Positions 1 through 57,262 of a stretch of 57,262 nucleotides of DNA are shown here, piece by piece. The position numbers and the translations under genes were made by a program. Source of the stretch: Flavobacteriales bacterium. GTDB taxonomy: Bacteria; Bacteroidota; Bacteroidia; NS11-12g; UBA955. Position 1 is the stretch's first letter; each line of letters begins with the position of its first letter. The stretch spans positions 1-57,262 of the forward strand of contig NSIM01000011.1 of assembly GCA_002737705.1 (NCBI GenBank). Direction: 5' to 3'. The notes below the pieces were generated by a model that saw only the letters and a program-made list of their open reading frames with translations, did not search any database and had not been told where the DNA came from.

Positions 1-816
1 ATACGTATTATACGCCGAATTGATTTTCAGGTCTGCAGAAAGAACCCTACCTGCACTCCCCCTTGCGAACACAATTGTCGGATCAGCCTGAAGCGGCATC
101 TTGCGTTTGAGACGCATGAGATAAACAGAAGCGATTTTGCCAAATTCGCCAATTTTATTGCTTTCCTTCGTAACGATACTGGCAATGATTACAGCGTCTA
201 ATTTGCTTATACCCTTTCGTAACAATGTTTGTTCCCGATTCTTTGTCCAAAATTTGTCGGATTCAATTTTCATTCGTTTCAACCAGTCTAGTGGGGTCGT
301 AGATTTTTTGAGATTGTATGTATTGGGAATGAACAATACAGGCCAAGTTTGACGATTTACACCCAAGCTTGCAAGTACAATTGAATCTGATAAAACCCCA
401 TGAATGATTTTTTCGTCGTAGGGTATTTTTGCCGCAATTGAGACCACCAATTCTTTGTTATACCATGAAGATCGCAATACCCAATTGCTGGTTTCAGATT
501 GGTATTTTAGCAACAATTTTGCCAGGTTCCAGACACTTGTTTTTGGCTTTACGACAAGATAAATTGGACTGGGCTGATCATAACCGATCCAATGACAAAT
601 TTGCCCAAACCCAGGATAAAAAGAGATTCCCAATTGTTTCTCTACCAAGATTTCAAGGGAATCTATCGAAATAGATTTCTTGATATTTAACACTGTGTCT
701 TTTGAATTGTTTGTCTTCAAATTTTGTCCAAAAAAAATAAAACCACAACACAAGATCAACAAAAACCCCATTAAAAGCAATCCCATCTTAAACCGACCCA
801 TGCGGCAAAATTGCAT
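1..816 (-). CDS. mltG: Endolytic murein transglycosylase MltG (YceG-like), C-terminus cut off by window edge
   Basis: Reading the minus strand from ATG at 816 gives 272 codons with no stop before base 1, so the gene is truncated by the window edge. MltG cuts nascent glycan strands at the inner membrane and so helps set glycan chain length. An N-terminal membrane segment spans about residues 11-30 (GLLLMGFLLILCCGFIFF). The YceG core follows: FIPNTYNL near 163, ASIVTKES near 212-219 containing the expected catalytic Glu218, YLMRLKRKMPLQADPT near 232, and SAYNTY at the visible end. E. coli MltG is about 340 residues, so roughly 70 residues should lie outside. A second in-frame ATG is at 801. It diverges from dapB. 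Family assignment is strong; the exact start is less sure. Confidence 0.9.
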   Translation of the reverse strand, partial: MQFCRMGRFKMGLLLMGFLLILCCGFIFFGQNLKTNNSKDTVLNIKKSISIDSLEILVEKQLGISFYPGFGQICHWIGYDQPSPIYLVVKPKTSVWNLAKLLLKYQSETSNWVLRSSWYNKELVVSIAAKIPYDEKIIHGVLSDSIVLASLGVNRQTWPVLFIPNTYNLKKSTTPLDWLKRMKIESDKFWTKNREQTLLRKGISKLDAVIIASIVTKESNKIGEFGKIASVYLMRLKRKMPLQADPTIVFARGSAGRVLSADLKINSAYNTY

Positions 817-877
817 TATTTTACGGTAATATTTCAATATGTCATTAAAAATGAGGCCACTACAAATAGAAATAATG

Positions 878-885
878 TAGGTTTG
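878..885 (+). promoter_or_regulatory. Bacteroidetes -7 element (TAGGTTTG) for dapB
   Basis: TAGGTTTG fits the Bacteroidetes -7 consensus TAnnTTTG and ends four bases before the GTG start of dapB. No TTG lies 17-23 bases upstream, so the -33 half is missing or degenerate. If used, transcription would begin at or next to the start codon. Confidence 0.4.
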
Positions 886-889
886 CAGG

Positions 890-1633
890 GTGAATATATT
901 GTTGATTGGATCTGGAAAAATGGGCAACATTGTCGAACAATTGGCCATCGAAAAAGGCCATACCATAGTGGCTAAATACCACACGTTAAACCCCTTCAAT
1001 GCCAAGACATTTTTGGTTGGGGATGTGGCCATCGATTTTAGCAACCCTTCACTCGTAAAAGGCCATACACAACTTTGTTTTGAGAAAAATATCCCTTTGG
1101 TTGAAGGTACGACAGGTTGGAATGAGCAATTCGAAAGTGTGTCTGCTGAATGTCTAAAAATGGGGGGTACATTGCTTACATCTTCTAATTTCAGCCTTGG
1201 TGTCAATCTTTTTTTTGAAATGACAAAAAAACTTTCGGTCTTAATCGATGCCTACGATTACAACTGCAGTATCTCAGAAATTCACCACACCGAAAAAATA
1301 GACAAGCCCAGTGGAACGGCAATAACCTTGGCCGAAAGCGTAATTTCCCATTCAAATCGATATGCGAATTGGGCACTATATCCCATTGATTCAAGCCCAG
1401 AAATTTGCCAAGTAAATGTCGACAACACACTGCTTATTCATACAGAACGATTGCATGGTGTATTCGGAAAACACAGTCTTTCCTATGAAAATTCCATTGA
1501 CATAATTCGTTTTGAGCATGAAGCAAAAAGTAGAATTGGATTTGCAAAAGGTGCAATTATGGCCGCAGAGTGGTTGATTGGAAAACGTGGTGTATTTGAT
1601 ATGTCCGATTTTCTTAACTTTGCCCCTCGATAG
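890..1633 (+). CDS. dapB: 4-hydroxy-tetrahydrodipicolinate reductase DapB
   Basis: This enzyme reduces hydroxy-tetrahydrodipicolinate with NAD(P)H in the diaminopimelate/lysine pathway, in the cytoplasm. The 247-residue product has the nucleotide-binding start LLIGSGKMG, GTTGW near residue 84, SSNFSLGVNLFF near 98, the substrate-site signature EIHHTEKIDKPSGTA near 130-145, and a C-terminal GFAKGAIMAAEWLIGKRG. The start codon is GTG, chosen because the Rossmann strand begins directly after it and no upstream in-frame ATG is available. DapD of the same pathway lies at 29642-30457. Ten bases separate it from lepB, so the two are probably co-transcribed. Confidence 0.95.
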   Translation: MNILLIGSGKMGNIVEQLAIEKGHTIVAKYHTLNPFNAKTFLVGDVAIDFSNPSLVKGHTQLCFEKNIPLVEGTTGWNEQFESVSAECLKMGGTLLTSSNFSLGVNLFFEMTKKLSVLIDAYDYNCSISEIHHTEKIDKPSGTAITLAESVISHSNRYANWALYPIDSSPEICQVNVDNTLLIHTERLHGVFGKHSLSYENSIDIIRFEHEAKSRIGFAKGAIMAAEWLIGKRGVFDMSDFLNFAPR

Positions 1634-1642
1634 CAATGATTC

Positions 1643-3181
1643 ATGGAAAGTAATAATTTATCACTATTTCTAATTTTATGGTGCGTTTCATTTTTTTTGA
1701 CGAGGATAGGACTGTCTCGGATGTTCAAGGCTGCCGGAGAATCTCCATGGTGGGCTTGGCTTCCAATATTCAGTTGGTGGTATTGGATAAAAATCGTGGG
1801 TAGGCCCAAATGGTATATATTTGGAATGATAACGCCCGGCATTAATATTTTATTTAGCTTCAACATCACCCTCGATATTCTTCGATCTTTTGGAAAATTC
1901 GGGTATTGGCAGCAATTCCTTGGTACGGTGTTTAGTTTTATTTACTTCCCTGTCTTGGCTTTAAGTCCACTCACGTTTATTGGCCCAGCCGGAAAAAAAT
2001 CATGGCGAGAAACCCATGTCCCTAAGAACAATGGCATTCGTGAATGGGGTGACGCAATTTTATTTGCGGCCTATGTCGCTGGCGGAATGCGTGCCCTGTT
2101 TTTTGACCTATACCAGATTCCAACACCGTCCATGGAATCCAACTTAATGGTTGGCGATTATTTGGTGGTCAGTAGGGCAAAAATTGGTATGCGTATTCCA
2201 ATGACACCCATCACTGTTCCTGTATTGGCACCGAAAGAAATATTGGGAATCAAAGCCTATTCGGATTGGCTAGAGCTTCCCTATATGCGTTTACCTGGAT
2301 GGTATAACATTCAGAATAACGACATCATCGTTTTCAATTGGCCTGCTGATGGAGATGAATTCCCAACCGACAAAAAAGACAATTATGTAAAGCGTTGTAT
2401 AGGCATTCCGGGCGATCGGGTTCGCATATCTAAAGGCGTAGTCTATATAAATGGAAAAGAATTGCCCCGCGTTGGCAAGCAACAAAAGCGCTATTTAGCC
2501 TTAATGAGTGAACCCATCACGGAAGATTTTCTTGCCGAAAATGATTTAGGGGATTTTCAATTTCCATATGATTCCGAAAAATACATCGCTGATGGGAGAC
2601 GTATGGGAAAAGATGTAATTCCGTATACCCTATTCACCTGGCCCGAAAACATTGAAAAAATTAAGCAGAATCCATCTGTATTAAGTATCCGCTTGGATAC
2701 AATCGACAGGGGATATGATCGAAACCTGTTCCCCGACACCACTACGACAAAATACTTTAAATCGCGGTGGGACCTCAATAACTATGGTGAATTTTATTTG
2801 CCTAAACGGGGTGAAACCCTTGTTTTGACGAAAGAAAATTGGGACTGGCTAAATTTGGCCATCAACAAATATGAAGAAGCCTATATTGATGAGCGAGAAG
2901 GCAAATTTTATTCGAGGGATGGAATTGAAATCAAAACCTATACTTTTAAAATGGGTTATTATTGGATGATGGGCGATAACCGGTATAACAGCCTAGATTC
3001 TCGTTATTGGGGTTATGTTCCTGAAGACCATATCGTAGGAAAGCCCTTGTTTACCTTTTTTAGCCTAAAAAAAGTCATTGGGATTGACCCTGAAACCTAT
3101 ATGCCCCTATCCGAACATGGGAATATGGAGTACAAAACCCGTGGCATTCGTTGGCGTAAAATTTTGCGTTGGATCGAATAA
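1643..3181 (+). CDS. lepB: Signal peptidase I LepB, large Bacteroidetes form
   Basis: This protease removes signal peptides from exported proteins at the inner membrane. The protein is 512 residues, much longer than the ~320 of E. coli. The N-terminal ~140 residues carry several hydrophobic segments rich in Trp (WWAWLPIFSWWYW). Catalytic Ser163 lies in PTPSMES and Lys250 in YVKRCIGIPGDRV, giving the Ser/Lys dyad. About 170 residues are inserted before the C-terminal box MMGDNRYNSLDSRYWG near residue 440-455. This split layout is typical of Bacteroidetes LepB. The ATG at 1643 follows the dapB stop by nine bases. Confidence 0.95.
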   Translation: MESNNLSLFLILWCVSFFLTRIGLSRMFKAAGESPWWAWLPIFSWWYWIKIVGRPKWYIFGMITPGINILFSFNITLDILRSFGKFGYWQQFLGTVFSFIYFPVLALSPLTFIGPAGKKSWRETHVPKNNGIREWGDAILFAAYVAGGMRALFFDLYQIPTPSMESNLMVGDYLVVSRAKIGMRIPMTPITVPVLAPKEILGIKAYSDWLELPYMRLPGWYNIQNNDIIVFNWPADGDEFPTDKKDNYVKRCIGIPGDRVRISKGVVYINGKELPRVGKQQKRYLALMSEPITEDFLAENDLGDFQFPYDSEKYIADGRRMGKDVIPYTLFTWPENIEKIKQNPSVLSIRLDTIDRGYDRNLFPDTTTTKYFKSRWDLNNYGEFYLPKRGETLVLTKENWDWLNLAINKYEEAYIDEREGKFYSRDGIEIKTYTFKMGYYWMMGDNRYNSLDSRYWGYVPEDHIVGKPLFTFFSLKKVIGIDPETYMPLSEHGNMEYKTRGIRWRKILRWIE

Positions 3182-3274
3182 ATTTTTGGGTTTATTCGGT
3201 GGAGTTCCATCCCCTGGTTTATATTTTTCCTTTGGAGTGGTTGCAATCCATGCAAGGTTTGACAAATTGCCGAA

Positions 3275-4306
3275 TCAAAATGGGCATTTGAGCCTTACCG
3301 CCGAAGAAAAACCCACCGAATTCCCTGCAAAATTGATATTTTCGAAACGCCAATGATGGGCCAAGGCATTTTCCTCTTCCTTGCTTAGCAATCCGAGTCT
3401 CAATAGAATTTCATGGGCAACCTGATACTGTGGACCCATTTTGCCATCATCAATTTTTATTGAAATCCCCCATTTTTTATGGGGGATTGCTAAACAATAA
3501 ATTCCATCGGCACCTGTTTTGCCTATCACTTTACCTTTGGTTATGCGCATAAGATCAGAACAATACCGTTTGCTCCCCCCTATTAGCTCAGGATATTGGA
3601 CAACAGATTTGACAATGCGATTACAAACAGATTCTAATGTTTTGTCTTTCCATCTCATCGGAGAAACCAGGTTTTTATATGCCAAAGCTTGGTTAAGCAA
3701 TGGCATACCAAAAATGGGCGCAGAACAACCATCAATCCCAACCTGCAAGTCTTTCTCGTCCAATTCATAAAACAACGCAATGATTTTCTTAATTTCCTGT
3801 TGTAATATATGTTTTGGGGAGAGATATTCGCCAATATCAAGTTTGTTATACACACAATGTGCCAAAAAACCGGCGTGTTTGCCACTGCAGTTGTTGTGAA
3901 GGACATTGGGATTTTGATTGTTTCGAATCAGTTCGGTAAAATCGCTTTTAAGAGCAGGCTGTTGAACTCCGCATTGCAGGGCTTCGGCATTGAGCGATAT
4001 CTTTGATAGAACTGTTGTAACGGCTTCTATATGCATTGATTCTCCATTGTGTGAAGCACACATAATGGCCAAATCCTTTTCAGTAAATCCCAATGCATCA
4101 AAACCACCCGAAAGAATAAAAGGAATATGTTGAAAATATTTGAGCGCCGATCTTGTAAATGCAATTTGTTGAGCATCTCCCATCGACCAAATCAATTGGC
4201 TTTTCTCGTCGACAACGCAAAAAGAGCCACGGTGAAAACTCTCTAAAACATCGGCCCTGTAATTGTTTACCAGAACTGGGTTGGGCGTGGGATTTTTTTC
4301 TATCAT
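3275..4306 (-). CDS. L-asparaginase II family protein
   Basis: The predicted role is hydrolysis of L-asparagine to aspartate and ammonia. The 343-residue product matches the Asparaginase_II (PF06089) type, which is unrelated to the E. coli AnsA/AnsB fold. Hallmarks in order are ESFHRGSFCVVD near residue 20, TRSALKYFQHIPF near 47, ASHNGESMH near 80, NCSGKHAGFLAH near 133, DGCSAPIFGMPL near 183 and KTGADGIYCLAIP near 260. The reading frame is open to 4435, but that overlaps pyrB by over 120 bases; ATG 4306 lies seven bases after the pyrB stop and is preferred. It is the last gene of the EVE-pyrR-pyrB run, where aspartate from asparagine could feed PyrB (inference). Confidence 0.85.
   Translation of the reverse strand: MIEKNPTPNPVLVNNYRADVLESFHRGSFCVVDEKSQLIWSMGDAQQIAFTRSALKYFQHIPFILSGGFDALGFTEKDLAIMCASHNGESMHIEAVTTVLSKISLNAEALQCGVQQPALKSDFTELIRNNQNPNVLHNNCSGKHAGFLAHCVYNKLDIGEYLSPKHILQQEIKKIIALFYELDEKDLQVGIDGCSAPIFGMPLLNQALAYKNLVSPMRWKDKTLESVCNRIVKSVVQYPELIGGSKRYCSDLMRITKGKVIGKTGADGIYCLAIPHKKWGISIKIDDGKMGPQYQVAHEILLRLGLLSKEEENALAHHWRFENINFAGNSVGFSSAVRLKCPF
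3464..3488 (-). repeat. Perfect 10-bp inverted repeat inside the asparaginase gene
   Basis: Arms 3464-3473 (AATCCCCCAT) and 3479-3488 are exact inverted copies around a five-base T loop. The repeat lies inside coding sequence for IPHKKWGIS, so it may be chance; the C-rich stem would nevertheless form a stable mRNA hairpin. Confidence 0.6.
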
Positions 4307-4313
4307 ACAAAAA

Positions 4314-5243
4314 TCACAAACGCTGTTGACCCAAGAGAAACAATACTGCCATCCGAACGGCAACTCCATTTTCAACTTGTTGCAAAATAATACTGTGCTC
4401 ACCATCGGCCACATCACTGCTAATTTCCACCCCACGGTTAATTGGGCCAGGGTGCATGATGCAAATTTCTTTGTCTAGGCCTTTTAATCTCTCAAGCGTA
4501 AGTCCATATAAGCTTGAATATTCTTTTAGGGAAGGGAAATGCCTCTCGTCTTGACGCTCTAACTGGATGCGCAATACATTGGCAACGTCACACCATTTCA
4601 AAGCATCCTGCAGTGTATGGGTTACTGAAACGCCCAAGTGGTGAATATTTTTGGGAATGAGTGTTGCAGGACCACAAACCATTACCTCCGCACCCAAAAG
4701 TTGTAAGCAATAAATATTACTCAATGCGACCCGTGAATGAAGTATATCTCCGATAATGACGATTTTTTTCCCAGCTACGTCTCCAAATTTTTCACGGATT
4801 GAAAATGCATCTAACAATGCCTGTGTCGGATGCTCATGTGTGCCATCACCGGCATTGACTATCTGCGCATCGATATATTTAGACAAAAAGACACAAGCCC
4901 CTGGGGCTGGATGACGCATAACAACCATATCAACCTTCATGCTGAGTATGTTGTTTACTGTATCAATTAATGTTTCGCCCTTTTTTACACTCGAAGAAGA
5001 ACTAGAGAAATTTACAATGTCTGCGCCCAGTCGTTTCTCTGCCAATTCAAAAGAAACCCTGGTTCGGGTAGAATTCTCAAAAAACAAATTCGCGATGGTA
5101 ATGTCTCTTAGCGCAGGCGTTTTCTTTACCGGACCATTGAGCAGTGATTTGAAATTGTCGGCAGTCTCAAATATTGTTTGAATATGGGAGGCCTCAAGGC
5201 CCTTAATTCCCAGTAAATGTTTGATGGGCAATTGTGTCGTCAT
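4314..5243 (-). CDS. pyrB: Aspartate carbamoyltransferase catalytic subunit PyrB
   Basis: This enzyme joins carbamoyl phosphate and aspartate in the second step of de novo pyrimidine synthesis. The 309-residue length is normal for the family. Visible landmarks are the carbamoyl-phosphate motif FFENSTRTRVSFE near residue 53-65, MRHPAPGA near 108, DGTHEHPTQALLDAFS near 132-148, and the aspartate-site region MHPGPINRGVEISSDVADG near 265. The start ATG overlaps the pyrR stop by four bases, so the two are translationally coupled. No pyrI regulatory subunit is present, as is common when PyrR is the regulator. Confidence 0.96.
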   Translation of the reverse strand: MTTQLPIKHLLGIKGLEASHIQTIFETADNFKSLLNGPVKKTPALRDITIANLFFENSTRTRVSFELAEKRLGADIVNFSSSSSSVKKGETLIDTVNNILSMKVDMVVMRHPAPGACVFLSKYIDAQIVNAGDGTHEHPTQALLDAFSIREKFGDVAGKKIVIIGDILHSRVALSNIYCLQLLGAEVMVCGPATLIPKNIHHLGVSVTHTLQDALKWCDVANVLRIQLERQDERHFPSLKEYSSLYGLTLERLKGLDKEICIMHPGPINRGVEISSDVADGEHSIILQQVENGVAVRMAVLFLLGQQRL

Positions 5244-5782
5244 TCTTTATTGCTTAATAACCAAACTTGTTGTAAGGTTTCACTCCAATCTACTTTAACA
5301 TGTTCTCCTGTACTGCGAGAATCCACCTCAACGCCAACATAATTTGGAGATATTGGCAACTCTCTTTTAAATCGGCGGTCGACAAGAACCATTAATTCTA
5401 TCTGTTTGGGTCGCCCAAAACTCATCAAAGCATCTATAGAAGCCCTAACACTCCGACCCGTATACAATACATCGTCGACCATTATAATTTGAAGGCCTTC
5501 GGTTGAAAAATTGATGGTAGATCGTTTGGGCATAAAAATTTCACCACGCCCGATGTCATCCCTGAAGAAAGTATGGTCTAATTCTCCATACCGAAGACTG
5601 TTCTCGGGTTGAAGTTCTGTGATTACGTCCAAAATACGCTTCGCCAAATTCACACCTCTTGGTTGCAAACCGATCATCGCAGAATTGGCAAAATCACCAT
5701 GAATTTCAATTAATTGCAAGGCAAACCTCTTGACAATGAGGTCAAATTTTGCTTGGCTTATGAGCAATTTAGGCTGGCTCAT
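5240..5782 (-). CDS. pyrR: PyrR-type pyrimidine regulatory protein / uracil phosphoribosyltransferase
   Basis: The 180-residue protein has a phosphoribosyltransferase fold with the PRPP loop MVDDVLYTGRSVRAS near residue 105-119, preceded by MIGLQPRGV near 36 and followed by LMVLVDRRFKRELPI. Proteins of this family attenuate pyr operons by binding mRNA in Gram-positives and can also make UMP from uracil. The direct fusion to pyrB by a four-base overlap supports a pyrimidine role; whether it regulates RNA here is not shown by the sequence, and I see no obvious PyrR-binding leader upstream. Confidence 0.92.
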   Translation of the reverse strand: MSQPKLLISQAKFDLIVKRFALQLIEIHGDFANSAMIGLQPRGVNLAKRILDVITELQPENSLRYGELDHTFFRDDIGRGEIFMPKRSTINFSTEGLQIIMVDDVLYTGRSVRASIDALMSFGRPKQIELMVLVDRRFKRELPISPNYVGVEVDSRSTGEHVKVDWSETLQQVWLLSNKE

Positions 5783-6182
5783 TTGACAACAAAATTACGG
5801 TATCGAACTCATCTTTTGTAATGCTAATTACGGATAATCTTGGTTGTTTAATTAATCCTATCGCAGACAATCTCGGATCAGACTTAAGAATGGCTAAGGG
5901 AACAGGGGTTTTTAGTTGAAAAGAGGGCCTAATATCAACCACAACCCAAGCGGGTTCTTCGGAAGTTGGGTCGGGATAGTATGTTTTGACAACTTCCGCT
6001 ACCCCAACAACTTCTTTGCCTTCATTGCTGTGGTAAAAAAGACAAAAATCAAACAGCTCCATTGCCATTAAGTTATTTCTTGCTTGGTAATTGCGAACCC
6101 CATCCCAAAAAGTAATCTTGTCTGTCATAAATTTCTCCCAACTGTATTTAAAGGGTTCAGATTTAATCAGCCAATAGTTCAT
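5769..6182 (-). CDS. EVE domain protein (thymocyte nuclear protein 1-like)
   Basis: This small protein of 137 residues begins YWLIKSEP and continues WDGVRNYQARNNL near residue 27-39 and VVGVAEVVKTYYPDP near 58-72, the signature of the EVE (PUA-like) fold. EVE domains bind modified nucleobases in DNA or RNA; the ligand here is unknown. The end overlaps pyrR by 14 bases, making it the first gene of the pyr operon. EVE proteins sit in restriction systems in other genomes, but no nuclease is nearby, so a housekeeping role is more likely. Confidence 0.88.
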   Translation of the reverse strand: MNYWLIKSEPFKYSWEKFMTDKITFWDGVRNYQARNNLMAMELFDFCLFYHSNEGKEVVGVAEVVKTYYPDPTSEEPAWVVVDIRPSFQLKTPVPLAILKSDPRLSAIGLIKQPRLSVISITKDEFDTVILLSNEPA

Positions 6183-6336
6183 AAAGGCAAATTAAGTGTA
6201 TTAATATGAAACACAAAGATTGAGATACAATATAGAATCACCATTTTGTCTACAATTCGAGAGTTGCCATTAAAATTATCAAAAAAAAATAGATTTTCTT
6301 GCCATTCTGTATTTTTTGTTGTTCATTTACAAGACA

Positions 6337-6344
6337 TAAACTTG
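6337..6344 (+). promoter_or_regulatory. Imperfect -7 element (TAAACTTG) for the XRE/S24 regulator
   Basis: TAAACTTG differs from TAnnTTTG at one base and has a TTG at 6316-6318, 18 bases upstream, within the usual spacing. It lies 15 bases before ATG 6360 and downstream of the alternative start at 6246, which favours the shorter gene model. Confidence 0.35.
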
Positions 6345-6359
6345 TCAATATTTTTAACA

Positions 6360-7178
6360 ATGTACCTGAAAGAAAATCTTAAACTGCTGCGCAAACGCAG
6401 AAAACGCAGCCAAGAAGATGTTGCAAAGAGTTTGCTACTGACTCGATCTGCCTATAATAGTTACGAAAACGGGGTTGCCGAACCTGGCATATACGTACTC
6501 ATTAGACTTTCTGATTTTTTTCAAATTAATATAGACAAACTTTTGCGCAATGATTTATGCAGTTTGGGAGAGCAACAACTTTCACAATTAGAAAAAGGCT
6601 TTGATTTAGACCTTACAGGCACTCGTTTGCGGGTTTTAGCCACCACCATCAATACCCAGAACGAAGAAAATATTGAATTGGTTCCAATAAAAGCAAAGGC
6701 AGGCTATACCACTGGCTATGCAGATCCTGATTATATTAAAACTTTACCAGCATTCAATTTGCCCTTTCTTTCTGCCAACAAGAAATACCGGAGTTTTCCC
6801 ATTCAAGGAGACAGCATGCCACCCGTCTCTGAGGGGGCTTTTGTTACCGGAGAATACATACAAGATTGGAATATTGTTCGCAATGGCCACCCGTATATTG
6901 TGATCACAGAAGAAGATGGAATCGTTTTTAAGGTCTTGTATAACCGCATTGAGGAAGATGGAACGTTTTTGCTTTGCAGTACAAACCCACTGTATGTGCC
7001 CTATTCGGTAAAAGTGAGTTCAATATTGGAAATCTGGAAATTCGTAAACTATATTAATCCAAAATTCGAAGACCCAAAAACAACAGAATCAGACGATATT
7101 GGCCCTGCGATCAGAATGATACAAAGAGAAATCGGCCTAATCAAAGACAAAGTTAAAAACATAGAAGAAAAAATCTAA
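6360..7178 (+). CDS. XRE-family transcriptional regulator with LexA-like S24 peptidase domain
   Basis: The 272-residue product starts MYLKENLKLLRKRRKRSQ with a helix-turn-helix at about residues 5-62. The C-terminal half is a LexA/CI-type domain: a likely self-cleavage Ala-Gly at 114-115 (KAKAGYTTGY), Ser152 in GDSMPP and Lys191 in IVFKVLYN, the Ser/Lys pair. Such proteins are single-protein stress switches that cleave themselves or are held by a trigger. The frame is open to 6246, but the extra 38 residues show no domain and the promoter-like element at 6337 lies inside them, so ATG 6360 is preferred. It stands alone, with no umuDC or prophage beside it. Targets are unknown. Confidence 0.88.
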   Translation: MYLKENLKLLRKRRKRSQEDVAKSLLLTRSAYNSYENGVAEPGIYVLIRLSDFFQINIDKLLRNDLCSLGEQQLSQLEKGFDLDLTGTRLRVLATTINTQNEENIELVPIKAKAGYTTGYADPDYIKTLPAFNLPFLSANKKYRSFPIQGDSMPPVSEGAFVTGEYIQDWNIVRNGHPYIVITEEDGIVFKVLYNRIEEDGTFLLCSTNPLYVPYSVKVSSILEIWKFVNYINPKFEDPKTTESDDIGPAIRMIQREIGLIKDKVKNIEEKI

Positions 7179-7360
7179 TGTTGCCGAATTGAACACAGCC
7201 AGAATTATTGTAGTGCTTGGGCAAATGACTCAGACGGCAAAAAAGCGGCTATAGTTTCATGCTTTTCAAAAAATATGGGGGGTTTGATAGATTTAGAACC
7301 AACCCATGGCTTATAATCGGAACTTCCGTTTTATTTTTGCTGTCACTTTGTTCAAAGCAA

Positions 7361-8347
7361 ATGAAATTTGGTAAGAAAGAATATATCAATTGGTATAAAA
7401 TTATGTTGTTGCAGCGTCGTTTCGAAGAGAAAGTCGCACAGTTGTATGGTCAACAAAAAATTAAGGGATTCTGTCACCTTTACATTGGACAAGAAGCCAT
7501 TACCTCTGGAATGGTCTCCGCTATAAAAAAAGGAGACAAGGTTATTACTGCCTACCGTGATCACGGACACGCCCTTTCGATGGGTGTAAGCGCCAATGCT
7601 GTAATGGCAGAACTATTTGGAAAAGCGTCGGGTTGCACCGGTGGAAAAGGAGGTAGTATGCACATGTTTTCTAAAGCGCACAATTTTGTAGGGGGTCATG
7701 GAATAGTGGGTGCGCAAATCCCTTTGGGTGCTGGCCTTGCTTTTGCTGAAAAATACAACAATACTTCCAATGTTAGCCTAACTTTTTTTGGTGATGGTGC
7801 TGCCAGGCAAGGTGCTTTACACGAGGCTTTTAATATGGCAATGTTGTGGAAATTACCCGTCGTTTTTATTTGTGAGAACAATGAATATGCAATGGGAACA
7901 AGTGTTGCGCGCACGAGTAATCTTCTGGAAATTTACAAAATAGGATTGGCCTATGACATGCCCAGTTATCAGGTCGATGGAATGCGTTGTGAGGCTGTTC
8001 ATGAAGCAATTTACAATGCCTGTGAGTATGCCAGAGAAGGCAAAGGCCCTGTATTTTTAGAAATTAAAACATACCGTTATCGTGGACACAGCATGAGTGA
8101 TCCTGCCAGTTACAGAACGAGAAACGAAGTGGCTGATTACAAGGAAAAGGATCCATTGGAAACAACCAAAGCGAGTATATTGGAAAAAAAATACGCTACT
8201 GAATTGGAGCTAGACCTTATAGAGGAGGGTATAATAAATGAAGTAGATGCCAGTGTGGTATTTGCCGAAAATGCAGATTACCCAGAAGCGAGAGACCTAT
8301 TTAAGGATGTGTATGTAGAAAACGACTATCCTTATATTACCGATTAA
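7361..8347 (+). CDS. pdhA: Pyruvate dehydrogenase E1 component, alpha subunit
   Basis: This is the thiamine-diphosphate subunit that decarboxylates pyruvate and feeds acetyl-CoA synthesis. The 328-residue product has GQEAITSGM near residue 46, YRDHGHALSMG near 66, the GGKGGSMHMF loop near 96, and the ThDP/Mg motif running from GDGAARQGALHEAFN near 145 to ENNEYAMGTS near 175. An open frame extends to 7259, but those residues are hydrophobic and unlike the family; ATG 7361 directly precedes the conserved start. Neither the beta subunit nor the E2 gene is adjacent, so partners must be encoded elsewhere. A related 2-oxoacid E1 alpha cannot be excluded. Confidence 0.88.
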   Translation: MKFGKKEYINWYKIMLLQRRFEEKVAQLYGQQKIKGFCHLYIGQEAITSGMVSAIKKGDKVITAYRDHGHALSMGVSANAVMAELFGKASGCTGGKGGSMHMFSKAHNFVGGHGIVGAQIPLGAGLAFAEKYNNTSNVSLTFFGDGAARQGALHEAFNMAMLWKLPVVFICENNEYAMGTSVARTSNLLEIYKIGLAYDMPSYQVDGMRCEAVHEAIYNACEYAREGKGPVFLEIKTYRYRGHSMSDPASYRTRNEVADYKEKDPLETTKASILEKKYATELELDLIEEGIINEVDASVVFAENADYPEARDLFKDVYVENDYPYITD

Positions 8348-8385
8348 TTTATAATATATTATATTCGCGCCCTGTTTAACCCATT

Positions 8386-9069
8386 ATGAACATTAAAGAA
8401 AGACTTCAAGCGGTTCAATCGAGAACCAACAATTTTTATCAAGAAAATAAAAACAAAGTTTTATATATTGGAATTGCCCTGCTTATTGCAATGGGTTCTG
8501 TTGTGTATTGGTTTAATTTTTATTTGCCCGACCAAGAAAAAGAAGCATCCACCAAATTTTCCCAAATATTTCATTATTTCATGACGGATTCTTTTGATAT
8601 TGTTCTTAAAGGGGACAAAACAAAACGTATTTCTTCTGCTGTAGACATCGCAGATAACTACAGCTACACCCCCAAAGGCAAAGAAGCTGCATTGATTGTA
8701 GGACTTTCATACATGAAAAAAAATGAATTCAAAAAAGCCTTGGATTATTTGAATAAATTCAATGCCGCTGAGGATGATTTTTTAAAACCTGCTGTTATGG
8801 GGGCAAAAGCCAACTGCTACTCTGGCTTGGGAGAAACAGAAAAAGCTGCAGGTTTATTTGAAGAAGCAGCAGAATTGGGCGATAACGAATTTACCAGTAG
8901 CAGTTACTACAAAAAGGCAGCCATTCATTTTGAAATGGCAAAAGACTATAGTTCAGCCCTTAAATGCTATCAAATATTAGAAAGTAAATACAGTAGCACC
9001 CAAGACGGGTCGGATGCAGAAAAATTCATCTACCGACTCAAGGGTTTGCTGGGTGATTTAAACGAATAA
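8386..9069 (+). CDS. Membrane-anchored TPR protein (YfgM-like)
   Basis: The 227-residue protein has a single membrane segment at about residues 25-46 (VLYIGIALLIAMGSVVYWF) after a short basic N-terminus, then helical repeats of TPR type (AALIVGLSYMKKNEFKKALDYL and later AAIHFEMAKDYSSALKCY). Such proteins present a periplasmic TPR scaffold and may assist envelope protein folding. It precedes ribH by seven bases, a gene pair I recall from other Bacteroidetes. A TATATTCG box 27 bases upstream may be a variant -7 element. Function is inferred only from architecture. Confidence 0.75.
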   Translation: MNIKERLQAVQSRTNNFYQENKNKVLYIGIALLIAMGSVVYWFNFYLPDQEKEASTKFSQIFHYFMTDSFDIVLKGDKTKRISSAVDIADNYSYTPKGKEAALIVGLSYMKKNEFKKALDYLNKFNAAEDDFLKPAVMGAKANCYSGLGETEKAAGLFEEAAELGDNEFTSSSYYKKAAIHFEMAKDYSSALKCYQILESKYSSTQDGSDAEKFIYRLKGLLGDLNE

Positions 9070-9076
9070 TAAGTAA

Positions 9077-9577
9077 GTGGCTAAAACGCTAAACTCTCCC
9101 CCTTCATTTACCCCCCACTTTTCCGATTCTCATTACAAAATTGGAATCGTTACCTCTGTTTGGAATAGCCAAATTACCGATGCGTTAAAAAAAGGGGCAA
9201 TCAATACCTTGAAACAATTTAAACAGATTCAATCATTGGAAATTAAACAATGCTCTGTTCCGGGGGTGTTTGAAATCGCAACCTGTGCCCAATGGTTTTT
9301 TGAAAATGGTTGTGATGCTGTGATTAATTTGGGTTGTGTGATTCAAGGAGAAACCCCGCACTTTGATTATATATGCAAATCTGCTGCAGATAGTATATCC
9401 CAACTGGCATTAAAACACAGTAAACCTTGTATTTTTGGAATTCTAACAACCAAAAATTTTGCACAAGCCCTTGAACGCGCCGGCGGTTCTTTGGGAAATA
9501 AAGGATCAGAAGCTGCCGAAGCTGCATTGTGGATGTTGCTGAGGAAAGATGAATTGACAAAAGGAACGAATAGTTAG
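9077..9577 (+). CDS. ribH: 6,7-dimethyl-8-ribityllumazine synthase RibH
   Basis: This enzyme condenses dihydroxybutanone phosphate with the ribityl-uracil intermediate in riboflavin synthesis and forms icosahedral or pentameric assemblies. The 166-residue product shows the substrate-site motifs VTSVWNSQITDAL near residue 26, VPGVFEIATCAQWF near 60, GCVIQGETPHFDYIC near 90 and GNKGSEAAEAALWML near 142. The start is GTG at 9077, seven bases after the TPR gene stop. No riboflavin leader or other rib genes are visible here. Confidence 0.95.
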   Translation: MAKTLNSPPSFTPHFSDSHYKIGIVTSVWNSQITDALKKGAINTLKQFKQIQSLEIKQCSVPGVFEIATCAQWFFENGCDAVINLGCVIQGETPHFDYICKSAADSISQLALKHSKPCIFGILTTKNFAQALERAGGSLGNKGSEAAEAALWMLLRKDELTKGTNS

Positions 9578-9587
9578 CGTTGTAAAA

Positions 9588-11402
9588 ATGGTAAAAAAAG
9601 CTGAAAAAATAGCCGAGACTTATAGCGAACAATTGAACGACGTCGAACAATTGATTGACCTAAACCCAGAAGAAAACCTGGTTGAAAATATCTATTCCAC
9701 CCTCACCAAGGAGGAGATTCTATTCAAAGCAAAAGAATTAGCGCATACCACAGATACAAAGAAAGCAGCACAGCAATACCAAGGATTACTCAATGCATTT
9801 GATGATTTGATGGACCAAGAGAGGCCCTCTTTAATTCGCCAATGGGTGGAAGATGGAAATGACCCCCGTGCCTTTGTTTCCCCAAAAGACACCACTAAAC
9901 AAGAACTCAATTCACTACTTCAAGCATTTAAAAAGCGCAAAAATGAAGAAAGAAAGCGTGCGGAAGAAGAAAAAATTGTAAACCTTAAACACAAGCAATC
10001 TGTTTTAGAAAATATTAAGATTTTGGTTGAGTCTGAAGAAACCGAAAAAAGTTTGTCTCATCTCAGAGAGTATATGCGTCAGTGGCGAGAAATTCGTCAA
10101 ATACCCAAAGAATATCAAGACGAGTTGCACAGATCGTATAAGTTTTTCATAGACAAATTCTATGATCAAATGTCTGTTTTCAATGAACTAAAAGAGTTGG
10201 ATAAAGACAAAAATCTAGAATTAAAAATTGAATTAATTAAGCGTGCTGAAGCTTTAAAGGATGAGCCCAATATTAGAAAGTCTCTTTTACAACTAAACAA
10301 ATACCATGAAGATTGGAAAAATACGGGTCCACTAAGGGCCGAAATTTCTGAGGATATTTGGAAGCGATTTAAAACTGCCTCTGATATTGTTATTCAAGCC
10401 AAAAAAGAGCAACAAGAAAAAATTGATTCCGATCGCCAACACAATTTAGAAAAAAAATTGCTTTTGATCGAAAAAGGAGAATTGGCAATTTCTGTATTGC
10501 CGACGCAGCACAAAGAATGGTCTAAATTGTCTACGGTATTGGAAAACCTTATGGGCGAATGGAAAAAAATAGGCCCTGTACCAAGCCACAACAATGAAGA
10601 GTCATGGCTGCGTTTCAAAGCCATTCGCAACCATTTCTTTGGTGAGCGCAAGCATTTTTTTAAAGATGTTCAAAGCAGTAAAAAGGACAACCTAGAAAAA
10701 AAAGTATTGCTTTGTGTTGAAGCTGAAAAACTCAAAGATTCAGATGAGTTTATCAAAACGACAGATGCCTTGCAAAAACTACTAAACGAATGGAAAAAAA
10801 TTGGCCCTGTTTCAGAAGAACAAAACAATCAAATTTGGCATAAATTCAGGGCCGCGTTCGATCATTTTTACACACGTAAAAATGAATGGTTTAAGTTCAA
10901 AAAAACAGAATCTGCCGGATCAACTGAAAAAAAGAAAGCAATAATAAAAAGTCTTGAGGTATTAAATGGTTCCGAAGTTCAAAACCCACAAACACTGCTT
11001 AATGATTTGAGAAACTTCCAAAAACAATGGAATGAAGCAGGTTTTTCCACTGGTAAATCATACCAACAATTGAATAAGACATACAAAGCACTAACAGATG
11101 AGATATTTGCCCGATACAAATCTTTAAGCATGGAAAATCGCGCTTCGAATAAAAGCGTTCATCAGCGCAATACGTATCAAAGTCATTCATTGCCCCAAAA
11201 ACCTTCTCAAGACCGAAAACACCACGAAACCATTTCCCGATTGCGTGATGAAATTTTGACAATGGAAAGCAATAAAAGTTTTTTTAAATATTCCAAAAAC
11301 ACCGAAGAAGTGACCAAGCAAATTGATGAAACGATTGCAAAAGCCAAAGAAGAAATCGCAAAAGCTGAACTGGAATTGAAAGTCCTAAAAAGTTCATCAT
11401 GA
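9588..11402 (+). CDS. DUF349 repeat protein
   Basis: This 604-residue, highly charged, mostly helical protein contains several copies of the DUF349 motif, in which a tryptophan-Lys-x-x-GPV turn is followed by W..F (for example EWKKIGPVPSHNNEESWLRF and EWKKIGPVSEEQNNQIWHKF). A long coiled coil is likely at both ends. The biochemical role is unknown in Bacteroidetes. It overlaps the next gene by four bases and follows ribH by ten, so it is part of one transcript. Confidence 0.85.
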   Translation: MVKKAEKIAETYSEQLNDVEQLIDLNPEENLVENIYSTLTKEEILFKAKELAHTTDTKKAAQQYQGLLNAFDDLMDQERPSLIRQWVEDGNDPRAFVSPKDTTKQELNSLLQAFKKRKNEERKRAEEEKIVNLKHKQSVLENIKILVESEETEKSLSHLREYMRQWREIRQIPKEYQDELHRSYKFFIDKFYDQMSVFNELKELDKDKNLELKIELIKRAEALKDEPNIRKSLLQLNKYHEDWKNTGPLRAEISEDIWKRFKTASDIVIQAKKEQQEKIDSDRQHNLEKKLLLIEKGELAISVLPTQHKEWSKLSTVLENLMGEWKKIGPVPSHNNEESWLRFKAIRNHFFGERKHFFKDVQSSKKDNLEKKVLLCVEAEKLKDSDEFIKTTDALQKLLNEWKKIGPVSEEQNNQIWHKFRAAFDHFYTRKNEWFKFKKTESAGSTEKKKAIIKSLEVLNGSEVQNPQTLLNDLRNFQKQWNEAGFSTGKSYQQLNKTYKALTDEIFARYKSLSMENRASNKSVHQRNTYQSHSLPQKPSQDRKHHETISRLRDEILTMESNKSFFKYSKNTEEVTKQIDETIAKAKEEIAKAELELKVLKSSS

Positions 11403-12232
11403 TGCGCAATCGGGTTTTTGCCCTTGTCGATTATCTTATTTATTTTTTTCAGGCCAATAACCGCCATGGAATCCACTCGCCTTTTGTATACCAACTCGCT
11501 GAAAAAGTTGTATATGACTCTTCTATTTCAACAACAGAAAACATAGCCGAACTGTGCAGAAAAAGAATGATTCAATCAAATAGTAAGATAACATTTGAAA
11601 AAAATACACCACTTGCTATGGGGAAAGTGGCAGAACAAAAAATAGTGTCTGCAAAATACGCAAGATTATTGTACCGTTTGTCTTTGCAAAAGGGAAATAA
11701 ACACATTGTTGAAGTGGGTAGTTCATTTGCTGTCTTGCCACTGTATTTGCAAAGGGAGTATAGAAACCATCCTGATCGCTTGTTTTCTAGAAACACAACA
11801 TCCGGCGAAACTGTCAACTACGAATCCAATACAATCGCATACCATGTTTTTGACCGCTCTGAAAAATCGCTTGAAATTACTGAATTTAATCTACAAAAAT
11901 ATCACAGTTCGGAAAGAGTAATAACCCATACATATCAATCCGCATCTGATATAATCCAAAAATTACACACCCTAGATGAAATTGGATTGTTTGTTTTGCA
12001 TGATTCCTTTGAAGAAGACGAATTTTGGAAAATACTCGATTGGCTAATCCCGAGATTGGGGTCTGATGGCGCATTTGTGATGCTCAACAAAAATCGAAGT
12101 TTGTATCAACAACAGCGGTGGAAACAAATTGAAAAGTACGGCCCTTTTACTGTTTCGATAGATTTGTTTACCATTGGACTTGCGTTTGCCCGAAAAGAAC
12201 AAATAAAAGAAACATTCACAATACGCTATTGA
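11399..12232 (+). CDS. Class I SAM-dependent methyltransferase-like protein
   Basis: The 277-residue product carries the Bacteroidetes family signature HGIHSPFVYQLAEK near residue 23 and the conserved tail SIDLFTIGLAFARKEQIKE. The glycine-rich strand HIVEVGSSFAVLPLYL near residue 100 is the likely SAM site, with a FVLHDSFEEDEFW acidic loop further on. The family is annotated as class I O-methyltransferase-like; the substrate is unknown. The start overlaps the DUF349 gene by ATGA, and a second ATG follows immediately at 11402. Confidence 0.75.
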   Translation: MMRNRVFALVDYLIYFFQANNRHGIHSPFVYQLAEKVVYDSSISTTENIAELCRKRMIQSNSKITFEKNTPLAMGKVAEQKIVSAKYARLLYRLSLQKGNKHIVEVGSSFAVLPLYLQREYRNHPDRLFSRNTTSGETVNYESNTIAYHVFDRSEKSLEITEFNLQKYHSSERVITHTYQSASDIIQKLHTLDEIGLFVLHDSFEEDEFWKILDWLIPRLGSDGAFVMLNKNRSLYQQQRWKQIEKYGPFTVSIDLFTIGLAFARKEQIKETFTIRY

Positions 12233-12234
12233 CG

Positions 12235-12630
12235 ATGCAGTATTCACATTTAATCCGCGTTCGCTACTCCGAATGTGACCCAATGGGTTTTGTCCACCAC
12301 TCCGTGTATGCCTGGTATTTTGAACAAGCCAGAACAGAACAAATGCGAAGTAAAGGCCTAAGCTATAAAGAGATGGAAGACAATGGGCTTATTATGCCAG
12401 TTCGTTCTATGCAAATAGAATTTAAAAAAGCTGGCAGATATGATGATGTATTGCGTATCGAAGTATTGATTCCTGAAAAACCGGCTGTTCGGTGTATATT
12501 TCTTTTCGAGACATACAACCAAAAAGACGAATTGTTAAATACGGCCAAACTTGAAATGTTTTATGCCAGAAAGCATGATCTTCGTCCTGTTAAAATTCCA
12601 GACATTATACTAGAAAAATACGGTTTTTAA
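12235..12630 (+). CDS. Acyl-CoA thioesterase, YbgC/4-hydroxybenzoyl-CoA type
   Basis: The 131-residue hot-dog-fold protein has RVRYSECDPMGFVHHSVY near residues 8-25, where Asp15 is the usual catalytic residue, then YFEQARTEQMRSKG. It should hydrolyse a short acyl-CoA; the exact substrate is not evident. ATG 12235 is chosen; a TTG at 12229 would overlap the previous stop by four bases and add two residues. It is part of the ribH-DUF349 transcript. Confidence 0.85.
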   Translation: MQYSHLIRVRYSECDPMGFVHHSVYAWYFEQARTEQMRSKGLSYKEMEDNGLIMPVRSMQIEFKKAGRYDDVLRIEVLIPEKPAVRCIFLFETYNQKDELLNTAKLEMFYARKHDLRPVKIPDIILEKYGF

Positions 12631-12636
12631 TTTCCC

Positions 12637-13647
12637 ATGGCTGCTCCCTTATATAAGTCGTTGCTAAACAAAACACCAACCCCGTCCAATGGCGAGTCAG
12701 AAAATGACTTGAAACCCGAATCAATGGGAGGATTTGAAATGCCCACAAATCGTTTTTTTCTGTACTTAAAAAATAAACGCCTCGTGGCTTTTCAGGGTGA
12801 AAGTATCTATGATGTGGGGACCTATTTTTGGAGAGCGATGTATAAGGAAAATTTGAGTTCTAGGGCATCGAGTTTAAGTTTCAACTTTTTTCTCGCCCTT
12901 TTTCCCGCCATTATTTTTCTGCTAACGCTCATCGCATATCTTCCATTTTATGGTCTAAAAACACAATTTATACAAGAATTGGGTAAGGTTTTGCCAAAAC
13001 AAAGCTTCCAAGAAATTCACGGCACCATTCTCGAAATTCTCAATAAGCAGAATACCGGATTATTGTCTTTTGGTTTTATTACAACACTGTATTTTGTCTC
13101 AAATGCCTTCCATTTACTTATCATTTCATTTGATCATCGATTGCCGCAAGGAAAAAAAAACAATTGGCTCCAAATTCGTGGCAAAGCAATATTCTTAACC
13201 TTTTGGTTAACAATACTCATCATTATTGCTTTGCTTATTTTAACATGGGCATTCCAAAGCGTTCTTTATATCAACACGCATCATTGGCCGTTGGCGGGTG
13301 TCTATGAATTTTGTATACTTTTTCTCGAATACATCATATTGGCTGCATTGATGTTTGTCATCATTTCCAGTATTTACTTCTTTGGTCCTTCGAATTCCAA
13401 AAGATGGCGTTTTTTTACCCCTGGTGGAACAATGGCATCTGTTTTGGCAGGACTCTCGACAATTGCATTTGGTTTTTATGTAAACAACTTCAATGCTTAT
13501 AATAAGGTTTATGGATCAATTGGTGCAATAATCGCCCTAATGGTATTGATCTATATCAATATGCTTACCACAATCATAGGATTTGAGCTCAATGTGAGCA
13601 TCGATAAAGCAAGGCTCAAAAAAACCAAAATTTCGACTGCTATATAG
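12637..13647 (+). CDS. YihY/virulence factor BrkB family membrane protein
   Basis: The 336-residue protein has a ~75-residue polar N-terminus, then about six membrane segments. Family landmarks are RASSLSFNFFLALFPAIIFL near residue 79, the central GLLSFGFITTLYFVSNAFHLL, and the C-terminal FTPGGTMASVLAGLSTIAFGFYVNNF followed by YGSIGAIIALMVLIYI. The function of the family is unresolved; transport or export has been suggested. It lies six bases after the thioesterase and ends 25 bases from the convergent DUF721 gene. Confidence 0.88.
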   Translation: MAAPLYKSLLNKTPTPSNGESENDLKPESMGGFEMPTNRFFLYLKNKRLVAFQGESIYDVGTYFWRAMYKENLSSRASSLSFNFFLALFPAIIFLLTLIAYLPFYGLKTQFIQELGKVLPKQSFQEIHGTILEILNKQNTGLLSFGFITTLYFVSNAFHLLIISFDHRLPQGKKNNWLQIRGKAIFLTFWLTILIIIALLILTWAFQSVLYINTHHWPLAGVYEFCILFLEYIILAALMFVIISSIYFFGPSNSKRWRFFTPGGTMASVLAGLSTIAFGFYVNNFNAYNKVYGSIGAIIALMVLIYINMLTTIIGFELNVSIDKARLKKTKISTAI

Positions 13648-13672
13648 GATATCTACCTCTAAAATGCCTTCC

Positions 13673-13987
13673 TTACCCAATAAATATTTTTTTCAAAAAC
13701 CCCTCTCCCATTCTTTCATTAACAGCCTTTATGATTAATTCTTTCTGCAAAAACATTTCGTTTTTTAAAGGGGCTTGGTCAAATGTAACATACAAGGTTT
13801 TCCCTTTCATGGAAATTGAGGAAGTATGCCTGGAGATAAGCTCCCCGACAATGTCTTCCCATACTTTTACCAATTCTATCTCATCCATTTTTTGGGTAAT
13901 ACGGTATTTGTTATACACCCGTTGAATGACGTCAGATATCTTCTTTTCTTTGCGTTCAGGGACATCCCTGTTTTCCATTTCTATCAT
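13673..13987 (-). CDS. DUF721 protein (DciA-like)
   Basis: The 104-residue product has the DUF721 pattern: a helical N-terminus with VWEDIVGELISRHTS near residue 45 and a basic strand KGKTLYVTFDQAPLKNEMF. DUF721 proteins include DciA, which helps load the replicative helicase. In many Bacteroidetes this gene lies beside recF; here recF is about 41 kb away. A second start at residue 4 (13978) is equally possible. Confidence 0.75.
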   Translation of the reverse strand: MIEMENRDVPERKEKKISDVIQRVYNKYRITQKMDEIELVKVWEDIVGELISRHTSSISMKGKTLYVTFDQAPLKNEMFLQKELIIKAVNERMGEGFLKKIFIG

Positions 13988-14038
13988 TGACTTGGTGATA
14001 ATCTATAGTTTGTTGTTTGTTCGTTAAAGAAATAGGTA

Positions 14039-15760
14039 TTACAGAATATCTTCATTTTTCCGGATTTTGGCAACGTCCTTGCGGAGTTCTATTTCTTTGG
14101 CAAAGCATTGGGAAATCGCCAGTTTGCTTTTGCGGTATCCGTATAAAAAATATACACACAATCCCAAGGCAAGCCAACCCAAAAACCAATACCAGTTATT
14201 TGACTTCATTCCAGTAAGGAGATAAGCGCAAATACTCACCCCGACAAGTGGAATTAATGACCATTGTCGAAAAAACGACAGTGACGCCATTGTCAACAAA
14301 AAGAGCCAATACACCCCATTTGAAAACCAGAAAATTTTATTCCAATTGGCTGGGGTCAAGAGCTCGAAAAAGTAGTTTGGCAAGGTCAATTGAACTGTGA
14401 CAATAGAAGCGATAATCAATAAAGGAAAAAGGTATTGGGCATTAACAAATGGCATTAGGAAACCTTTTCTGTCATTTTCTTTTCGGGGTTTCAACATCAA
14501 TACACCCCCACAAACCAAAACAAATGCAAAGAGAGTTCCTATACTGGTAAAATCAAGTACGAAATTCTCATTGGTAAACAAAATTGGAAGACCCACGAGT
14601 ATTCCGGTTACAATTGTTGCAAAAGAAGGTGTTTTGTATTTGGGATGCACCTTTGCAAAAGCAGGCGGTAAGAGCCCATCCCTAGCCATGCTTAACCATA
14701 TTCGGGGTTGCCCCATTTGAAATATTAACAAAACACTTGCCATTGCGATAACAGCCACTACAGAAACAAGCAATTCCATCCAAAGTATTCCTTTTTCCGC
14801 CATCGCATATGCCAATGGATCTATAACACCCAGGGCAGTATAAGGAACCATTCCTGTAAGTACGATTGCGATGAGAACATACAAGATGGTACAAATTAGC
14901 AATGAGTAAAACATGCCTTTGGGCAAATCGCGTTGGGGGTTATGGGATTCTTCGGCCATTGTGCTCACTGCGTCAAATCCTATGTAAGTAAAGAATACGG
15001 CAGAAATACCTGCCATTACGCCTCCAAAACCCCTAGGCAAAAAAGGTTTATAATTCGATATGTCGACATAAAAAACACCCACAACAATAACCAACACAAT
15101 GACAATCAATTTCAATATTACCATTGCATTGGTAGCATTGCGAGATTCTTTAACCCCCCTATAAACCAACATTGTAATGAGAAGATTAATGATCAGTGCT
15201 GGGGCATCAAAAACAATGTGAAAACCTGCCAATCTTGGAGAAAGTTTGTATGCCATTAGCGAATCAAAGTTAACGGTAGTGGAATTTGCGTGTTTAAATG
15301 CATCGTGGGCAGAAGACCAATCTGTAACCAGCCAACGAGGCAATACATACACAAATTGATCGAGAAGGTGAACAACGTATCCAGACCAAGCAAACGCAAC
15401 ATAAATATTTCCAATGGCGTATTCCATAATCAGCGCCCAACCAATTATCCAAGCAAAAAGTTCTCCAAAAGAAGCATAAGCATAGGTATATGCACTGCCA
15501 GAAATGGGTATCCTTGAAGCGAATTCGGCATAACACATTGCGGCAAAGGCACACGCAATTCCACAGAGAATAAACAAATAAACAACAGCAGGGCCACCAT
15601 CAAAACAGGCTTTGCCAACCGAACTAAATATACCCCCTCCAATTATCGCCGCAATGCCAAAAAATGTCAAATCCCGTACACCAAAAACCCGTTTCAGTGA
15701 AAGCGAATCCACTTGATCGGGAAATACTGTTTTGACCCGGAAAAGAGTAGACCATTTCAT
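14039..15760 (-). CDS. APC-family amino acid permease (cationic amino acid transporter type)
   Basis: This is a large polytopic permease with about 14 membrane segments. It carries the APC signature LTFFGIAAIIGGGIFSSVG near its start, then ISGSAYTYAYASFGELFAW, VFFTYIGFDAVSTMAEESHNPQRDLP and QPRIWLSMARDGLLP. It should import amino acids by proton or sodium symport; specificity cannot be read. ATG 15760 gives 573 residues and puts MKWSTLFRVK where relatives begin; the frame is open to ATG 15841, adding 27 residues. It is transcribed away from the HMA/TonB module. Confidence 0.9.
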   Translation of the reverse strand: MKWSTLFRVKTVFPDQVDSLSLKRVFGVRDLTFFGIAAIIGGGIFSSVGKACFDGGPAVVYLFILCGIACAFAAMCYAEFASRIPISGSAYTYAYASFGELFAWIIGWALIMEYAIGNIYVAFAWSGYVVHLLDQFVYVLPRWLVTDWSSAHDAFKHANSTTVNFDSLMAYKLSPRLAGFHIVFDAPALIINLLITMLVYRGVKESRNATNAMVILKLIVIVLVIVVGVFYVDISNYKPFLPRGFGGVMAGISAVFFTYIGFDAVSTMAEESHNPQRDLPKGMFYSLLICTILYVLIAIVLTGMVPYTALGVIDPLAYAMAEKGILWMELLVSVVAVIAMASVLLIFQMGQPRIWLSMARDGLLPPAFAKVHPKYKTPSFATIVTGILVGLPILFTNENFVLDFTSIGTLFAFVLVCGGVLMLKPRKENDRKGFLMPFVNAQYLFPLLIIASIVTVQLTLPNYFFELLTPANWNKIFWFSNGVYWLFLLTMASLSFFRQWSLIPLVGVSICAYLLTGMKSNNWYWFLGWLALGLCVYFLYGYRKSKLAISQCFAKEIELRKDVAKIRKNEDIL

Positions 15761-15865
15761 ACTTAATCGCGATATTACAACCAAATTTTCGTCTTTTAAT
15801 ACACTTGTAATTTTTGTTCTGGTCATTTTTTTTATTCCCATGGAATGTTTGTTATTTGTTTTTTT

Positions 15866-15899
15866 TTGAGCGCCTCTGCCAAAATCTTTGGTACATTTG
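15866..15899 (+). promoter_or_regulatory. TTG-N23-TACATTTG promoter for the HMA/TonB module
   Basis: A TTG at 15866-15868 and an exact -7 element TACATTTG at 15892-15899 are 23 bases apart, at the edge of the reported Flavobacterium range. It would leave a leader of about 35-40 bases before ATG 15943. Confidence 0.5.
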
Positions 15900-15942
15900 T
15901 TGTTATTACAGTTTTCAAAATAGAAACTAGTTATAAAAAAAT

Positions 15943-16314
15943 ATGAAAAAAATTATAGTGTTGCTTCTCGGCGTATGTGTTTTTAGCAATATGGGATTTT
16001 CATTGTCTAAGCCACCCAAAAAAATCACTGTTTCGTTCCAAGTTGAAGGAAACTGTGGAATGTGTAAAGAAAGAATTGAAGAATCCTTAGACAAAAAAGG
16101 TATCTATAAGGCCATGTATTCCATTGAAAAGGATCAAGTAACCATCAGCTACGATCCCCGAAAAATAGGAGAAATTCAACTTCACAATATTGTTGCCATG
16201 GCAGGACATGATACCGAAAAAGTAAAAGCCAGTAATACAGTGTACGAAAATTTGCCAGATTGTTGTAAATACCGCAATAACAAAGACGAATGGGAGCTGC
16301 GAAAACACCAATAA
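15943..16314 (+). CDS. Secreted heavy-metal-associated (HMA) domain protein
   Basis: The 123-residue protein has an N-terminal signal peptide (residues 1-20, MKKIIVLLLGVCVFSNMGFS) and one HMA fold. The metal-binding CxxC is Cys38-Gly-Met-Cys41 in GNCGMCKERIEESL; a second conserved Cys pair lies near the C-terminus in LPDCCKY. The ferredoxin-like strands ITVSFQV and DQVTISYDP are visible. It is translated just upstream of, and overlaps, a TonB receptor, a pairing known in Bacteroidetes and consistent with periplasmic handling of a metal imported through the receptor. The metal is not proven; copper is a guess. Confidence 0.85.
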   Translation: MKKIIVLLLGVCVFSNMGFSLSKPPKKITVSFQVEGNCGMCKERIEESLDKKGIYKAMYSIEKDQVTISYDPRKIGEIQLHNIVAMAGHDTEKVKASNTVYENLPDCCKYRNNKDEWELRKHQ

Positions 16315-18347
16315 CAGCCTGTATCGCATTCTGTATTGCAACTTATTCTTTCGCCCAGCAAAAACCAAATAAAGACAGTACTCAGTCGGTTATTGATAGC
16401 GTAGAAAAGGTCGAAATAAACGCTGAAAGGGGCGCCTACTTTAACAGCAAAGGGATTAGACTGGAAGAGATTATTACCGCATCGGAATTCAAAAAAGCGG
16501 CTTGCTGCACCCTTTCCGAAAGTTTTGAACTTAACAATACCGTCGAGATTTCAAATGCCGATGGTGTTTCTGGGATCAAGCAAATTGAAATGTTGGGCTT
16601 GGCCGGGAAATATGTGCTCATGAGTCGGGAAAATATCCCTTCCATAAATGGATTGGCTACATTAAATGGCCTTTCCAATATACCAGGCCCTATGGTTTCG
16701 GGAGTGCATATTGCTAAGGGTGCAGGTTCAGTTAGCTTGGGATCCGAGGCCCTCACGGGAGCCATAAATTACAATTTAAAAGCCGATGTAAACGATCCGA
16801 AAATATTTCTTAATATTTACGCGAACCATCAAGCACGTTCAGAATTTAACCTAATTCACAAACACTTAATTTCCAAGAAAGCCTTGAACCATATTTACCT
16901 TCACTCTGGTGGACAATACCGTAGCAGTGATATGGGTGGTGATGGTTTGGCCGACATGCCAATTTCACAAAAATTTTTTATTGGAGATCACCTGCAAATA
17001 CAGGGCAAAAAAAGTGAAAAGCAATTGGGATTCATGGGCTATACCGATCGAAAAAAGGGAGGTACCCTTGTGCCTGGCAAATTGACTGAATTGTCTACTG
17101 ATCCAAAAGCATTTCAATTCGACCTAAATGAAAACCATGTTGAAGTATATGGAAAGTTGGGTGTGTTTTTATCGGAAGACCAAAATCGAAGTATTGGCAA
17201 TATTTTTCAAGTATCATCCCATTCGCTTGACGGGGTATTGAATTCATTGAAAAACAGACAATACAAGGGCCAAGAAGACCGCTTTTTCTACAGTTCATTA
17301 TACCAAACACCCTCCAAAAATGGGCAGTATACAAAGTCGGGTATTTCCTATTCTGGCATCCATTTAACAGAATCACTTACAGACAATATGGGCCTTGATT
17401 GGCAAATGGATGGATGGCAACATAATATAGGTGCTTTTACAGAATATACAATCGAAAAGCCTATACTATCCTCTGTAATTGGACTTCGATATGACTATAA
17501 CACCACTTTTGGATTCTATGCTACACCACGAGTCCTTCTTAAATGGGCGATCAGCAAAACCCAGAGGCTTAATTTTCAGGGAGGATTGGCAAGAAGGACT
17601 GCTTATTTTGTGTCCGAAAATTTGCCTTCCTTGATCAATGGACGTCGCTTCAGTTCAAACAACATTGCCAATAATCAGTGGATGCCACAAGAAAAAGCTT
17701 GGAATTATGGACTGAGTTACAAAAAAGACCTGTCGATTGCGGGGTATCCTGCTACAATTGTTTTTGATGTTTTCGAAACACAGTTTTTAAGCCAGGTTGT
17801 TGCCGATAGAGATGAATCACCCACACGGGTATTAATTCACTCAGTAAGTGGCGATCAGGCTGGCAGAACACGCAATGCCCAAATTGAAATAAGTGGTTAT
17901 TTCTCCCGACGATTTACATTCAAGTTTGGCTACAGATGGATTGATAGTCGCTTATGGCTAGACAGCCACTTTATGCAGCAAGCACTTCAATCGGTTCATC
18001 GTGGATTGCTTGTTTTACAATATAAAACCCGAAACCGTTGGTATTTTGATGGCGTTTGTCAGACCAATAGTCCAAAAAGATTGCCTTTTTATTCCACCTT
18101 TAGCCATGGAGGTCATTATAAGGGGTATAGTCCTTGGTATACAATTGTCAACCTTCAAATTCGGAAAGACTTTGGCAAACAATTCGAAGCCTATATTGGG
18201 GGCGAGAATTTGGGAAATGTAACACAACACAACCCGGTGGTCAATTGGGAAAATCCTGAGAGCAATAGCTTTGATGGTGGGTATGCTTGGGGGCCTACCA
18301 ATGGTTTTACCCTGTATCTGGGCATTCGTTTAACCGTAAACAAATAA
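16290..18347 (+). CDS. TonB-dependent outer membrane receptor, metal-linked
   Basis: The 685-residue protein has a signal peptide ending near residue 22 (SFAQQ). The plug domain includes KAACCTLSESFELNNTVEI near residue 69-87 with a Cys pair, then KQIEMLGLAGKYVLMSRENI and GPMVSGVHIAKGAGSVSLGS. A 22-strand barrel should follow, ending in LGIRLTVNK. It lacks the N-terminal carboxypeptidase-like domain and SusD partner of glycan receptors. The start overlaps the HMA gene by 25 bases. Import of a metal complex is inferred from the partner gene and the cysteines. Confidence 0.85.
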   Translation: MGAAKTPITACIAFCIATYSFAQQKPNKDSTQSVIDSVEKVEINAERGAYFNSKGIRLEEIITASEFKKAACCTLSESFELNNTVEISNADGVSGIKQIEMLGLAGKYVLMSRENIPSINGLATLNGLSNIPGPMVSGVHIAKGAGSVSLGSEALTGAINYNLKADVNDPKIFLNIYANHQARSEFNLIHKHLISKKALNHIYLHSGGQYRSSDMGGDGLADMPISQKFFIGDHLQIQGKKSEKQLGFMGYTDRKKGGTLVPGKLTELSTDPKAFQFDLNENHVEVYGKLGVFLSEDQNRSIGNIFQVSSHSLDGVLNSLKNRQYKGQEDRFFYSSLYQTPSKNGQYTKSGISYSGIHLTESLTDNMGLDWQMDGWQHNIGAFTEYTIEKPILSSVIGLRYDYNTTFGFYATPRVLLKWAISKTQRLNFQGGLARRTAYFVSENLPSLINGRRFSSNNIANNQWMPQEKAWNYGLSYKKDLSIAGYPATIVFDVFETQFLSQVVADRDESPTRVLIHSVSGDQAGRTRNAQIEISGYFSRRFTFKFGYRWIDSRLWLDSHFMQQALQSVHRGLLVLQYKTRNRWYFDGVCQTNSPKRLPFYSTFSHGGHYKGYSPWYTIVNLQIRKDFGKQFEAYIGGENLGNVTQHNPVVNWENPESNSFDGGYAWGPTNGFTLYLGIRLTVNK

Positions 18348-18353
18348 AATCTA

Positions 18354-19187
18354 TTATTGCTTTTTCGAATCGGGTATATGTTTAGAAATATACGATGACA
18401 AGGCATTGTAAATACCCAGCAAATCGGCTTTGGAGCCCAACAAGACATTGTGCTTAGCCATTGTGTCGCTATCCCCACGCCTCGCTGGACCTGTGAGAGA
18501 ATCCCAAGGATTTTTATCGGTTAAATGGAGGGCTGTTTTTTCCAAAATAGGAACCACCCACTGTTGATCCATTTGGGCATCTATTAACAAATTACGGGAA
18601 ATTATCGCCATGGTTTGGGTAAAGTTATTTGCAAAAACCCCTACCAAATGTAGGTATTCACGATTTGCACTATTCATTACTTGGATAGATTTTACCCCCA
18701 ATATTTGGGCGATCCACTCCAATTTCTGCAATACTTTCTCATCTTCAGATTCAATAAATACAGGGATTGTAGACCAATCAACAGGGGTTTTTCCAGAAAA
18801 TGTTTGAAAAGGATAAAAAACCCCAGATGCGCCCTTGTTCAATTGTACAATTGGCGTGGCACCGCTGCAATGAATAAAACACACACCATCACTCTGATGA
18901 GACTCAATCGCATTCACAATCAATCGATCGGGCAAGGTAACAAACACGGTATCTTCAGGCAACAGATAGGCACCGAGTTCTGCGCTGGTTAATCTGTCAA
19001 CCATGATGTTGGGCGAAATAATAGGCAAATCACTGCGAAACACAGTATTGGCATTGCTTTTTTCTTCATCCAAGACTTTCTCAGAAGAGCGAATCAGGGC
19101 AGATACAGGAATGTTTGCCTTGTCAAGGGCTTGAAAAATAGAAGAACCAAGTTTTCCATAGCCCCAAATAAGGATCCTGCCTGTCAT
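18354..19187 (-). CDS. DUF2520 Rossmann-fold protein (F420/NADP oxidoreductase-like)
   Basis: The 277-residue protein starts with the nucleotide-binding motif ILIWGYGKLGSSIFQ. The middle reads FYPFQTFSGKTPVDW near residue 142, and the C-terminal DUF2520 domain includes VGVFANNFTQTMAI and SLTGPARRGDSDTMAKH near residue 235-250. The architecture resembles ketopantoate or pyrroline-5-carboxylate reductases, but the reaction is unknown. The start overlaps ccmF by four bases, making it the last gene of the PRODH-ccm operon. A pyrroline-carboxylate-related role would fit proline dehydrogenase at the operon head, but that is speculation. Confidence 0.85.
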   Translation of the reverse strand: MTGRILIWGYGKLGSSIFQALDKANIPVSALIRSSEKVLDEEKSNANTVFRSDLPIISPNIMVDRLTSAELGAYLLPEDTVFVTLPDRLIVNAIESHQSDGVCFIHCSGATPIVQLNKGASGVFYPFQTFSGKTPVDWSTIPVFIESEDEKVLQKLEWIAQILGVKSIQVMNSANREYLHLVGVFANNFTQTMAIISRNLLIDAQMDQQWVVPILEKTALHLTDKNPWDSLTGPARRGDSDTMAKHNVLLGSKADLLGIYNALSSYISKHIPDSKKQ

Positions 19188-21829
19188 GGTATAAATTGTT
19201 TTTGCTTACGTATTCGGTTCACTATCGCCAAAATAAAACCAAAAACCATAATGATGGTGCCAGCCCATACCAAATTAATCCAAGGGAATTCAATCACTTG
19301 TATAACAATATAATCCCAAACGGGTGTTTTTTCACCACTTTGAATCACAAAACGTATATTGTTTGTGTTTGGGGTTGAATCTGTGATTTGAATATTGAGT
19401 ATGGAAATCATAATACCAAATCGGTTGTCTTCTGCAGGGATACTATTGAAAGAGCCCGTTTTTTCATTGATTAAAAATGCGGGGCGCAACCAAACGGAAT
19501 CTTGTAAACGCTTCGCCTTTACCGTCAATACAATCGATAGGCCGTCGCCATTGACAGATCGGATTATACTATCAATACGCATCACTACTTTTCCTGTTTG
19601 CGTAATGAATGGCTTGTAAAAACCCATCGTGTCGAGCCGAAAATTGCTAAATGGCTCCTTGCGATCCATTCCACTTTCATAGCCAACATGGGTAAAAATA
19701 TCTTTGTGGAGGAAATGCCTCGTTGAGGGTTCTGCCAACAACCCCATTTTGGGATTGTTTTGTGTTTTTGGCATCAAAACAAAACTGTCAAGAATTTTTC
19801 CGGATTCGTCTCTATTTACAAATAAAACCTTAAAGTATTTGTCAATACTATCATTTTTAACACCTTGTATATTATCAATATAAGTTGCTGTATATCCTTT
19901 TAATTGCTGGGGCTTTCCTTTGTATAGCAATTGATTTTCTCGGTTAAATTTAATGCCTTTCTTGTCTTGATTTCCCTTTGAGTCAACTTCTGGTGCAAGA
20001 TCAATCCCCTCTCTACTGGCAGAGAGAATATTTTTATTAACCGATGAGACCAATACCCCTATCAACAAAACTCCAAATCCTATATGTGTTATATTTCCAC
20101 CCCAACGGATCCATTCAAATTTCTTTTTCTTAAATCCATAGAGTAAATTGGAAAGTACAAGTGTAACGCCAAGAAATAAAAATAGGATAAATTTGGCACC
20201 CACAATGGCAAAACCATACCCCAGCAAAAAAGTAATGCCAATACTCGCCAACAAAATAAAAAACAAGGGTTTTTTGATTGTCGAAAACGCTGTTTCTCGA
20301 AATTTGAACCAATATCCCAAAGACATTAATAACATGATGGGCATTGCCAACCACAATTGAACACGGTTATAGTCTGCGGCAGTAGGAACCGCTGTTTTGT
20401 ATCCAAACAATTTATTGAATACAGGAATTGAGGTTCCCGCAAATACCTGAACCAAAGACAATATCAAAAACATAGACCCCAAAAACATCCAAAACTCTCG
20501 GGAATGAATCAATTCATCTCCCAAATCGGCTTTGGTTCGTTGGAATAACAAATACAGATAAAATACCAACCACCCCAAAAACAATATTGTTCCCAATCCT
20601 TTTAACCACTGGTAAAATAGTTCCAATTTTTCGGGTGTTTCTATGCCATAGGCAAGGGCCATTGGGATGAAAAAAAATCCAGCAATGCTATACAATGCCC
20701 ATTTTCGTTGTTTGCCTTGCAAAATAACCACCAAGGCCAATGCCAAGAAAGCCAACAGAAATATGAGCAATTGCCCAGAAAGTCCTAGGTCTGTAAAGGA
20801 ATGAACGCTAGAATCCCCCAATATGCCACTGCGGGTTAGAAAAGTGGCGTACAATACCAACCAAAAGGCAAGTTGAACGAGTAAATGCGAGGTAAATACA
20901 TGGCGACCGGTAGACTTGGTGATAATCAACATATGGGCAGCGCTTGCCATGATCAACCAAGGCATAAGCGAGGCATTTTCGACAGGATCCCAAGCCCAAT
21001 AACCCCCAAAGGACAAGCTCTCATAAGCCCAAAACCCTCCCATAATTACACCCAACCCCAAAATGCCGACGCAAACCAAGCTCCAGATGAGTGCAAAGGG
21101 TATCCATCCGCGGTCGTTTTTACGCCACAATGAAGCCAAACTGTATGCAAAGGGGACAATGGCGGTTGCAAATCCCAGAAATAATGTGGGTGGATGAATA
21201 ACCATCCAATAATTTTGCAATAATTGGTTGAGACCATTGCCGTCCTTGAACAATTGGAGGTAATTTTCGACACCCATTTGGCCCAAAATGGGAATCTCTA
21301 AAAAATCGGGCCTTTGCTCACGCAATAAATCAAAAGGGCTGCTTCCCAAGCTAAATTCACCCCAATGAAAACCCATTAACATTGAGCTTAGCGCAATTTG
21401 GGCAAAGGCAATAACGACCATTACAGGGCTTTCCCAATTTTTGGCAACCCGTTGTAAAACCAAGCCTATTAGACCATTCCAAAAAAGCCAAAGAAGGAAA
21501 CTTCCTTCCTGTCCCTCCCAAAAACACGATATCATATAATAAACAGGGAGCGCGTTACTCGAATGGCGCCAGGCGTAATAATATTCATAGCGGTGATAAA
21601 AAATTGCTATAAACAAAACAACGAACATGGCAATCACACTAAAAACATGCAATTGAAACAATCTCTTGGCAAAGACCAAATCGCGAGACAATGCCGTTTT
21701 TTCATGCCAAAAATAAAATACAGCCGACATGATTGCCGCAAGGAAGGCAATCACAGCCATAGAATGACCAATATTGCCAAGCCAAAGCCATTCGCCATTG
21801 AAATAGGTAATTGGGCTTTCGGTTTTCAT
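19184..21829 (-). CDS. ccmF: Cytochrome c maturation protein CcmF (heme lyase subunit)
   Basis: CcmF transfers heme from CcmE to apocytochrome c at the outer face of the inner membrane. The 881-residue protein has about 15 membrane segments. The tryptophan-rich heme motif FGGYWAWDPVENASLMPW lies near residue 275-292, followed by HVFTSHLLVQLAF and FLTRSGILGDSSVHSFTD near 330-350. A long periplasmic domain fills residues ~600-830 before the last membrane helix. It overlaps its neighbours by four bases on each side. Confidence 0.94.
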   Translation of the reverse strand: MKTESPITYFNGEWLWLGNIGHSMAVIAFLAAIMSAVFYFWHEKTALSRDLVFAKRLFQLHVFSVIAMFVVLFIAIFYHRYEYYYAWRHSSNALPVYYMISCFWEGQEGSFLLWLFWNGLIGLVLQRVAKNWESPVMVVIAFAQIALSSMLMGFHWGEFSLGSSPFDLLREQRPDFLEIPILGQMGVENYLQLFKDGNGLNQLLQNYWMVIHPPTLFLGFATAIVPFAYSLASLWRKNDRGWIPFALIWSLVCVGILGLGVIMGGFWAYESLSFGGYWAWDPVENASLMPWLIMASAAHMLIITKSTGRHVFTSHLLVQLAFWLVLYATFLTRSGILGDSSVHSFTDLGLSGQLLIFLLAFLALALVVILQGKQRKWALYSIAGFFFIPMALAYGIETPEKLELFYQWLKGLGTILFLGWLVFYLYLLFQRTKADLGDELIHSREFWMFLGSMFLILSLVQVFAGTSIPVFNKLFGYKTAVPTAADYNRVQLWLAMPIMLLMSLGYWFKFRETAFSTIKKPLFFILLASIGITFLLGYGFAIVGAKFILFLFLGVTLVLSNLLYGFKKKKFEWIRWGGNITHIGFGVLLIGVLVSSVNKNILSASREGIDLAPEVDSKGNQDKKGIKFNRENQLLYKGKPQQLKGYTATYIDNIQGVKNDSIDKYFKVLFVNRDESGKILDSFVLMPKTQNNPKMGLLAEPSTRHFLHKDIFTHVGYESGMDRKEPFSNFRLDTMGFYKPFITQTGKVVMRIDSIIRSVNGDGLSIVLTVKAKRLQDSVWLRPAFLINEKTGSFNSIPAEDNRFGIMISILNIQITDSTPNTNNIRFVIQSGEKTPVWDYIVIQVIEFPWINLVWAGTIIMVFGFILAIVNRIRKQKQFIP

Positions 21830-22230
21830 TGCCTAACAATTTTTGGTGGAGATTCTACATATTTTGAAGGGCATTTGGAGAGTATTTCATTTGCCAAAAA
21901 ATGATCTTTTTCGTAATATCCAATCAAAACCATCTTTTCGAGTTGTTCGAATTGTGTGGGCTTGGGCTTCGTGAAGACGACCGCACACTCATTGTTAAGT
22001 GAATCAAAGGCGTTAAATTCTAATCGATTGGCATTTACCTGGGCATCATATATGACTGGCTTGGCTTTGTTGAGTTTGCAGACAACGTGTACATCTTTTC
22101 CAGGATTTTCTTGGGCCATTCGTTTTGCATCAGGAAAAACAACGTACTGGGTTGTATTTCCATACAAGCTAACAACCAAAGCAATACCAATACCAGCGAT
22201 ACAGAGCAAAATAATATGAAAGGGTTTCAT
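21826..22230 (-). CDS. ccmE: Cytochrome c maturation heme chaperone CcmE, CxxxY type
   Basis: CcmE is a membrane-anchored periplasmic chaperone that carries heme covalently to CcmF. The 134-residue product has a signal anchor at residues 4-23, a beta-barrel with VHVVCKLNKAKPVIYD near 47-62, and the heme-binding end EILSKCPSKY. The canonical HxxxY is replaced by Cys120-x3-Tyr124, a variant described in Desulfovibrio and other lineages. ATG 22230 is chosen; the frame stays open to 22317, but that part overlaps ccmD and is not conserved in character. The start overlaps the ccmD stop by ATGA. Confidence 0.9.
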   Translation of the reverse strand: MKPFHIILLCIAGIGIALVVSLYGNTTQYVVFPDAKRMAQENPGKDVHVVCKLNKAKPVIYDAQVNANRLEFNAFDSLNNECAVVFTKPKPTQFEQLEKMVLIGYYEKDHFLANEILSKCPSKYVESPPKIVRQ

Positions 22231-22391
22231 GATTGGGGTTTTTCTAATCGTGCGATTTTTCTTTCCAAGCGAAGCAGGTAAAGCAAAATACCAATAAAAA
22301 TTACAAGCAACACACAATACACTACATTGAAGTTATTGTGTTGACTAAGCGCTTCAGCAGTCTGAGAATCTAATGTGTCTATTGAGTTCAT
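22227..22391 (-). CDS. ccmD: Small CcmD-like protein
   Basis: A 54-residue ORF on the minus strand, from ATG at 22391 to TGA at 22227, fills the gap between ccmC and ccmE. It has one hydrophobic helix at about residues 23-40 (VVYCVLLVIFIGILLYLL) followed by a basic, helical tail LRLERKIARLEK, the usual CcmD layout. CcmD helps release heme-loaded CcmE from CcmC. It overlaps ccmE by four bases and follows the ccmC stop by eleven. Position and topology support the call; sequence alone would not. Confidence 0.82.
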   Translation of the reverse strand: MNSIDTLDSQTAEALSQHNNFNVVYCVLLVIFIGILLYLLRLERKIARLEKPQS

Positions 22392-22402
22392 TCGTTTGGT
22401 TA

Positions 22403-23554
22403 TTATTCTTTTTCTAAGAGTTTAGTGATTCGTAAATGCAAATTTGAGATCCAATAAAAAAGAAAAATCCATCCCAATATTGCCGGGTAAAAAAATAAGC
22501 GCATGGTTGAATCCAAGTCGTATTTGGAGAATCCTACAGTTCCGCCAGCACCTGGATGCAAAGAATTGGGCGATAATTTTGGCATAATTAGGATTAAAGC
22601 AATAAATATGGGGAAAATAAAAATCGAATACACCGATGTAATGCGCGCACGTTGGTATGGATCGCTAAGGGTAGATCTCAAAAGCAAATATGCAAAATAC
22701 ATCATCATTCCGATTGCCACTCCATTGAGTTTTGGGTCTTCACGAGGCCACCAGGAATGCCAGGTTACCCTGGCCCAAATCGCACCCGTAACACATCCCA
22801 ATATTCCCGCCAACAGAGCCACTTTAATCAATGAATCAGCCATTGCATCATCTTCTAAGCGTTGAAAACGCAAATAGTTTACGGCATAAAAAACCGAAAT
22901 TGACAACAACGCAATCATGGCAAACCACATTGGAACATGGTAAAACAAGTTTCGTACACTTTCATTGAGAACTGTCCTGTTGGGGAAACGCATTTCGAAC
23001 CGAGGAATATTATTGTTAAACGAGGAATTCATTGATATTAAGCCATTCTCGGGTCCAATGGTATCTGAATTGCCCCGATAAATAAACACTGCTTCGGGCA
23101 ATCCCAAATATTTCCCATTGCTCAATTGAATAAAAACAGAATACATCTCGTTGGGAATGGGATTGTCTCCCATACGAAAATTACATGTCCCTTTGACATA
23201 CATTGAAGTTACAGAATATTTAACCCCATTGGCAACCCAAGCCAGCATTGTGTTCAAGCTGTCTTTGGCGGTACTGATAACAGATGCTGAATCTTGGTAG
23301 TGTTTGACCAACAATGTGCCCGCTTTTTCGGAAACAAAAAATAGCGATTTGGGATAAGGTGCCGAAATTTGTGTGGGGTCTGTCCACTGTGAATTGGAGA
23401 CCTTAACTTCTACTTCGACAGTTTTTCCAGTTTCGATACGAATCGGAGAAATTCCAACAATACCAGGTCGTAATGGCAATACCAATCCACCCAATAGAAC
23501 ATATAAAAGCAATATTGCCGCCGCCCATTTATACCAATCCTTCTTCAAATTCAT
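22403..23554 (-). CDS. ccmC: Heme transporter/handling protein CcmC with periplasmic insertion
   Basis: CcmC attaches heme to CcmE. The 383-residue protein is longer than the ~240 of E. coli because about 180 residues of soluble, likely periplasmic sequence follow the first membrane helix (residues ~8-28). Five more helices follow from residue ~205. The heme motif reads WARVTWHSWWPREDPKLNG near residue 262-280; one extra residue separates WW from Asp compared with the WGxxWxWD form, which I believe is usual in Bacteroidetes. The start overlaps the proline dehydrogenase stop by four bases. No ccmA or ccmB accompanies it. Confidence 0.88.
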   Translation of the reverse strand: MNLKKDWYKWAAAILLLYVLLGGLVLPLRPGIVGISPIRIETGKTVEVEVKVSNSQWTDPTQISAPYPKSLFFVSEKAGTLLVKHYQDSASVISTAKDSLNTMLAWVANGVKYSVTSMYVKGTCNFRMGDNPIPNEMYSVFIQLSNGKYLGLPEAVFIYRGNSDTIGPENGLISMNSSFNNNIPRFEMRFPNRTVLNESVRNLFYHVPMWFAMIALLSISVFYAVNYLRFQRLEDDAMADSLIKVALLAGILGCVTGAIWARVTWHSWWPREDPKLNGVAIGMMMYFAYLLLRSTLSDPYQRARITSVYSIFIFPIFIALILIMPKLSPNSLHPGAGGTVGFSKYDLDSTMRLFFYPAILGWIFLFYWISNLHLRITKLLEKE

Positions 23555-24783
23555 CCCTTTCTTCTCGTTAATTCTTGTTCAATTAATTGAAGCTCTCGTC
23601 CCATTTGACCAGACATACCGCTATTTTCTAGGGCACGACGGGTAAGGTAAGGTATAACGCCAGAAACAGGCCCATAGGGTACATATTTGCCAACACGATA
23701 GCCGATGTTCGAAAGATTGAAACTAATATGGTCGCTCATCCCTAATAATTGCGAAAAATACACACGTTCATCACCCGGCAACATGTTTTTTTTCTCCATT
23801 AACCGCACTCCCAAAAGATTACTTTCATCGTTGTGGGTTCCAATGCAGATACTCACGCGGTTTAAGTGCTCCATACAAAGCGAAACCGCTGCGTTATAAT
23901 CTCGATCAGTGGCTTCTTTGTTCTTGTGGATTGGGCTTTCATAGGCCATTGAAATTGAGCGCTCACGTTCTTTCTCCATATAGGCTCCCCGAACCAACTT
24001 GACCCCTAAAAAATGTCGAGTTGACAGAATTTGCTGCCGAAGGTATTCTAAACGATCGTGGCGATAGAGTTGAACGGTATTGTATACAATAGCCTTAGAC
24101 TGGTTGTATTGGGCCATTGCATTTTCGGCAAGCAAATCAATGGCTGTTTGTATATATGATTCTTCGGCATCCACAAACAAACGTACATCCTTTGAATGCG
24201 CCGTTGAACATATGAGATTGAATCTTGCTGAACCCAATGCCCAATTCTCTCGGTGAGTATCTAAAACCTGAGGGTCACAATCGTCATTTGTTTCGAGATA
24301 CAAAATGCTTTTCTGTAACAAATCAATGTTGGTAATAGACCCCCCAACAATAACCCGACTCATAAAAACCAATGTTTCAAAGGGCATAATACCGGTAAGT
24401 TTGAATACACAAAAAGGAATATTTGAATTGCCAGATGCCAAATCTATGGTTCGAATAATTTCTTCGGATGTTGCGATAAAATTTGTTTCATCTTCCTCTC
24501 CTTCAACAGAATAATCAAGAATTGTCCCCAAGCGGCTTTGGGCAAGGAAATGGATTGTTGCATTGCATTCCTCAATTGTTTCACCACCGCAAAATTGTTT
24601 GAATATTGTTTGTTTGATCAAGGATTTTAGACCCAAGGCAATGACTATTTTTGCGAGTAAAGGACCATGTTTTAACAATCCAGAATACCTAAAAGATTTG
24701 AACAGCAATCTTGCCTTTGATAAGTCTCTTTTGCTTTTATGGGCAAATGCAATAGCGGTATTGTTAAAGGATATGTCAGACAT
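23551..24783 (-). CDS. Proline dehydrogenase
   Basis: This FAD enzyme oxidises proline to pyrroline-5-carboxylate and passes electrons to quinone at the membrane. The 410-residue product shows VKLVRGAYMEKERE near residue 268, GTHNDES near 320, and the C-terminal signature VGKYVPYGPVSGVIPYLTRRALEN near 370-393. It is the stand-alone bacterial type with no fused dehydrogenase. ATG 24783 is used; an upstream ATG at 24798 falls inside the probable -7 element. It is the first gene of the operon that continues into ccmC, ccmD, ccmE and ccmF. Confidence 0.93.
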   Translation of the reverse strand: MSDISFNNTAIAFAHKSKRDLSKARLLFKSFRYSGLLKHGPLLAKIVIALGLKSLIKQTIFKQFCGGETIEECNATIHFLAQSRLGTILDYSVEGEEDETNFIATSEEIIRTIDLASGNSNIPFCVFKLTGIMPFETLVFMSRVIVGGSITNIDLLQKSILYLETNDDCDPQVLDTHRENWALGSARFNLICSTAHSKDVRLFVDAEESYIQTAIDLLAENAMAQYNQSKAIVYNTVQLYRHDRLEYLRQQILSTRHFLGVKLVRGAYMEKERERSISMAYESPIHKNKEATDRDYNAAVSLCMEHLNRVSICIGTHNDESNLLGVRLMEKKNMLPGDERVYFSQLLGMSDHISFNLSNIGYRVGKYVPYGPVSGVIPYLTRRALENSGMSGQMGRELQLIEQELTRRKG

Positions 24784-24795
24784 TAAAAATGTACA

Positions 24796-24803
24796 CAAAA
24801 ATA
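24796..24803 (-). promoter_or_regulatory. -7 element (TATTTTTG) for the PRODH-ccm operon
   Basis: An exact TAnnTTTG match lies twelve bases upstream of ATG 24783. No TTG lies at the -33 spacing. It would drive the PRODH-ccmCDEF-DUF2520 run and argues against the upstream start at 24798. Confidence 0.4.
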
Positions 24804-24843
24804 ACGAATTTGGGTGGGGATTTTTTTGAATAAATACAATTAA

Positions 24844-26604
24844 CTAAGGCAATCGCAAGTGCAAAGTTTCAATTGCACCCTTCAAGTCAGGAAATTTCTT
24901 ACTGAGGTAATCAAGCTTTTCTTTATCTGAATAGGGTTTTCTTTCATCCAAGACTTTTTCTTCCATGACAGTTGTAATATTCCGAATTATTGTAGAGGGA
25001 TAATGCAAGCGCAATGACCCCATTAAAGAGGTTCGGATTTCTTCAACAATGTCTTCTTGATTGTTTGCATTAAGGCGAACAACGAATAAACCATTGCAAA
25101 GTTCAACATCTAGGTTTTTAAGACATGTTGCAATTCTGGGCCTTTGAGATTGACAAAACTCTGTCCATATCTCTTGAATTGGCTTTGCTACTGATTTTTC
25201 TGCTTGATTGTCTGAAGGGGTTAATGCATGCGTTGGAGCGATACTTTCATTCAAATTGGGAGATTGAAAACCCAGTTCATCGCCCCCAATTTCATTGTCA
25301 TATTGTTTGGCAGAAGACGCAAGGATGTCCTTTTCTCTTTTTTCTTTAAACTGGCTAAAACCACTGGATTGTTGTCGTGTACTTTCTGTCTTGGGTTTTT
25401 CTTCTACAATATAGGGCGCAAGGATTGAAGAAGCAGGGATTGGTTTCACATTCGCATGAGGCATGAACACATTGCCTTTGACAAGCACATCAGGAGATTG
25501 TTGTATTAGTTTTTTTTTTACATCTTCTAATGAGGGAATATGTTGGATGAAACTATTGAGATGGCCCAATTTCATCAGGCATAGTTCTACAAGTAAGCGC
25601 GTGTTTCTACTCGATTTGTATTTTTCTTCTGTTTCGCAAACCAGGTTTAATCCATTGAGAATAAATGAAAATGACAATTGCCCTGATTGTTCGACATATT
25701 TAGACTTAAAAGATTCGGAAACATCCAGTAATACCCGCGTTTTTAACTGCTTGCTTACAACCAAATTTCGCAAGTGACAAGACAATCCTCCCAAAAATGT
25801 TGCCCCATCAAACCCCCTACTTACACTGGTATCGTATAGCATCAATGCATCAGAAATATTCGATTGGCTCAAAAGAGCTGTTATTTCAAAATAGGTAGAG
25901 AGGTCCACAACACTGAGAATTTCGACAGCCGACTCATAGTCAATTCGACCGCCGCCAAAGCTAACCAGTTGGTCAAACATGCTTAAGGCATCTCGCAATC
26001 CACCGTCTGCCTTACTGGCAATAAGGTGTAACGCATCTTCACTGGCTTCTATGTTTTCTTTAACGGAAATGCCCTTGAGGTGCTCAACCATGTCACGTAT
26101 TTGAATTCTGTTAAAATTAAACACCTGACAACGACTCAAAATCGTGGGCAAAATTTTGTATTTCTCGGTGGTTGCAAGAATAAAAATTGCATAGGATGGG
26201 GGTTCCTCCAATGTTTTTAAAAACGCATTGAATGCCTGGGCAGAAAGCATGTGTACCTCGTCAATAATATACACCTTGTATTTTCCAATTTGGGGCGGTA
26301 TACGAACTTGGTCAATGAGATGACGGATGTCTTCAACTGAATTGTTACTGGCGGCATCGAGTTCAAAGATGTTGAATGCATAGTCTTGGTTCGCATCTCC
26401 CCCATCTTTGGCATTAATCACCTTAGCCAAAATACGGGCACACGTTGTCTTTCCAACCCCTCTTGGACCGGTAAAAAGAAACGCTTGCGCCAGTTGATTG
26501 CCATTGATTTCATGCAACAAGGTTTCAGTCACCTGACGCTGTCCAATCACTTCTTCAAATGCTGTGGGTCGATACTTTCTGGCTGAAATAATAAACTGAT
26601 CCAT
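24844..26604 (-). CDS. dnaX: DNA polymerase III gamma/tau subunit DnaX, without zinc-binding cysteines
   Basis: DnaX is the clamp-loader ATPase of the replisome. The 586-residue product has Walker A GPRGVGKTT at 46-54, Walker B DEVHMLSAQAFNAFLK near 116, sensor-1 ATTEKYKILPTILSRCQVF near 145-163, and a long less conserved C-terminal tau-like part. Between Walker A and ELDAASNNSVEDIR (81-94) relatives carry a four-cysteine zinc module; here residues 61-80 hold no cysteine at all. The ATG at 26604 is supported by a promoter just upstream. Confidence 0.94.
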   Translation of the reverse strand: MDQFIISARKYRPTAFEEVIGQRQVTETLLHEINGNQLAQAFLFTGPRGVGKTTCARILAKVINAKDGGDANQDYAFNIFELDAASNNSVEDIRHLIDQVRIPPQIGKYKVYIIDEVHMLSAQAFNAFLKTLEEPPSYAIFILATTEKYKILPTILSRCQVFNFNRIQIRDMVEHLKGISVKENIEASEDALHLIASKADGGLRDALSMFDQLVSFGGGRIDYESAVEILSVVDLSTYFEITALLSQSNISDALMLYDTSVSRGFDGATFLGGLSCHLRNLVVSKQLKTRVLLDVSESFKSKYVEQSGQLSFSFILNGLNLVCETEEKYKSSRNTRLLVELCLMKLGHLNSFIQHIPSLEDVKKKLIQQSPDVLVKGNVFMPHANVKPIPASSILAPYIVEEKPKTESTRQQSSGFSQFKEKREKDILASSAKQYDNEIGGDELGFQSPNLNESIAPTHALTPSDNQAEKSVAKPIQEIWTEFCQSQRPRIATCLKNLDVELCNGLFVVRLNANNQEDIVEEIRTSLMGSLRLHYPSTIIRNITTVMEEKVLDERKPYSDKEKLDYLSKKFPDLKGAIETLHLRLP

Positions 26605-26612
26605 TGTTCATA

Positions 26613-26645
26613 CAAATTTAACCCGAATATACCCATCTTCCCAAA
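26613..26645 (-). promoter_or_regulatory. TTTG-N21-TAAATTTG promoter for dnaX
   Basis: On the minus strand TTTG (26645-26642) and TAAATTTG (26620-26613) are separated by 21 bases, a complete Bacteroidetes promoter. The -7 element ends eight bases before the dnaX ATG, so the mRNA would be leaderless or nearly so. Confidence 0.65.
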
Positions 26646-26714
26646 TGCTATAACAAACAAAAAACCCACAAATGATATGTAGATTGTGTACATTGCACTT
26701 CAATACCATTGACC

Positions 26715-27239
26715 ATGAAAATCGGAGAAAAATTGCAGCACTTTGAACTCGGAAACACAAGAGGTTATCGGGTAAGCACCTATGATTTTGCCGACAAGAG
26801 TGCTTTGTTAATTGTTGTAATTTGTAACCACAGCCCTTATGCGAAAGCCTATTGGCCCCGAATTATTGAACTCGCAAGGCGATATGAAGAAGACAATTTG
26901 GGAGTTATCGCAATTAATGGAAACAATATTCGCATTCAAGAGCAAGATAGTTTTGAAGAAATGGTTCGATTGGTGAGGCAATACAAAGTGCCGTTTTCTT
27001 ATTTGCACGACGAAGAACAAACAATATTGCGTAGACTGGGCGCCACCAAAACACCCGAAGCATTCTTATTCAATGCCCGTAGAGAATTGGTCTATAAAGG
27101 AGCCATTGATGATTGTTGGAACAACCCAAAAGCAGTAACCCAAGTGTATTTAGAAGATGCCATAGAATTTTCCCTCGATGGCCTTGTAATAGACTATCCA
27201 CAAACAGATGCAATTGGATGTAGCATCAAATGGTTATAA
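26715..27239 (+). CDS. Redoxin (AhpC/TSA-like thioredoxin-fold protein)
   Basis: The 174-residue protein belongs to the group with a CNHCPY active site and a GCSIKW tail. Visible are VVICNHSPYAKAYWPRI near residue 34-50, AINGNN near 70, PFSYLHDEEQTILRRLGATKTPEAF near 94-118, and the tail IGCSIKWL. The second active-site cysteine is replaced by serine (Cys37, Ser40), so disulfide exchange of the usual kind is unlikely unless Cys170 takes part. ATG 26715 is used; TTG 26709 would add two residues. The stop lies inside the open frame of the next gene. Confidence 0.82.
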   Translation: MKIGEKLQHFELGNTRGYRVSTYDFADKSALLIVVICNHSPYAKAYWPRIIELARRYEEDNLGVIAINGNNIRIQEQDSFEEMVRLVRQYKVPFSYLHDEEQTILRRLGATKTPEAFLFNARRELVYKGAIDDCWNNPKAVTQVYLEDAIEFSLDGLVIDYPQTDAIGCSIKWL

Positions 27240-27243
27240 ACCC

Positions 27244-28047
27244 ATGAATAAGGTTGTATTGATTACAGGTGCTTCTAGTGGCATCGGAAAGGCCTTGGCT
27301 ATCCATGCGGCTAAAAACGATTTTTCCTTGGGCATCATGGCAAGATCAAGCGAAATGTTAGAGGCCTCTGCAACTATTTGCAAGTCTTTCGGTGTAGACG
27401 TGTGTTCTGTTCAGGGCGATGTTTCAATCAATGATGATTGTAAACGATTTGTGGCTACCTGCGTTGATCGTTTTGGCCGTATAGACATTCTTATCAACAA
27501 TGCCGGGATTAGCATGAGGGGTATTTTCGCCCATACCGAAACCTCCGTATTGGCTAAATTAATGGATACGAATTTTTGGGGAACTGTATATTGTACCAAG
27601 CATGCACTTCCCTATTTACTGCGTACAAATGGATCTGTCGTGGGCATTTCTTCCATTGCTGGTTTCAAGGGATTGCCTGCAAGAACTGGATATAGTGCGA
27701 GCAAATTTGCAATGCAGGGGTTTTTGGAGGGATTGCGGTGTGAGAATATAAAAAACGGATTGCATGTTTTAATCGTATGTCCTGGATATACGGAAAGCAA
27801 TATCCGAAAAACAGCCCTTAATTCCGAAGGAAATCCTCAAAACGAAACTCCTTTAGATGAAACAAAACTCATGTCGGCCGAGGCGGTAGCCGAGGCGACC
27901 TGGAAAGCAATCAAGCACAAAAAATTATACCTCATTTTGACCTTGCAAGGTAAATTGGCTATCTTAATCAATAAGTTTTTTCCCAAACTTGCCGACCTAC
28001 TCACATACAACACCATCAAAAAAGAGCCAAATTCTCCATTCAAATAG
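27244..28047 (+). CDS. Short-chain dehydrogenase/reductase
   Basis: The 267-residue product is a classical SDR: cofactor motif TGASSGIG at residues 8-15, INNAGISMRG near 90, catalytic Ser in GISSIAG near 145 and YSASKFAMQG near 158-167, then CPGYTESNIRK. It should reduce or oxidise an alcohol/ketone with NADP(H); the substrate is unknown. ATG 27244 lies five bases past the redoxin stop; the frame is open back to 27208, which would overlap the redoxin gene. Confidence 0.92.
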   Translation: MNKVVLITGASSGIGKALAIHAAKNDFSLGIMARSSEMLEASATICKSFGVDVCSVQGDVSINDDCKRFVATCVDRFGRIDILINNAGISMRGIFAHTETSVLAKLMDTNFWGTVYCTKHALPYLLRTNGSVVGISSIAGFKGLPARTGYSASKFAMQGFLEGLRCENIKNGLHVLIVCPGYTESNIRKTALNSEGNPQNETPLDETKLMSAEAVAEATWKAIKHKKLYLILTLQGKLAILINKFFPKLADLLTYNTIKKEPNSPFK

Positions 28048-28277
28048 TTCTTTGACTGCCAATAAGCCGCACCAAACACGGGTAATTTTGTATGACCTTG
28101 CAAGCATTGTTTTTTGCTTAATCCCACCGCATTGTGTAGTATGGTTTACCAACATGCGATGAATGGTTTCAATTTTGTCCAAGGCTTCCCCGATTTGATC
28201 TCCAAAGCTTTTTTGACTTGTCACCGCAGCAGTTCAGGTTTCTGGCTGTACTGGATAGTATGTGAATTTTGGGTGTA
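28048..28277. other. 230-base convergent gap with no recognisable gene
   Basis: This gap lies between the convergent SDR and glycosyltransferase genes. A minus-strand frame from 28224 (MTSQKSFGDQIGEALDKIE) runs into the SDR gene and a plus frame runs into the glycosyltransferase gene; neither resembles a family I know. I see no tRNA, SRP RNA, RNase P or strong terminator hairpin. Confidence 0.5.
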
Positions 28278-29474
28278 TTATGAAGGATTCAAATACGCCT
28301 GCATTAAATTGTTGGCGATGGTCTTAGAATCTATTTTATCGAGAATAGCGCCCACTTTTTGGCGTTGCCTAACCTGTTCTTCGGGCAAGCTTATCTGCAT
28401 CATTGCAGCCGCCATTTCTTCGATATTGTTTGGATGAAAATATACCGGTGTATCCTCTGCGATTTCAATAAAAATAGGAATGCGTGAAACCGCCATTGGC
28501 AAACCGGCAACAGCCGCCTCCGCCAAGGGTATCCCGAATCCTTCACTCATGCTGGGATACACAAATCCCGATGCACCCATCACGATTGTCAGGAGCAGCG
28601 AATGATGTGCATCAACCATTATTCGAATTCGCTTTTCTAAGTGCAACGCTGCGATTTGCTGCTCGATTTGAAGCCGCATTGGGCCATCAATCCCCACTAG
28701 AATCAAATTCCAATCAATTTGCTTTTGAATGAGAGAAAATGCCTCCACCAATGCCAAATGATTCTTTCTTTCGGTAAAACTGCTTTGGTAGACAAAATAG
28801 TTGGTCGAACCCGATTTTAAATTAGAACCCGCTTCTACAGATAAAAATGCAGATTTTTTGGGCGATGTTGTATGCTGAACTGCATAAAAATCAGGGTGAA
28901 TGGGTTGATATACTACTGACTTTTTACCCAGAAAATTGGGATAGTATTTGTCGAGTGCCAGCTTTGTTTGCACACTGGTAAGTAGTATCATCCCAGAGTT
29001 TTTGAGGGCTTTCTGGGTTTTCCAATCGTATATTATTCGATCAATGAAAGGGTAATACCCAGGAAGTTCTTTAAAGATGACGTCGTGTATGGTGCAAATA
29101 CTTCGAACCCCTGGGGGCAGATCTAAGGGCATTTCATTGGACAATCCATGAAATACGTCTACCCCGTCCTTCCCTGCCATTAAACCCATTCCCCAAGTTC
29201 GCCACCAAGGCTGAAATTTGGCTACCGCCTTAAGAAAGAGAAATATAGAGGTTGGAGGCTTGGCGGGAGTTGAAAGGCGAATTGTTACGCACGAAAAATC
29301 TAAAAAAGACAGTGATTCTGGATGTGCATTGTCTATTGTGGGCATATCTGCCACATACAAAAAATATTCGTTTTCAGGGAAAAACCGAATCAATGACCCA
29401 ATGATTGCACGCGAATAATTTCCCAATCCAGAGTTGTTGTAAAACAATCGCTTGGCATCAAATCCTATTTTCAT
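28278..29474 (-). CDS. Glycosyltransferase family 4/1 (GT-B fold)
   Basis: The 398-residue protein opens IGFDAKRLFYNNSGLGNYSR, with the Gly-rich acceptor loop. The sugar-nucleotide half carries YQSSFTERKNHLALVEAF near residue 230 and the donor motif VYPSMSEGFGIPLAEAAVAG near 310-329, the E-x7-E signature. It should transfer a sugar from a nucleotide donor to a surface glycan or lipid. It is followed by no other glycan genes, so its pathway is not evident. A promoter precedes it, separate from dapD. Confidence 0.88.
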   Translation of the reverse strand: MKIGFDAKRLFYNNSGLGNYSRAIIGSLIRFFPENEYFLYVADMPTIDNAHPESLSFLDFSCVTIRLSTPAKPPTSIFLFLKAVAKFQPWWRTWGMGLMAGKDGVDVFHGLSNEMPLDLPPGVRSICTIHDVIFKELPGYYPFIDRIIYDWKTQKALKNSGMILLTSVQTKLALDKYYPNFLGKKSVVYQPIHPDFYAVQHTTSPKKSAFLSVEAGSNLKSGSTNYFVYQSSFTERKNHLALVEAFSLIQKQIDWNLILVGIDGPMRLQIEQQIAALHLEKRIRIMVDAHHSLLLTIVMGASGFVYPSMSEGFGIPLAEAAVAGLPMAVSRIPIFIEIAEDTPVYFHPNNIEEMAAAMMQISLPEEQVRQRQKVGAILDKIDSKTIANNLMQAYLNPS

Positions 29475-29521
29475 TTGGATTACAACCTTGTGTATTGATT
29501 AGAGGATTTCATAGACATTGG

Positions 29522-29549
29522 CAAACATAGATTGTCAATCCAAAAGCAA
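29522..29549 (-). promoter_or_regulatory. TTG-N17-TATGTTTG promoter for the glycosyltransferase
   Basis: On the minus strand TTG (29549-29547) and TATGTTTG (29529-29522) are 17 bases apart, within the known spacing. The expected leader is about 40 bases. This places the glycosyltransferase in its own transcript although dapD lies upstream on the same strand. Confidence 0.6.
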
Positions 29550-29641
29550 GCTGATGTAACCCAAGATCGGCTCATATAAAATGTTTGATCCCGATATATC
29601 CCATTCATATATTTTCAACAATTAAATACTGTAAACATATA

Positions 29642-30457
29642 TCAGACAGACACTTTATAGTCTCTTAATGCATCGTTTAATGAAGTTTTGAGGTCAGTAC
29701 TGGGCTTTCGTTGTCCGATAATAAGTGCTGCAGGAACATAAAACTCACCCCCTGGAAATTGCTTTTTGGTATTTCCAGGAATAACGACACTCCGTGGGGG
29801 TATATGGCCATTTTGCATTGCAATACCTGTTTGAACATCAATCACTTTTGTGCTCATGGTTAGGGTAAGCCCAGCGCCTAATACAGATTCAGTTCCAATC
29901 CTAAACCCCTCAACAACGATACAGCGACTGCCAACAAAACAACCGTCTTCAATAATGACCGGAGCGGCTTGAATAGGCTCCAGCACTCCCCCAATGCCCA
30001 CACCACCACTTAGGTGTACGTTCTTGCCAATTTGTGCGCAACTACCCACGGTTGCCCATGTATCTATCATGGTACCACTGTCAATGTAAGCGCCAATATT
30101 TACATAGGAAGGCATCATAATTACACCGGGTGCGATAAATGCACCATGGCGGGCTACTCCATGTGGAACCACGCGTACCCCCAATGCGGCATAATTCTTT
30201 TTGAGGGGCATTTTGTCATAAAATTCCATGGGACCCGCATTGGAAGTTTCCATTTTTCGGGTTGGGAAATACAGTATTACGGCTTTTTTTATCCAATCGT
30301 TTGTTTGCCAGTTTCCATTTTCCAAGGGTTCTGCCACCCTCATCCTTCCCTTATCAAGTTCTTCTATGACAGATTCAATGGCTTCTACAGTAGCAGGGTC
30401 ATTTAATAAGGCCCTATTCTCCCAAGCAGATTCAATGATTGATTGTATGGTACTCAT
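29642..30457 (-). CDS. dapD: 2,3,4,5-tetrahydropyridine-2,6-dicarboxylate N-succinyltransferase DapD
   Basis: DapD succinylates tetrahydrodipicolinate from succinyl-CoA in the lysine/diaminopimelate pathway, acting after the step of DapB (890-1633). The 271-residue product has the left-handed beta-helix hexapeptide region from about residue 100 (APGVIMMPSYVNIGAYIDSG, MIDTWATVGSCAQIGKNVHL, GCFVGSRCIVVEGF). The catalytic acid region DSGTMIDTWATVG is intact. ATG 30457 is used; an open frame to 30475 adds six residues that overlap the probable promoter region. Confidence 0.95.
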   Translation of the reverse strand: MSTIQSIIESAWENRALLNDPATVEAIESVIEELDKGRMRVAEPLENGNWQTNDWIKKAVILYFPTRKMETSNAGPMEFYDKMPLKKNYAALGVRVVPHGVARHGAFIAPGVIMMPSYVNIGAYIDSGTMIDTWATVGSCAQIGKNVHLSGGVGIGGVLEPIQAAPVIIEDGCFVGSRCIVVEGFRIGTESVLGAGLTLTMSTKVIDVQTGIAMQNGHIPPRSVVIPGNTKKQFPGGEFYVPAALIIGQRKPSTDLKTSLNDALRDYKVSV

Positions 30458-30471
30458 CTGATAAATTTTCA

Positions 30472-30481
30472 GCAAATTTGC
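30472..30481. promoter_or_regulatory. Palindrome GCAAATTTGC between divergent dapD and peptidase genes
   Basis: This perfect 10-bp palindrome sits in the 49-base gap between divergent genes. Each strand reads CAAATTTG, one base from the TAnnTTTG -7 element, so it could be a shared two-way -7 box or an operator. Confidence 0.35.
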
Positions 30482-30506
30482 ATTAGAAACTCCTTAAACC
30501 CTATTA

Positions 30507-32870
30507 ATGAAACGCATTTCTATCATCATTGTTTATATCTCAACGATTGTTCTGTCTTCAAATGTCTTTTCTCAATCGAATGGAAACGATAAAATGGTTG
30601 CTGTTATTCCGGCCACAGCCATAGTCAAACTTAAAATTGAAGACTGTTTTAGTCCAAAAAACTATCCACAAAGCCCAAAAATGGTTTCTTGGATTAAGGG
30701 AAGCAATGAAGTAACCTTATTGGAATCTGGTATATTATATGCTGTAAATGCAAGCAGCTTAAAAAAGAGAGCACTGATTTCTACCGACTCATTTATACAG
30801 TTTGTCCGCAATACAATCTTATTAAATGTGGGAAAGGCAGTAACATTGACAGGAATTCCCATCATCCATTGGACCACTCCGTCTTCTGGTTGGTTTCAGG
30901 TCGAAAACTATATTTTGACGATAGATCTTAGTCTGGCATCAAGTGGAAATCCCACAAATGCTGTTCTGCTTTTCAACTACACGCTATTCTCAAAAGACGC
31001 CAGTCCGATTGCAACAGAGTTTAACGAAAATGGGTCCATGGCGGCCATGGTTGCCAATAACAATATTTACATTGCGAATGCGAATCAACAATCTCATGGA
31101 AAACCCCTATCCAATCTCGGCGAAAAAAAATCGAACGGTTATGAACAAATTACCCATGATGGAGGCGAAGGAATTGTGTATGGTCAGACAGTTCACCGCA
31201 ATGAATTTGGCATAAACAAAGGCCTTTTTTGGTCGCCAAAATCAGACAAATTGGCTTTTTACCGCATGGATGAACGCCGTGTCCACAATTATCCGATGTT
31301 TGGTATCCAAGACCGCCCGGCCAATCCAAGCACCATCAAATACCCTATGGCAGGAGACAGCAGCCACACTGTTACTGTCGGGGTTTACCATTTGCTTTTA
31401 CACCATATTGTATATTTAAATACCCAAGGCGAATATGACCAATATTTAACCAATATTACTTGGACACCAGATGGCAATTATATTTATATAAGCTGGATCA
31501 ATCGCGACCAAAATACCATGGAATTGAGGAAATATGATGCTATTTCTGGCTCTATGATAGGCATTGATTATCGTCTGAGTCATCCTAAATACGTCGAACC
31601 CGAAACAGGCCCTCTTTTTATTCCTGGATCAAACACCGATTTTTGTTTGCAAAGTGAAGCTGACGGATACAACCATCTATACCTATTTACTTTTTCGAAG
31701 GGAAAGCCACGTATCAAACAACTAACACAAGGCGAGTGGGAAATTACGGAAGTTTTGGGGTTTACGAAAGATGGCAAGTACCTCATTTTTGAAAGTACCG
31801 CTTCTTCTCCCCTTGAGCGCCAATTGTATGCTTTGGATTGGAAAGTCGTCCGCTTACAAAAAAAAGATCGTTTACCTGAACCAGCTTTGATGCAGAATCA
31901 AGTGGTTCAGCTGAGTCATTCTATGGGAACAAACAAAGGATTCTTGAATCCTTTTTCCGACATGCTTTTGGTATACTTGACCAATTCCAATACACCCAGA
32001 GAGGTCTTTTTTATTGACCTAAAAGCAGAATTGGTTTCAACCGGAACCCCCCATGTTGTCAATAAAATGTTGTTTTCATCGGCAAATCCCATTCAGGATT
32101 TTGCCTTGGGAAAAGTTGAAATGGGCAAACGCTTGGTGAATGGTATTGACCAATACCACCGCATTTTTTTCCCTGCCGACTTCGAACCCAACAAAAAATA
32201 TCCTGTAGTGGTATATGTATACGGTGGTCCACATGCCCAAATGATTACCGAATCTTGGCTTGGCGGCGGAAACCTTTGGATGCACTATATGGCCCAACAA
32301 GGGTATATAGTATACACCCAAGACAATCGCGGTTCTTCACACAGGGGTTTGGCTTTTGAGAATGTTATTCACAGGCAAGTTGGCACATTGGAAATGGCCG
32401 ATCAATTGGATGGCTTACGGTGGTTAAAGTCGCAAGGATGGTGTGATTCTACCCGCGTTGGTATTCACGGGTGGAGCTATGGTGGATTCATGACAACCAG
32501 TTTAATGACACGCACACCCGGAAAATACAAAGTTGGCGTGGCAGGCGGTCCAGTCATTGATTGGAACTTTTATGAAATCATGTATACAGAACGCTATATG
32601 GATCGGCCCATTGAAAATCCTGAAGGATACAAAACCAATAGTTTGTTACAATACGCCGGTAAATTAGAGGGCCGTTTGTTGATGATCCATGGGGCCGATG
32701 ACGATGTAGTTGTTTGGCAAAACAGCTTAATGTTCGTTGATAAAGCCGTGAAAGCCCGAAATGTCAATTTGGATTATTTTGTATACCCAGGACACAAACA
32801 CAATGTATCAGGTCCTGACAGGGTCCATCTGTATAAAAAAATCAGTCAATATTTCTTCGACTTCTTATAG
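30507..32870 (+). CDS. Dipeptidyl peptidase IV-type S9 serine peptidase
   Basis: The 787-residue protein has a signal peptide (residues 1-23, cleaved after VFS) and should act in the periplasm or at the surface, removing N-terminal X-Pro dipeptides. A beta-propeller with motifs LFWSPKSDKLAFYRMDER and ITWTPDGNYIYISW precedes the alpha/beta hydrolase domain. The nucleophile is Ser657 in HGWSYGGFMT; the acid lies in HGADDDVVVWQ and the His in YPGHKHNVSG. The YTERYMDRP segment is the DPP-IV type. It may support peptide use as a carbon source. Confidence 0.93.
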   Translation: MKRISIIIVYISTIVLSSNVFSQSNGNDKMVAVIPATAIVKLKIEDCFSPKNYPQSPKMVSWIKGSNEVTLLESGILYAVNASSLKKRALISTDSFIQFVRNTILLNVGKAVTLTGIPIIHWTTPSSGWFQVENYILTIDLSLASSGNPTNAVLLFNYTLFSKDASPIATEFNENGSMAAMVANNNIYIANANQQSHGKPLSNLGEKKSNGYEQITHDGGEGIVYGQTVHRNEFGINKGLFWSPKSDKLAFYRMDERRVHNYPMFGIQDRPANPSTIKYPMAGDSSHTVTVGVYHLLLHHIVYLNTQGEYDQYLTNITWTPDGNYIYISWINRDQNTMELRKYDAISGSMIGIDYRLSHPKYVEPETGPLFIPGSNTDFCLQSEADGYNHLYLFTFSKGKPRIKQLTQGEWEITEVLGFTKDGKYLIFESTASSPLERQLYALDWKVVRLQKKDRLPEPALMQNQVVQLSHSMGTNKGFLNPFSDMLLVYLTNSNTPREVFFIDLKAELVSTGTPHVVNKMLFSSANPIQDFALGKVEMGKRLVNGIDQYHRIFFPADFEPNKKYPVVVYVYGGPHAQMITESWLGGGNLWMHYMAQQGYIVYTQDNRGSSHRGLAFENVIHRQVGTLEMADQLDGLRWLKSQGWCDSTRVGIHGWSYGGFMTTSLMTRTPGKYKVGVAGGPVIDWNFYEIMYTERYMDRPIENPEGYKTNSLLQYAGKLEGRLLMIHGADDDVVVWQNSLMFVDKAVKARNVNLDYFVYPGHKHNVSGPDRVHLYKKISQYFFDFL

Positions 32871-32916
32871 TAAATTGCATAGACTTGTTGGGACAATATC
32901 AATTTAGGGATGCGCC

Positions 32917-33792
32917 ATGACTAAATTAACCGGGCTTACCTTGGTTGAATGTCCGCGTGATGCCATGCAAGGCATCAAGACACCCATCCCTACCCAAGTA
33001 AAAATAGATTATCTAACGCACTTACTGGGTCTTGGATTCGATGTATTGGATTGTGGAAGTTTTGTAAATCCAAAATCGATTCCCCAAATGGCAGATACCG
33101 CTGAAGTTATCCAAGCAATCAGTGGCGTTCAAAGCATGACAAAATTATTGGTCATCGTGGCCAATGAACGCGGGGCCACGAGCGCTTTGGCTTTCCCAAA
33201 GATTCGATATTTGGGATTTCCCTTTTCGCTGAGTGAGACCTTCCAAAGAAAAAATACAAATTCCAGTCGCAGTGGAGCTTTTAAGCGCCTGGGCCAAATT
33301 CAATCCATCGCGGAAGTTTCGGGAAAAGAAGTTGTCGCCTATTTAAGTATGGCTTTTGGCAATCCTTATAAGGATCCTTGGAACACAGAAGAAGTTACAG
33401 AATGGGCTGAAAAAATCGCATCCTTGGGTATTCGGACAATAAGCTTGGCCGACACGCTTGGACATGCAGATCCAGAAACTGTATCCTATTTGTTTGAGCA
33501 CCTTCAACAGCGATTGCCCAATATCGAAATTGGTGTGCACTTACATGCAAAAGTTGAAGACTGGCTTCCCAAAGTAAATGCGGCTTACAATAGCGGTTGC
33601 AGGCGGTTTGATGGTGCTTTAGGAGGGGTTGGCGGTTGCCCACTGGCCAAAGATGAACTCATAGGCAATTTGCCAAGCGAAAAGGTTTTTAACTGGTTAT
33701 TAGACAGAAATACTTCCAATCTGAAAATCGATATCAATTGGGAAGAATGTCGCCTATTGGCCTTGAGAACCTACCAAGGGATTGGTATATGA
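32917..33792 (+). CDS. Hydroxymethylglutaryl-CoA lyase-like protein
   Basis: This DRE-TIM-type barrel protein of 291 residues opens TLVECPRDAMQGI, which keeps the Arg-Asp pair of the usual GPRDGLQ but alters its neighbours. ISLADTLGHADPE near residue 176 and VHLHAKVEDW near 207 supply metal ligands, and GGVGGCPLAKDELIGN near 238-253 holds the active-site Cys. HMG-CoA lyase splits HMG-CoA into acetyl-CoA and acetoacetate, late in leucine breakdown. The altered first motif recurs in Bacteroidetes as I recall, and the true substrate may differ. Confidence 0.82.
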   Translation: MTKLTGLTLVECPRDAMQGIKTPIPTQVKIDYLTHLLGLGFDVLDCGSFVNPKSIPQMADTAEVIQAISGVQSMTKLLVIVANERGATSALAFPKIRYLGFPFSLSETFQRKNTNSSRSGAFKRLGQIQSIAEVSGKEVVAYLSMAFGNPYKDPWNTEEVTEWAEKIASLGIRTISLADTLGHADPETVSYLFEHLQQRLPNIEIGVHLHAKVEDWLPKVNAAYNSGCRRFDGALGGVGGCPLAKDELIGNLPSEKVFNWLLDRNTSNLKIDINWEECRLLALRTYQGIGI

Positions 33793-33890
33793 TTTGTTGA
33801 AATATCAAAATTTGATTGGTGTAGAATCAACATTTTGGGACTATTACAATTTTGAACAGACAATTATACAAAGGATTTTGTGGCGTTTTA

Positions 33891-34619
33891 TTATTGTAAG
33901 CGATGCTTATTCACAAGTGCCAAAATAGATTCTTTATAGTTCTTGCCTATTGGAAGTATTTTATTTCCAATTTTTACTCCATTTTGTTGAATGGACACAA
34001 CATTGTTTTTTGACACAATAAAACTCCGATGGATTCGAATAAACAAATCTGGAGGGAGAGCCTTTTCCATATTTCGCATGGTTTGCAGGGTTACCAATCT
34101 TTTTTCTGGCCCAATCCATATTTTAATATAATCGGCAAATGCCTCGATATATAAAATATCTGCGTAGTGAATTTTTTGGTGATGGCCATCTATTTTTATA
34201 TACACAAAATCAGGTTTTAACGAACTATCTTGGGTTTGAGAATATTTTAAAGATTGGAACTCTTCTAGACGTGCAATGGTTTTTTGAATCCTTTCTGGAG
34301 ATATTGGTTTCAATAGATAATCAAGGGCTTCAAATTCGAAAGCCTCTGGCGCATAATTGGGATATGCAGTCGTAAAGATAACCGCATGGGGCGCAGGATA
34401 TTGATTTTTAACAAGTTCTAGCCCCGATATACCTGGCATTTGAATATCGGTAAAAATGGCATCCACTGTATTGTCTTTCATCCATTGAATTGCATCTACG
34501 GCATTTGAAAAGCGCTCCACGATACACAATTGGGGGTAATTTGACAGGTGTAACGTTAGCACTTCCAATGCAAGGGGTTCATCGTCTATAAAAATGCAAC
34601 GTATGGGCTCGTTTTTCAT
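33891..34619 (-). CDS. LytTR-family response regulator
   Basis: The 242-residue protein has a receiver domain (IFIDDEPLALEVL, phospho-acceptor Asp58 in FTDIQMPG, TTAYPNYAPEAF, and Lys in YLLKPI) and a C-terminal LytTR DNA-binding domain (residues ~135-238, with FVYIKIDGHHQKI, IEAFADYIKIW and IRIHRSFIVSK). It follows its kinase by one base. LytTR regulators bind paired direct repeats; no target is identifiable here. Confidence 0.93.
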   Translation of the reverse strand: MKNEPIRCIFIDDEPLALEVLTLHLSNYPQLCIVERFSNAVDAIQWMKDNTVDAIFTDIQMPGISGLELVKNQYPAPHAVIFTTAYPNYAPEAFEFEALDYLLKPISPERIQKTIARLEEFQSLKYSQTQDSSLKPDFVYIKIDGHHQKIHYADILYIEAFADYIKIWIGPEKRLVTLQTMRNMEKALPPDLFIRIHRSFIVSKNNVVSIQQNGVKIGNKILPIGKNYKESILALVNKHRLQ

Positions 34620-34620
34620 A

Positions 34621-35676
34621 TTAAAAAATTATATCAAGTGTTACAGAATATTTACTATCCGAATTTTCTACAGTCAATACGTGTTTATTTGGATATGACA
34701 AATTCAATCTTTTTTCTAAATTTATCAATCCAATCCCTCCTTTTTCTGATCGGCTTGTGTCTGAATGAACAGAATTTTCAACCAAAAATCTGTAGCCATT
34801 TTCTAAACATGTGCCTACAATCTTTACCCAGCCCTCATCTAATTGAACTTGCGCACCATGTTTAAACGCGTTTTCGACCAAAGTGAGGTATAACATTGGC
34901 TCTATCTGTGAATTCTTGATGGGATTCTCCATTGTCATAACAACCGTAACGCGGCTATCTAAACGCATTTTTTCCATTTCTACAAAATCGGCAAGGTGTT
35001 TTAATTCTTCATAAAAGTACACTTTCCCATTGCTCGTTTCTTCCAAAATATAGCGAAGAATATTGCTTAATCTCAAAATCATTTGCGGGGCCAATTCCGA
35101 TTTTTTAAGGGTAAGCGCATAGACATTGTTCAGGGAATTAAACAAAAAATGGGGGTTTATTTGGATTTTTAGGTACTTCAATTCTGTTTGCAATTGAATT
35201 TGCTGCATCTCTTTTTTGTGCTCCTGTTCTCCGTAATAATCTTTTAGCAACTTAATTGTCATGGACAAAATAATGCTAAAAAGCAGACTTAAGAATATCA
35301 AAAAAAGGAAAAAATACGACCACACGGCTCCCTTGATTCCCGCATTGATAATAAGGGCATGTGATAACATTGAAATGGGAAATGCAGCCGAACCTATCAA
35401 CAGCAAACAAGCAATTAGGTATATAAAATACTGGCGATGCAACAACAATTTGGGTACCAAATAATACATATTGAAATACACCACAAGTGCATGGCTGGTC
35501 ATAATAGGAAATTGTCTTAGGAGCGAATCACTCCAATTATTGCCCATACGGATAAAAAAGGTATTGATAATGGTATAAATAACCCAAAAAAATACATGGT
35601 GTAATTTAAACCGTGAAGCAATTGATTCTGCCTCTTTGATTATTGTTGGCAGTGGCTTATGCAAATCAAAAGACAT
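34621..35676 (-). CDS. LytS-type (His_kinase) sensor histidine kinase
   Basis: The 351-residue membrane kinase has four hydrophobic helices between about residues 28 and 140, then a helical linker and the kinase box QINPHFLFNSLNNVYAL with His176. The ATPase part shows LVENAFKHGAQVQ near residue 270 and GGIGLINLEKRL near 316. It lacks a recognisable periplasmic sensing domain, so its signal is likely membrane-derived or comes from the small upstream protein. Two bases separate it from that gene. Confidence 0.92.
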   Translation of the reverse strand: MSFDLHKPLPTIIKEAESIASRFKLHHVFFWVIYTIINTFFIRMGNNWSDSLLRQFPIMTSHALVVYFNMYYLVPKLLLHRQYFIYLIACLLLIGSAAFPISMLSHALIINAGIKGAVWSYFFLFLIFLSLLFSIILSMTIKLLKDYYGEQEHKKEMQQIQLQTELKYLKIQINPHFLFNSLNNVYALTLKKSELAPQMILRLSNILRYILEETSNGKVYFYEELKHLADFVEMEKMRLDSRVTVVMTMENPIKNSQIEPMLYLTLVENAFKHGAQVQLDEGWVKIVGTCLENGYRFLVENSVHSDTSRSEKGGIGLINLEKRLNLSYPNKHVLTVENSDSKYSVTLDIIF

Positions 35677-35678
35677 CG

Positions 35679-35897
35679 TTATCTTGGTTTGAGCAAAGAT
35701 TCATATCCCAATCTCAACCCATTCGAAGGGACGAGCATCTTTGAATTGTATTGAAATGACTGAAATGATCCTTGGTTATTGAGAGAGGGTGAACCTTGAA
35801 CAATACAAAAATAATAGCGTGCAGAAAAAAAACCGATACAATTAATACCGAGTAAAAAAAGAATAAGCTTCCATGAGTGTAATGTACTTCTTACCAT
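35679..35897 (-). CDS. Small membrane protein upstream of LytS/LytTR pair, unknown function
   Basis: A 72-residue ORF, start ATG 35897 (MVRSTLHSWKLILFLLGIN), has one hydrophobic helix at about residues 9-28 and a polar tail rich in Ser, Asn and Gln. I recognise no family. It ends two bases before the kinase start, and an exact -7 element lies upstream, so it is plausibly the first gene of the operon. The frame is open to 35927, but the promoter element lies within that stretch. It could be a signal or partner for the kinase; this is inferred from position only. Confidence 0.5.
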   Translation of the reverse strand: MVRSTLHSWKLILFLLGINCIGFFSARYYFCIVQGSPSLNNQGSFQSFQYNSKMLVPSNGLRLGYESLLKPR

Positions 35898-35910
35898 GAT
35901 TCTTATTTGA

Positions 35911-35918
35911 CAAATGTA
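35911..35918 (-). promoter_or_regulatory. -7 element (TACATTTG) for the LytS/LytTR operon
   Basis: An exact TAnnTTTG match on the minus strand lies 13 bases before ATG 35897. No TTG is found at the -33 spacing. It supports a three-gene transcript beginning with the small membrane protein. Confidence 0.4.
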
Positions 35919-35962
35919 ATGCCACAATGCAATCCATAAATGTCCTTACAATGATGGTTATA

Positions 35963-37804
35963 TCATTTCGAAAAATATCTTCTTATAACGTTGGATTGAA
36001 GACCCAGCAACAGCGAATCCAAGGGTGTCGCCAATGAGAATTTTTGTAAAAAAACAACGTGTTGTTTGTCATTGCTGGTATAAACAGCTTTGTCATTGGC
36101 AAAAGACAGAGAATTTCCCGGATGGGATGGGTGAAATACATTTCTTGAAAAAGGAATGGGTGTATCTTCTCCAATAATTTGTGAAGCGATTGTTGCAAAA
36201 ATATCTGTTTGGTTTACAACAAGTTGGGGTGATACTCCCCGGTATAATTCATTTACAGCTCCGCCTGAAAATATTAAAGGTATCCTAAAAAACTCTTGTT
36301 CATACTCGTTTGACATAGGCAATCCCGGAATTTTCCCATGGTCTCCAACAAAAACCAATAGCGTGCTGTCGTAAAGATTTTCTTTCTTAAGATGCTCCAC
36401 CAACTCACCAATTGCTTCATCGGTATAGGCAATAGATGTATACAGTTTCTCTTTTTCATCTAGATTTTTGTTTTCAACAATATCATAGGGCTCATGACTG
36501 CTTAGGGTTAACCATGAGGCAAAAAAAGGTTTGGGAAGCAACTTGAGTTTCTTGACCACTTCAACAAGCATGGGTTTGTCGTGCTTACCCCAAACAGAAT
36601 TCCTTTCTTGGCCATAAGACTGAATATTAGAAAATCCTACATACCGTAAATACGATTCCATATTAACAAATTGAATATCTCCTCCATAAAAGAATTGGGT
36701 TGTATAATTGTGCTTGGCGAAACGCTGTGGCAAGGTTTCCAAATGAACAAAATTCCAACGACTTGGGTCTATCAGTAACCCATACCAAGGTTGCCCGGGC
36801 CAGGCAGAAAATATGCTTGCCAAGGCTTTGTCTGTTCGGTCGCCTGAAGCGTATGCCTTGGTAAAAACTATTCCTTCTTTTCCAATGCGATTGAGATTGG
36901 GGGTAGCCGAAACACGATGATCGCGGTTTTCAGTCCAATGTGCACCAAAGCCTTCCAATATTACGATCAAAACATTAGAGTGGGGCTTTAACACGCGTGG
37001 AATTCTGCTGATTCCACCTGGCATAGTATCTGAATAGGCATATTTACGCAATGCATTTTGCTCAATATTGGTATCAAGAATGGCAATTTTTGCTTGTTTA
37101 AAAACCCCACCCTCATCTATGACAAAACCGGCGTTCCACAGAGAATTGGTCGCCAATAGATTCAGTATATTGTTGGTAGAATAATAACTAGCCCCCAGAG
37201 ACAAGGGATATTTCCCAATGCCCCCCCTCACGCCAATGATGAGTATAGGAAGAACAAAAAGAATTCTCCATCGGAATAGAAAGGTGGGCGAAATCTTTAC
37301 AAAAGTTGTCGCAAAAACCCTGGCGCAAAGAAATGCCAATCCGAAAACAAGACACATAACCACACACAGCAATGTCAATTGGTATCCGGTTATACTGGTT
37401 AATAATTGTTTGGGAAATTGCAAATATTCAATTGCCTGTGCATTGACCTTACTATTCCAAAAATTCAGCAACTCACTATCAATTAAACAAATAAATGCCG
37501 TTAACGACATTGCAATTCCTTGAATCCATTGAATATAGCGGGTAATCGCAAGGCCCTTTATTGGCAATAAGAGCAAACCCATTAAGAGTATAATCGTAAA
37601 ATACGAACTCACCGAAACATCTTGAATTAACCCGTTGTATTGGGTATCAATGGCATCTGACATTGAAATAGATGCGGTTTGTATACATGCAATTTGTATT
37701 GATCGCGACAAAAACTGCAACAACAAACAAAATAAAAAAAAATAGCACAACAAAAGAAAAAACCCATTTTTAAACAGGTTTTTTCTTTTGTTGGTTATAC
37801 CCAT
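35963..37804 (-). CDS. LTA synthase-like membrane phosphotransferase/sulfatase
   Basis: The protein has a membrane domain of five helices (to about residue 215) and an alkaline-phosphatase-fold extracytoplasmic domain. The latter shows VLIVILEGFGAHW (metal-binding Glu), YASGDRTDKALASI with the nucleophile Thr, WGKHDKPML and LVFVGDHGKIPG. Relatives transfer glycerol phosphate or phosphoethanolamine onto lipids or glycans. ATG 37804 gives 613 residues; TTG 37837, overlapping the upstream stop, and GTG 37828 are possible alternatives. It is the last gene of the phoH-purC-T9SS cargo run, and a perfect inverted repeat lies in its first codons. Confidence 0.88.
   Translation of the reverse strand: MGITNKRKNLFKNGFFLLLCYFFLFCLLLQFLSRSIQIACIQTASISMSDAIDTQYNGLIQDVSVSSYFTIILLMGLLLLPIKGLAITRYIQWIQGIAMSLTAFICLIDSELLNFWNSKVNAQAIEYLQFPKQLLTSITGYQLTLLCVVMCLVFGLAFLCARVFATTFVKISPTFLFRWRILFVLPILIIGVRGGIGKYPLSLGASYYSTNNILNLLATNSLWNAGFVIDEGGVFKQAKIAILDTNIEQNALRKYAYSDTMPGGISRIPRVLKPHSNVLIVILEGFGAHWTENRDHRVSATPNLNRIGKEGIVFTKAYASGDRTDKALASIFSAWPGQPWYGLLIDPSRWNFVHLETLPQRFAKHNYTTQFFYGGDIQFVNMESYLRYVGFSNIQSYGQERNSVWGKHDKPMLVEVVKKLKLLPKPFFASWLTLSSHEPYDIVENKNLDEKEKLYTSIAYTDEAIGELVEHLKKENLYDSTLLVFVGDHGKIPGLPMSNEYEQEFFRIPLIFSGGAVNELYRGVSPQLVVNQTDIFATIASQIIGEDTPIPFSRNVFHPSHPGNSLSFANDKAVYTSNDKQHVVFLQKFSLATPLDSLLLGLQSNVIRRYFSK
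37748..37793 (-). repeat. Perfect 17-bp inverted repeat at the 5' end of the LTA-synthase-like gene
   Basis: Arms 37748-37764 and 37777-37793 are exact inverted copies around a 12-base loop. On the mRNA the hairpin would begin eleven bases into the ATG 37804 reading frame, where it could hinder translation or transcription. It encodes NKRKNLFKNGFFLLL, so both arms also code. Confidence 0.85.
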
Positions 37805-37833
37805 TGAATGCTTTGTTATGTTGGACACATTGC

Positions 37834-39678
37834 TCAATGAATAACCACAATCATGGCTTTATACATCTTGGATAAATTGTCAAGGACATTGGCATAATAA
37901 ACGCCGGGCAATACAAAAGACAAATCAATGACATTCTTATCGATACAAATTTTTTGTTTTTTTCCATCCATCCCCCATAATTCAGCATTGACAATATTGT
38001 CTATCCCCATTACTTTTACTTGACTTCTTGAAGGATTGGGGTAAAAAAATACCTGTTTACACAAGCTATTCTCTGTTGATGCCAATGCCACTGTGATGTA
38101 ATTTGTTTTGGTAATCTGGTCTGTTCCAACTGAATTTGACAAGCTCAGCGAAACAGAATACAAGCCCAAAGCACTGAATTTGACTTCCGGGTTTCTGGAA
38201 GAATTGCTTGTAGAATTTACATACGAAAATGTAGCTGGGCTGATGGTCCAATTCCAAGCAGTGGGAGTATTCTCTGACAAATCAACCAAGCGAATGGTTT
38301 GCGTTGGGGTAGGGTTTGTAATATCTGCCACAAAATTGGCTATTGGTTTAAGATTGCTTATATTGGATACGTTGATATAACTATTTTTGGTTGTCAAACT
38401 CTTGTCTGATGAATTACTGCCCTCAAGTGATACAGTATATGATCCGGTTGCGCTAAATGAAACAAAAATATTTTTATCCGTAAGCTTAGAATTCGCTTGC
38501 AAAGAATACATATTGGGAGTGATAGACCAACTGTATGCCTGCGTGTATTTACAGTTAGATACCAGAGATACTGTCTGGCCAACGTTAACGGAAGTTTTGT
38601 TTGCAGAAAAATCTACAACAGGAGGCGTTTGCAGTGTCAGGCGACGAATTACATTGTTTTTTGTATCACAAATAAAGAAAGCCGAATCGGCAGATCGGTA
38701 GGTAAACAAAGACAAATAGCCAAAAAATGCATCCTTTGCCAAGCCATCTTTATAGCCCGTTTCTGCATCCTGACCTGCATAAATTTTGACAGTTGTTCCA
38801 TCAAATACCTTAATATTATATTGGTCGGCTATATAAATCAAGCCATTAACGGAAACAACATCAGTGGGCAAATTTAAACCACTGGATATCACAGTTGTAA
38901 CTTCATTTGTCTTGAGATTTAATCGTTTGATTTTTTTATTGTTTCGATCGGCGATCAACATGCTATTGTCATTTTCTAACCAAATACCCGAAGGAGCGTA
39001 AAACATAGCGTTCGCACCGACACCATTCGCATCTCCATTGGTTTTGGGCTTCCCTGCGATGGTGGTTACTTTGCCAGAGGATATTTTACGGATTACTTCA
39101 TTGCCAAAATCACAGATATACATTTCTCCACTTGAATTAATCGCAATATCCGATGGGCTCGAAAAATACGCGTCAGCGACCAATCCGTCTTTGTGATCAC
39201 CAACAAAAGAATAATTACCCGCAATTGTAGTAAAAACAGTACCATTGGGAGTATTTACGAACTGAGACCCTTTTCGTATCAATGCATTGTCTGTATCGAC
39301 AATGTAAACATCATTGGTGGTTTTGTTAATCGCCAATCCTGATGGCATATTGAATCTTGAAACAGAGGCTGTTCCATTGTCAATGCCAATGGCCCCAGGC
39401 TCATTGGGATCACCCAAGAAACCACCACGAATCAAACTGTAAGGCCCATTCAAAATCATCACATTGTGCTGATCTGTTACCCATAAGCGGTTGTTTTTGT
39501 CGGCACAAATACCCATTGGAATACTAAACAACTCTTCCAACAATAGATTGCTGGAAGTTGAATTGAATTCGCCACTGCCCAAGTATTGTTTTCCCGCATA
39601 TGTGGTCACATTTTGGGAGCTGGCATTTAGAGAAAAGAGTATCGCTAAAACAAGAATTTGCAATTTTTTACTGTTCAT
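37834..39678 (-). CDS. Secreted NHL-repeat/PKD protein with T9SS type A sorting domain
   Basis: The 614-residue protein has a signal peptide (to about residue 22, LNASSQ). NHL-type propeller blades fill residues ~30-350 (for example MPSGLAINKTTNDVYIVDTD and SPSDIAINSSGEMYICDFGN). Two PKD-like domains follow (ANFVADITNPTPTQTIRLVD near 445). The C-terminal ~75 residues (FFYPNPSRSQVKVMG) form a type IX secretion sorting domain. It should be delivered to the cell surface; its ligand is unknown. The start overlaps purC by 11 bases and its stop overlaps the alternative TTG start of the next gene. Confidence 0.85.
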   Translation of the reverse strand: MNSKKLQILVLAILFSLNASSQNVTTYAGKQYLGSGEFNSTSSNLLLEELFSIPMGICADKNNRLWVTDQHNVMILNGPYSLIRGGFLGDPNEPGAIGIDNGTASVSRFNMPSGLAINKTTNDVYIVDTDNALIRKGSQFVNTPNGTVFTTIAGNYSFVGDHKDGLVADAYFSSPSDIAINSSGEMYICDFGNEVIRKISSGKVTTIAGKPKTNGDANGVGANAMFYAPSGIWLENDNSMLIADRNNKKIKRLNLKTNEVTTVISSGLNLPTDVVSVNGLIYIADQYNIKVFDGTTVKIYAGQDAETGYKDGLAKDAFFGYLSLFTYRSADSAFFICDTKNNVIRRLTLQTPPVVDFSANKTSVNVGQTVSLVSNCKYTQAYSWSITPNMYSLQANSKLTDKNIFVSFSATGSYTVSLEGSNSSDKSLTTKNSYINVSNISNLKPIANFVADITNPTPTQTIRLVDLSENTPTAWNWTISPATFSYVNSTSNSSRNPEVKFSALGLYSVSLSLSNSVGTDQITKTNYITVALASTENSLCKQVFFYPNPSRSQVKVMGIDNIVNAELWGMDGKKQKICIDKNVIDLSFVLPGVYYANVLDNLSKMYKAMIVVIH

Positions 39679-40642
39679 CGAAGTATTTTGTTAATTCGTT
39701 GTTAATGTTATTTTGTACTTGTTCAAGAATATTCTCATACGATCTTCGCTTCATTGGGCTACCTGTTATCGCCAAATATAGTTCCTCATATCTTTCCGAG
39801 ATATTGCCTACAAAATCATCGGTCATCGGGGGTATAACTTCTCCTTTTTTTCCTTGAAATCCATTTTTTATCAGCCATTCACGCACAAATTCTTTGCTTA
39901 ATTGACGTTGAGAGAGACCTTTTTGTTGCAACGCATCATAAGTGTCCAAATAAAAAAAACGACTGCTGTCGGGCGTGTGAATTTCATCAATCAGAACAAA
40001 TCCATCCCCTTTTAAGCCAAATTCATATTTGGTGTCGACAAGAACCAAACCCTTGTTATGGGAAATTTGAGTTCCTCTTTCAAACAATGCAAAACTGGTT
40101 TCATACAATGCGTCAAGCCTTGCTTTAGGGATCAGTCCGCTCTCCAATATTTCAGTGTAGCTGGTATCTATATCGTGGCCACTATGCGCTTTTGTTGAAG
40201 GGGTGATGATACATTTGGGCAAGGGGTCGTTTTCCTTAAGACCTTCGGGCAGTATATTCCCACAAAGCATTCTCCCACCCTCTCTGTAAGTGCGCCAAGC
40301 ATGTCCTGTTAAGTATTTCCGCAAGACAAACTCAATCGGAATCGGTTCACATCGACGACCAATGGTAACATGTGGGTCTGGGGTAGAAATTTTCCAATTG
40401 GGAACAATATCATTTGTCTTGTCGAGAAAAAAACAAGCAATCTCATTCAGAACTTGCCCTTTATACGGAATGCTGCGGGGCAAGACATGGTCGAAAGCAG
40501 AAATTCGATCGCAGGCAATCATCACCAATATGTCAGAACCAATGCTGTATACATCTCGCACTTTTCCCCGGTAAAAATTGCTTTGATTTGGAAAGAAAAA
40601 ATTGCTTGCAGTAAGGGAATTAGACTGTATCATCATTGCCAT
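39668..40642 (-). CDS. purC: Phosphoribosylaminoimidazole-succinocarboxamide synthase PurC
   Basis: PurC joins CAIR and aspartate with ATP in purine synthesis. The 324-residue product is of the longer eukaryote/Bacteroidetes-like type: NFYRGKVRDVYSIGSDILVMI near residue 22-42, DRISAFDHVLP near 45, EFVLRKYLTGHAWRTY near 103, and LVLVDTKYEFGLKGDGFVLIDE near 197-218. ATG 40642 is used; the frame also opens at a TTG (40651) that lies within the -7 element, and ATGs occur at 40636 and 40633. It lies between phoH and the T9SS cargo gene. Confidence 0.94.
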   Translation of the reverse strand: MAMMIQSNSLTASNFFFPNQSNFYRGKVRDVYSIGSDILVMIACDRISAFDHVLPRSIPYKGQVLNEIACFFLDKTNDIVPNWKISTPDPHVTIGRRCEPIPIEFVLRKYLTGHAWRTYREGGRMLCGNILPEGLKENDPLPKCIITPSTKAHSGHDIDTSYTEILESGLIPKARLDALYETSFALFERGTQISHNKGLVLVDTKYEFGLKGDGFVLIDEIHTPDSSRFFYLDTYDALQQKGLSQRQLSKEFVREWLIKNGFQGKKGEVIPPMTDDFVGNISERYEELYLAITGSPMKRRSYENILEQVQNNINNELTKYFDEQ

Positions 40643-40648
40643 GCCCGA

Positions 40649-40656
40649 CAAATATA
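40649..40656 (-). promoter_or_regulatory. -7 element (TATATTTG) for purC
   Basis: An exact TAnnTTTG match on the minus strand ends six bases before ATG 40642, again pointing to a leaderless or nearly leaderless start. It overlaps the alternative TTG start, which makes that start unlikely. Confidence 0.42.
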
Positions 40657-40674
40657 AAATAGAACTACACTTTT

Positions 40675-41703
40675 TTATTGTGAATCTTTTTCACAATCGG
40701 TGTCTCGTTCGTAGGCGTGTACAATTTCTTTGACGAGTCTATGCCTTACAACATCACCTGTATCCAGTTCGATTGCAGCGATTCCTTTGATATTCTTAAG
40801 CAATTTCAGGGCCTTTCCCAATCCACTTTGTTGCTTGCGTGGCAAGTCTATCTGGGTCAAATCGCCGGTGATAATTAATTTTGCGCTCGGACCCATGCGG
40901 GTCAGAAACATTTTCAATTGAAGGTCGGTGCTATTTTGTGCCTCATCCAAAATTACATAGCAATTGTCAAGCGTCCTACCCCTCATAAATGCCAGTGGTG
41001 CAATTTCCACGATCCGACTTTCGATCATACTTTTAAGCTTGTCGTTGGGGATCATGTCTTCCAATGCATCGTATAGTGGCCTTAGGTATGGATCTATTTT
41101 TTCTTTGAGGTCCCCCGGAAGAAATCCCAAATTTTCACCCGCTTCAACTGCTGGTCGGGTTAAGATAATTCTGCGAATTTCGCGCTGTTTGAGCGCTAAA
41201 ACAGCGATGGCCACCGCTGTGTAGGTTTTGCCGGTTCCGGCTGGGCCTATCGCAAAAATGATATCATTTTTACGCGACGCATTAACCATTTTTACTTGGT
41301 TGCGTGTTCTCGCCTTAATTTGTTGACCACGGGTACCAATCAACAATACATCTCCTGTGCTTATCGCAGACACTTTTTCGGACTTTACACGGGGTTCTTC
41401 AATATCTATTGATTCCATTGCCTCCAAAACGATATGCTCATTAATCTCTTTTGCCTTTGAAAACACAAATTCCAAGTGTTTCATTGATTTCTGAAAATTG
41501 TTCATTGACAATTCGTCACCCACTATTTTAATTTCGTCGCCCCTGGCAACAAATTGCAATTTCGGAAATTTCGATTTGATAATCGAGAAGTGGCTGTTGT
41601 TTGGCCCGTAAAATAGTTGGGGATCAATTACATCGAGGGTATAAATTTTTTCGGTCAATGTGATGTTTGTAGTGTATTGCAAACCTAATGAAAAACAAGG
41701 CAT
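40675..41703 (-). CDS. PhoH-like ATPase
   Basis: The 342-residue cytoplasmic P-loop ATPase has a KH-like N-terminal region (residues ~40-95), Walker A GPAGTGKT at 153-160, RPAVEAGENLGFLPGDLKEK near 186, and Walker B ILDEAQNST near 248. Relatives such as YbeZ act with YbeY in rRNA maturation and RNA decay. No ybeY is adjacent. The start ATG at 41703 is the first in frame. It precedes purC by 32 bases. Confidence 0.92.
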   Translation of the reverse strand: MPCFSLGLQYTTNITLTEKIYTLDVIDPQLFYGPNNSHFSIIKSKFPKLQFVARGDEIKIVGDELSMNNFQKSMKHLEFVFSKAKEINEHIVLEAMESIDIEEPRVKSEKVSAISTGDVLLIGTRGQQIKARTRNQVKMVNASRKNDIIFAIGPAGTGKTYTAVAIAVLALKQREIRRIILTRPAVEAGENLGFLPGDLKEKIDPYLRPLYDALEDMIPNDKLKSMIESRIVEIAPLAFMRGRTLDNCYVILDEAQNSTDLQLKMFLTRMGPSAKLIITGDLTQIDLPRKQQSGLGKALKLLKNIKGIAAIELDTGDVVRHRLVKEIVHAYERDTDCEKDSQ

Positions 41704-41725
41704 TGTGCGATTTGAATTATTAAGC

Positions 41726-41757
41726 TTGTATAAACTTATTTTCCCTACTTACATTTG
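41726..41757 (+). promoter_or_regulatory. TTG-N21-TACATTTG promoter toward the FG-GAP/ASPIC gene
   Basis: TTG at 41726-41728 and TACATTTG at 41750-41757 are 21 bases apart. Transcription would run right with a leader of about 135-140 bases before ATG 41901. That leader contains GGT and ACC arms (around 41861-41876) that could form a short stem. Confidence 0.5.
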
Positions 41758-41827
41758 ATAATGAATATGCCATGCCAGTTTTGAATATGATTTGATTGTT
41801 AACCAATTATTTCTTATTGTTGCCGAC

Positions 41828-41835
41828 CAAATATA
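41828..41835 (-). promoter_or_regulatory. -7 element (TATATTTG) toward phoH
   Basis: An exact TAnnTTTG on the minus strand lies about 125 bases before the phoH ATG. It points leftward, against the plus-strand element at 41750, so the two transcripts would overlap. No TTG is at the -33 spacing. Confidence 0.3.
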
Positions 41836-41900
41836 TTTATAAAGCCCAACCACAGGTAGGCCTTGACCTCCTAAAATAAAAATAGTACAACACCACCCAA

Positions 41901-44183
41901 ATGAAAAAAAAATCCTTTATACTCCGTGTTGCATTTAAACTCATTTTAATACTGGTTTTATTTTTCTCTGCTTGCAATTCTCCCAAAAATCCCGAAACAG
42001 ATTCCCGTTTTGATGGCAATCGAAAAATGGCCAAATTATTGGATAGCCTAAACAATTCTGCCGACCCGGATATCAATTATTTCCTCAGTGGTCGAAGGGC
42101 GGCTCGATTGCAACAAAAAGGACATTCTTTTACTGAATCCGATGACATCATTCGATGGGAAACCAAATACTGTTTTGAATTACTCAATGCAGGCAATACA
42201 GAATATGCCATTAAAAACCTTTTATTGATGATCAACAATTATAAAGGTGGAGCTGGAAATGCATTGCAAAATCCAGAATTTAAAAAAGTATTCGACCTAT
42301 TGGCAGTGGCTAATTTGCGACTGGGTGAGTCTGAAAATTGTCTTTCAAACCACAATTCTGCCAGCTGTATTATGCCATTACAAGAAAATGCCGTTCATAA
42401 AATTCCCAAAGGATCATCCAATGCCATTGATTTGTATTCTGATATATTAAAGGTATATCCCAATGACTTACAGAGTAAATGGCTTTTAAATATTGCATAC
42501 ATGACCCTCGGCCAATACCCATTAAAGGTTCCATCCAAGCACCTTATTCCTTTTGATGAATTGGATGAGCCCGCGCCTGGTTTTATTCCCTTCAAAAATC
42601 TTGCTGTTGAATTGGGAATTGACGTAAACAATTTGGCTGGCGCTTCAATTATAGAAGATTTTAACAATGATGGATGGATGGATATTTTCTGCACTTCCTA
42701 TGGTTTGTTTGATGAAGTAAAACTTTTTATCGCTGATGGAAAAGGTTCATATTCCAACGAAAGTGGCAAAGCCATGCTCTCGGGAATCGTGGGTGGACTC
42801 AATGCCAAACAAGCAGATTTTAACAATGATGGATGGATGGACATCCTTATTTTGCGAGGTGCATGGCTTGATAAAGGAGGTGAGTGGCCAAATAGTTTGT
42901 TGCGAAACAATGGTGATGGAACCTTTAGCGACATTACCATCTCTTCTGGAATGCTCAGTTTTTGCCCAACCGAAACAGCGACATGGGCGGATGTTAACAA
43001 TGACGGCCTACTGGACGTGTTTGTTGCAAATGAGAATAACGATGCCAATGAATTTCCTTGTGAATTGTTTGTCAACAACGGCAACGAAACATTTACCGAT
43101 GTTGCCAAAGATTGGGGTTTGGACGGAAATTTTGGATGGGCAAAAGCCGCGGTTTTTGCAGACTTTAACAACGATGGATTACAAGACTTATTCATCTCTT
43201 GTTTGAACCAATCGAATAAATTATTCATGAACCGTGGACAGAACAACAAATCCAAAAGGATGCTATTCGAAAACATAGCAGAAAAAGCAGGCATCACCCT
43301 GCCTTTTCAAAGTTTTCCAGCCTTGGTTTTTGACTACAACAATGATGGCTTAGAGGATATTTTCTGCACTTCCTTCCCGATGGACAAATTGGGCTTGGTT
43401 GGAGAAGAGGCGGCAAAAGAATATTTAAGAATCGCCTCGTCTACAGAAAAAGCCAAACTCTATAAAAACCAAGGAAATGAAACATTCCAAGATGTGAGCA
43501 AGTCCATGGGATTAGACAAGATAATTTTTGCCATGGGCTTTAATTTTGGCGATTTAGACAATGATGGCTGGTTAGATGTTTATGCCGGTACAGGGGCCTT
43601 CGAGTATACGTCGCTCGTACCAAACCGGGTATTTAAGAACGAGAAAGGAACACATTTTTCAGAAATTACGATGGCTTCTGGAATGGCCCATTTACAAAAA
43701 GGACATGGAATATCTTTCGGCGACCTTGATAACGATGGCGATCAAGATTTATACATTACCCTTGGAGGTGCTGTAGAAGGAGACAACGCACACAATGCAT
43801 TGTTTGCCAACCCAAATCATAAAAATCATTGGATTACCCTCATGCTAGAAGGCGTGGGCTCTGCCAAAGATGGACAAACCAGCAGGGTGAAAATTGTAAG
43901 TTCTGGACCCGAAGGCCGTCAAGTTTTTTACCATACAATCGGGTCCGGTGGATCCTTTGGGGCCAATAGCATTCAATTAGAGGCTGGCTTGGGCAATTCT
44001 AGCACGATTGAATCTGTAGAAATTTTATGGATGGGTGACCCGAAAAAGAAAGAGGTTTTTACAAATCTGCCTATCGACAAGGTTGTAAAAATTGTCCAAG
44101 GATCCAAAAAATTTACCGTGGTTCAGCGTTTGCCCATTCCTCTCAAAGGCAATGGAAACAGCAATAATTGTTGTAAAAAATAA
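41901..44183 (+). CDS. FG-GAP/VCBS-repeat lipoprotein with ASPIC/UnbV domain
   Basis: The 760-residue product has a lipoprotein signal with lipobox Cys25 (LFFSAC). A helical, TPR-like N-terminal part (to about residue 220) is followed by seven or so calcium-binding FG-GAP repeats of the form DFNNDGWMDIF, DVNNDGLLDVF, DYNNDGLEDIF and DLDNDGDQDLY. The C-terminal ASPIC/UnbV domain spans about 650-745 (GSGGSFGANSIQLEAGLG). Such proteins are surface-anchored adhesion or polymer-binding proteins in Bacteroidetes. Two stretches of nearly identical DNA occur in the repeats. Confidence 0.9.
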   Translation: MKKKSFILRVAFKLILILVLFFSACNSPKNPETDSRFDGNRKMAKLLDSLNNSADPDINYFLSGRRAARLQQKGHSFTESDDIIRWETKYCFELLNAGNTEYAIKNLLLMINNYKGGAGNALQNPEFKKVFDLLAVANLRLGESENCLSNHNSASCIMPLQENAVHKIPKGSSNAIDLYSDILKVYPNDLQSKWLLNIAYMTLGQYPLKVPSKHLIPFDELDEPAPGFIPFKNLAVELGIDVNNLAGASIIEDFNNDGWMDIFCTSYGLFDEVKLFIADGKGSYSNESGKAMLSGIVGGLNAKQADFNNDGWMDILILRGAWLDKGGEWPNSLLRNNGDGTFSDITISSGMLSFCPTETATWADVNNDGLLDVFVANENNDANEFPCELFVNNGNETFTDVAKDWGLDGNFGWAKAAVFADFNNDGLQDLFISCLNQSNKLFMNRGQNNKSKRMLFENIAEKAGITLPFQSFPALVFDYNNDGLEDIFCTSFPMDKLGLVGEEAAKEYLRIASSTEKAKLYKNQGNETFQDVSKSMGLDKIIFAMGFNFGDLDNDGWLDVYAGTGAFEYTSLVPNRVFKNEKGTHFSEITMASGMAHLQKGHGISFGDLDNDGDQDLYITLGGAVEGDNAHNALFANPNHKNHWITLMLEGVGSAKDGQTSRVKIVSSGPEGRQVFYHTIGSGGSFGANSIQLEAGLGNSSTIESVEILWMGDPKKKEVFTNLPIDKVVKIVQGSKKFTVVQRLPIPLKGNGNSNNCCKK
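42657..42841 (+). repeat. Direct repeat of 26 bp within the FG-GAP coding region
   Basis: Identical 26-base copies lie at 42657-42682 and 42816-42841, coding DFNNDGWMD in both. A different 20-base stretch repeats exactly at 42680-42699 and 43355-43374, coding DIFCTS. The sameness at third codon positions points to recent duplication or gene conversion between blades. Confidence 0.85.
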
Positions 44184-44234
44184 TTTTCTTTATATCCAAT
44201 TACAATTCAAATGCAATCGGCGATGTTGGATTGA

Positions 44235-44242
44235 TATATTTG
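44235..44242 (+). promoter_or_regulatory. -7 element (TATATTTG) for the SAM-hydrolase-like gene
   Basis: An exact TAnnTTTG match lies 42 bases before ATG 44285. The alternative start at 44246 would be only three bases past it, so the element favours the later start. Confidence 0.4.
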
Positions 44243-44284
44243 TAGTTGGGATTAACCCAGTGGCACTCCCCTTGCCTATTTATC

Positions 44285-45082
44285 ATGTCGACAACAAATT
44301 CGATCCCAGATCCATTATTGCACTTACTGTGTGATTTTAGTGTTGAATCTCCCGACTTCACCATATCGCAAGCACTATTGGCAAAACATTTCCCCAACAT
44401 GAAATGTGTTGTTAGCCCACAGAAATTCAAAAAAGGGCACATACTAGCCCAATCCGTATTTTTAAAGCTGGTGGTTTCCTCGTTCCCAGACGGAACAATA
44501 CATATTTGCAGGGTCGGCACCATGAGTAAACAGGCAGCACGGTTTATAGTGGCAAAAAGCGGTGGGCATTATTTCATGGGCCCAGACAACGGCTTATTGC
44601 CCTTGTATTTTGGTGATTCTGAACTCGAATACTTCAATATCACACCAAGAGATTCCATTTTAGACCCCTTAAAACATGTATATATTCCTGCAATTGAAAA
44701 ACTCATCGCTGGAAACATGATTCTTTCTGGCATATTTGATGTCAAGGAAACCCTTGTGAGATCAATGCTTCCCTTACCGACACTTTCAAATGACACCCTC
44801 AATCTCACAGTTATTTATATCGATTATTATGGGAATGTGTATTTTAATTTAGACCGAAAAACATTTATAGAAGTGGGGCAAGGTCGCAACTTCACATTGC
44901 GAATTAACAGCAACATTGTCATTCAAAAACTAAGTTCAAATTACAATGACGTGAATGAAGGAATCGAATTGTGTTTGTTTGGCCATGGCGATATTCTACA
45001 AGTCGCTGTAAATAGCGGATCCGCAGAACAATACCTGGGATTGGGGGATGGCAGAAACGTAATTATCCAATTTGCCGTATGA
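44285..45082 (+). CDS. SAM hydrolase-like (DUF62/SAM hydroxide adenosyltransferase family) protein
   Basis: The 265-residue product has the two-domain family outline: a short acidic start LLCDFSVESPDF near residue 14, FPDGTIHICRVG near 75, GGHYFMGPDNGLLPLYFG near 101-118, and a C-terminal domain with VIYIDYYGNVYFNLDR near 180-195. Active enzymes split SAM into adenosine and methionine. The Asp of the VDPGVG motif is Gly here (CRVGTM) and the HGRD histidine is missing (PLKHVY), so catalysis is doubtful. ATG 44285 is preferred to 44246. It overlaps the next gene by four bases. Confidence 0.7.
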   Translation: MSTTNSIPDPLLHLLCDFSVESPDFTISQALLAKHFPNMKCVVSPQKFKKGHILAQSVFLKLVVSSFPDGTIHICRVGTMSKQAARFIVAKSGGHYFMGPDNGLLPLYFGDSELEYFNITPRDSILDPLKHVYIPAIEKLIAGNMILSGIFDVKETLVRSMLPLPTLSNDTLNLTVIYIDYYGNVYFNLDRKTFIEVGQGRNFTLRINSNIVIQKLSSNYNDVNEGIELCLFGHGDILQVAVNSGSAEQYLGLGDGRNVIIQFAV

Positions 45083-45378
45083 TCGAGAGAATCGTAATTA
45101 TGACTTTCTTACCCGAAAGGGTTCAAGAATTTATGGATATTTTTGACTCGTCTAGTGCATCAATCCGGCAATTCTCAGGCTGCAATGGATTGCGTTTACT
45201 GCAAAACAAAGAAAAACTCTTTCAATTAACAACCTATAGTTTATGGGAATCGGACTTGGCCCTTGAAAATTATAGAAACTCCGCATTATTTGCTTCAACA
45301 TGGGCTAAAACCAAAGTGTTGTTTATGGAAAAGCCCTTGGCATTTTCTAGCGTGATTACCCGTGAAGTTATAGGATGA
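45079..45378 (+). CDS. Antibiotic biosynthesis monooxygenase (ABM) domain protein
   Basis: This 99-residue dimeric alpha/beta-barrel protein matches the ABM superfamily, with FLPERVQEFMDIFDSSSASI, FSGCNGLRLLQNK and the conserved turn YSLWESDLALENYRNSALF. Members act as heme-degrading or quinol monooxygenases or as simple binders; the role here is unknown. The four-base overlap with the SAM-hydrolase-like gene indicates co-translation. It ends directly against the convergent oxidase gene. Confidence 0.82.
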   Translation: MIERIVIMTFLPERVQEFMDIFDSSSASIRQFSGCNGLRLLQNKEKLFQLTTYSLWESDLALENYRNSALFASTWAKTKVLFMEKPLAFSSVITREVIG

Positions 45379-46779
45379 TCAGTCTAGCCATTTCCCAGGA
45401 TTGAGAATATTCATCGGATCAAAAGTTTGTTTAATGCCACGCATCAGCCTGTAATGGGTGTCATCAAAGACAATCGGAAGGTATTCTTTCTGAACAAGCC
45501 CTACCCCATGTTCACCACTGATGGTCCCTCCCAATGCTTTACAATGCTCAAATATTTCAACAATTGCTTTGGGGATATCCGACTTCCATTGGCTCTGTGA
45601 CAAATTGTTTTTGAGAATATTGATGTGCAAGTTTCCGTCTCCCGCATGCCCATAACAAACCGATTGAAAACCATATCGAAAACCAATCTCTTTCACTTTT
45701 TTAAGCAAGGATGGCAAAGAGGCCCTGGGAACCACAGTATCTTCTTCTTTGTAGGCAGATACTTGCTTAACAGCCAATCCAATTGCCCTGCGAACCTTCC
45801 ACCATTCATTGCCAATATCACCATTGGGAGCAGGAATAATCTCCAGTGGATGAAAGGGTTCCAAAATTGCATACACGCCTTCTGCTTGGGCGAATAAATC
45901 CTCTCCGTCAAATCCATCAAAGGCAAATAAGAGATACGCTTCCGCTTGGGCATGAATGGGGAACGAAGCCTGGGTTGCCTTCATTGATAGTTCAATACCC
46001 GATTTTTCCATAAACTCAATGGCACATGGCTTGAATTTAGAAATTAACACATCATTGACAGCGGCTGCACAATCTTCAAGATTATCAAATGCAGCAACCA
46101 TGAGTAATTCTTGGGTGGGTTTGGGTATTAATTTGAGAACTGCCTTGGTGATGATACCCAACATCCCTTCACTGCCTATCATGAGGTGTGTCAGGGAAAA
46201 TCCCGTAGAATTTTTGAGTGTATTCGCCCCCGTCCATACAATCTCACCACTGGGCAATACAATTTCTAAATTTAGTACATAATCGCGGGTAATTCCATAT
46301 TTAACAGCACGGGGCCCGCCAGCGCCATGTGCCAAATTTCCGCCAATCGTGGATGATTCTTGTGAAGCAGGATCTGGAGGATAATAGAGACCATGTTCTT
46401 CAACAGCTTTTTTTATGTCTGCATTAATAACCCCAGTTTCAGTGGTAATGGTTAGATTGTGTGTATCAATGGAGACAATTTTATTTAAGTTCTTGGTACT
46501 GAGAACCAATCCGTATAGAACAGGCAAGCAGGCGCCAGAAAGACCCGTTCCTGCCCCACGTGTATATACTGGTAAGGAATGTTGACTGCAATATCGCAGG
46601 ATTTGAGAAACCTCTTCGACCGAATTGGGAAAACATACCGCCATAGGAGGAAAAAATAAATCTTCTGTATAATCCGAACCAAAAGGGATTAATTCGACTG
46701 GATTAAAAATGAATTCCACCCCCGTCACTAGTTTTACCAAGGGATTGAGCTTATCGATCGTGGCGTTTTGTAAGTTCAT
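45379..46779 (-). CDS. FAD-linked oxidase (GlcD/D-lactate dehydrogenase type)
   Basis: The 466-residue flavoprotein has the PCMH FAD-binding domain (VYTRGAGTGLSGACLPV near residue 74, PPDPASQESSTIGGN near 135, TGFSLTHLMIGSEGMLGIIT near 192-211). The C-terminal oxidase domain shows CYGHAGDGNLHINI near 377-390 and GEHGVGLVQKEYLP near 420. It likely oxidises D-lactate or glycolate and passes electrons to quinone. No GlcE or GlcF partner is adjacent, so the single-subunit type is likely. It diverges from the downstream sensor kinase. Confidence 0.9.
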   Translation of the reverse strand: MNLQNATIDKLNPLVKLVTGVEFIFNPVELIPFGSDYTEDLFFPPMAVCFPNSVEEVSQILRYCSQHSLPVYTRGAGTGLSGACLPVLYGLVLSTKNLNKIVSIDTHNLTITTETGVINADIKKAVEEHGLYYPPDPASQESSTIGGNLAHGAGGPRAVKYGITRDYVLNLEIVLPSGEIVWTGANTLKNSTGFSLTHLMIGSEGMLGIITKAVLKLIPKPTQELLMVAAFDNLEDCAAAVNDVLISKFKPCAIEFMEKSGIELSMKATQASFPIHAQAEAYLLFAFDGFDGEDLFAQAEGVYAILEPFHPLEIIPAPNGDIGNEWWKVRRAIGLAVKQVSAYKEEDTVVPRASLPSLLKKVKEIGFRYGFQSVCYGHAGDGNLHINILKNNLSQSQWKSDIPKAIVEIFEHCKALGGTISGEHGVGLVQKEYLPIVFDDTHYRLMRGIKQTFDPMNILNPGKWLD

Positions 46780-46865
46780 TGTAAAACCTTGGCAATCTAC
46801 ACATACTTAACAATAATAACACGAACTTTGTATGTTTCATTTATGAAAAATCGGTATAGTTCAAC

Positions 46866-48044
46866 ATGATACCCCAGCGAAAAATATTGAAAGGCGTAGC
46901 CATTTTTTTGACCTGCTATATGATTGCGGCCTTAACATGGTGGACCTATTCTTTGTTAAAATACAGCCAGCGAGACTATCAATTAAACAAAGAAATTTTA
47001 GCGCTCGAAAGTGAGCTCCTTCTTAAAAAAGTACAAATGCAATTCCAAATAGATTCTATTGCAGACGATACGCTGTTTATTAAGTCAAATCAAACGCAGT
47101 GCAACAATATCGACCGTTCTATTCATTATTTTATATCAAAAGAAACCCAAAAATTTCAAGTCTTTTCTGCATACAATCCCCAACTTCAAATCTTAAAAAT
47201 ACATCTTAAAATCAAAAAAAAATTATTGGGATCTATAAACGATAAACTTGAAGCCAAAACGATGGCCTGGTTGGGGGAAGGAATAACCATTGGAATTCTT
47301 ACCTTATTGGTAATTGGCGCAATGTATATTTACATCGATAGAATTATTCAATTTAACCAACAGAAATCAAATTTTTTATTGGCTGTTACCCACGAATTGA
47401 AAACGCCGATTGCTGCAGCAAAGTTGGCAATTCAAACTTTGGTTCGCAATAAAAACAAAGACAAACAAGAGCGGGTTTTGGCAATTTCAGAGCAAAACAT
47501 GGACAGACTTTCAAAACTAATGGAACGCATATTGTTGGCTACCCAATTCGAAAGCACCCTTCCAAGAGCCAACAAACAATGGATTTCGGTTTCTAAAATT
47601 GTTGCCATGGCAATCAGTCACGCCCAATTTACATCCGATCAATTGCAAAAAATCGATATTTCGAGAACCTCTGATTTTGAAATTTTTTGCGATCCCGAAA
47701 TGGTAAAAATCGCCTTTGCAAATATTTTAACCAATGGTATAAAGTATTGTGAGAAAGATTCTGAATCGATAAAAATCGAGTCTTTTATTCAGAATGGCCA
47801 ATACCATACCGAATTTTCAGACCTAGGTTTTGGCATATCACCCAGTGAACGCCTTAGAATATTTCAAAAATTTTACCGCATAGGCGATGAGAAAACCCGA
47901 AGTAGACAAGGTTCAGGCCTAGGACTGTATCTGGTAAAGTCTATTTTACAGTTGCATAGCGCCAACATTCTCGTTACCAACAACCATCCCAAAGGAAGCA
48001 AATTCTCCATTATTTACGATTCCAAACAATGCAAAATGACATGA
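46866..48044 (+). CDS. Sensor histidine kinase, HisKA type
   Basis: The 392-residue protein has membrane helices near 9-30 and 138-160 with about 105 residues of periplasmic, coiled-coil-rich sequence between them. The kinase core has the H box AVTHELKTPIAAA with His176, N box NILTNGIKYCEK near 289, G1 SDLGFGIS, F box FQKFYRIGDEKTR and G2 GSGLGLYLVK. Its signal is unknown. It is paired with the following response regulator through a short overlap. Confidence 0.94.
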   Translation: MIPQRKILKGVAIFLTCYMIAALTWWTYSLLKYSQRDYQLNKEILALESELLLKKVQMQFQIDSIADDTLFIKSNQTQCNNIDRSIHYFISKETQKFQVFSAYNPQLQILKIHLKIKKKLLGSINDKLEAKTMAWLGEGITIGILTLLVIGAMYIYIDRIIQFNQQKSNFLLAVTHELKTPIAAAKLAIQTLVRNKNKDKQERVLAISEQNMDRLSKLMERILLATQFESTLPRANKQWISVSKIVAMAISHAQFTSDQLQKIDISRTSDFEIFCDPEMVKIAFANILTNGIKYCEKDSESIKIESFIQNGQYHTEFSDLGFGISPSERLRIFQKFYRIGDEKTRSRQGSGLGLYLVKSILQLHSANILVTNNHPKGSKFSIIYDSKQCKMT

Positions 48045-48742
48045 TACAATACAAAATTTTACTTGTAGAGGATGAGTCTGACATTGCAGAACTATTGAGA
48101 ATCAACTTAGAAGACGAGGGATACAAATTGGTATTGGCCGCACATGGTGCAATTGCGATTCAAAAAATAATGTCGGAACATTTTGATTTGATAATCATGG
48201 ATGTGATGATGCCAAGTATGGATGGGTTAACAACAACGCAACACATAAGACTTTTAAACAACAATGTCCCAGTATTGATGCTTTCTGCCGGCAATACAAG
48301 CCAAGATCGAATTGATGGATTAAAATCGGGTGCAGATGATTATATGGGAAAACCTTTTGAATTGGAAGAATTATTTTTGCGTGTGAAAGGAATATTGTCA
48401 AGGGCCAATAGAGATGATCCTAACATCAATTTGATTGAATTTGCTTTTGGACAAAATTTTATTGATTTTAATAGCTATATAGCCAAAGGGATCAATGGAG
48501 AATTCAAGCTCACCAAAAAAGAAGCCCAACTGCTTCGATTGCTTATTGAAAGAAAAAATCAAGTTGTGACCCGAGAAGATATCTTGAAAACTGTGTGGGG
48601 GTATGTGGCTTTTCCCAATACGAGAACCATAGACAATTTCATACTATCTTTTCGTAAATATTTTGAAAAAGACATCAAGCGACCTCGATATTTTTTAAGC
48701 CATCGTGGACTGGGTTATAAGTTCAAAATCGAAGAAGAGTAA
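48041..48742 (+). CDS. OmpR-family response regulator
   Basis: The 233-residue regulator has a receiver domain (LLVEDESDIAELL, phospho-acceptor Asp54 in IIMDVMMPSMDG, Lys in YMGKPFE) and a winged-helix DNA-binding domain at about 130-230 (LTKKEAQLLRLLIERKNQVVTREDIL, TRTIDNFILSFRKYFE). ATG 48041 overlaps the kinase stop by four bases; a start at 48029 adds four residues. No target promoter is identifiable by eye. Confidence 0.94.
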   Translation: MIQYKILLVEDESDIAELLRINLEDEGYKLVLAAHGAIAIQKIMSEHFDLIIMDVMMPSMDGLTTTQHIRLLNNNVPVLMLSAGNTSQDRIDGLKSGADDYMGKPFELEELFLRVKGILSRANRDDPNINLIEFAFGQNFIDFNSYIAKGINGEFKLTKKEAQLLRLLIERKNQVVTREDILKTVWGYVAFPNTRTIDNFILSFRKYFEKDIKRPRYFLSHRGLGYKFKIEEE

Positions 48743-48879
48743 ACAGTATTTCTTTACAGCACGCCACTATTTGACGCACAACAATTTCCGACAATCGATT
48801 GCGTAACACACAAATTCAATCAAAAATTACTGGTCGAATACTTCTCTAAATGCCCAAAAAAAAGAGCCATTCCCAATGA

Positions 48880-49029
48880 AGTGAATGCCCATTAACCCTA
48901 CGTATTGATCGACTTCTTACCCTTGCACTGAACCATTTTCCATACAAAGGAAAAATTGTAGAACTGGAAATTGACCGCGGTAAAAACGAATGTGTAAATT
49001 GTCTTCGAATGGAAACCCTATGGTATTGA
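48880..49029 (+). pseudogene. Possible PepSY-like gene remnant, weak
   Basis: In the 275-base gap between the response regulator and the flavoprotein gene, one frame is open from 48880 to a TGA at 49027-49029 and reads LTLALNHFPYKGKIVELEID near its middle. That phrase resembles the PepSY pattern, but no start codon or full domain is present and a frame-breaking poly-A run lies at 48856-48863. It may be noncoding. Nothing else is recognised in the gap. Confidence 0.2.
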
Positions 49030-50277
49030 AGAGGCCTTATCCTTGATTTTCGCTATAGATTCGGAAACAATCGCTGCAGTAGACCACGCGGCCTGAAAAT
49101 TATACCCTCCCGTAACGCCATCGATGTCTAGTATCTCGCCAGTGGCATACAATCCAGGGTGTTTTCTCATCTCCATCGTTTCGGGATTAATTTCAGCCAA
49201 ATCAATACCTCCAGCAGTAACAAACTCTTCTTTGAAAGAGGTTTTTCCATCGATTTCAAAAGGCATTCGCAGCAGATTTTCTATGATTTTATTAAATTCA
49301 TATTTGCTCAATTCACACGATATTTTGCTTCCCAAAACCCCGGCGCGGAGGATCACAAATTCCCATAATCTTCTGGGTATTCCTTCAAGATAAAGGTTCT
49401 CCAGCATTTTTTTGGTATTTTGAATGATGGCATTTTGCAAAAACAACCGCATTTCATCTTCTGTTTTGTTGAGCCACGAAACATATACCGTAGTTTCATA
49501 ATTTTTTTCATTCATCCATCGAGCGCCCCAGGCACTCGTTTTCAATACTGCGGGCCCACTTATTCCCCAGTGTGTTATTAATAGTGGGCCGTTATAGGTC
49601 TCATCAAATCCCTGTAGTTTTATCCTAGCGTCCATTACAGAAAGTCCGTGCATTTCATGTAAATACGCATCTGAAATATTGAAAGTAAACAATGAAGGAA
49701 CAGGCTTTATTATGTTAATATTCAATTGTTTAATCATATTATACTGTGCTTCTTTTGGAAAGCCACCAATCGCCAAAACAACTGCATTTGCCATTTCGTT
49801 AGTGCCACTATTACAATTCACTTGCCACGCATAAAATCCATCTTTGGACAAAGGAATAATGGTCACTACCGAAGACAAAAGGCGCAAATCTACTCCCAGT
49901 TTTCGTGCGCGAAATTCCAATGCCTCTGCAACTGTTTCAGATGAATTTGTAATGGGGAACATACGTCCATCCACCTCGGTTTTCAGCGCAACACCATTTG
50001 CCAAAAACCAATCGATTGTATGGGACACTGAAAAACGTTTGAATACTTTTTTCAGAAAAGATCGTCCACGCGGGTACTGGGTTAAAAGAAGCGCATTGCT
50101 TCTACAGTCATGAGTGACATTGCAACGACCACCCCCACTAATTCTTAATTTTGCCAGTGTTTTTCCTGTTTTTTCTAGCAATACAACTTCAATTTCCGGA
50201 TTTAATTCTTTGATTCGAATGGCCGAAAAATAACCCGAAGCCCCAGCGCCAATTACAATTACCCGCTTGTTATTCAT
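49018..50277 (-). CDS. HI0933/YhiN-family NAD(P)/FAD-dependent oxidoreductase
   Basis: The 419-residue flavoprotein starts VIVIGAGASGYFSAIRIKE with the FAD dinucleotide motif, followed by KLRISGGGRCNVTHDC near residue 42-57, the family hallmark, and LAIGGFPKEAQYN near 167. The C-terminal VTAGGIDLAEINPETMEMR and GLYATGEILDIDGVTGGYNFQ complete the FAD site. The physiological substrate is unknown. The ATG overlaps the glycosyltransferase stop by four bases, so both are translated from the dnaE transcript. Confidence 0.92.
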   Translation of the reverse strand: MNNKRVIVIGAGASGYFSAIRIKELNPEIEVVLLEKTGKTLAKLRISGGGRCNVTHDCRSNALLLTQYPRGRSFLKKVFKRFSVSHTIDWFLANGVALKTEVDGRMFPITNSSETVAEALEFRARKLGVDLRLLSSVVTIIPLSKDGFYAWQVNCNSGTNEMANAVVLAIGGFPKEAQYNMIKQLNINIIKPVPSLFTFNISDAYLHEMHGLSVMDARIKLQGFDETYNGPLLITHWGISGPAVLKTSAWGARWMNEKNYETTVYVSWLNKTEDEMRLFLQNAIIQNTKKMLENLYLEGIPRRLWEFVILRAGVLGSKISCELSKYEFNKIIENLLRMPFEIDGKTSFKEEFVTAGGIDLAEINPETMEMRKHPGLYATGEILDIDGVTGGYNFQAAWSTAAIVSESIAKIKDKASSIP

Positions 50278-51149
50278 GGAATTAGTCTGTAATTTTTGTA
50301 CTCACCCGGTCTCCATCCAAATTTTTTCTCAACCCAATAGAGGAAACGTGCTTTTAAACCGAAATTTTTGCGTGTTGGATCCATTTCAAAAGTCCAATCA
50401 ATACCCGAAATCCTAGTATTCATAACAGCAGGATGGGTACCTGTAAAATGCTGCAACGAATCGATGTTTGAATAATCAAATACTTCCAAGGGCTTAACAT
50501 TCTTCTTCATGTGTGCGTCGCTATGCCACAGTCGGTGAAATTGCAATTGTTTTTGCTGTTGAAATGCAGGGTGTTTAACCCACCCATAATGATACATAGT
50601 TCCCCCTGAATGAGCAACATTGAGTTTCTTGCCTTGTGTGGTTCTAAACCCCTGTGCATCTTTCCAACTACAAATATCTTTTCTGTTTCGAATAATTCTG
50701 ATTTCATTTCGATACCACCGACGAGAATCTCCAACCATGGCATAATTTCCATAAAAATGTTGGTAGTCAAACAGCAATCCTTCCACTTTCTCATTGTTCA
50801 AATACTTTTCCATAGAAGCCTTTACAACCGGATAAAATTGTTCGTGAATGCATTCGTCGGCTTGAATATAAAACAACCAATCTGCATCTATAGAAACGTG
50901 CGATTTTGCCTTATTCGTTTCATCGGCCAAGACAGCCCCCCCTTTTCGATTATTGTCATCCCAAATGGTGTCTATAATACGAATTTTGGGTTCATTGAGT
51001 GATTCAATGTATTCTCTGGTTCCATCGCAACTATTGCCAACAGCAATAACCAATTCGTCAACCATCGGCAAAATCGACAGCAAGGCTTCCTTTAAAGGAT
51101 AATCAGCCTTAATTATGTTTCTGGCTATTGTAAAACCGGCGACTTTCAT
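50274..51149 (-). CDS. Glycosyltransferase family 2-like protein
   Basis: The 291-residue GT-A protein starts AGFTIARNIIKADYPLKEAL, the usual opening of this family, with AVGNSCDGTREYI near residue 36 and the DxD-like metal motif YIQADE at 94-99. It should transfer a sugar to a cell-envelope acceptor. The start overlaps the dnaE coding region by 41 bases. Because the opening residues are conserved in character, the overlap must come from dnaE extending past its usual end. Confidence 0.85.
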   Translation of the reverse strand: MKVAGFTIARNIIKADYPLKEALLSILPMVDELVIAVGNSCDGTREYIESLNEPKIRIIDTIWDDNNRKGGAVLADETNKAKSHVSIDADWLFYIQADECIHEQFYPVVKASMEKYLNNEKVEGLLFDYQHFYGNYAMVGDSRRWYRNEIRIIRNRKDICSWKDAQGFRTTQGKKLNVAHSGGTMYHYGWVKHPAFQQQKQLQFHRLWHSDAHMKKNVKPLEVFDYSNIDSLQHFTGTHPAVMNTRISGIDWTFEMDPTRKNFGLKARFLYWVEKKFGWRPGEYKNYRLIP

Positions 51150-54100
51150 CTTTTCTTAGCGGTAACCATCGATCATTCAATTGAAATGAAAAATCGACTT
51201 CCATTTCATCCAACATCTCTTTAACTTCAAGGTTGTAATTTATCCCAGCGTTCGAAACCATGGTAACATTCATGTGCCCTTCTGGATCATGAAAATTGAA
51301 ATACAATGGACATTTTCCAGGAAATTGTTTGAGCACCTGTAAAACTATTTCTTGTTTCCCCAAAACCAAATCGCTTGGTGTCATTTCTATTTGAACAGAG
51401 CGATAAATGGTATTTACATTGATATCGGCACACAAATAAATTGAATGGGTAATGATGCGCATTTCGTCTTTTACACGATTATAATCCGTTTGCCCTTGAA
51501 TAACCAAAATATAATTTTTGGTCATCAAGTGTTTGTTTTGCAAAAAATCTGCCTTGTACAATCCAATTTCAATAGAGCCCGAATAATCCATGAGGGTAAA
51601 TTTTCCATAAGGGCTCCCTGCCTGGCTTATCAATTCTTTCGCATGGGTTACGATTCCCATTATTTGAAATACGATGGGGACTTTGTTTTCTATACTTTCC
51701 TTAAAATCCTTAACAGACTGTTTTACAATACTTTCAAAGATAAACTTAAAGTCGTCTAAGGGATGTTTGCTTAAAAAAACACCCACCAATTCTTCCTCTT
51801 CTTTCAACTCATCGAGCAGTGTCATTTTTTCTACAGCGGGCAATTTGGGTTCGATATTGTCCAAATTGGCACCCCCACCAAACAGTCCCATCTGTCCACT
51901 AAATTTTTCTTGTTGAATACGGGTTCCGTAGCGCAACGCCAACTCTATTCCATTTACGCCATTTCCATCTTCCTTAACATACTGGGCACGATGGTATCGA
52001 TTGTCAAAATCAAACACCCCTGCTTTTGCCATGTATTCAACTGTCCTCTTGGTTAAAGCCCTTGGATTGACCCTCGTATACAATTCAAACAAACTCTTGA
52101 ACGGTCCGTTTTTTAATCGCTCTTGGAGAACCTCTTCAACTGCTGAATCACCCACTCCTTTCACCGCGCTCAACCCAAAACGTATCTGTCCTTGCTGATT
52201 AACAGTGAATACATTATTGCTTTCATTGAGGTCAGGACCCAAAACCTTGATGCCTTGGCGATGGCATTCTTCCATATAAAACGTTATTTTCTTTATGTCT
52301 CCCATATTGCTTTTAAGCACGGAAGCCATAAATTGGGCAGGGTAATTGGCTTTCAGGTAGGCTGTTTGAAAGGCAATGACAGCATAACAAGTAGCATGGG
52401 ATTTGTTGAATGCATATTGGGCGAATTCTTCCCAGTCACTGTATATTTTCTCCAAAATATTCTCAGCATATCCCTTTTCCAATGCGCCCTCCATAAAATC
52501 ACTTTTGAGTTCATCAATGATACTTTTACTCTTTTTACCCATGGCTTTGCGCAATTCATCGGCCTTTCCCTTTGAGAATCCCGCCAATTTCTGACTCAAC
52601 AGCATCACTTGTTCCTGGTAAATGGTAATCCCATAACTCTCTTTTAAATACTCCTCCATCTCGGGTAAATCATACTCAACAGGCTTTCTGCCGTGTTTGC
52701 GATCGATGAAATCAGGTATGTATTTGAGTGGCCCAGGCCTAAACAGCGCATTCATTGCTATTAGATCTGCAAATTGGGTGGGTTTTAATTCGCGCAAATA
52801 TTTTTGCATGCCCGCACTTTCAAATTGAAAAACCCCATTGGTTTCTCCCCGTTGGAAAAGTTCATATGTTTTGAAGTCATCAAGTGGAATAGAGTCCAAA
52901 TCTATTGCTATGCCATGTGTTTCCTGAATAAGTTTGATGGCATCCTTCATGATCGTGAGGGTACTCAGACCCAAAAAATCCATTTTCAATAGCCCCGCCT
53001 TTTCGATCTGGTTTACATCATATTGAACTTGAATCCACTTAGACTCCTTTGAGAGCGCAACAGGAACAATTTCGTCAATGTCTTGAGAAGCAATGATAAT
53101 TCCACAAGCATGAACCCCCGTATTGCGAATACTCCCTTCCAATTTTTCGGCATCGTGCAAAACTTTGGATGCTTCGTCATTTCCATTGTAAATCAACTGA
53201 AGTGAACGTATATTCTCTATTTCTTCTAATTTTAAATTTCTTGTTTCATCTTTTGCCAATTCATCTGGATTTGCATGGAGCATTACCTGAAGATTGAGGG
53301 TTCCAACGACCAACTTCGTCAATTGGTCTGTTAATGGCAAGGGATATTGCAAGACCCTACCAACATCGCGTATGGCGCTTTTTGCAGCCATCGTTCCATA
53401 GGTGATAATTTGGGCAATTCTCCGTTCACCGTATTTTTGGGCTACGTATTGAATCACCTTGTCTCTGCCCAAATCATCAAAATCAATATCCACATCGGGC
53501 ATGCTTAAACGTTCTGGATTTAGAAACCGTTCAAAAAGAAGATCGTATTTGATAGGATCAACATTGGTGATACCCACACAATATGCAACCAAACTTCCTG
53601 CGGCTGAACCCCTTCCAGGGCCCACCCAAACATTCATTTCCCTTGCAGCTGAGGTAAAGTCTTGAACAATTAAAAAATACCCTGCGAATTTGCTTTTTGT
53701 AATGACTGAGAGTTCGAAGTCTAATCGCTCTCTAATGTGTTCCGGAACTACGCCACCATAGCGCTTTTTACATCCTTCGTATGCAATGTGTTTTAGGTAT
53801 AGATTTTGGTCGTCGAAACCGCTTGGCAAAGCATAGTTAGGCAGAACAATGTCACGGGTCAATTTGGGTGGGACAATTGTTGAAATAAGAAGATTGGTAT
53901 TGTCTATTGCTTCAGGTATGTCGCTAAACAATTGACCCATTTCGGCTTGTGTTTTAAAATAAAACTCATCGTTTGCAAAAGCCCATCGAAAACCCCGCCC
54001 ACTTTCCTCATTCGTGGCTTTGGGCGTTGATTGGAATTCGCCCGTATTGATGCACAATAAAATATCGTGGGCATTGGCATCTTTTTTATCAATGTAATGA

Positions 54101-54744
54101 GAATCATTGGTGGCGATGATTGGCACATGGTATTTTTTACCCCATTTGATCAAAATTTGGTTAATGTCTTCTTGGGATATTCCTGTCCCGTTTATATTTT
54201 GCAAATTGTGGCGTTGTAGTTCAATGTAATAATCATCGCCAAATAGCGTATGCCATTGTTTAAACACCTTTTCTGCTTCCTCTTCTCCTTTGTTGAGTAT
54301 TGTTTGCGGAACTTGTGCCCCAATACAACAAGTAGTGGCAATAAGGCCATCACGATACTGCTCTATTAAGGCGCAATCCACCCGTGGGTATTTACTGTAC
54401 AACCCTTCTAAATAACCCAATGAACACAACTTGCTGAGATTGGAATATCCCTTCTGGTTTTTGGCCAATAGCAGTTGGTGGTAACGCTTGTCTTTATTCA
54501 GCAAGGTAAATGATTTCTGAAACCGATCCTCCACCACATAAAATTCACACCCAATAATCGGCAATATCCCTTCGTCTGTAACGGCCTGGTAAAATTCGAA
54601 GGCGCCAAACATGTTGCCGTGGTCTGTAATAGCGATCGCTGGCATGCCATCTGCTTTCGCCTTTTTGACGAGACTTTTTATACTTGCCGCCCCATCGAGC
54701 AAAGAATATTGTGTGTGGACGTGGAGGTGAGAAAAAGTTGGCAT
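51109..54744 (-). CDS. dnaE: DNA polymerase III alpha subunit DnaE, extended C-terminus
   Basis: This is the replicative polymerase, 1,211 residues from ATG 54744. The PHP domain opens FSHLHVHTQYSLLDGAASI and AIAITDHGNMFGAFE; the active site includes VGPGRGSAAGSLVAYCVGI and MPDVDIDFDDLGRDK near residues 385-445; a zinc-free OB-fold and tau-binding region follow. The C-terminus ends SFQLNDRWLPLRKDE, about 20 residues past where I expect the family end. The frame is open to 54819, but the conserved start at 54744 is clear. A TACCTTCG box (variant -7) lies 13 bases upstream. Confidence 0.96.
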   Translation of the reverse strand: MPTFSHLHVHTQYSLLDGAASIKSLVKKAKADGMPAIAITDHGNMFGAFEFYQAVTDEGILPIIGCEFYVVEDRFQKSFTLLNKDKRYHQLLLAKNQKGYSNLSKLCSLGYLEGLYSKYPRVDCALIEQYRDGLIATTCCIGAQVPQTILNKGEEEAEKVFKQWHTLFGDDYYIELQRHNLQNINGTGISQEDINQILIKWGKKYHVPIIATNDSHYIDKKDANAHDILLCINTGEFQSTPKATNEESGRGFRWAFANDEFYFKTQAEMGQLFSDIPEAIDNTNLLISTIVPPKLTRDIVLPNYALPSGFDDQNLYLKHIAYEGCKKRYGGVVPEHIRERLDFELSVITKSKFAGYFLIVQDFTSAAREMNVWVGPGRGSAAGSLVAYCVGITNVDPIKYDLLFERFLNPERLSMPDVDIDFDDLGRDKVIQYVAQKYGERRIAQIITYGTMAAKSAIRDVGRVLQYPLPLTDQLTKLVVGTLNLQVMLHANPDELAKDETRNLKLEEIENIRSLQLIYNGNDEASKVLHDAEKLEGSIRNTGVHACGIIIASQDIDEIVPVALSKESKWIQVQYDVNQIEKAGLLKMDFLGLSTLTIMKDAIKLIQETHGIAIDLDSIPLDDFKTYELFQRGETNGVFQFESAGMQKYLRELKPTQFADLIAMNALFRPGPLKYIPDFIDRKHGRKPVEYDLPEMEEYLKESYGITIYQEQVMLLSQKLAGFSKGKADELRKAMGKKSKSIIDELKSDFMEGALEKGYAENILEKIYSDWEEFAQYAFNKSHATCYAVIAFQTAYLKANYPAQFMASVLKSNMGDIKKITFYMEECHRQGIKVLGPDLNESNNVFTVNQQGQIRFGLSAVKGVGDSAVEEVLQERLKNGPFKSLFELYTRVNPRALTKRTVEYMAKAGVFDFDNRYHRAQYVKEDGNGVNGIELALRYGTRIQQEKFSGQMGLFGGGANLDNIEPKLPAVEKMTLLDELKEEEELVGVFLSKHPLDDFKFIFESIVKQSVKDFKESIENKVPIVFQIMGIVTHAKELISQAGSPYGKFTLMDYSGSIEIGLYKADFLQNKHLMTKNYILVIQGQTDYNRVKDEMRIITHSIYLCADINVNTIYRSVQIEMTPSDLVLGKQEIVLQVLKQFPGKCPLYFNFHDPEGHMNVTMVSNAGINYNLEVKEMLDEMEVDFSFQLNDRWLPLRKDESRRFYNSQKHN

Positions 54745-54853
54745 AACAAATAGCAAACGAAGGTAAATTAAATCTAAAAAACTATCGAGAGATGTGGACA
54801 ATTCGGCAAAACTCGGCAAGCACGAATTGTTTCACTCCTCAATTCAATTGGCG

Positions 54854-54861
54854 TAAATTTG
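54854..54861 (+). promoter_or_regulatory. -7 element (TAAATTTG) for recF
   Basis: An exact TAnnTTTG match ends four bases before the GTG start of recF, the same geometry as at dapB. A TTG at 54827-54829 is 24 bases upstream, one beyond the reported range. Confidence 0.42.
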
Positions 54862-54865
54862 CAAT

Positions 54866-55936
54866 GTGTATTTGTCGCGGCTTCAACTGTATAATTTCAA
54901 AAACCACTCCGAACTTTCACTCAATTATTGTGATGGAATCAACACCATCACTGGGGCTAATGGAATTGGAAAAACAAATATTTTGGATGCAGTTCATTAT
55001 TTGGCCAATGCAAAAAGTTACTTTAATGGCATTGACAGTCAAATTATTCAACACAATAAAGACTTCTTCTCGATCAAGGGTGTTTTTGAAAGTGACCCTG
55101 CAACAGAGATTCTGGTTCAGTTTGAAACAGGGAAAAAAACCCTCAAGAAAAACAATAAGCCCTATAAACGATTGATTGATCATATAGGATTAATTCAAAC
55201 CGTTTTTATAACCCCTTATGATATTGAATTGGTATTGGGAAGTTCAGAAGCAAGAAGAAAATTTATCGATTTAACCCTCTGCCAAATTGATAAGGGTTAC
55301 CTACACAATCTGAGCATTTATAAAAAAACACTCGATCACAGAAATGCCTTATTAAAAGGGATACCAGGCAATTCCATAGACCCAGACTTATTGGATAGTT
55401 TTGATGCCAAATTAATTCCTGCAGGCAATTTTATTTACCACCAGCGAAAATTGTTTGTGGATACGCTCATGCAATTCTTTACCCCAGTTTACAATTTTCT
55501 GAGCCAAAGCGATGAAAACCCTATTGTTTCTTATGAAAGCCAACTGAATAGCGAAGACTTTGAAACTGTATTGCACAAATCACAGCGTAGCGATATTTCT
55601 GCCCAACGAAGCACCACAGGTATTCACAAAGACGACTTGGGTTTTGAATTGGGCAATTACTCACTCAAAAAATATGGTTCTCAGGGTCAAATCAAAAGTT
55701 TTATCATCGCCTTAAAATTGGCTCAATACCAATTTTTTCAATCGCTTACCCAAAAAAACCCCATTCTTTTGCTAGACGATATATTTGAAAAAATTGATGT
55801 CGATCGAGCCCAGCGACTCATATCGCTCATCAGCGATTCGGGGTATGGCCAAATAATTATAACAGACACCCATACCAGTCGTGTTGATACGCATTTCAAG
55901 GACTTGGATTCAAATAGTGTTCACCACCAATTGTGA
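54866..55936 (+). CDS. recF: DNA replication/repair protein RecF
   Basis: RecF is an ABC-type ATPase that helps load RecA at gaps. The 356-residue product begins LSRLQLYNFKNHSELSLNY, has Walker A GANGIGKTN at 31-39, FIDLTLCQIDKGYL near 132, the ABC signature KKYGSQGQIKSFIIALKLAQ near 270-289, and Walker B PILLLDDIFEKID near 300. The start is GTG; the preceding ATG is in another frame. It is convergent with ald, eight bases away. Confidence 0.95.
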   Translation: MYLSRLQLYNFKNHSELSLNYCDGINTITGANGIGKTNILDAVHYLANAKSYFNGIDSQIIQHNKDFFSIKGVFESDPATEILVQFETGKKTLKKNNKPYKRLIDHIGLIQTVFITPYDIELVLGSSEARRKFIDLTLCQIDKGYLHNLSIYKKTLDHRNALLKGIPGNSIDPDLLDSFDAKLIPAGNFIYHQRKLFVDTLMQFFTPVYNFLSQSDENPIVSYESQLNSEDFETVLHKSQRSDISAQRSTTGIHKDDLGFELGNYSLKKYGSQGQIKSFIIALKLAQYQFFQSLTQKNPILLLDDIFEKIDVDRAQRLISLISDSGYGQIIITDTHTSRVDTHFKDLDSNSVHHQL

Positions 55937-55944
55937 TGTCTGAT

Positions 55945-57213
55945 TTACATAAACAAACCAACCAATAGGTCGATATCATGGAATTTAATACCAAATTTGT
56001 CGGCCAAATTCTTATTGCACAAATTGCCGCGATATAGATATGTGCCTTTTCGAATACCCGATTTTAAACGCAAAAATTCGCCAAATCCATTTATTTCACC
56101 CATTTCGGTAAGTATGGGTGTAAACACATTGCTGAGTGCATAACTTGCTGTCCTACTAACCCTTGATGCTATATTGGGAACACAATAATGGAAAACACCA
56201 TGTTTTTTAAACACCGGTTTTTCGTGATTCGTCAACTCGCTGGTTTCGAAATTGCCGCCGCCATCAATTGCAATATCTATAAGAACACTATTGGCGCGCA
56301 TTGCCATGACCATATCTTCGCTTACCACAATGGGGCTTCTGGCTGTTTTGCCTGACAAAGCGCCAATCACAACATCGGCACTGGCGATTGCCTTTTTTAA
56401 AACCAGTGGTTGAATGGTGCTGGTATACAAATGAAATCCAAATGATTTCTGAATGCGTCGTAAACGATACATGTTGTTGTCAAATACTTTAACATTAGCG
56501 CCCAATCCCAAGGCCGCTTTCGCTGCAAATTCTGCAACGGCACCTGCTCCTATGATTACAAGCTGGGTTGGAGGGACACCTGCAAAACCTCCCAAAAGCT
56601 CCCCTTTTCCAGAATGATTGTTGTTGAGGTATTCTGAAGCAATTAAGACACTAGCGGTTCCAGCAATCTCACTCATTGCGCGAATGATTGGTCTGGTTCC
56701 GGCATCATCTTCCAAAAATTCATACGCAATGGCATTGATTTTTTTATCCATCAACTTTCGCAATAAAACCGAATCCAATTGATTGATTTGCAATGCAGAA
56801 ATAAGCAATTGGCCAGGCTTCATTAACTCCACCTCGGTAAGGGTTGGTGGATCAATCTTTAAAATAGTATCGCAAGCGTAAACTTCTTTGTTGTTTGAAA
56901 CGATATGTGCGCCCGCTTCGCTGTATTGCATATCACTAAAATTTGCCTGTAATCCCGCATTGGATTCTAAAACAATTTTGTGTCCATTTGAAACAAAATA
57001 GGCAACTGCAAATGGAGATAATGGAACCCTGTTTTCTTGAAAAGTCACTTCTTTGGGTATTCCAATACTAAAAGAACCAGAATTTTTTTTAATCCCCACA
57101 GCCTGAGTCAAGGTTTGAGATTCAGTTTCTTGAGATTCAGTTTCTTTTGACAAAGCCACGGTGTGTATAGTATTTGCTAATTCCTTGTGTAGATTGGGTT
57201 TCACCAGAAACAC
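55945..57213 (-). CDS. ald: Alanine dehydrogenase
   Basis: This NAD-dependent enzyme interconverts alanine and pyruvate plus ammonia. The 422-residue product has an N-terminal extension of ~48 residues before SIGIPKEVTFQENRVPLSPF, then IDPPTLTEVELMKPGQLLIS near 116, the NAD motif VIIGAGAVAEFAAKAALG near 218-236, and HGVFHYCVPNIASRVSRTASYAL near 340. The extension contains a duplicated ETESQ pentapeptide. Start is GTG 57213, or GTG 57204. An exact -7 element lies upstream. Confidence 0.9.
   Translation of the reverse strand: MFLVKPNLHKELANTIHTVALSKETESQETESQTLTQAVGIKKNSGSFSIGIPKEVTFQENRVPLSPFAVAYFVSNGHKIVLESNAGLQANFSDMQYSEAGAHIVSNNKEVYACDTILKIDPPTLTEVELMKPGQLLISALQINQLDSVLLRKLMDKKINAIAYEFLEDDAGTRPIIRAMSEIAGTASVLIASEYLNNNHSGKGELLGGFAGVPPTQLVIIGAGAVAEFAAKAALGLGANVKVFDNNMYRLRRIQKSFGFHLYTSTIQPLVLKKAIASADVVIGALSGKTARSPIVVSEDMVMAMRANSVLIDIAIDGGGNFETSELTNHEKPVFKKHGVFHYCVPNIASRVSRTASYALSNVFTPILTEMGEINGFGEFLRLKSGIRKGTYLYRGNLCNKNLADKFGIKFHDIDLLVGLFM
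57117..57146 (-). repeat. Perfect 2 x 15-bp tandem repeat in ald
   Basis: Two identical 15-base units (57117-57131 and 57132-57146) encode ETESQ twice in the N-terminal extension. It adds five residues in frame and looks like a replication-slippage duplication. Confidence 0.9.
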
Positions 57214-57227
57214 AAGCTAGTTTTACA

Positions 57228-57235
57228 CAAATATA
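57228..57235 (-). promoter_or_regulatory. -7 element (TATATTTG) for ald
   Basis: An exact TAnnTTTG match on the minus strand lies 14 bases before GTG 57213. A TTTG 16 bases further upstream could be the -33 half, one base short of the reported spacing. Confidence 0.42.
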
Positions 57236-57262
57236 CACAATTGTTTGATAGCAAAAATCGTG

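Follow-up and report, generated by a model that had tools for sequence, protein, structure and literature searches.

A terminator-like hairpin conserved within the first transmembrane-helix codons of a downstream gene in a family of Bacteroidota

The window analysed here is a stretch of 57,262 nucleotides from a Flavobacteriales bacterium (contig NSIM01000011.1 of assembly GCA_002737705.1), and its minus strand carries, in the order of transcription, phoH, purC, an NHL/PKD cargo gene and an LTA-synthase-like gene (Table 1). For the LTA-synthase-like protein the assignment reaches the sulfatase superfamily and stops there, as the NCBIfam model for LtaS (NF053595) scores 58 bits against a cut-off of 970. 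Pfam searches of ten cargo proteins, several of them partial, found PKD in all ten and NHL above the gathering score in seven, and among 11 cargo orthologues compared with models of the T9SS sorting domain (TIGR04183 or PF18962) six score above the cut-off, four below it and one (G044) has no match; the window's own copy was matched by neither model at E thresholds of 0.001 (Pfam) and 0.01 (NCBIfam). The stop codon of the cargo gene (TGA, 37836-37834) overlaps a TTG at 37837 that is in frame with the LTA-synthase-like gene, and an ATG at 37804 lies in the same frame, 33 nt further on. This ATG is a doubtful start, since G005, the closest orthologue (88% protein identity), lacks it but retains the TTGA overlap. 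About 290 bp past the LTA-synthase-like gene, genes for a His_kinase-family sensor and a LytTR response regulator occupy 33891-35676 of the same strand. Two LTA-synthase-like homologues elsewhere (G025:C22:241808-243415 and G071:C4:320359-322023) have one in-frame stop reported within the match.

Table 1. Genes and sequence features at the cargo/LTA-synthase-like junction, in window coordinates
Feature	Position	Strand	Basis or remarks
phoH-like gene, codirectional	40675..41703	(-)	Pfam and NCBIfam
purC, codirectional	39668..40651	(-)	NCBIfam
NHL/PKD cargo gene, T9SS-like C-terminus	37834..39678	(-)	NHL and PKD by Pfam
TTGA, cargo stop TGA overlapping in-frame TTG	37834..37837	(-)	sequence; kept in G005
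LTA-synthase-like gene (sulfatase superfamily)	35963..37837	(-)	likely start TTG 37837, alternative ATG 37804; Pfam PF00884, E 1.4e-28
Hairpin in the LTA-synthase-like coding sequence	37748..37793	(-)	5' arm 37793-37773, UAAA loop 37772-37769, 3' arm 37768-37748
GGGTTTTTTCTTTTG of the hairpin's 3' arm, coding G-F-F-L-L at the start of the first hydrophobic helix	37751..37765	(-)	sequence and translation
Second T run (T9), 5 nt past the end of the stem, in Y-F-F-L codons	37734..37742	(-)	sequence and translation

Close to the start of the LTA-synthase-like gene lies the sequence CAACAAAAGAAAAAACC-CATTTTTAAACA-GGTTTTTTCTTTTGTTG, whose perfect arms of 17 bp enclose a spacer of 12 nt and which begins, on the minus strand, 11 nt past the first base of ATG 37804. 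The initial annotation had described this inverted repeat, with a 12-base loop, at 37748-37793, and it is present exactly there. Folding of the mRNA, a check that had been proposed for it, extends the structure, as part of the spacer pairs too (G-U pairs included) and a stem of 21 pairs closed by a 4-nt loop, UAAA, results; the 161-nt region around the repeat folds at -43.8 kcal/mol, compared with -30.1 +/- 3.6 kcal/mol for shuffled versions (z -3.8, with none of 200 as good). The A-rich arm codes for N-K-R-K-N, and the core together with the U-rich arm codes for N-G-F-F-L-L, where the first hydrophobic helix begins, which matches the basic and hydrophobic coding ascribed earlier to the two arms. 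That such a perfect stem inside coding sequence would be improbable by chance had also been claimed; 100 order-1 Markov versions of the window contain none, and 11 perfect repeats with arms of at least 17 bp and a spacer of up to 20 occur in 857,262 bp of the window's own genome (the window and 40 further stretches). The window's repeat is the only one of the 11 to lie wholly inside an ORF. Eight others are intergenic, one (L107) lies between ORFs and one (L198) runs across the 3' end of an ORF; thus, in this genome, a repeat of this type usually marks the end of a gene. The idea of a repeated palindrome was rejected, since even with up to three mismatches the pattern occurs at one place in the genome, that of the window, and an Rfam search of the window returned no match at the gathering score. 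Elsewhere in the same genome, two very long perfect intergenic palindromes (L122:13985-14030 and L124:5542-5589, about -32 and -39 kcal/mol) might act as strong terminators, or be mobile or regulatory elements.

In form and position the hairpin resembles an intrinsic terminator. It is stable, has a GC-containing stem and a short loop, and is accompanied by a U-tract that consists of TTTTTTCTTTT within the arm followed, past a gap of 5 nt, by T9. A terminator scan of positions 35500-42000 gave it the longest stem, with 20 counted pairs against 10 for the runner-up. It begins 40 nt past the cargo stop, and the corresponding distance in orthologues is 14-43 nt; in the same genome, 12 of 16 intergenic terminator-like hairpins (<= -12 kcal/mol, within 150 nt past a stop) lie at 8-36 nt. 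The U-tract is interrupted by a C, and the core of the stem, at -2.0 kcal/mol, is the weakest GC core among those of LTA-synthase-like genes that were folded (-5.3, -6.7 and -8.0 kcal/mol in three others), so that the terminator predicted for the window may be among the leakiest.

An LTA-synthase-like homologue was found in all 15 genomes of the window's genus and in 69 of the 70 of its family, the 69 including weaker and possibly paralogous matches. The 5' ends of 63 family genes were read, 45 of them in the cargo context, a label assigned from the C-termini encoded upstream (and from lineage for L018 and L032, where the cargo stop is out of view), and 18 outside it; family genomes in which the 5' end ran off the contig, the sequence was unfetched or the gene was missing were left out, for example G051, G035, G027, G031, G019, G015 and G056. 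A uniform test scored a hairpin as in place if its 5' end fell between -30 and +25 nt of an aligned anchor, at <= -10 kcal/mol and with a T-rich 3' side. By this test 41 of the 45 cargo-context orthologues of the family have the hairpin in place, compared with 0 of the 18 family orthologues that lie elsewhere, 0 of 17 from the sister family and 0 of ten paralogues; L106, first spotted by eye, was scored in this way too. Three loci that fail the test, L034, L048 and L104, have a hairpin found by a separate listing (-14.7, -19.3 and -13.4 kcal/mol). With these two analyses combined (41 and 3), and with the T-rich 3' side a condition of the search, the hairpin is found in 44 of the 45 cargo-context loci, in nine genera and in 15 of 15 loci of the genus; the genomes are mostly incomplete assemblies, the relatives are not independent and the gene calls are simple ORF picks. 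A looser test, which accepted the best hairpin of <= -10 kcal/mol wherever it lay near the start, returned 42 of 45, 1 of 18, 2 of 17 and 1 of 10 for the same four groups, and its matches in the three control groups, like that in L034, are displaced from the hairpin's place. The sole cargo-context member of the family with a degenerate hairpin in this gene is G049 (L050), which might serve as a natural comparison.

Across genera the stems are unrelated in sequence (AAAAACCCGTTGAAAAACGGGTTTTT, GAAAAAAAACCGTTTTTTAACGGTTTTTTTTC, AAGAAAAACCTGCTTTCGAGTAGGTTTTTCTT, AAAGGCATCAAACTATGGTTTGGTGCCTTT and others), and the encoded peptide changes along with them. A hairpin that is kept in the cargo context and absent elsewhere, while its stem and peptide are unrelated between genera, follows the upstream gene and not the protein in which it is encoded. 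The observation that the initial annotation had named as fatal to its proposal, orthologues with a conserved protein and no inverted repeat, does exist in the literal sense in genus g4 and in the sister family f2, but the genes in question do not stand behind the cargo gene, and this again suggests that the hairpin belongs to the upstream gene, rather than having arisen by chance.

Evidence for selection on the RNA itself comes from two sources. For 31 of the 45 loci, 300 synonymous versions were generated with the amino acids fixed and the codons redrawn from the usage of each gene, and 30 of the 31 native sequences fold better than at least 286 of their 300 recodings (z -2.0 to -5.9); the remaining one, L034 (G045), is no better than its own synonymous versions (z -0.6). 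Covariation was assessed over 28 distinct hairpins of the same register drawn from 32 loci, in which 95.1% of the cells are paired and six of 11 core pairs show two-sided changes. Among 500 shuffles none reaches this degree of pairing, two reach the number of two-sided pairs and four the number of pair types, and slid versions of the alignment pair at 34-73%; the set includes G043 and G042, which by eye belong to another register and lower the score. A synonymous pair change separates the window from G005, where Lys AAA/AAG and Leu CTT/CTC together swap an A-U pair for a G-C pair. Both the search for compensatory changes and the in silico synonymous changes that had been suggested earlier were thereby carried out, the latter at the level of folding, and both came out in favour of the hairpin.

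The reading frame runs through the element. Of the 38 loci in which both the hairpin and the cargo stop are visible, 37 have a downstream frame without stops between the cargo stop and a point 30 nt beyond the hairpin; for the 38th, G044, one stop is counted, presumably that of the cargo gene, which there uses the same frame, with an ATG at +15. The two other frames together hold at least two stops in every one of the 38 loci, the cargo's own included. Of 43 loci with a visible cargo stop, 28 have an NTGA overlap between the two genes (25 TTGA, 2 ATGA and 1 GTGA) and three more have TAATG; a separate listing places an NTGA overlap in the frame of the LTA-synthase-like gene in 27 loci.

A scan of the own-genome stretches for terminators near ORF starts yielded one other case that was judged genuine. 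At L118:17817-17890 (contig C13), a terminator-like hairpin lies inside the coding sequence of ctaA, a gene of the COX15-CtaA family (Pfam E 1.3e-37) positioned directly behind COX1 (E 1.1e-120); the NCBIfam model for heme A synthase matches the gene weakly (22 vs 550 bits). Over 857 kb, five hairpins of <= -16 kcal/mol fall in same-strand ORFs, namely those of the window and of ctaA, L122:909, L205:6032 and L113:5879, the last of which sits 543 nt into its ORF. From translations inspected by eye, with no gene caller, L122:909 and L205:6032, along with the weaker L204:9822, were judged to lie in short or over-extended ORFs and rejected as genuine cases. A general habit of the genome was rejected as well, two cases having been judged genuine in 45% of it.

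Within the window's family the ctaA element, an in-frame hairpin with a T-run, was found in 47 of the 48 loci read out of 64 matches, with stems that are unrelated in some genera (CAGACGAATAGGT, AACCGAAGA, ATAGAAAAGCAGGT, ACCGCACATATAGT). It codes for Arg-Arg ... Ser-Ser-Val-Phe-Leu-Leu at the start of the first helix, and the frame must therefore run through it. Over 45 distinct sequences, 96.2% of the cells are paired and 11 of 13 pairs show two-sided changes, none of 500 shuffles reaching any of four measures. Moreover, the 14-codon window that holds the hairpin has the highest codon identity of 224 windows across 28 genes (0.92, against a median of 0.46). The exception is G015 (L215), which lacks the internal hairpin and has the terminator-like AAAAAGGGCTTCAATGAAGCCCTTTTTTT just before the conserved part of the gene, a junction that looks like turnover of the terminator's place. 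In genus g21 of the sister family, a terminator-like hairpin precedes the ctaA start in 13 of 13 loci; nine other ctaA loci of that family have no such hairpin. In some of the g21 loci (L231-L247) the frame is open through the hairpin (GFFYPIPSM), like an intermediate state. The comparison of g21 with the window's family indicates that the position of the terminator can be either in front of the second gene or within it, the latter being the case in the window's family. In other families of the class the hairpin was found in none of 28 ctaA loci, taken irrespective of whether they follow coxI. Among 395 genomes sampled across the class, five of them from the window's family, two have the exact ctaA pattern, which is too strict for several of the family's genera, and both belong to the window's genus; the pattern also occurs in 29 contigs titled as Bacteroidota MAGs. 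With two elements of the same design, one may speak of a small class in this family of Bacteroidota.

Several alternatives to a terminator have to be considered. The hairpin might be a by-product of coding, with a basic segment and an F/L-rich helix setting AAA against TTT by chance in an AT-rich genome, and it is true that AAA/AAC/AGA and TTT/CTT/TTG codons are naturally complementary and that the synonymous versions themselves fold at -5 to -14 kcal/mol on average. The native fold nevertheless beats those versions in 30 of 31 loci, the GC cores covary, and orthologues outside the cargo context have hydrophobic N-termini and yet no hairpin in place, so that on the synonymous randomisation and the covariation this scarcely credible explanation was rejected. 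Alternatively, the element would be an ordinary intergenic terminator, the true gene starting after the hairpin and the open frame being accidental. Some loci do have TTG or ATG codons after the hairpin (TTG-ATG in part of the genus), L044, L048 and L104 have no ATG, GTG or TTG between the cargo stop and the hairpin, and the ctaA terminator of the sister family does precede the start. A late start is very unlikely all the same, as the frame is open in 37 of 38 loci, in-frame ATG codons precede the hairpin in several genera (for example in G036, as ATGA, in G066 and G058, as TAATG, and in G016, G043 and G044), the 3' arm codes for the start of the first transmembrane helix (TM1), and the codons of the ctaA hairpin are the most conserved of that gene.

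Two further explanations grant the hairpin a function of a different type. The initial annotation had proposed that it could block translation initiation or act as an attenuator. A block, in which the hairpin masks the start region, has in its favour that the stem begins 11 nt into the frame if ATG 37804 is the start; this ATG is, however, absent from G005, the stem begins 44 nt downstream of the conserved TTG, a distance that varies in other loci, and a block would not need a T-run, all of which makes it highly improbable. The hairpin could also be an RNA-processing or 3'-stabilising stem-loop that sets the ratio of the messages post-transcriptionally, as intergenic stem-loops set stoichiometry in the cip-cel operon of Ruminiclostridium cellulolyticum (PMC10311766), and some family members do have long AU-rich stems. 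Such a stem would need no T-rich 3' side, yet one is present in 44 of 45 loci (where it was a search condition), and the spacing from the upstream stop resembles that of terminators in the window's own genome; a processing stem is thus unlikely. Of the earlier proposal, then, the initiation block falls away, and the attenuator separating the LTA-synthase-like gene from the phoH-purC-T9SS cargo genes is well supported by a hairpin of terminator form, in the expected place and in the cargo context only.

What is observed is a hairpin that is conserved and covarying, has a T-rich 3' side, lies in frame and at the distance of a terminator, and goes with the upstream gene rather than with the protein. 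Probably, on the strength of these sequence comparisons, it is an intrinsic (Rho-independent) terminator of the cargo gene that is embedded in the first ~30 codons of the LTA-synthase-like gene. Because the two genes overlap at TTGA, the terminator falls in coding sequence, where the A-rich arm would double as the code for a basic N-terminus and the GC core and U-tract as that for the start of the first transmembrane helix. Many RNA polymerases would stop at the hairpin and the rest would read through, with the consequence that the cargo would be made in excess of the enzyme. Less securely, a ribosome re-initiating at the overlapping start may hinder formation of the hairpin and thereby raise read-through; the overlapping in-frame start at most makes ribosome-mediated attenuation of the trp or bmrB type possible. 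The hairpin thus probably keeps downstream expression low, at a level that may respond to translation. In both pairs the downstream gene encodes a membrane enzyme, of which the cell plausibly needs less than of the upstream product. Counting against an embedded terminator, transcripts ended there would be non-stop messages for ribosomes that had started on the second gene, which is a cost. A more far-reaching and tentative scenario, which we regard as rather doubtful, holds that these elements form a class of ribosome-gated terminators hidden in the codons of transmembrane helices, with the U-tract translated into Phe/Leu of TM1, in which re-initiation at the overlap would decide whether the polymerase passes, both between cargo and LTA-synthase-like genes and between the genes for CoxI and heme A synthase. 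If that were true, output of the downstream membrane enzyme would scale solely with how often the upstream gene is translated successfully.

Arrangements related to the one proposed here are known. In E. coli, the frd terminator is also the attenuator of ampC, and, as proposed for the window, a terminator that ends an upstream unit restricts expression of the gene behind it; unlike the window's hairpin, it lies in the ampC leader and not in ampC codons. In Bacillus subtilis, an intrinsic terminator within the coding region of the bmrB leader provides ribosome-mediated attenuation of bmrCD (PMC4191407). There too an intrinsic terminator in a translated frame controls what lies downstream, and the dynamics of translation alter termination; bmrB differs in being a 162-nt leader with a predicted anti-terminator and a response to ribosome-targeting antibiotics (PMC4191407), whereas the terminator-like hairpin of the window lies in a full enzyme gene. 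In an E. coli test operon, the terminator tR2 placed 30 bp past the AUG loses about 10% of its efficiency to translation, the authors' explanation being that RNA polymerase is still ahead of the first ribosome at that point (PMC4824070). A terminator placed within 100 bp of the start of a coding region thus keeps most of its efficiency there, as would be expected in the window, with the difference that tR2 was an engineered construct and the window's arrangement is natural and conserved over a family. By analogy, the tR2 result would favour plain termination and somewhat disfavour strong gating by ribosomes at the hairpin; unlike in the tR2 construct, the ribosomes that reach the window's junction come off the upstream gene, and the overlap may allow them to re-initiate.

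At the galE/galT junction, termination takes place if ribosomes fail to initiate on the downstream gene (PMC9239205). That case resembles the reading proposed for the window in coupling the end of transcription between two genes to the translational start of the second, and differs from it in being Rho-dependent. ORF-internal 3' ends have been described in E. coli, some of them predicted intrinsic terminators and many assigned to processing or Rho (PMC7815308); those ends were mapped from RNA, while the window offers a covarying hairpin at TM1 codons behind a particular upstream gene. An intragenic terminator is known in pilC2 (PMC6958937), as is Rho-dependent intragenic termination in kinB (PMC5540618). 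In the excerpts of open-licence literature consulted, no report was found of a terminator that is placed in the TM1 codons of a second gene and conserved throughout a family. Leader-ORF terminators, ORF-internal 3' ends and intragenic termination are known, and what appears to be new is a terminator-like element that is conserved across a family in the TM1 codons of the gene downstream.

Hairpins inside genes are easily missed in the annotation of terminators, and the present cases suggest a search rule that can be applied elsewhere, that is, to look for a terminator at TM1 of the second gene in a tight pair. In two operons of one family a terminator-like element has persisted within the codons of the second gene while its own sequence turned over, apparently because a hydrophobic helix can be encoded by U-rich RNA. 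For these bacteria the arrangement is a likely route to a large amount of one product and a small amount of the other from a single transcript, and it may offer a natural test bed for the coupling of transcription and translation in Bacteroidota.
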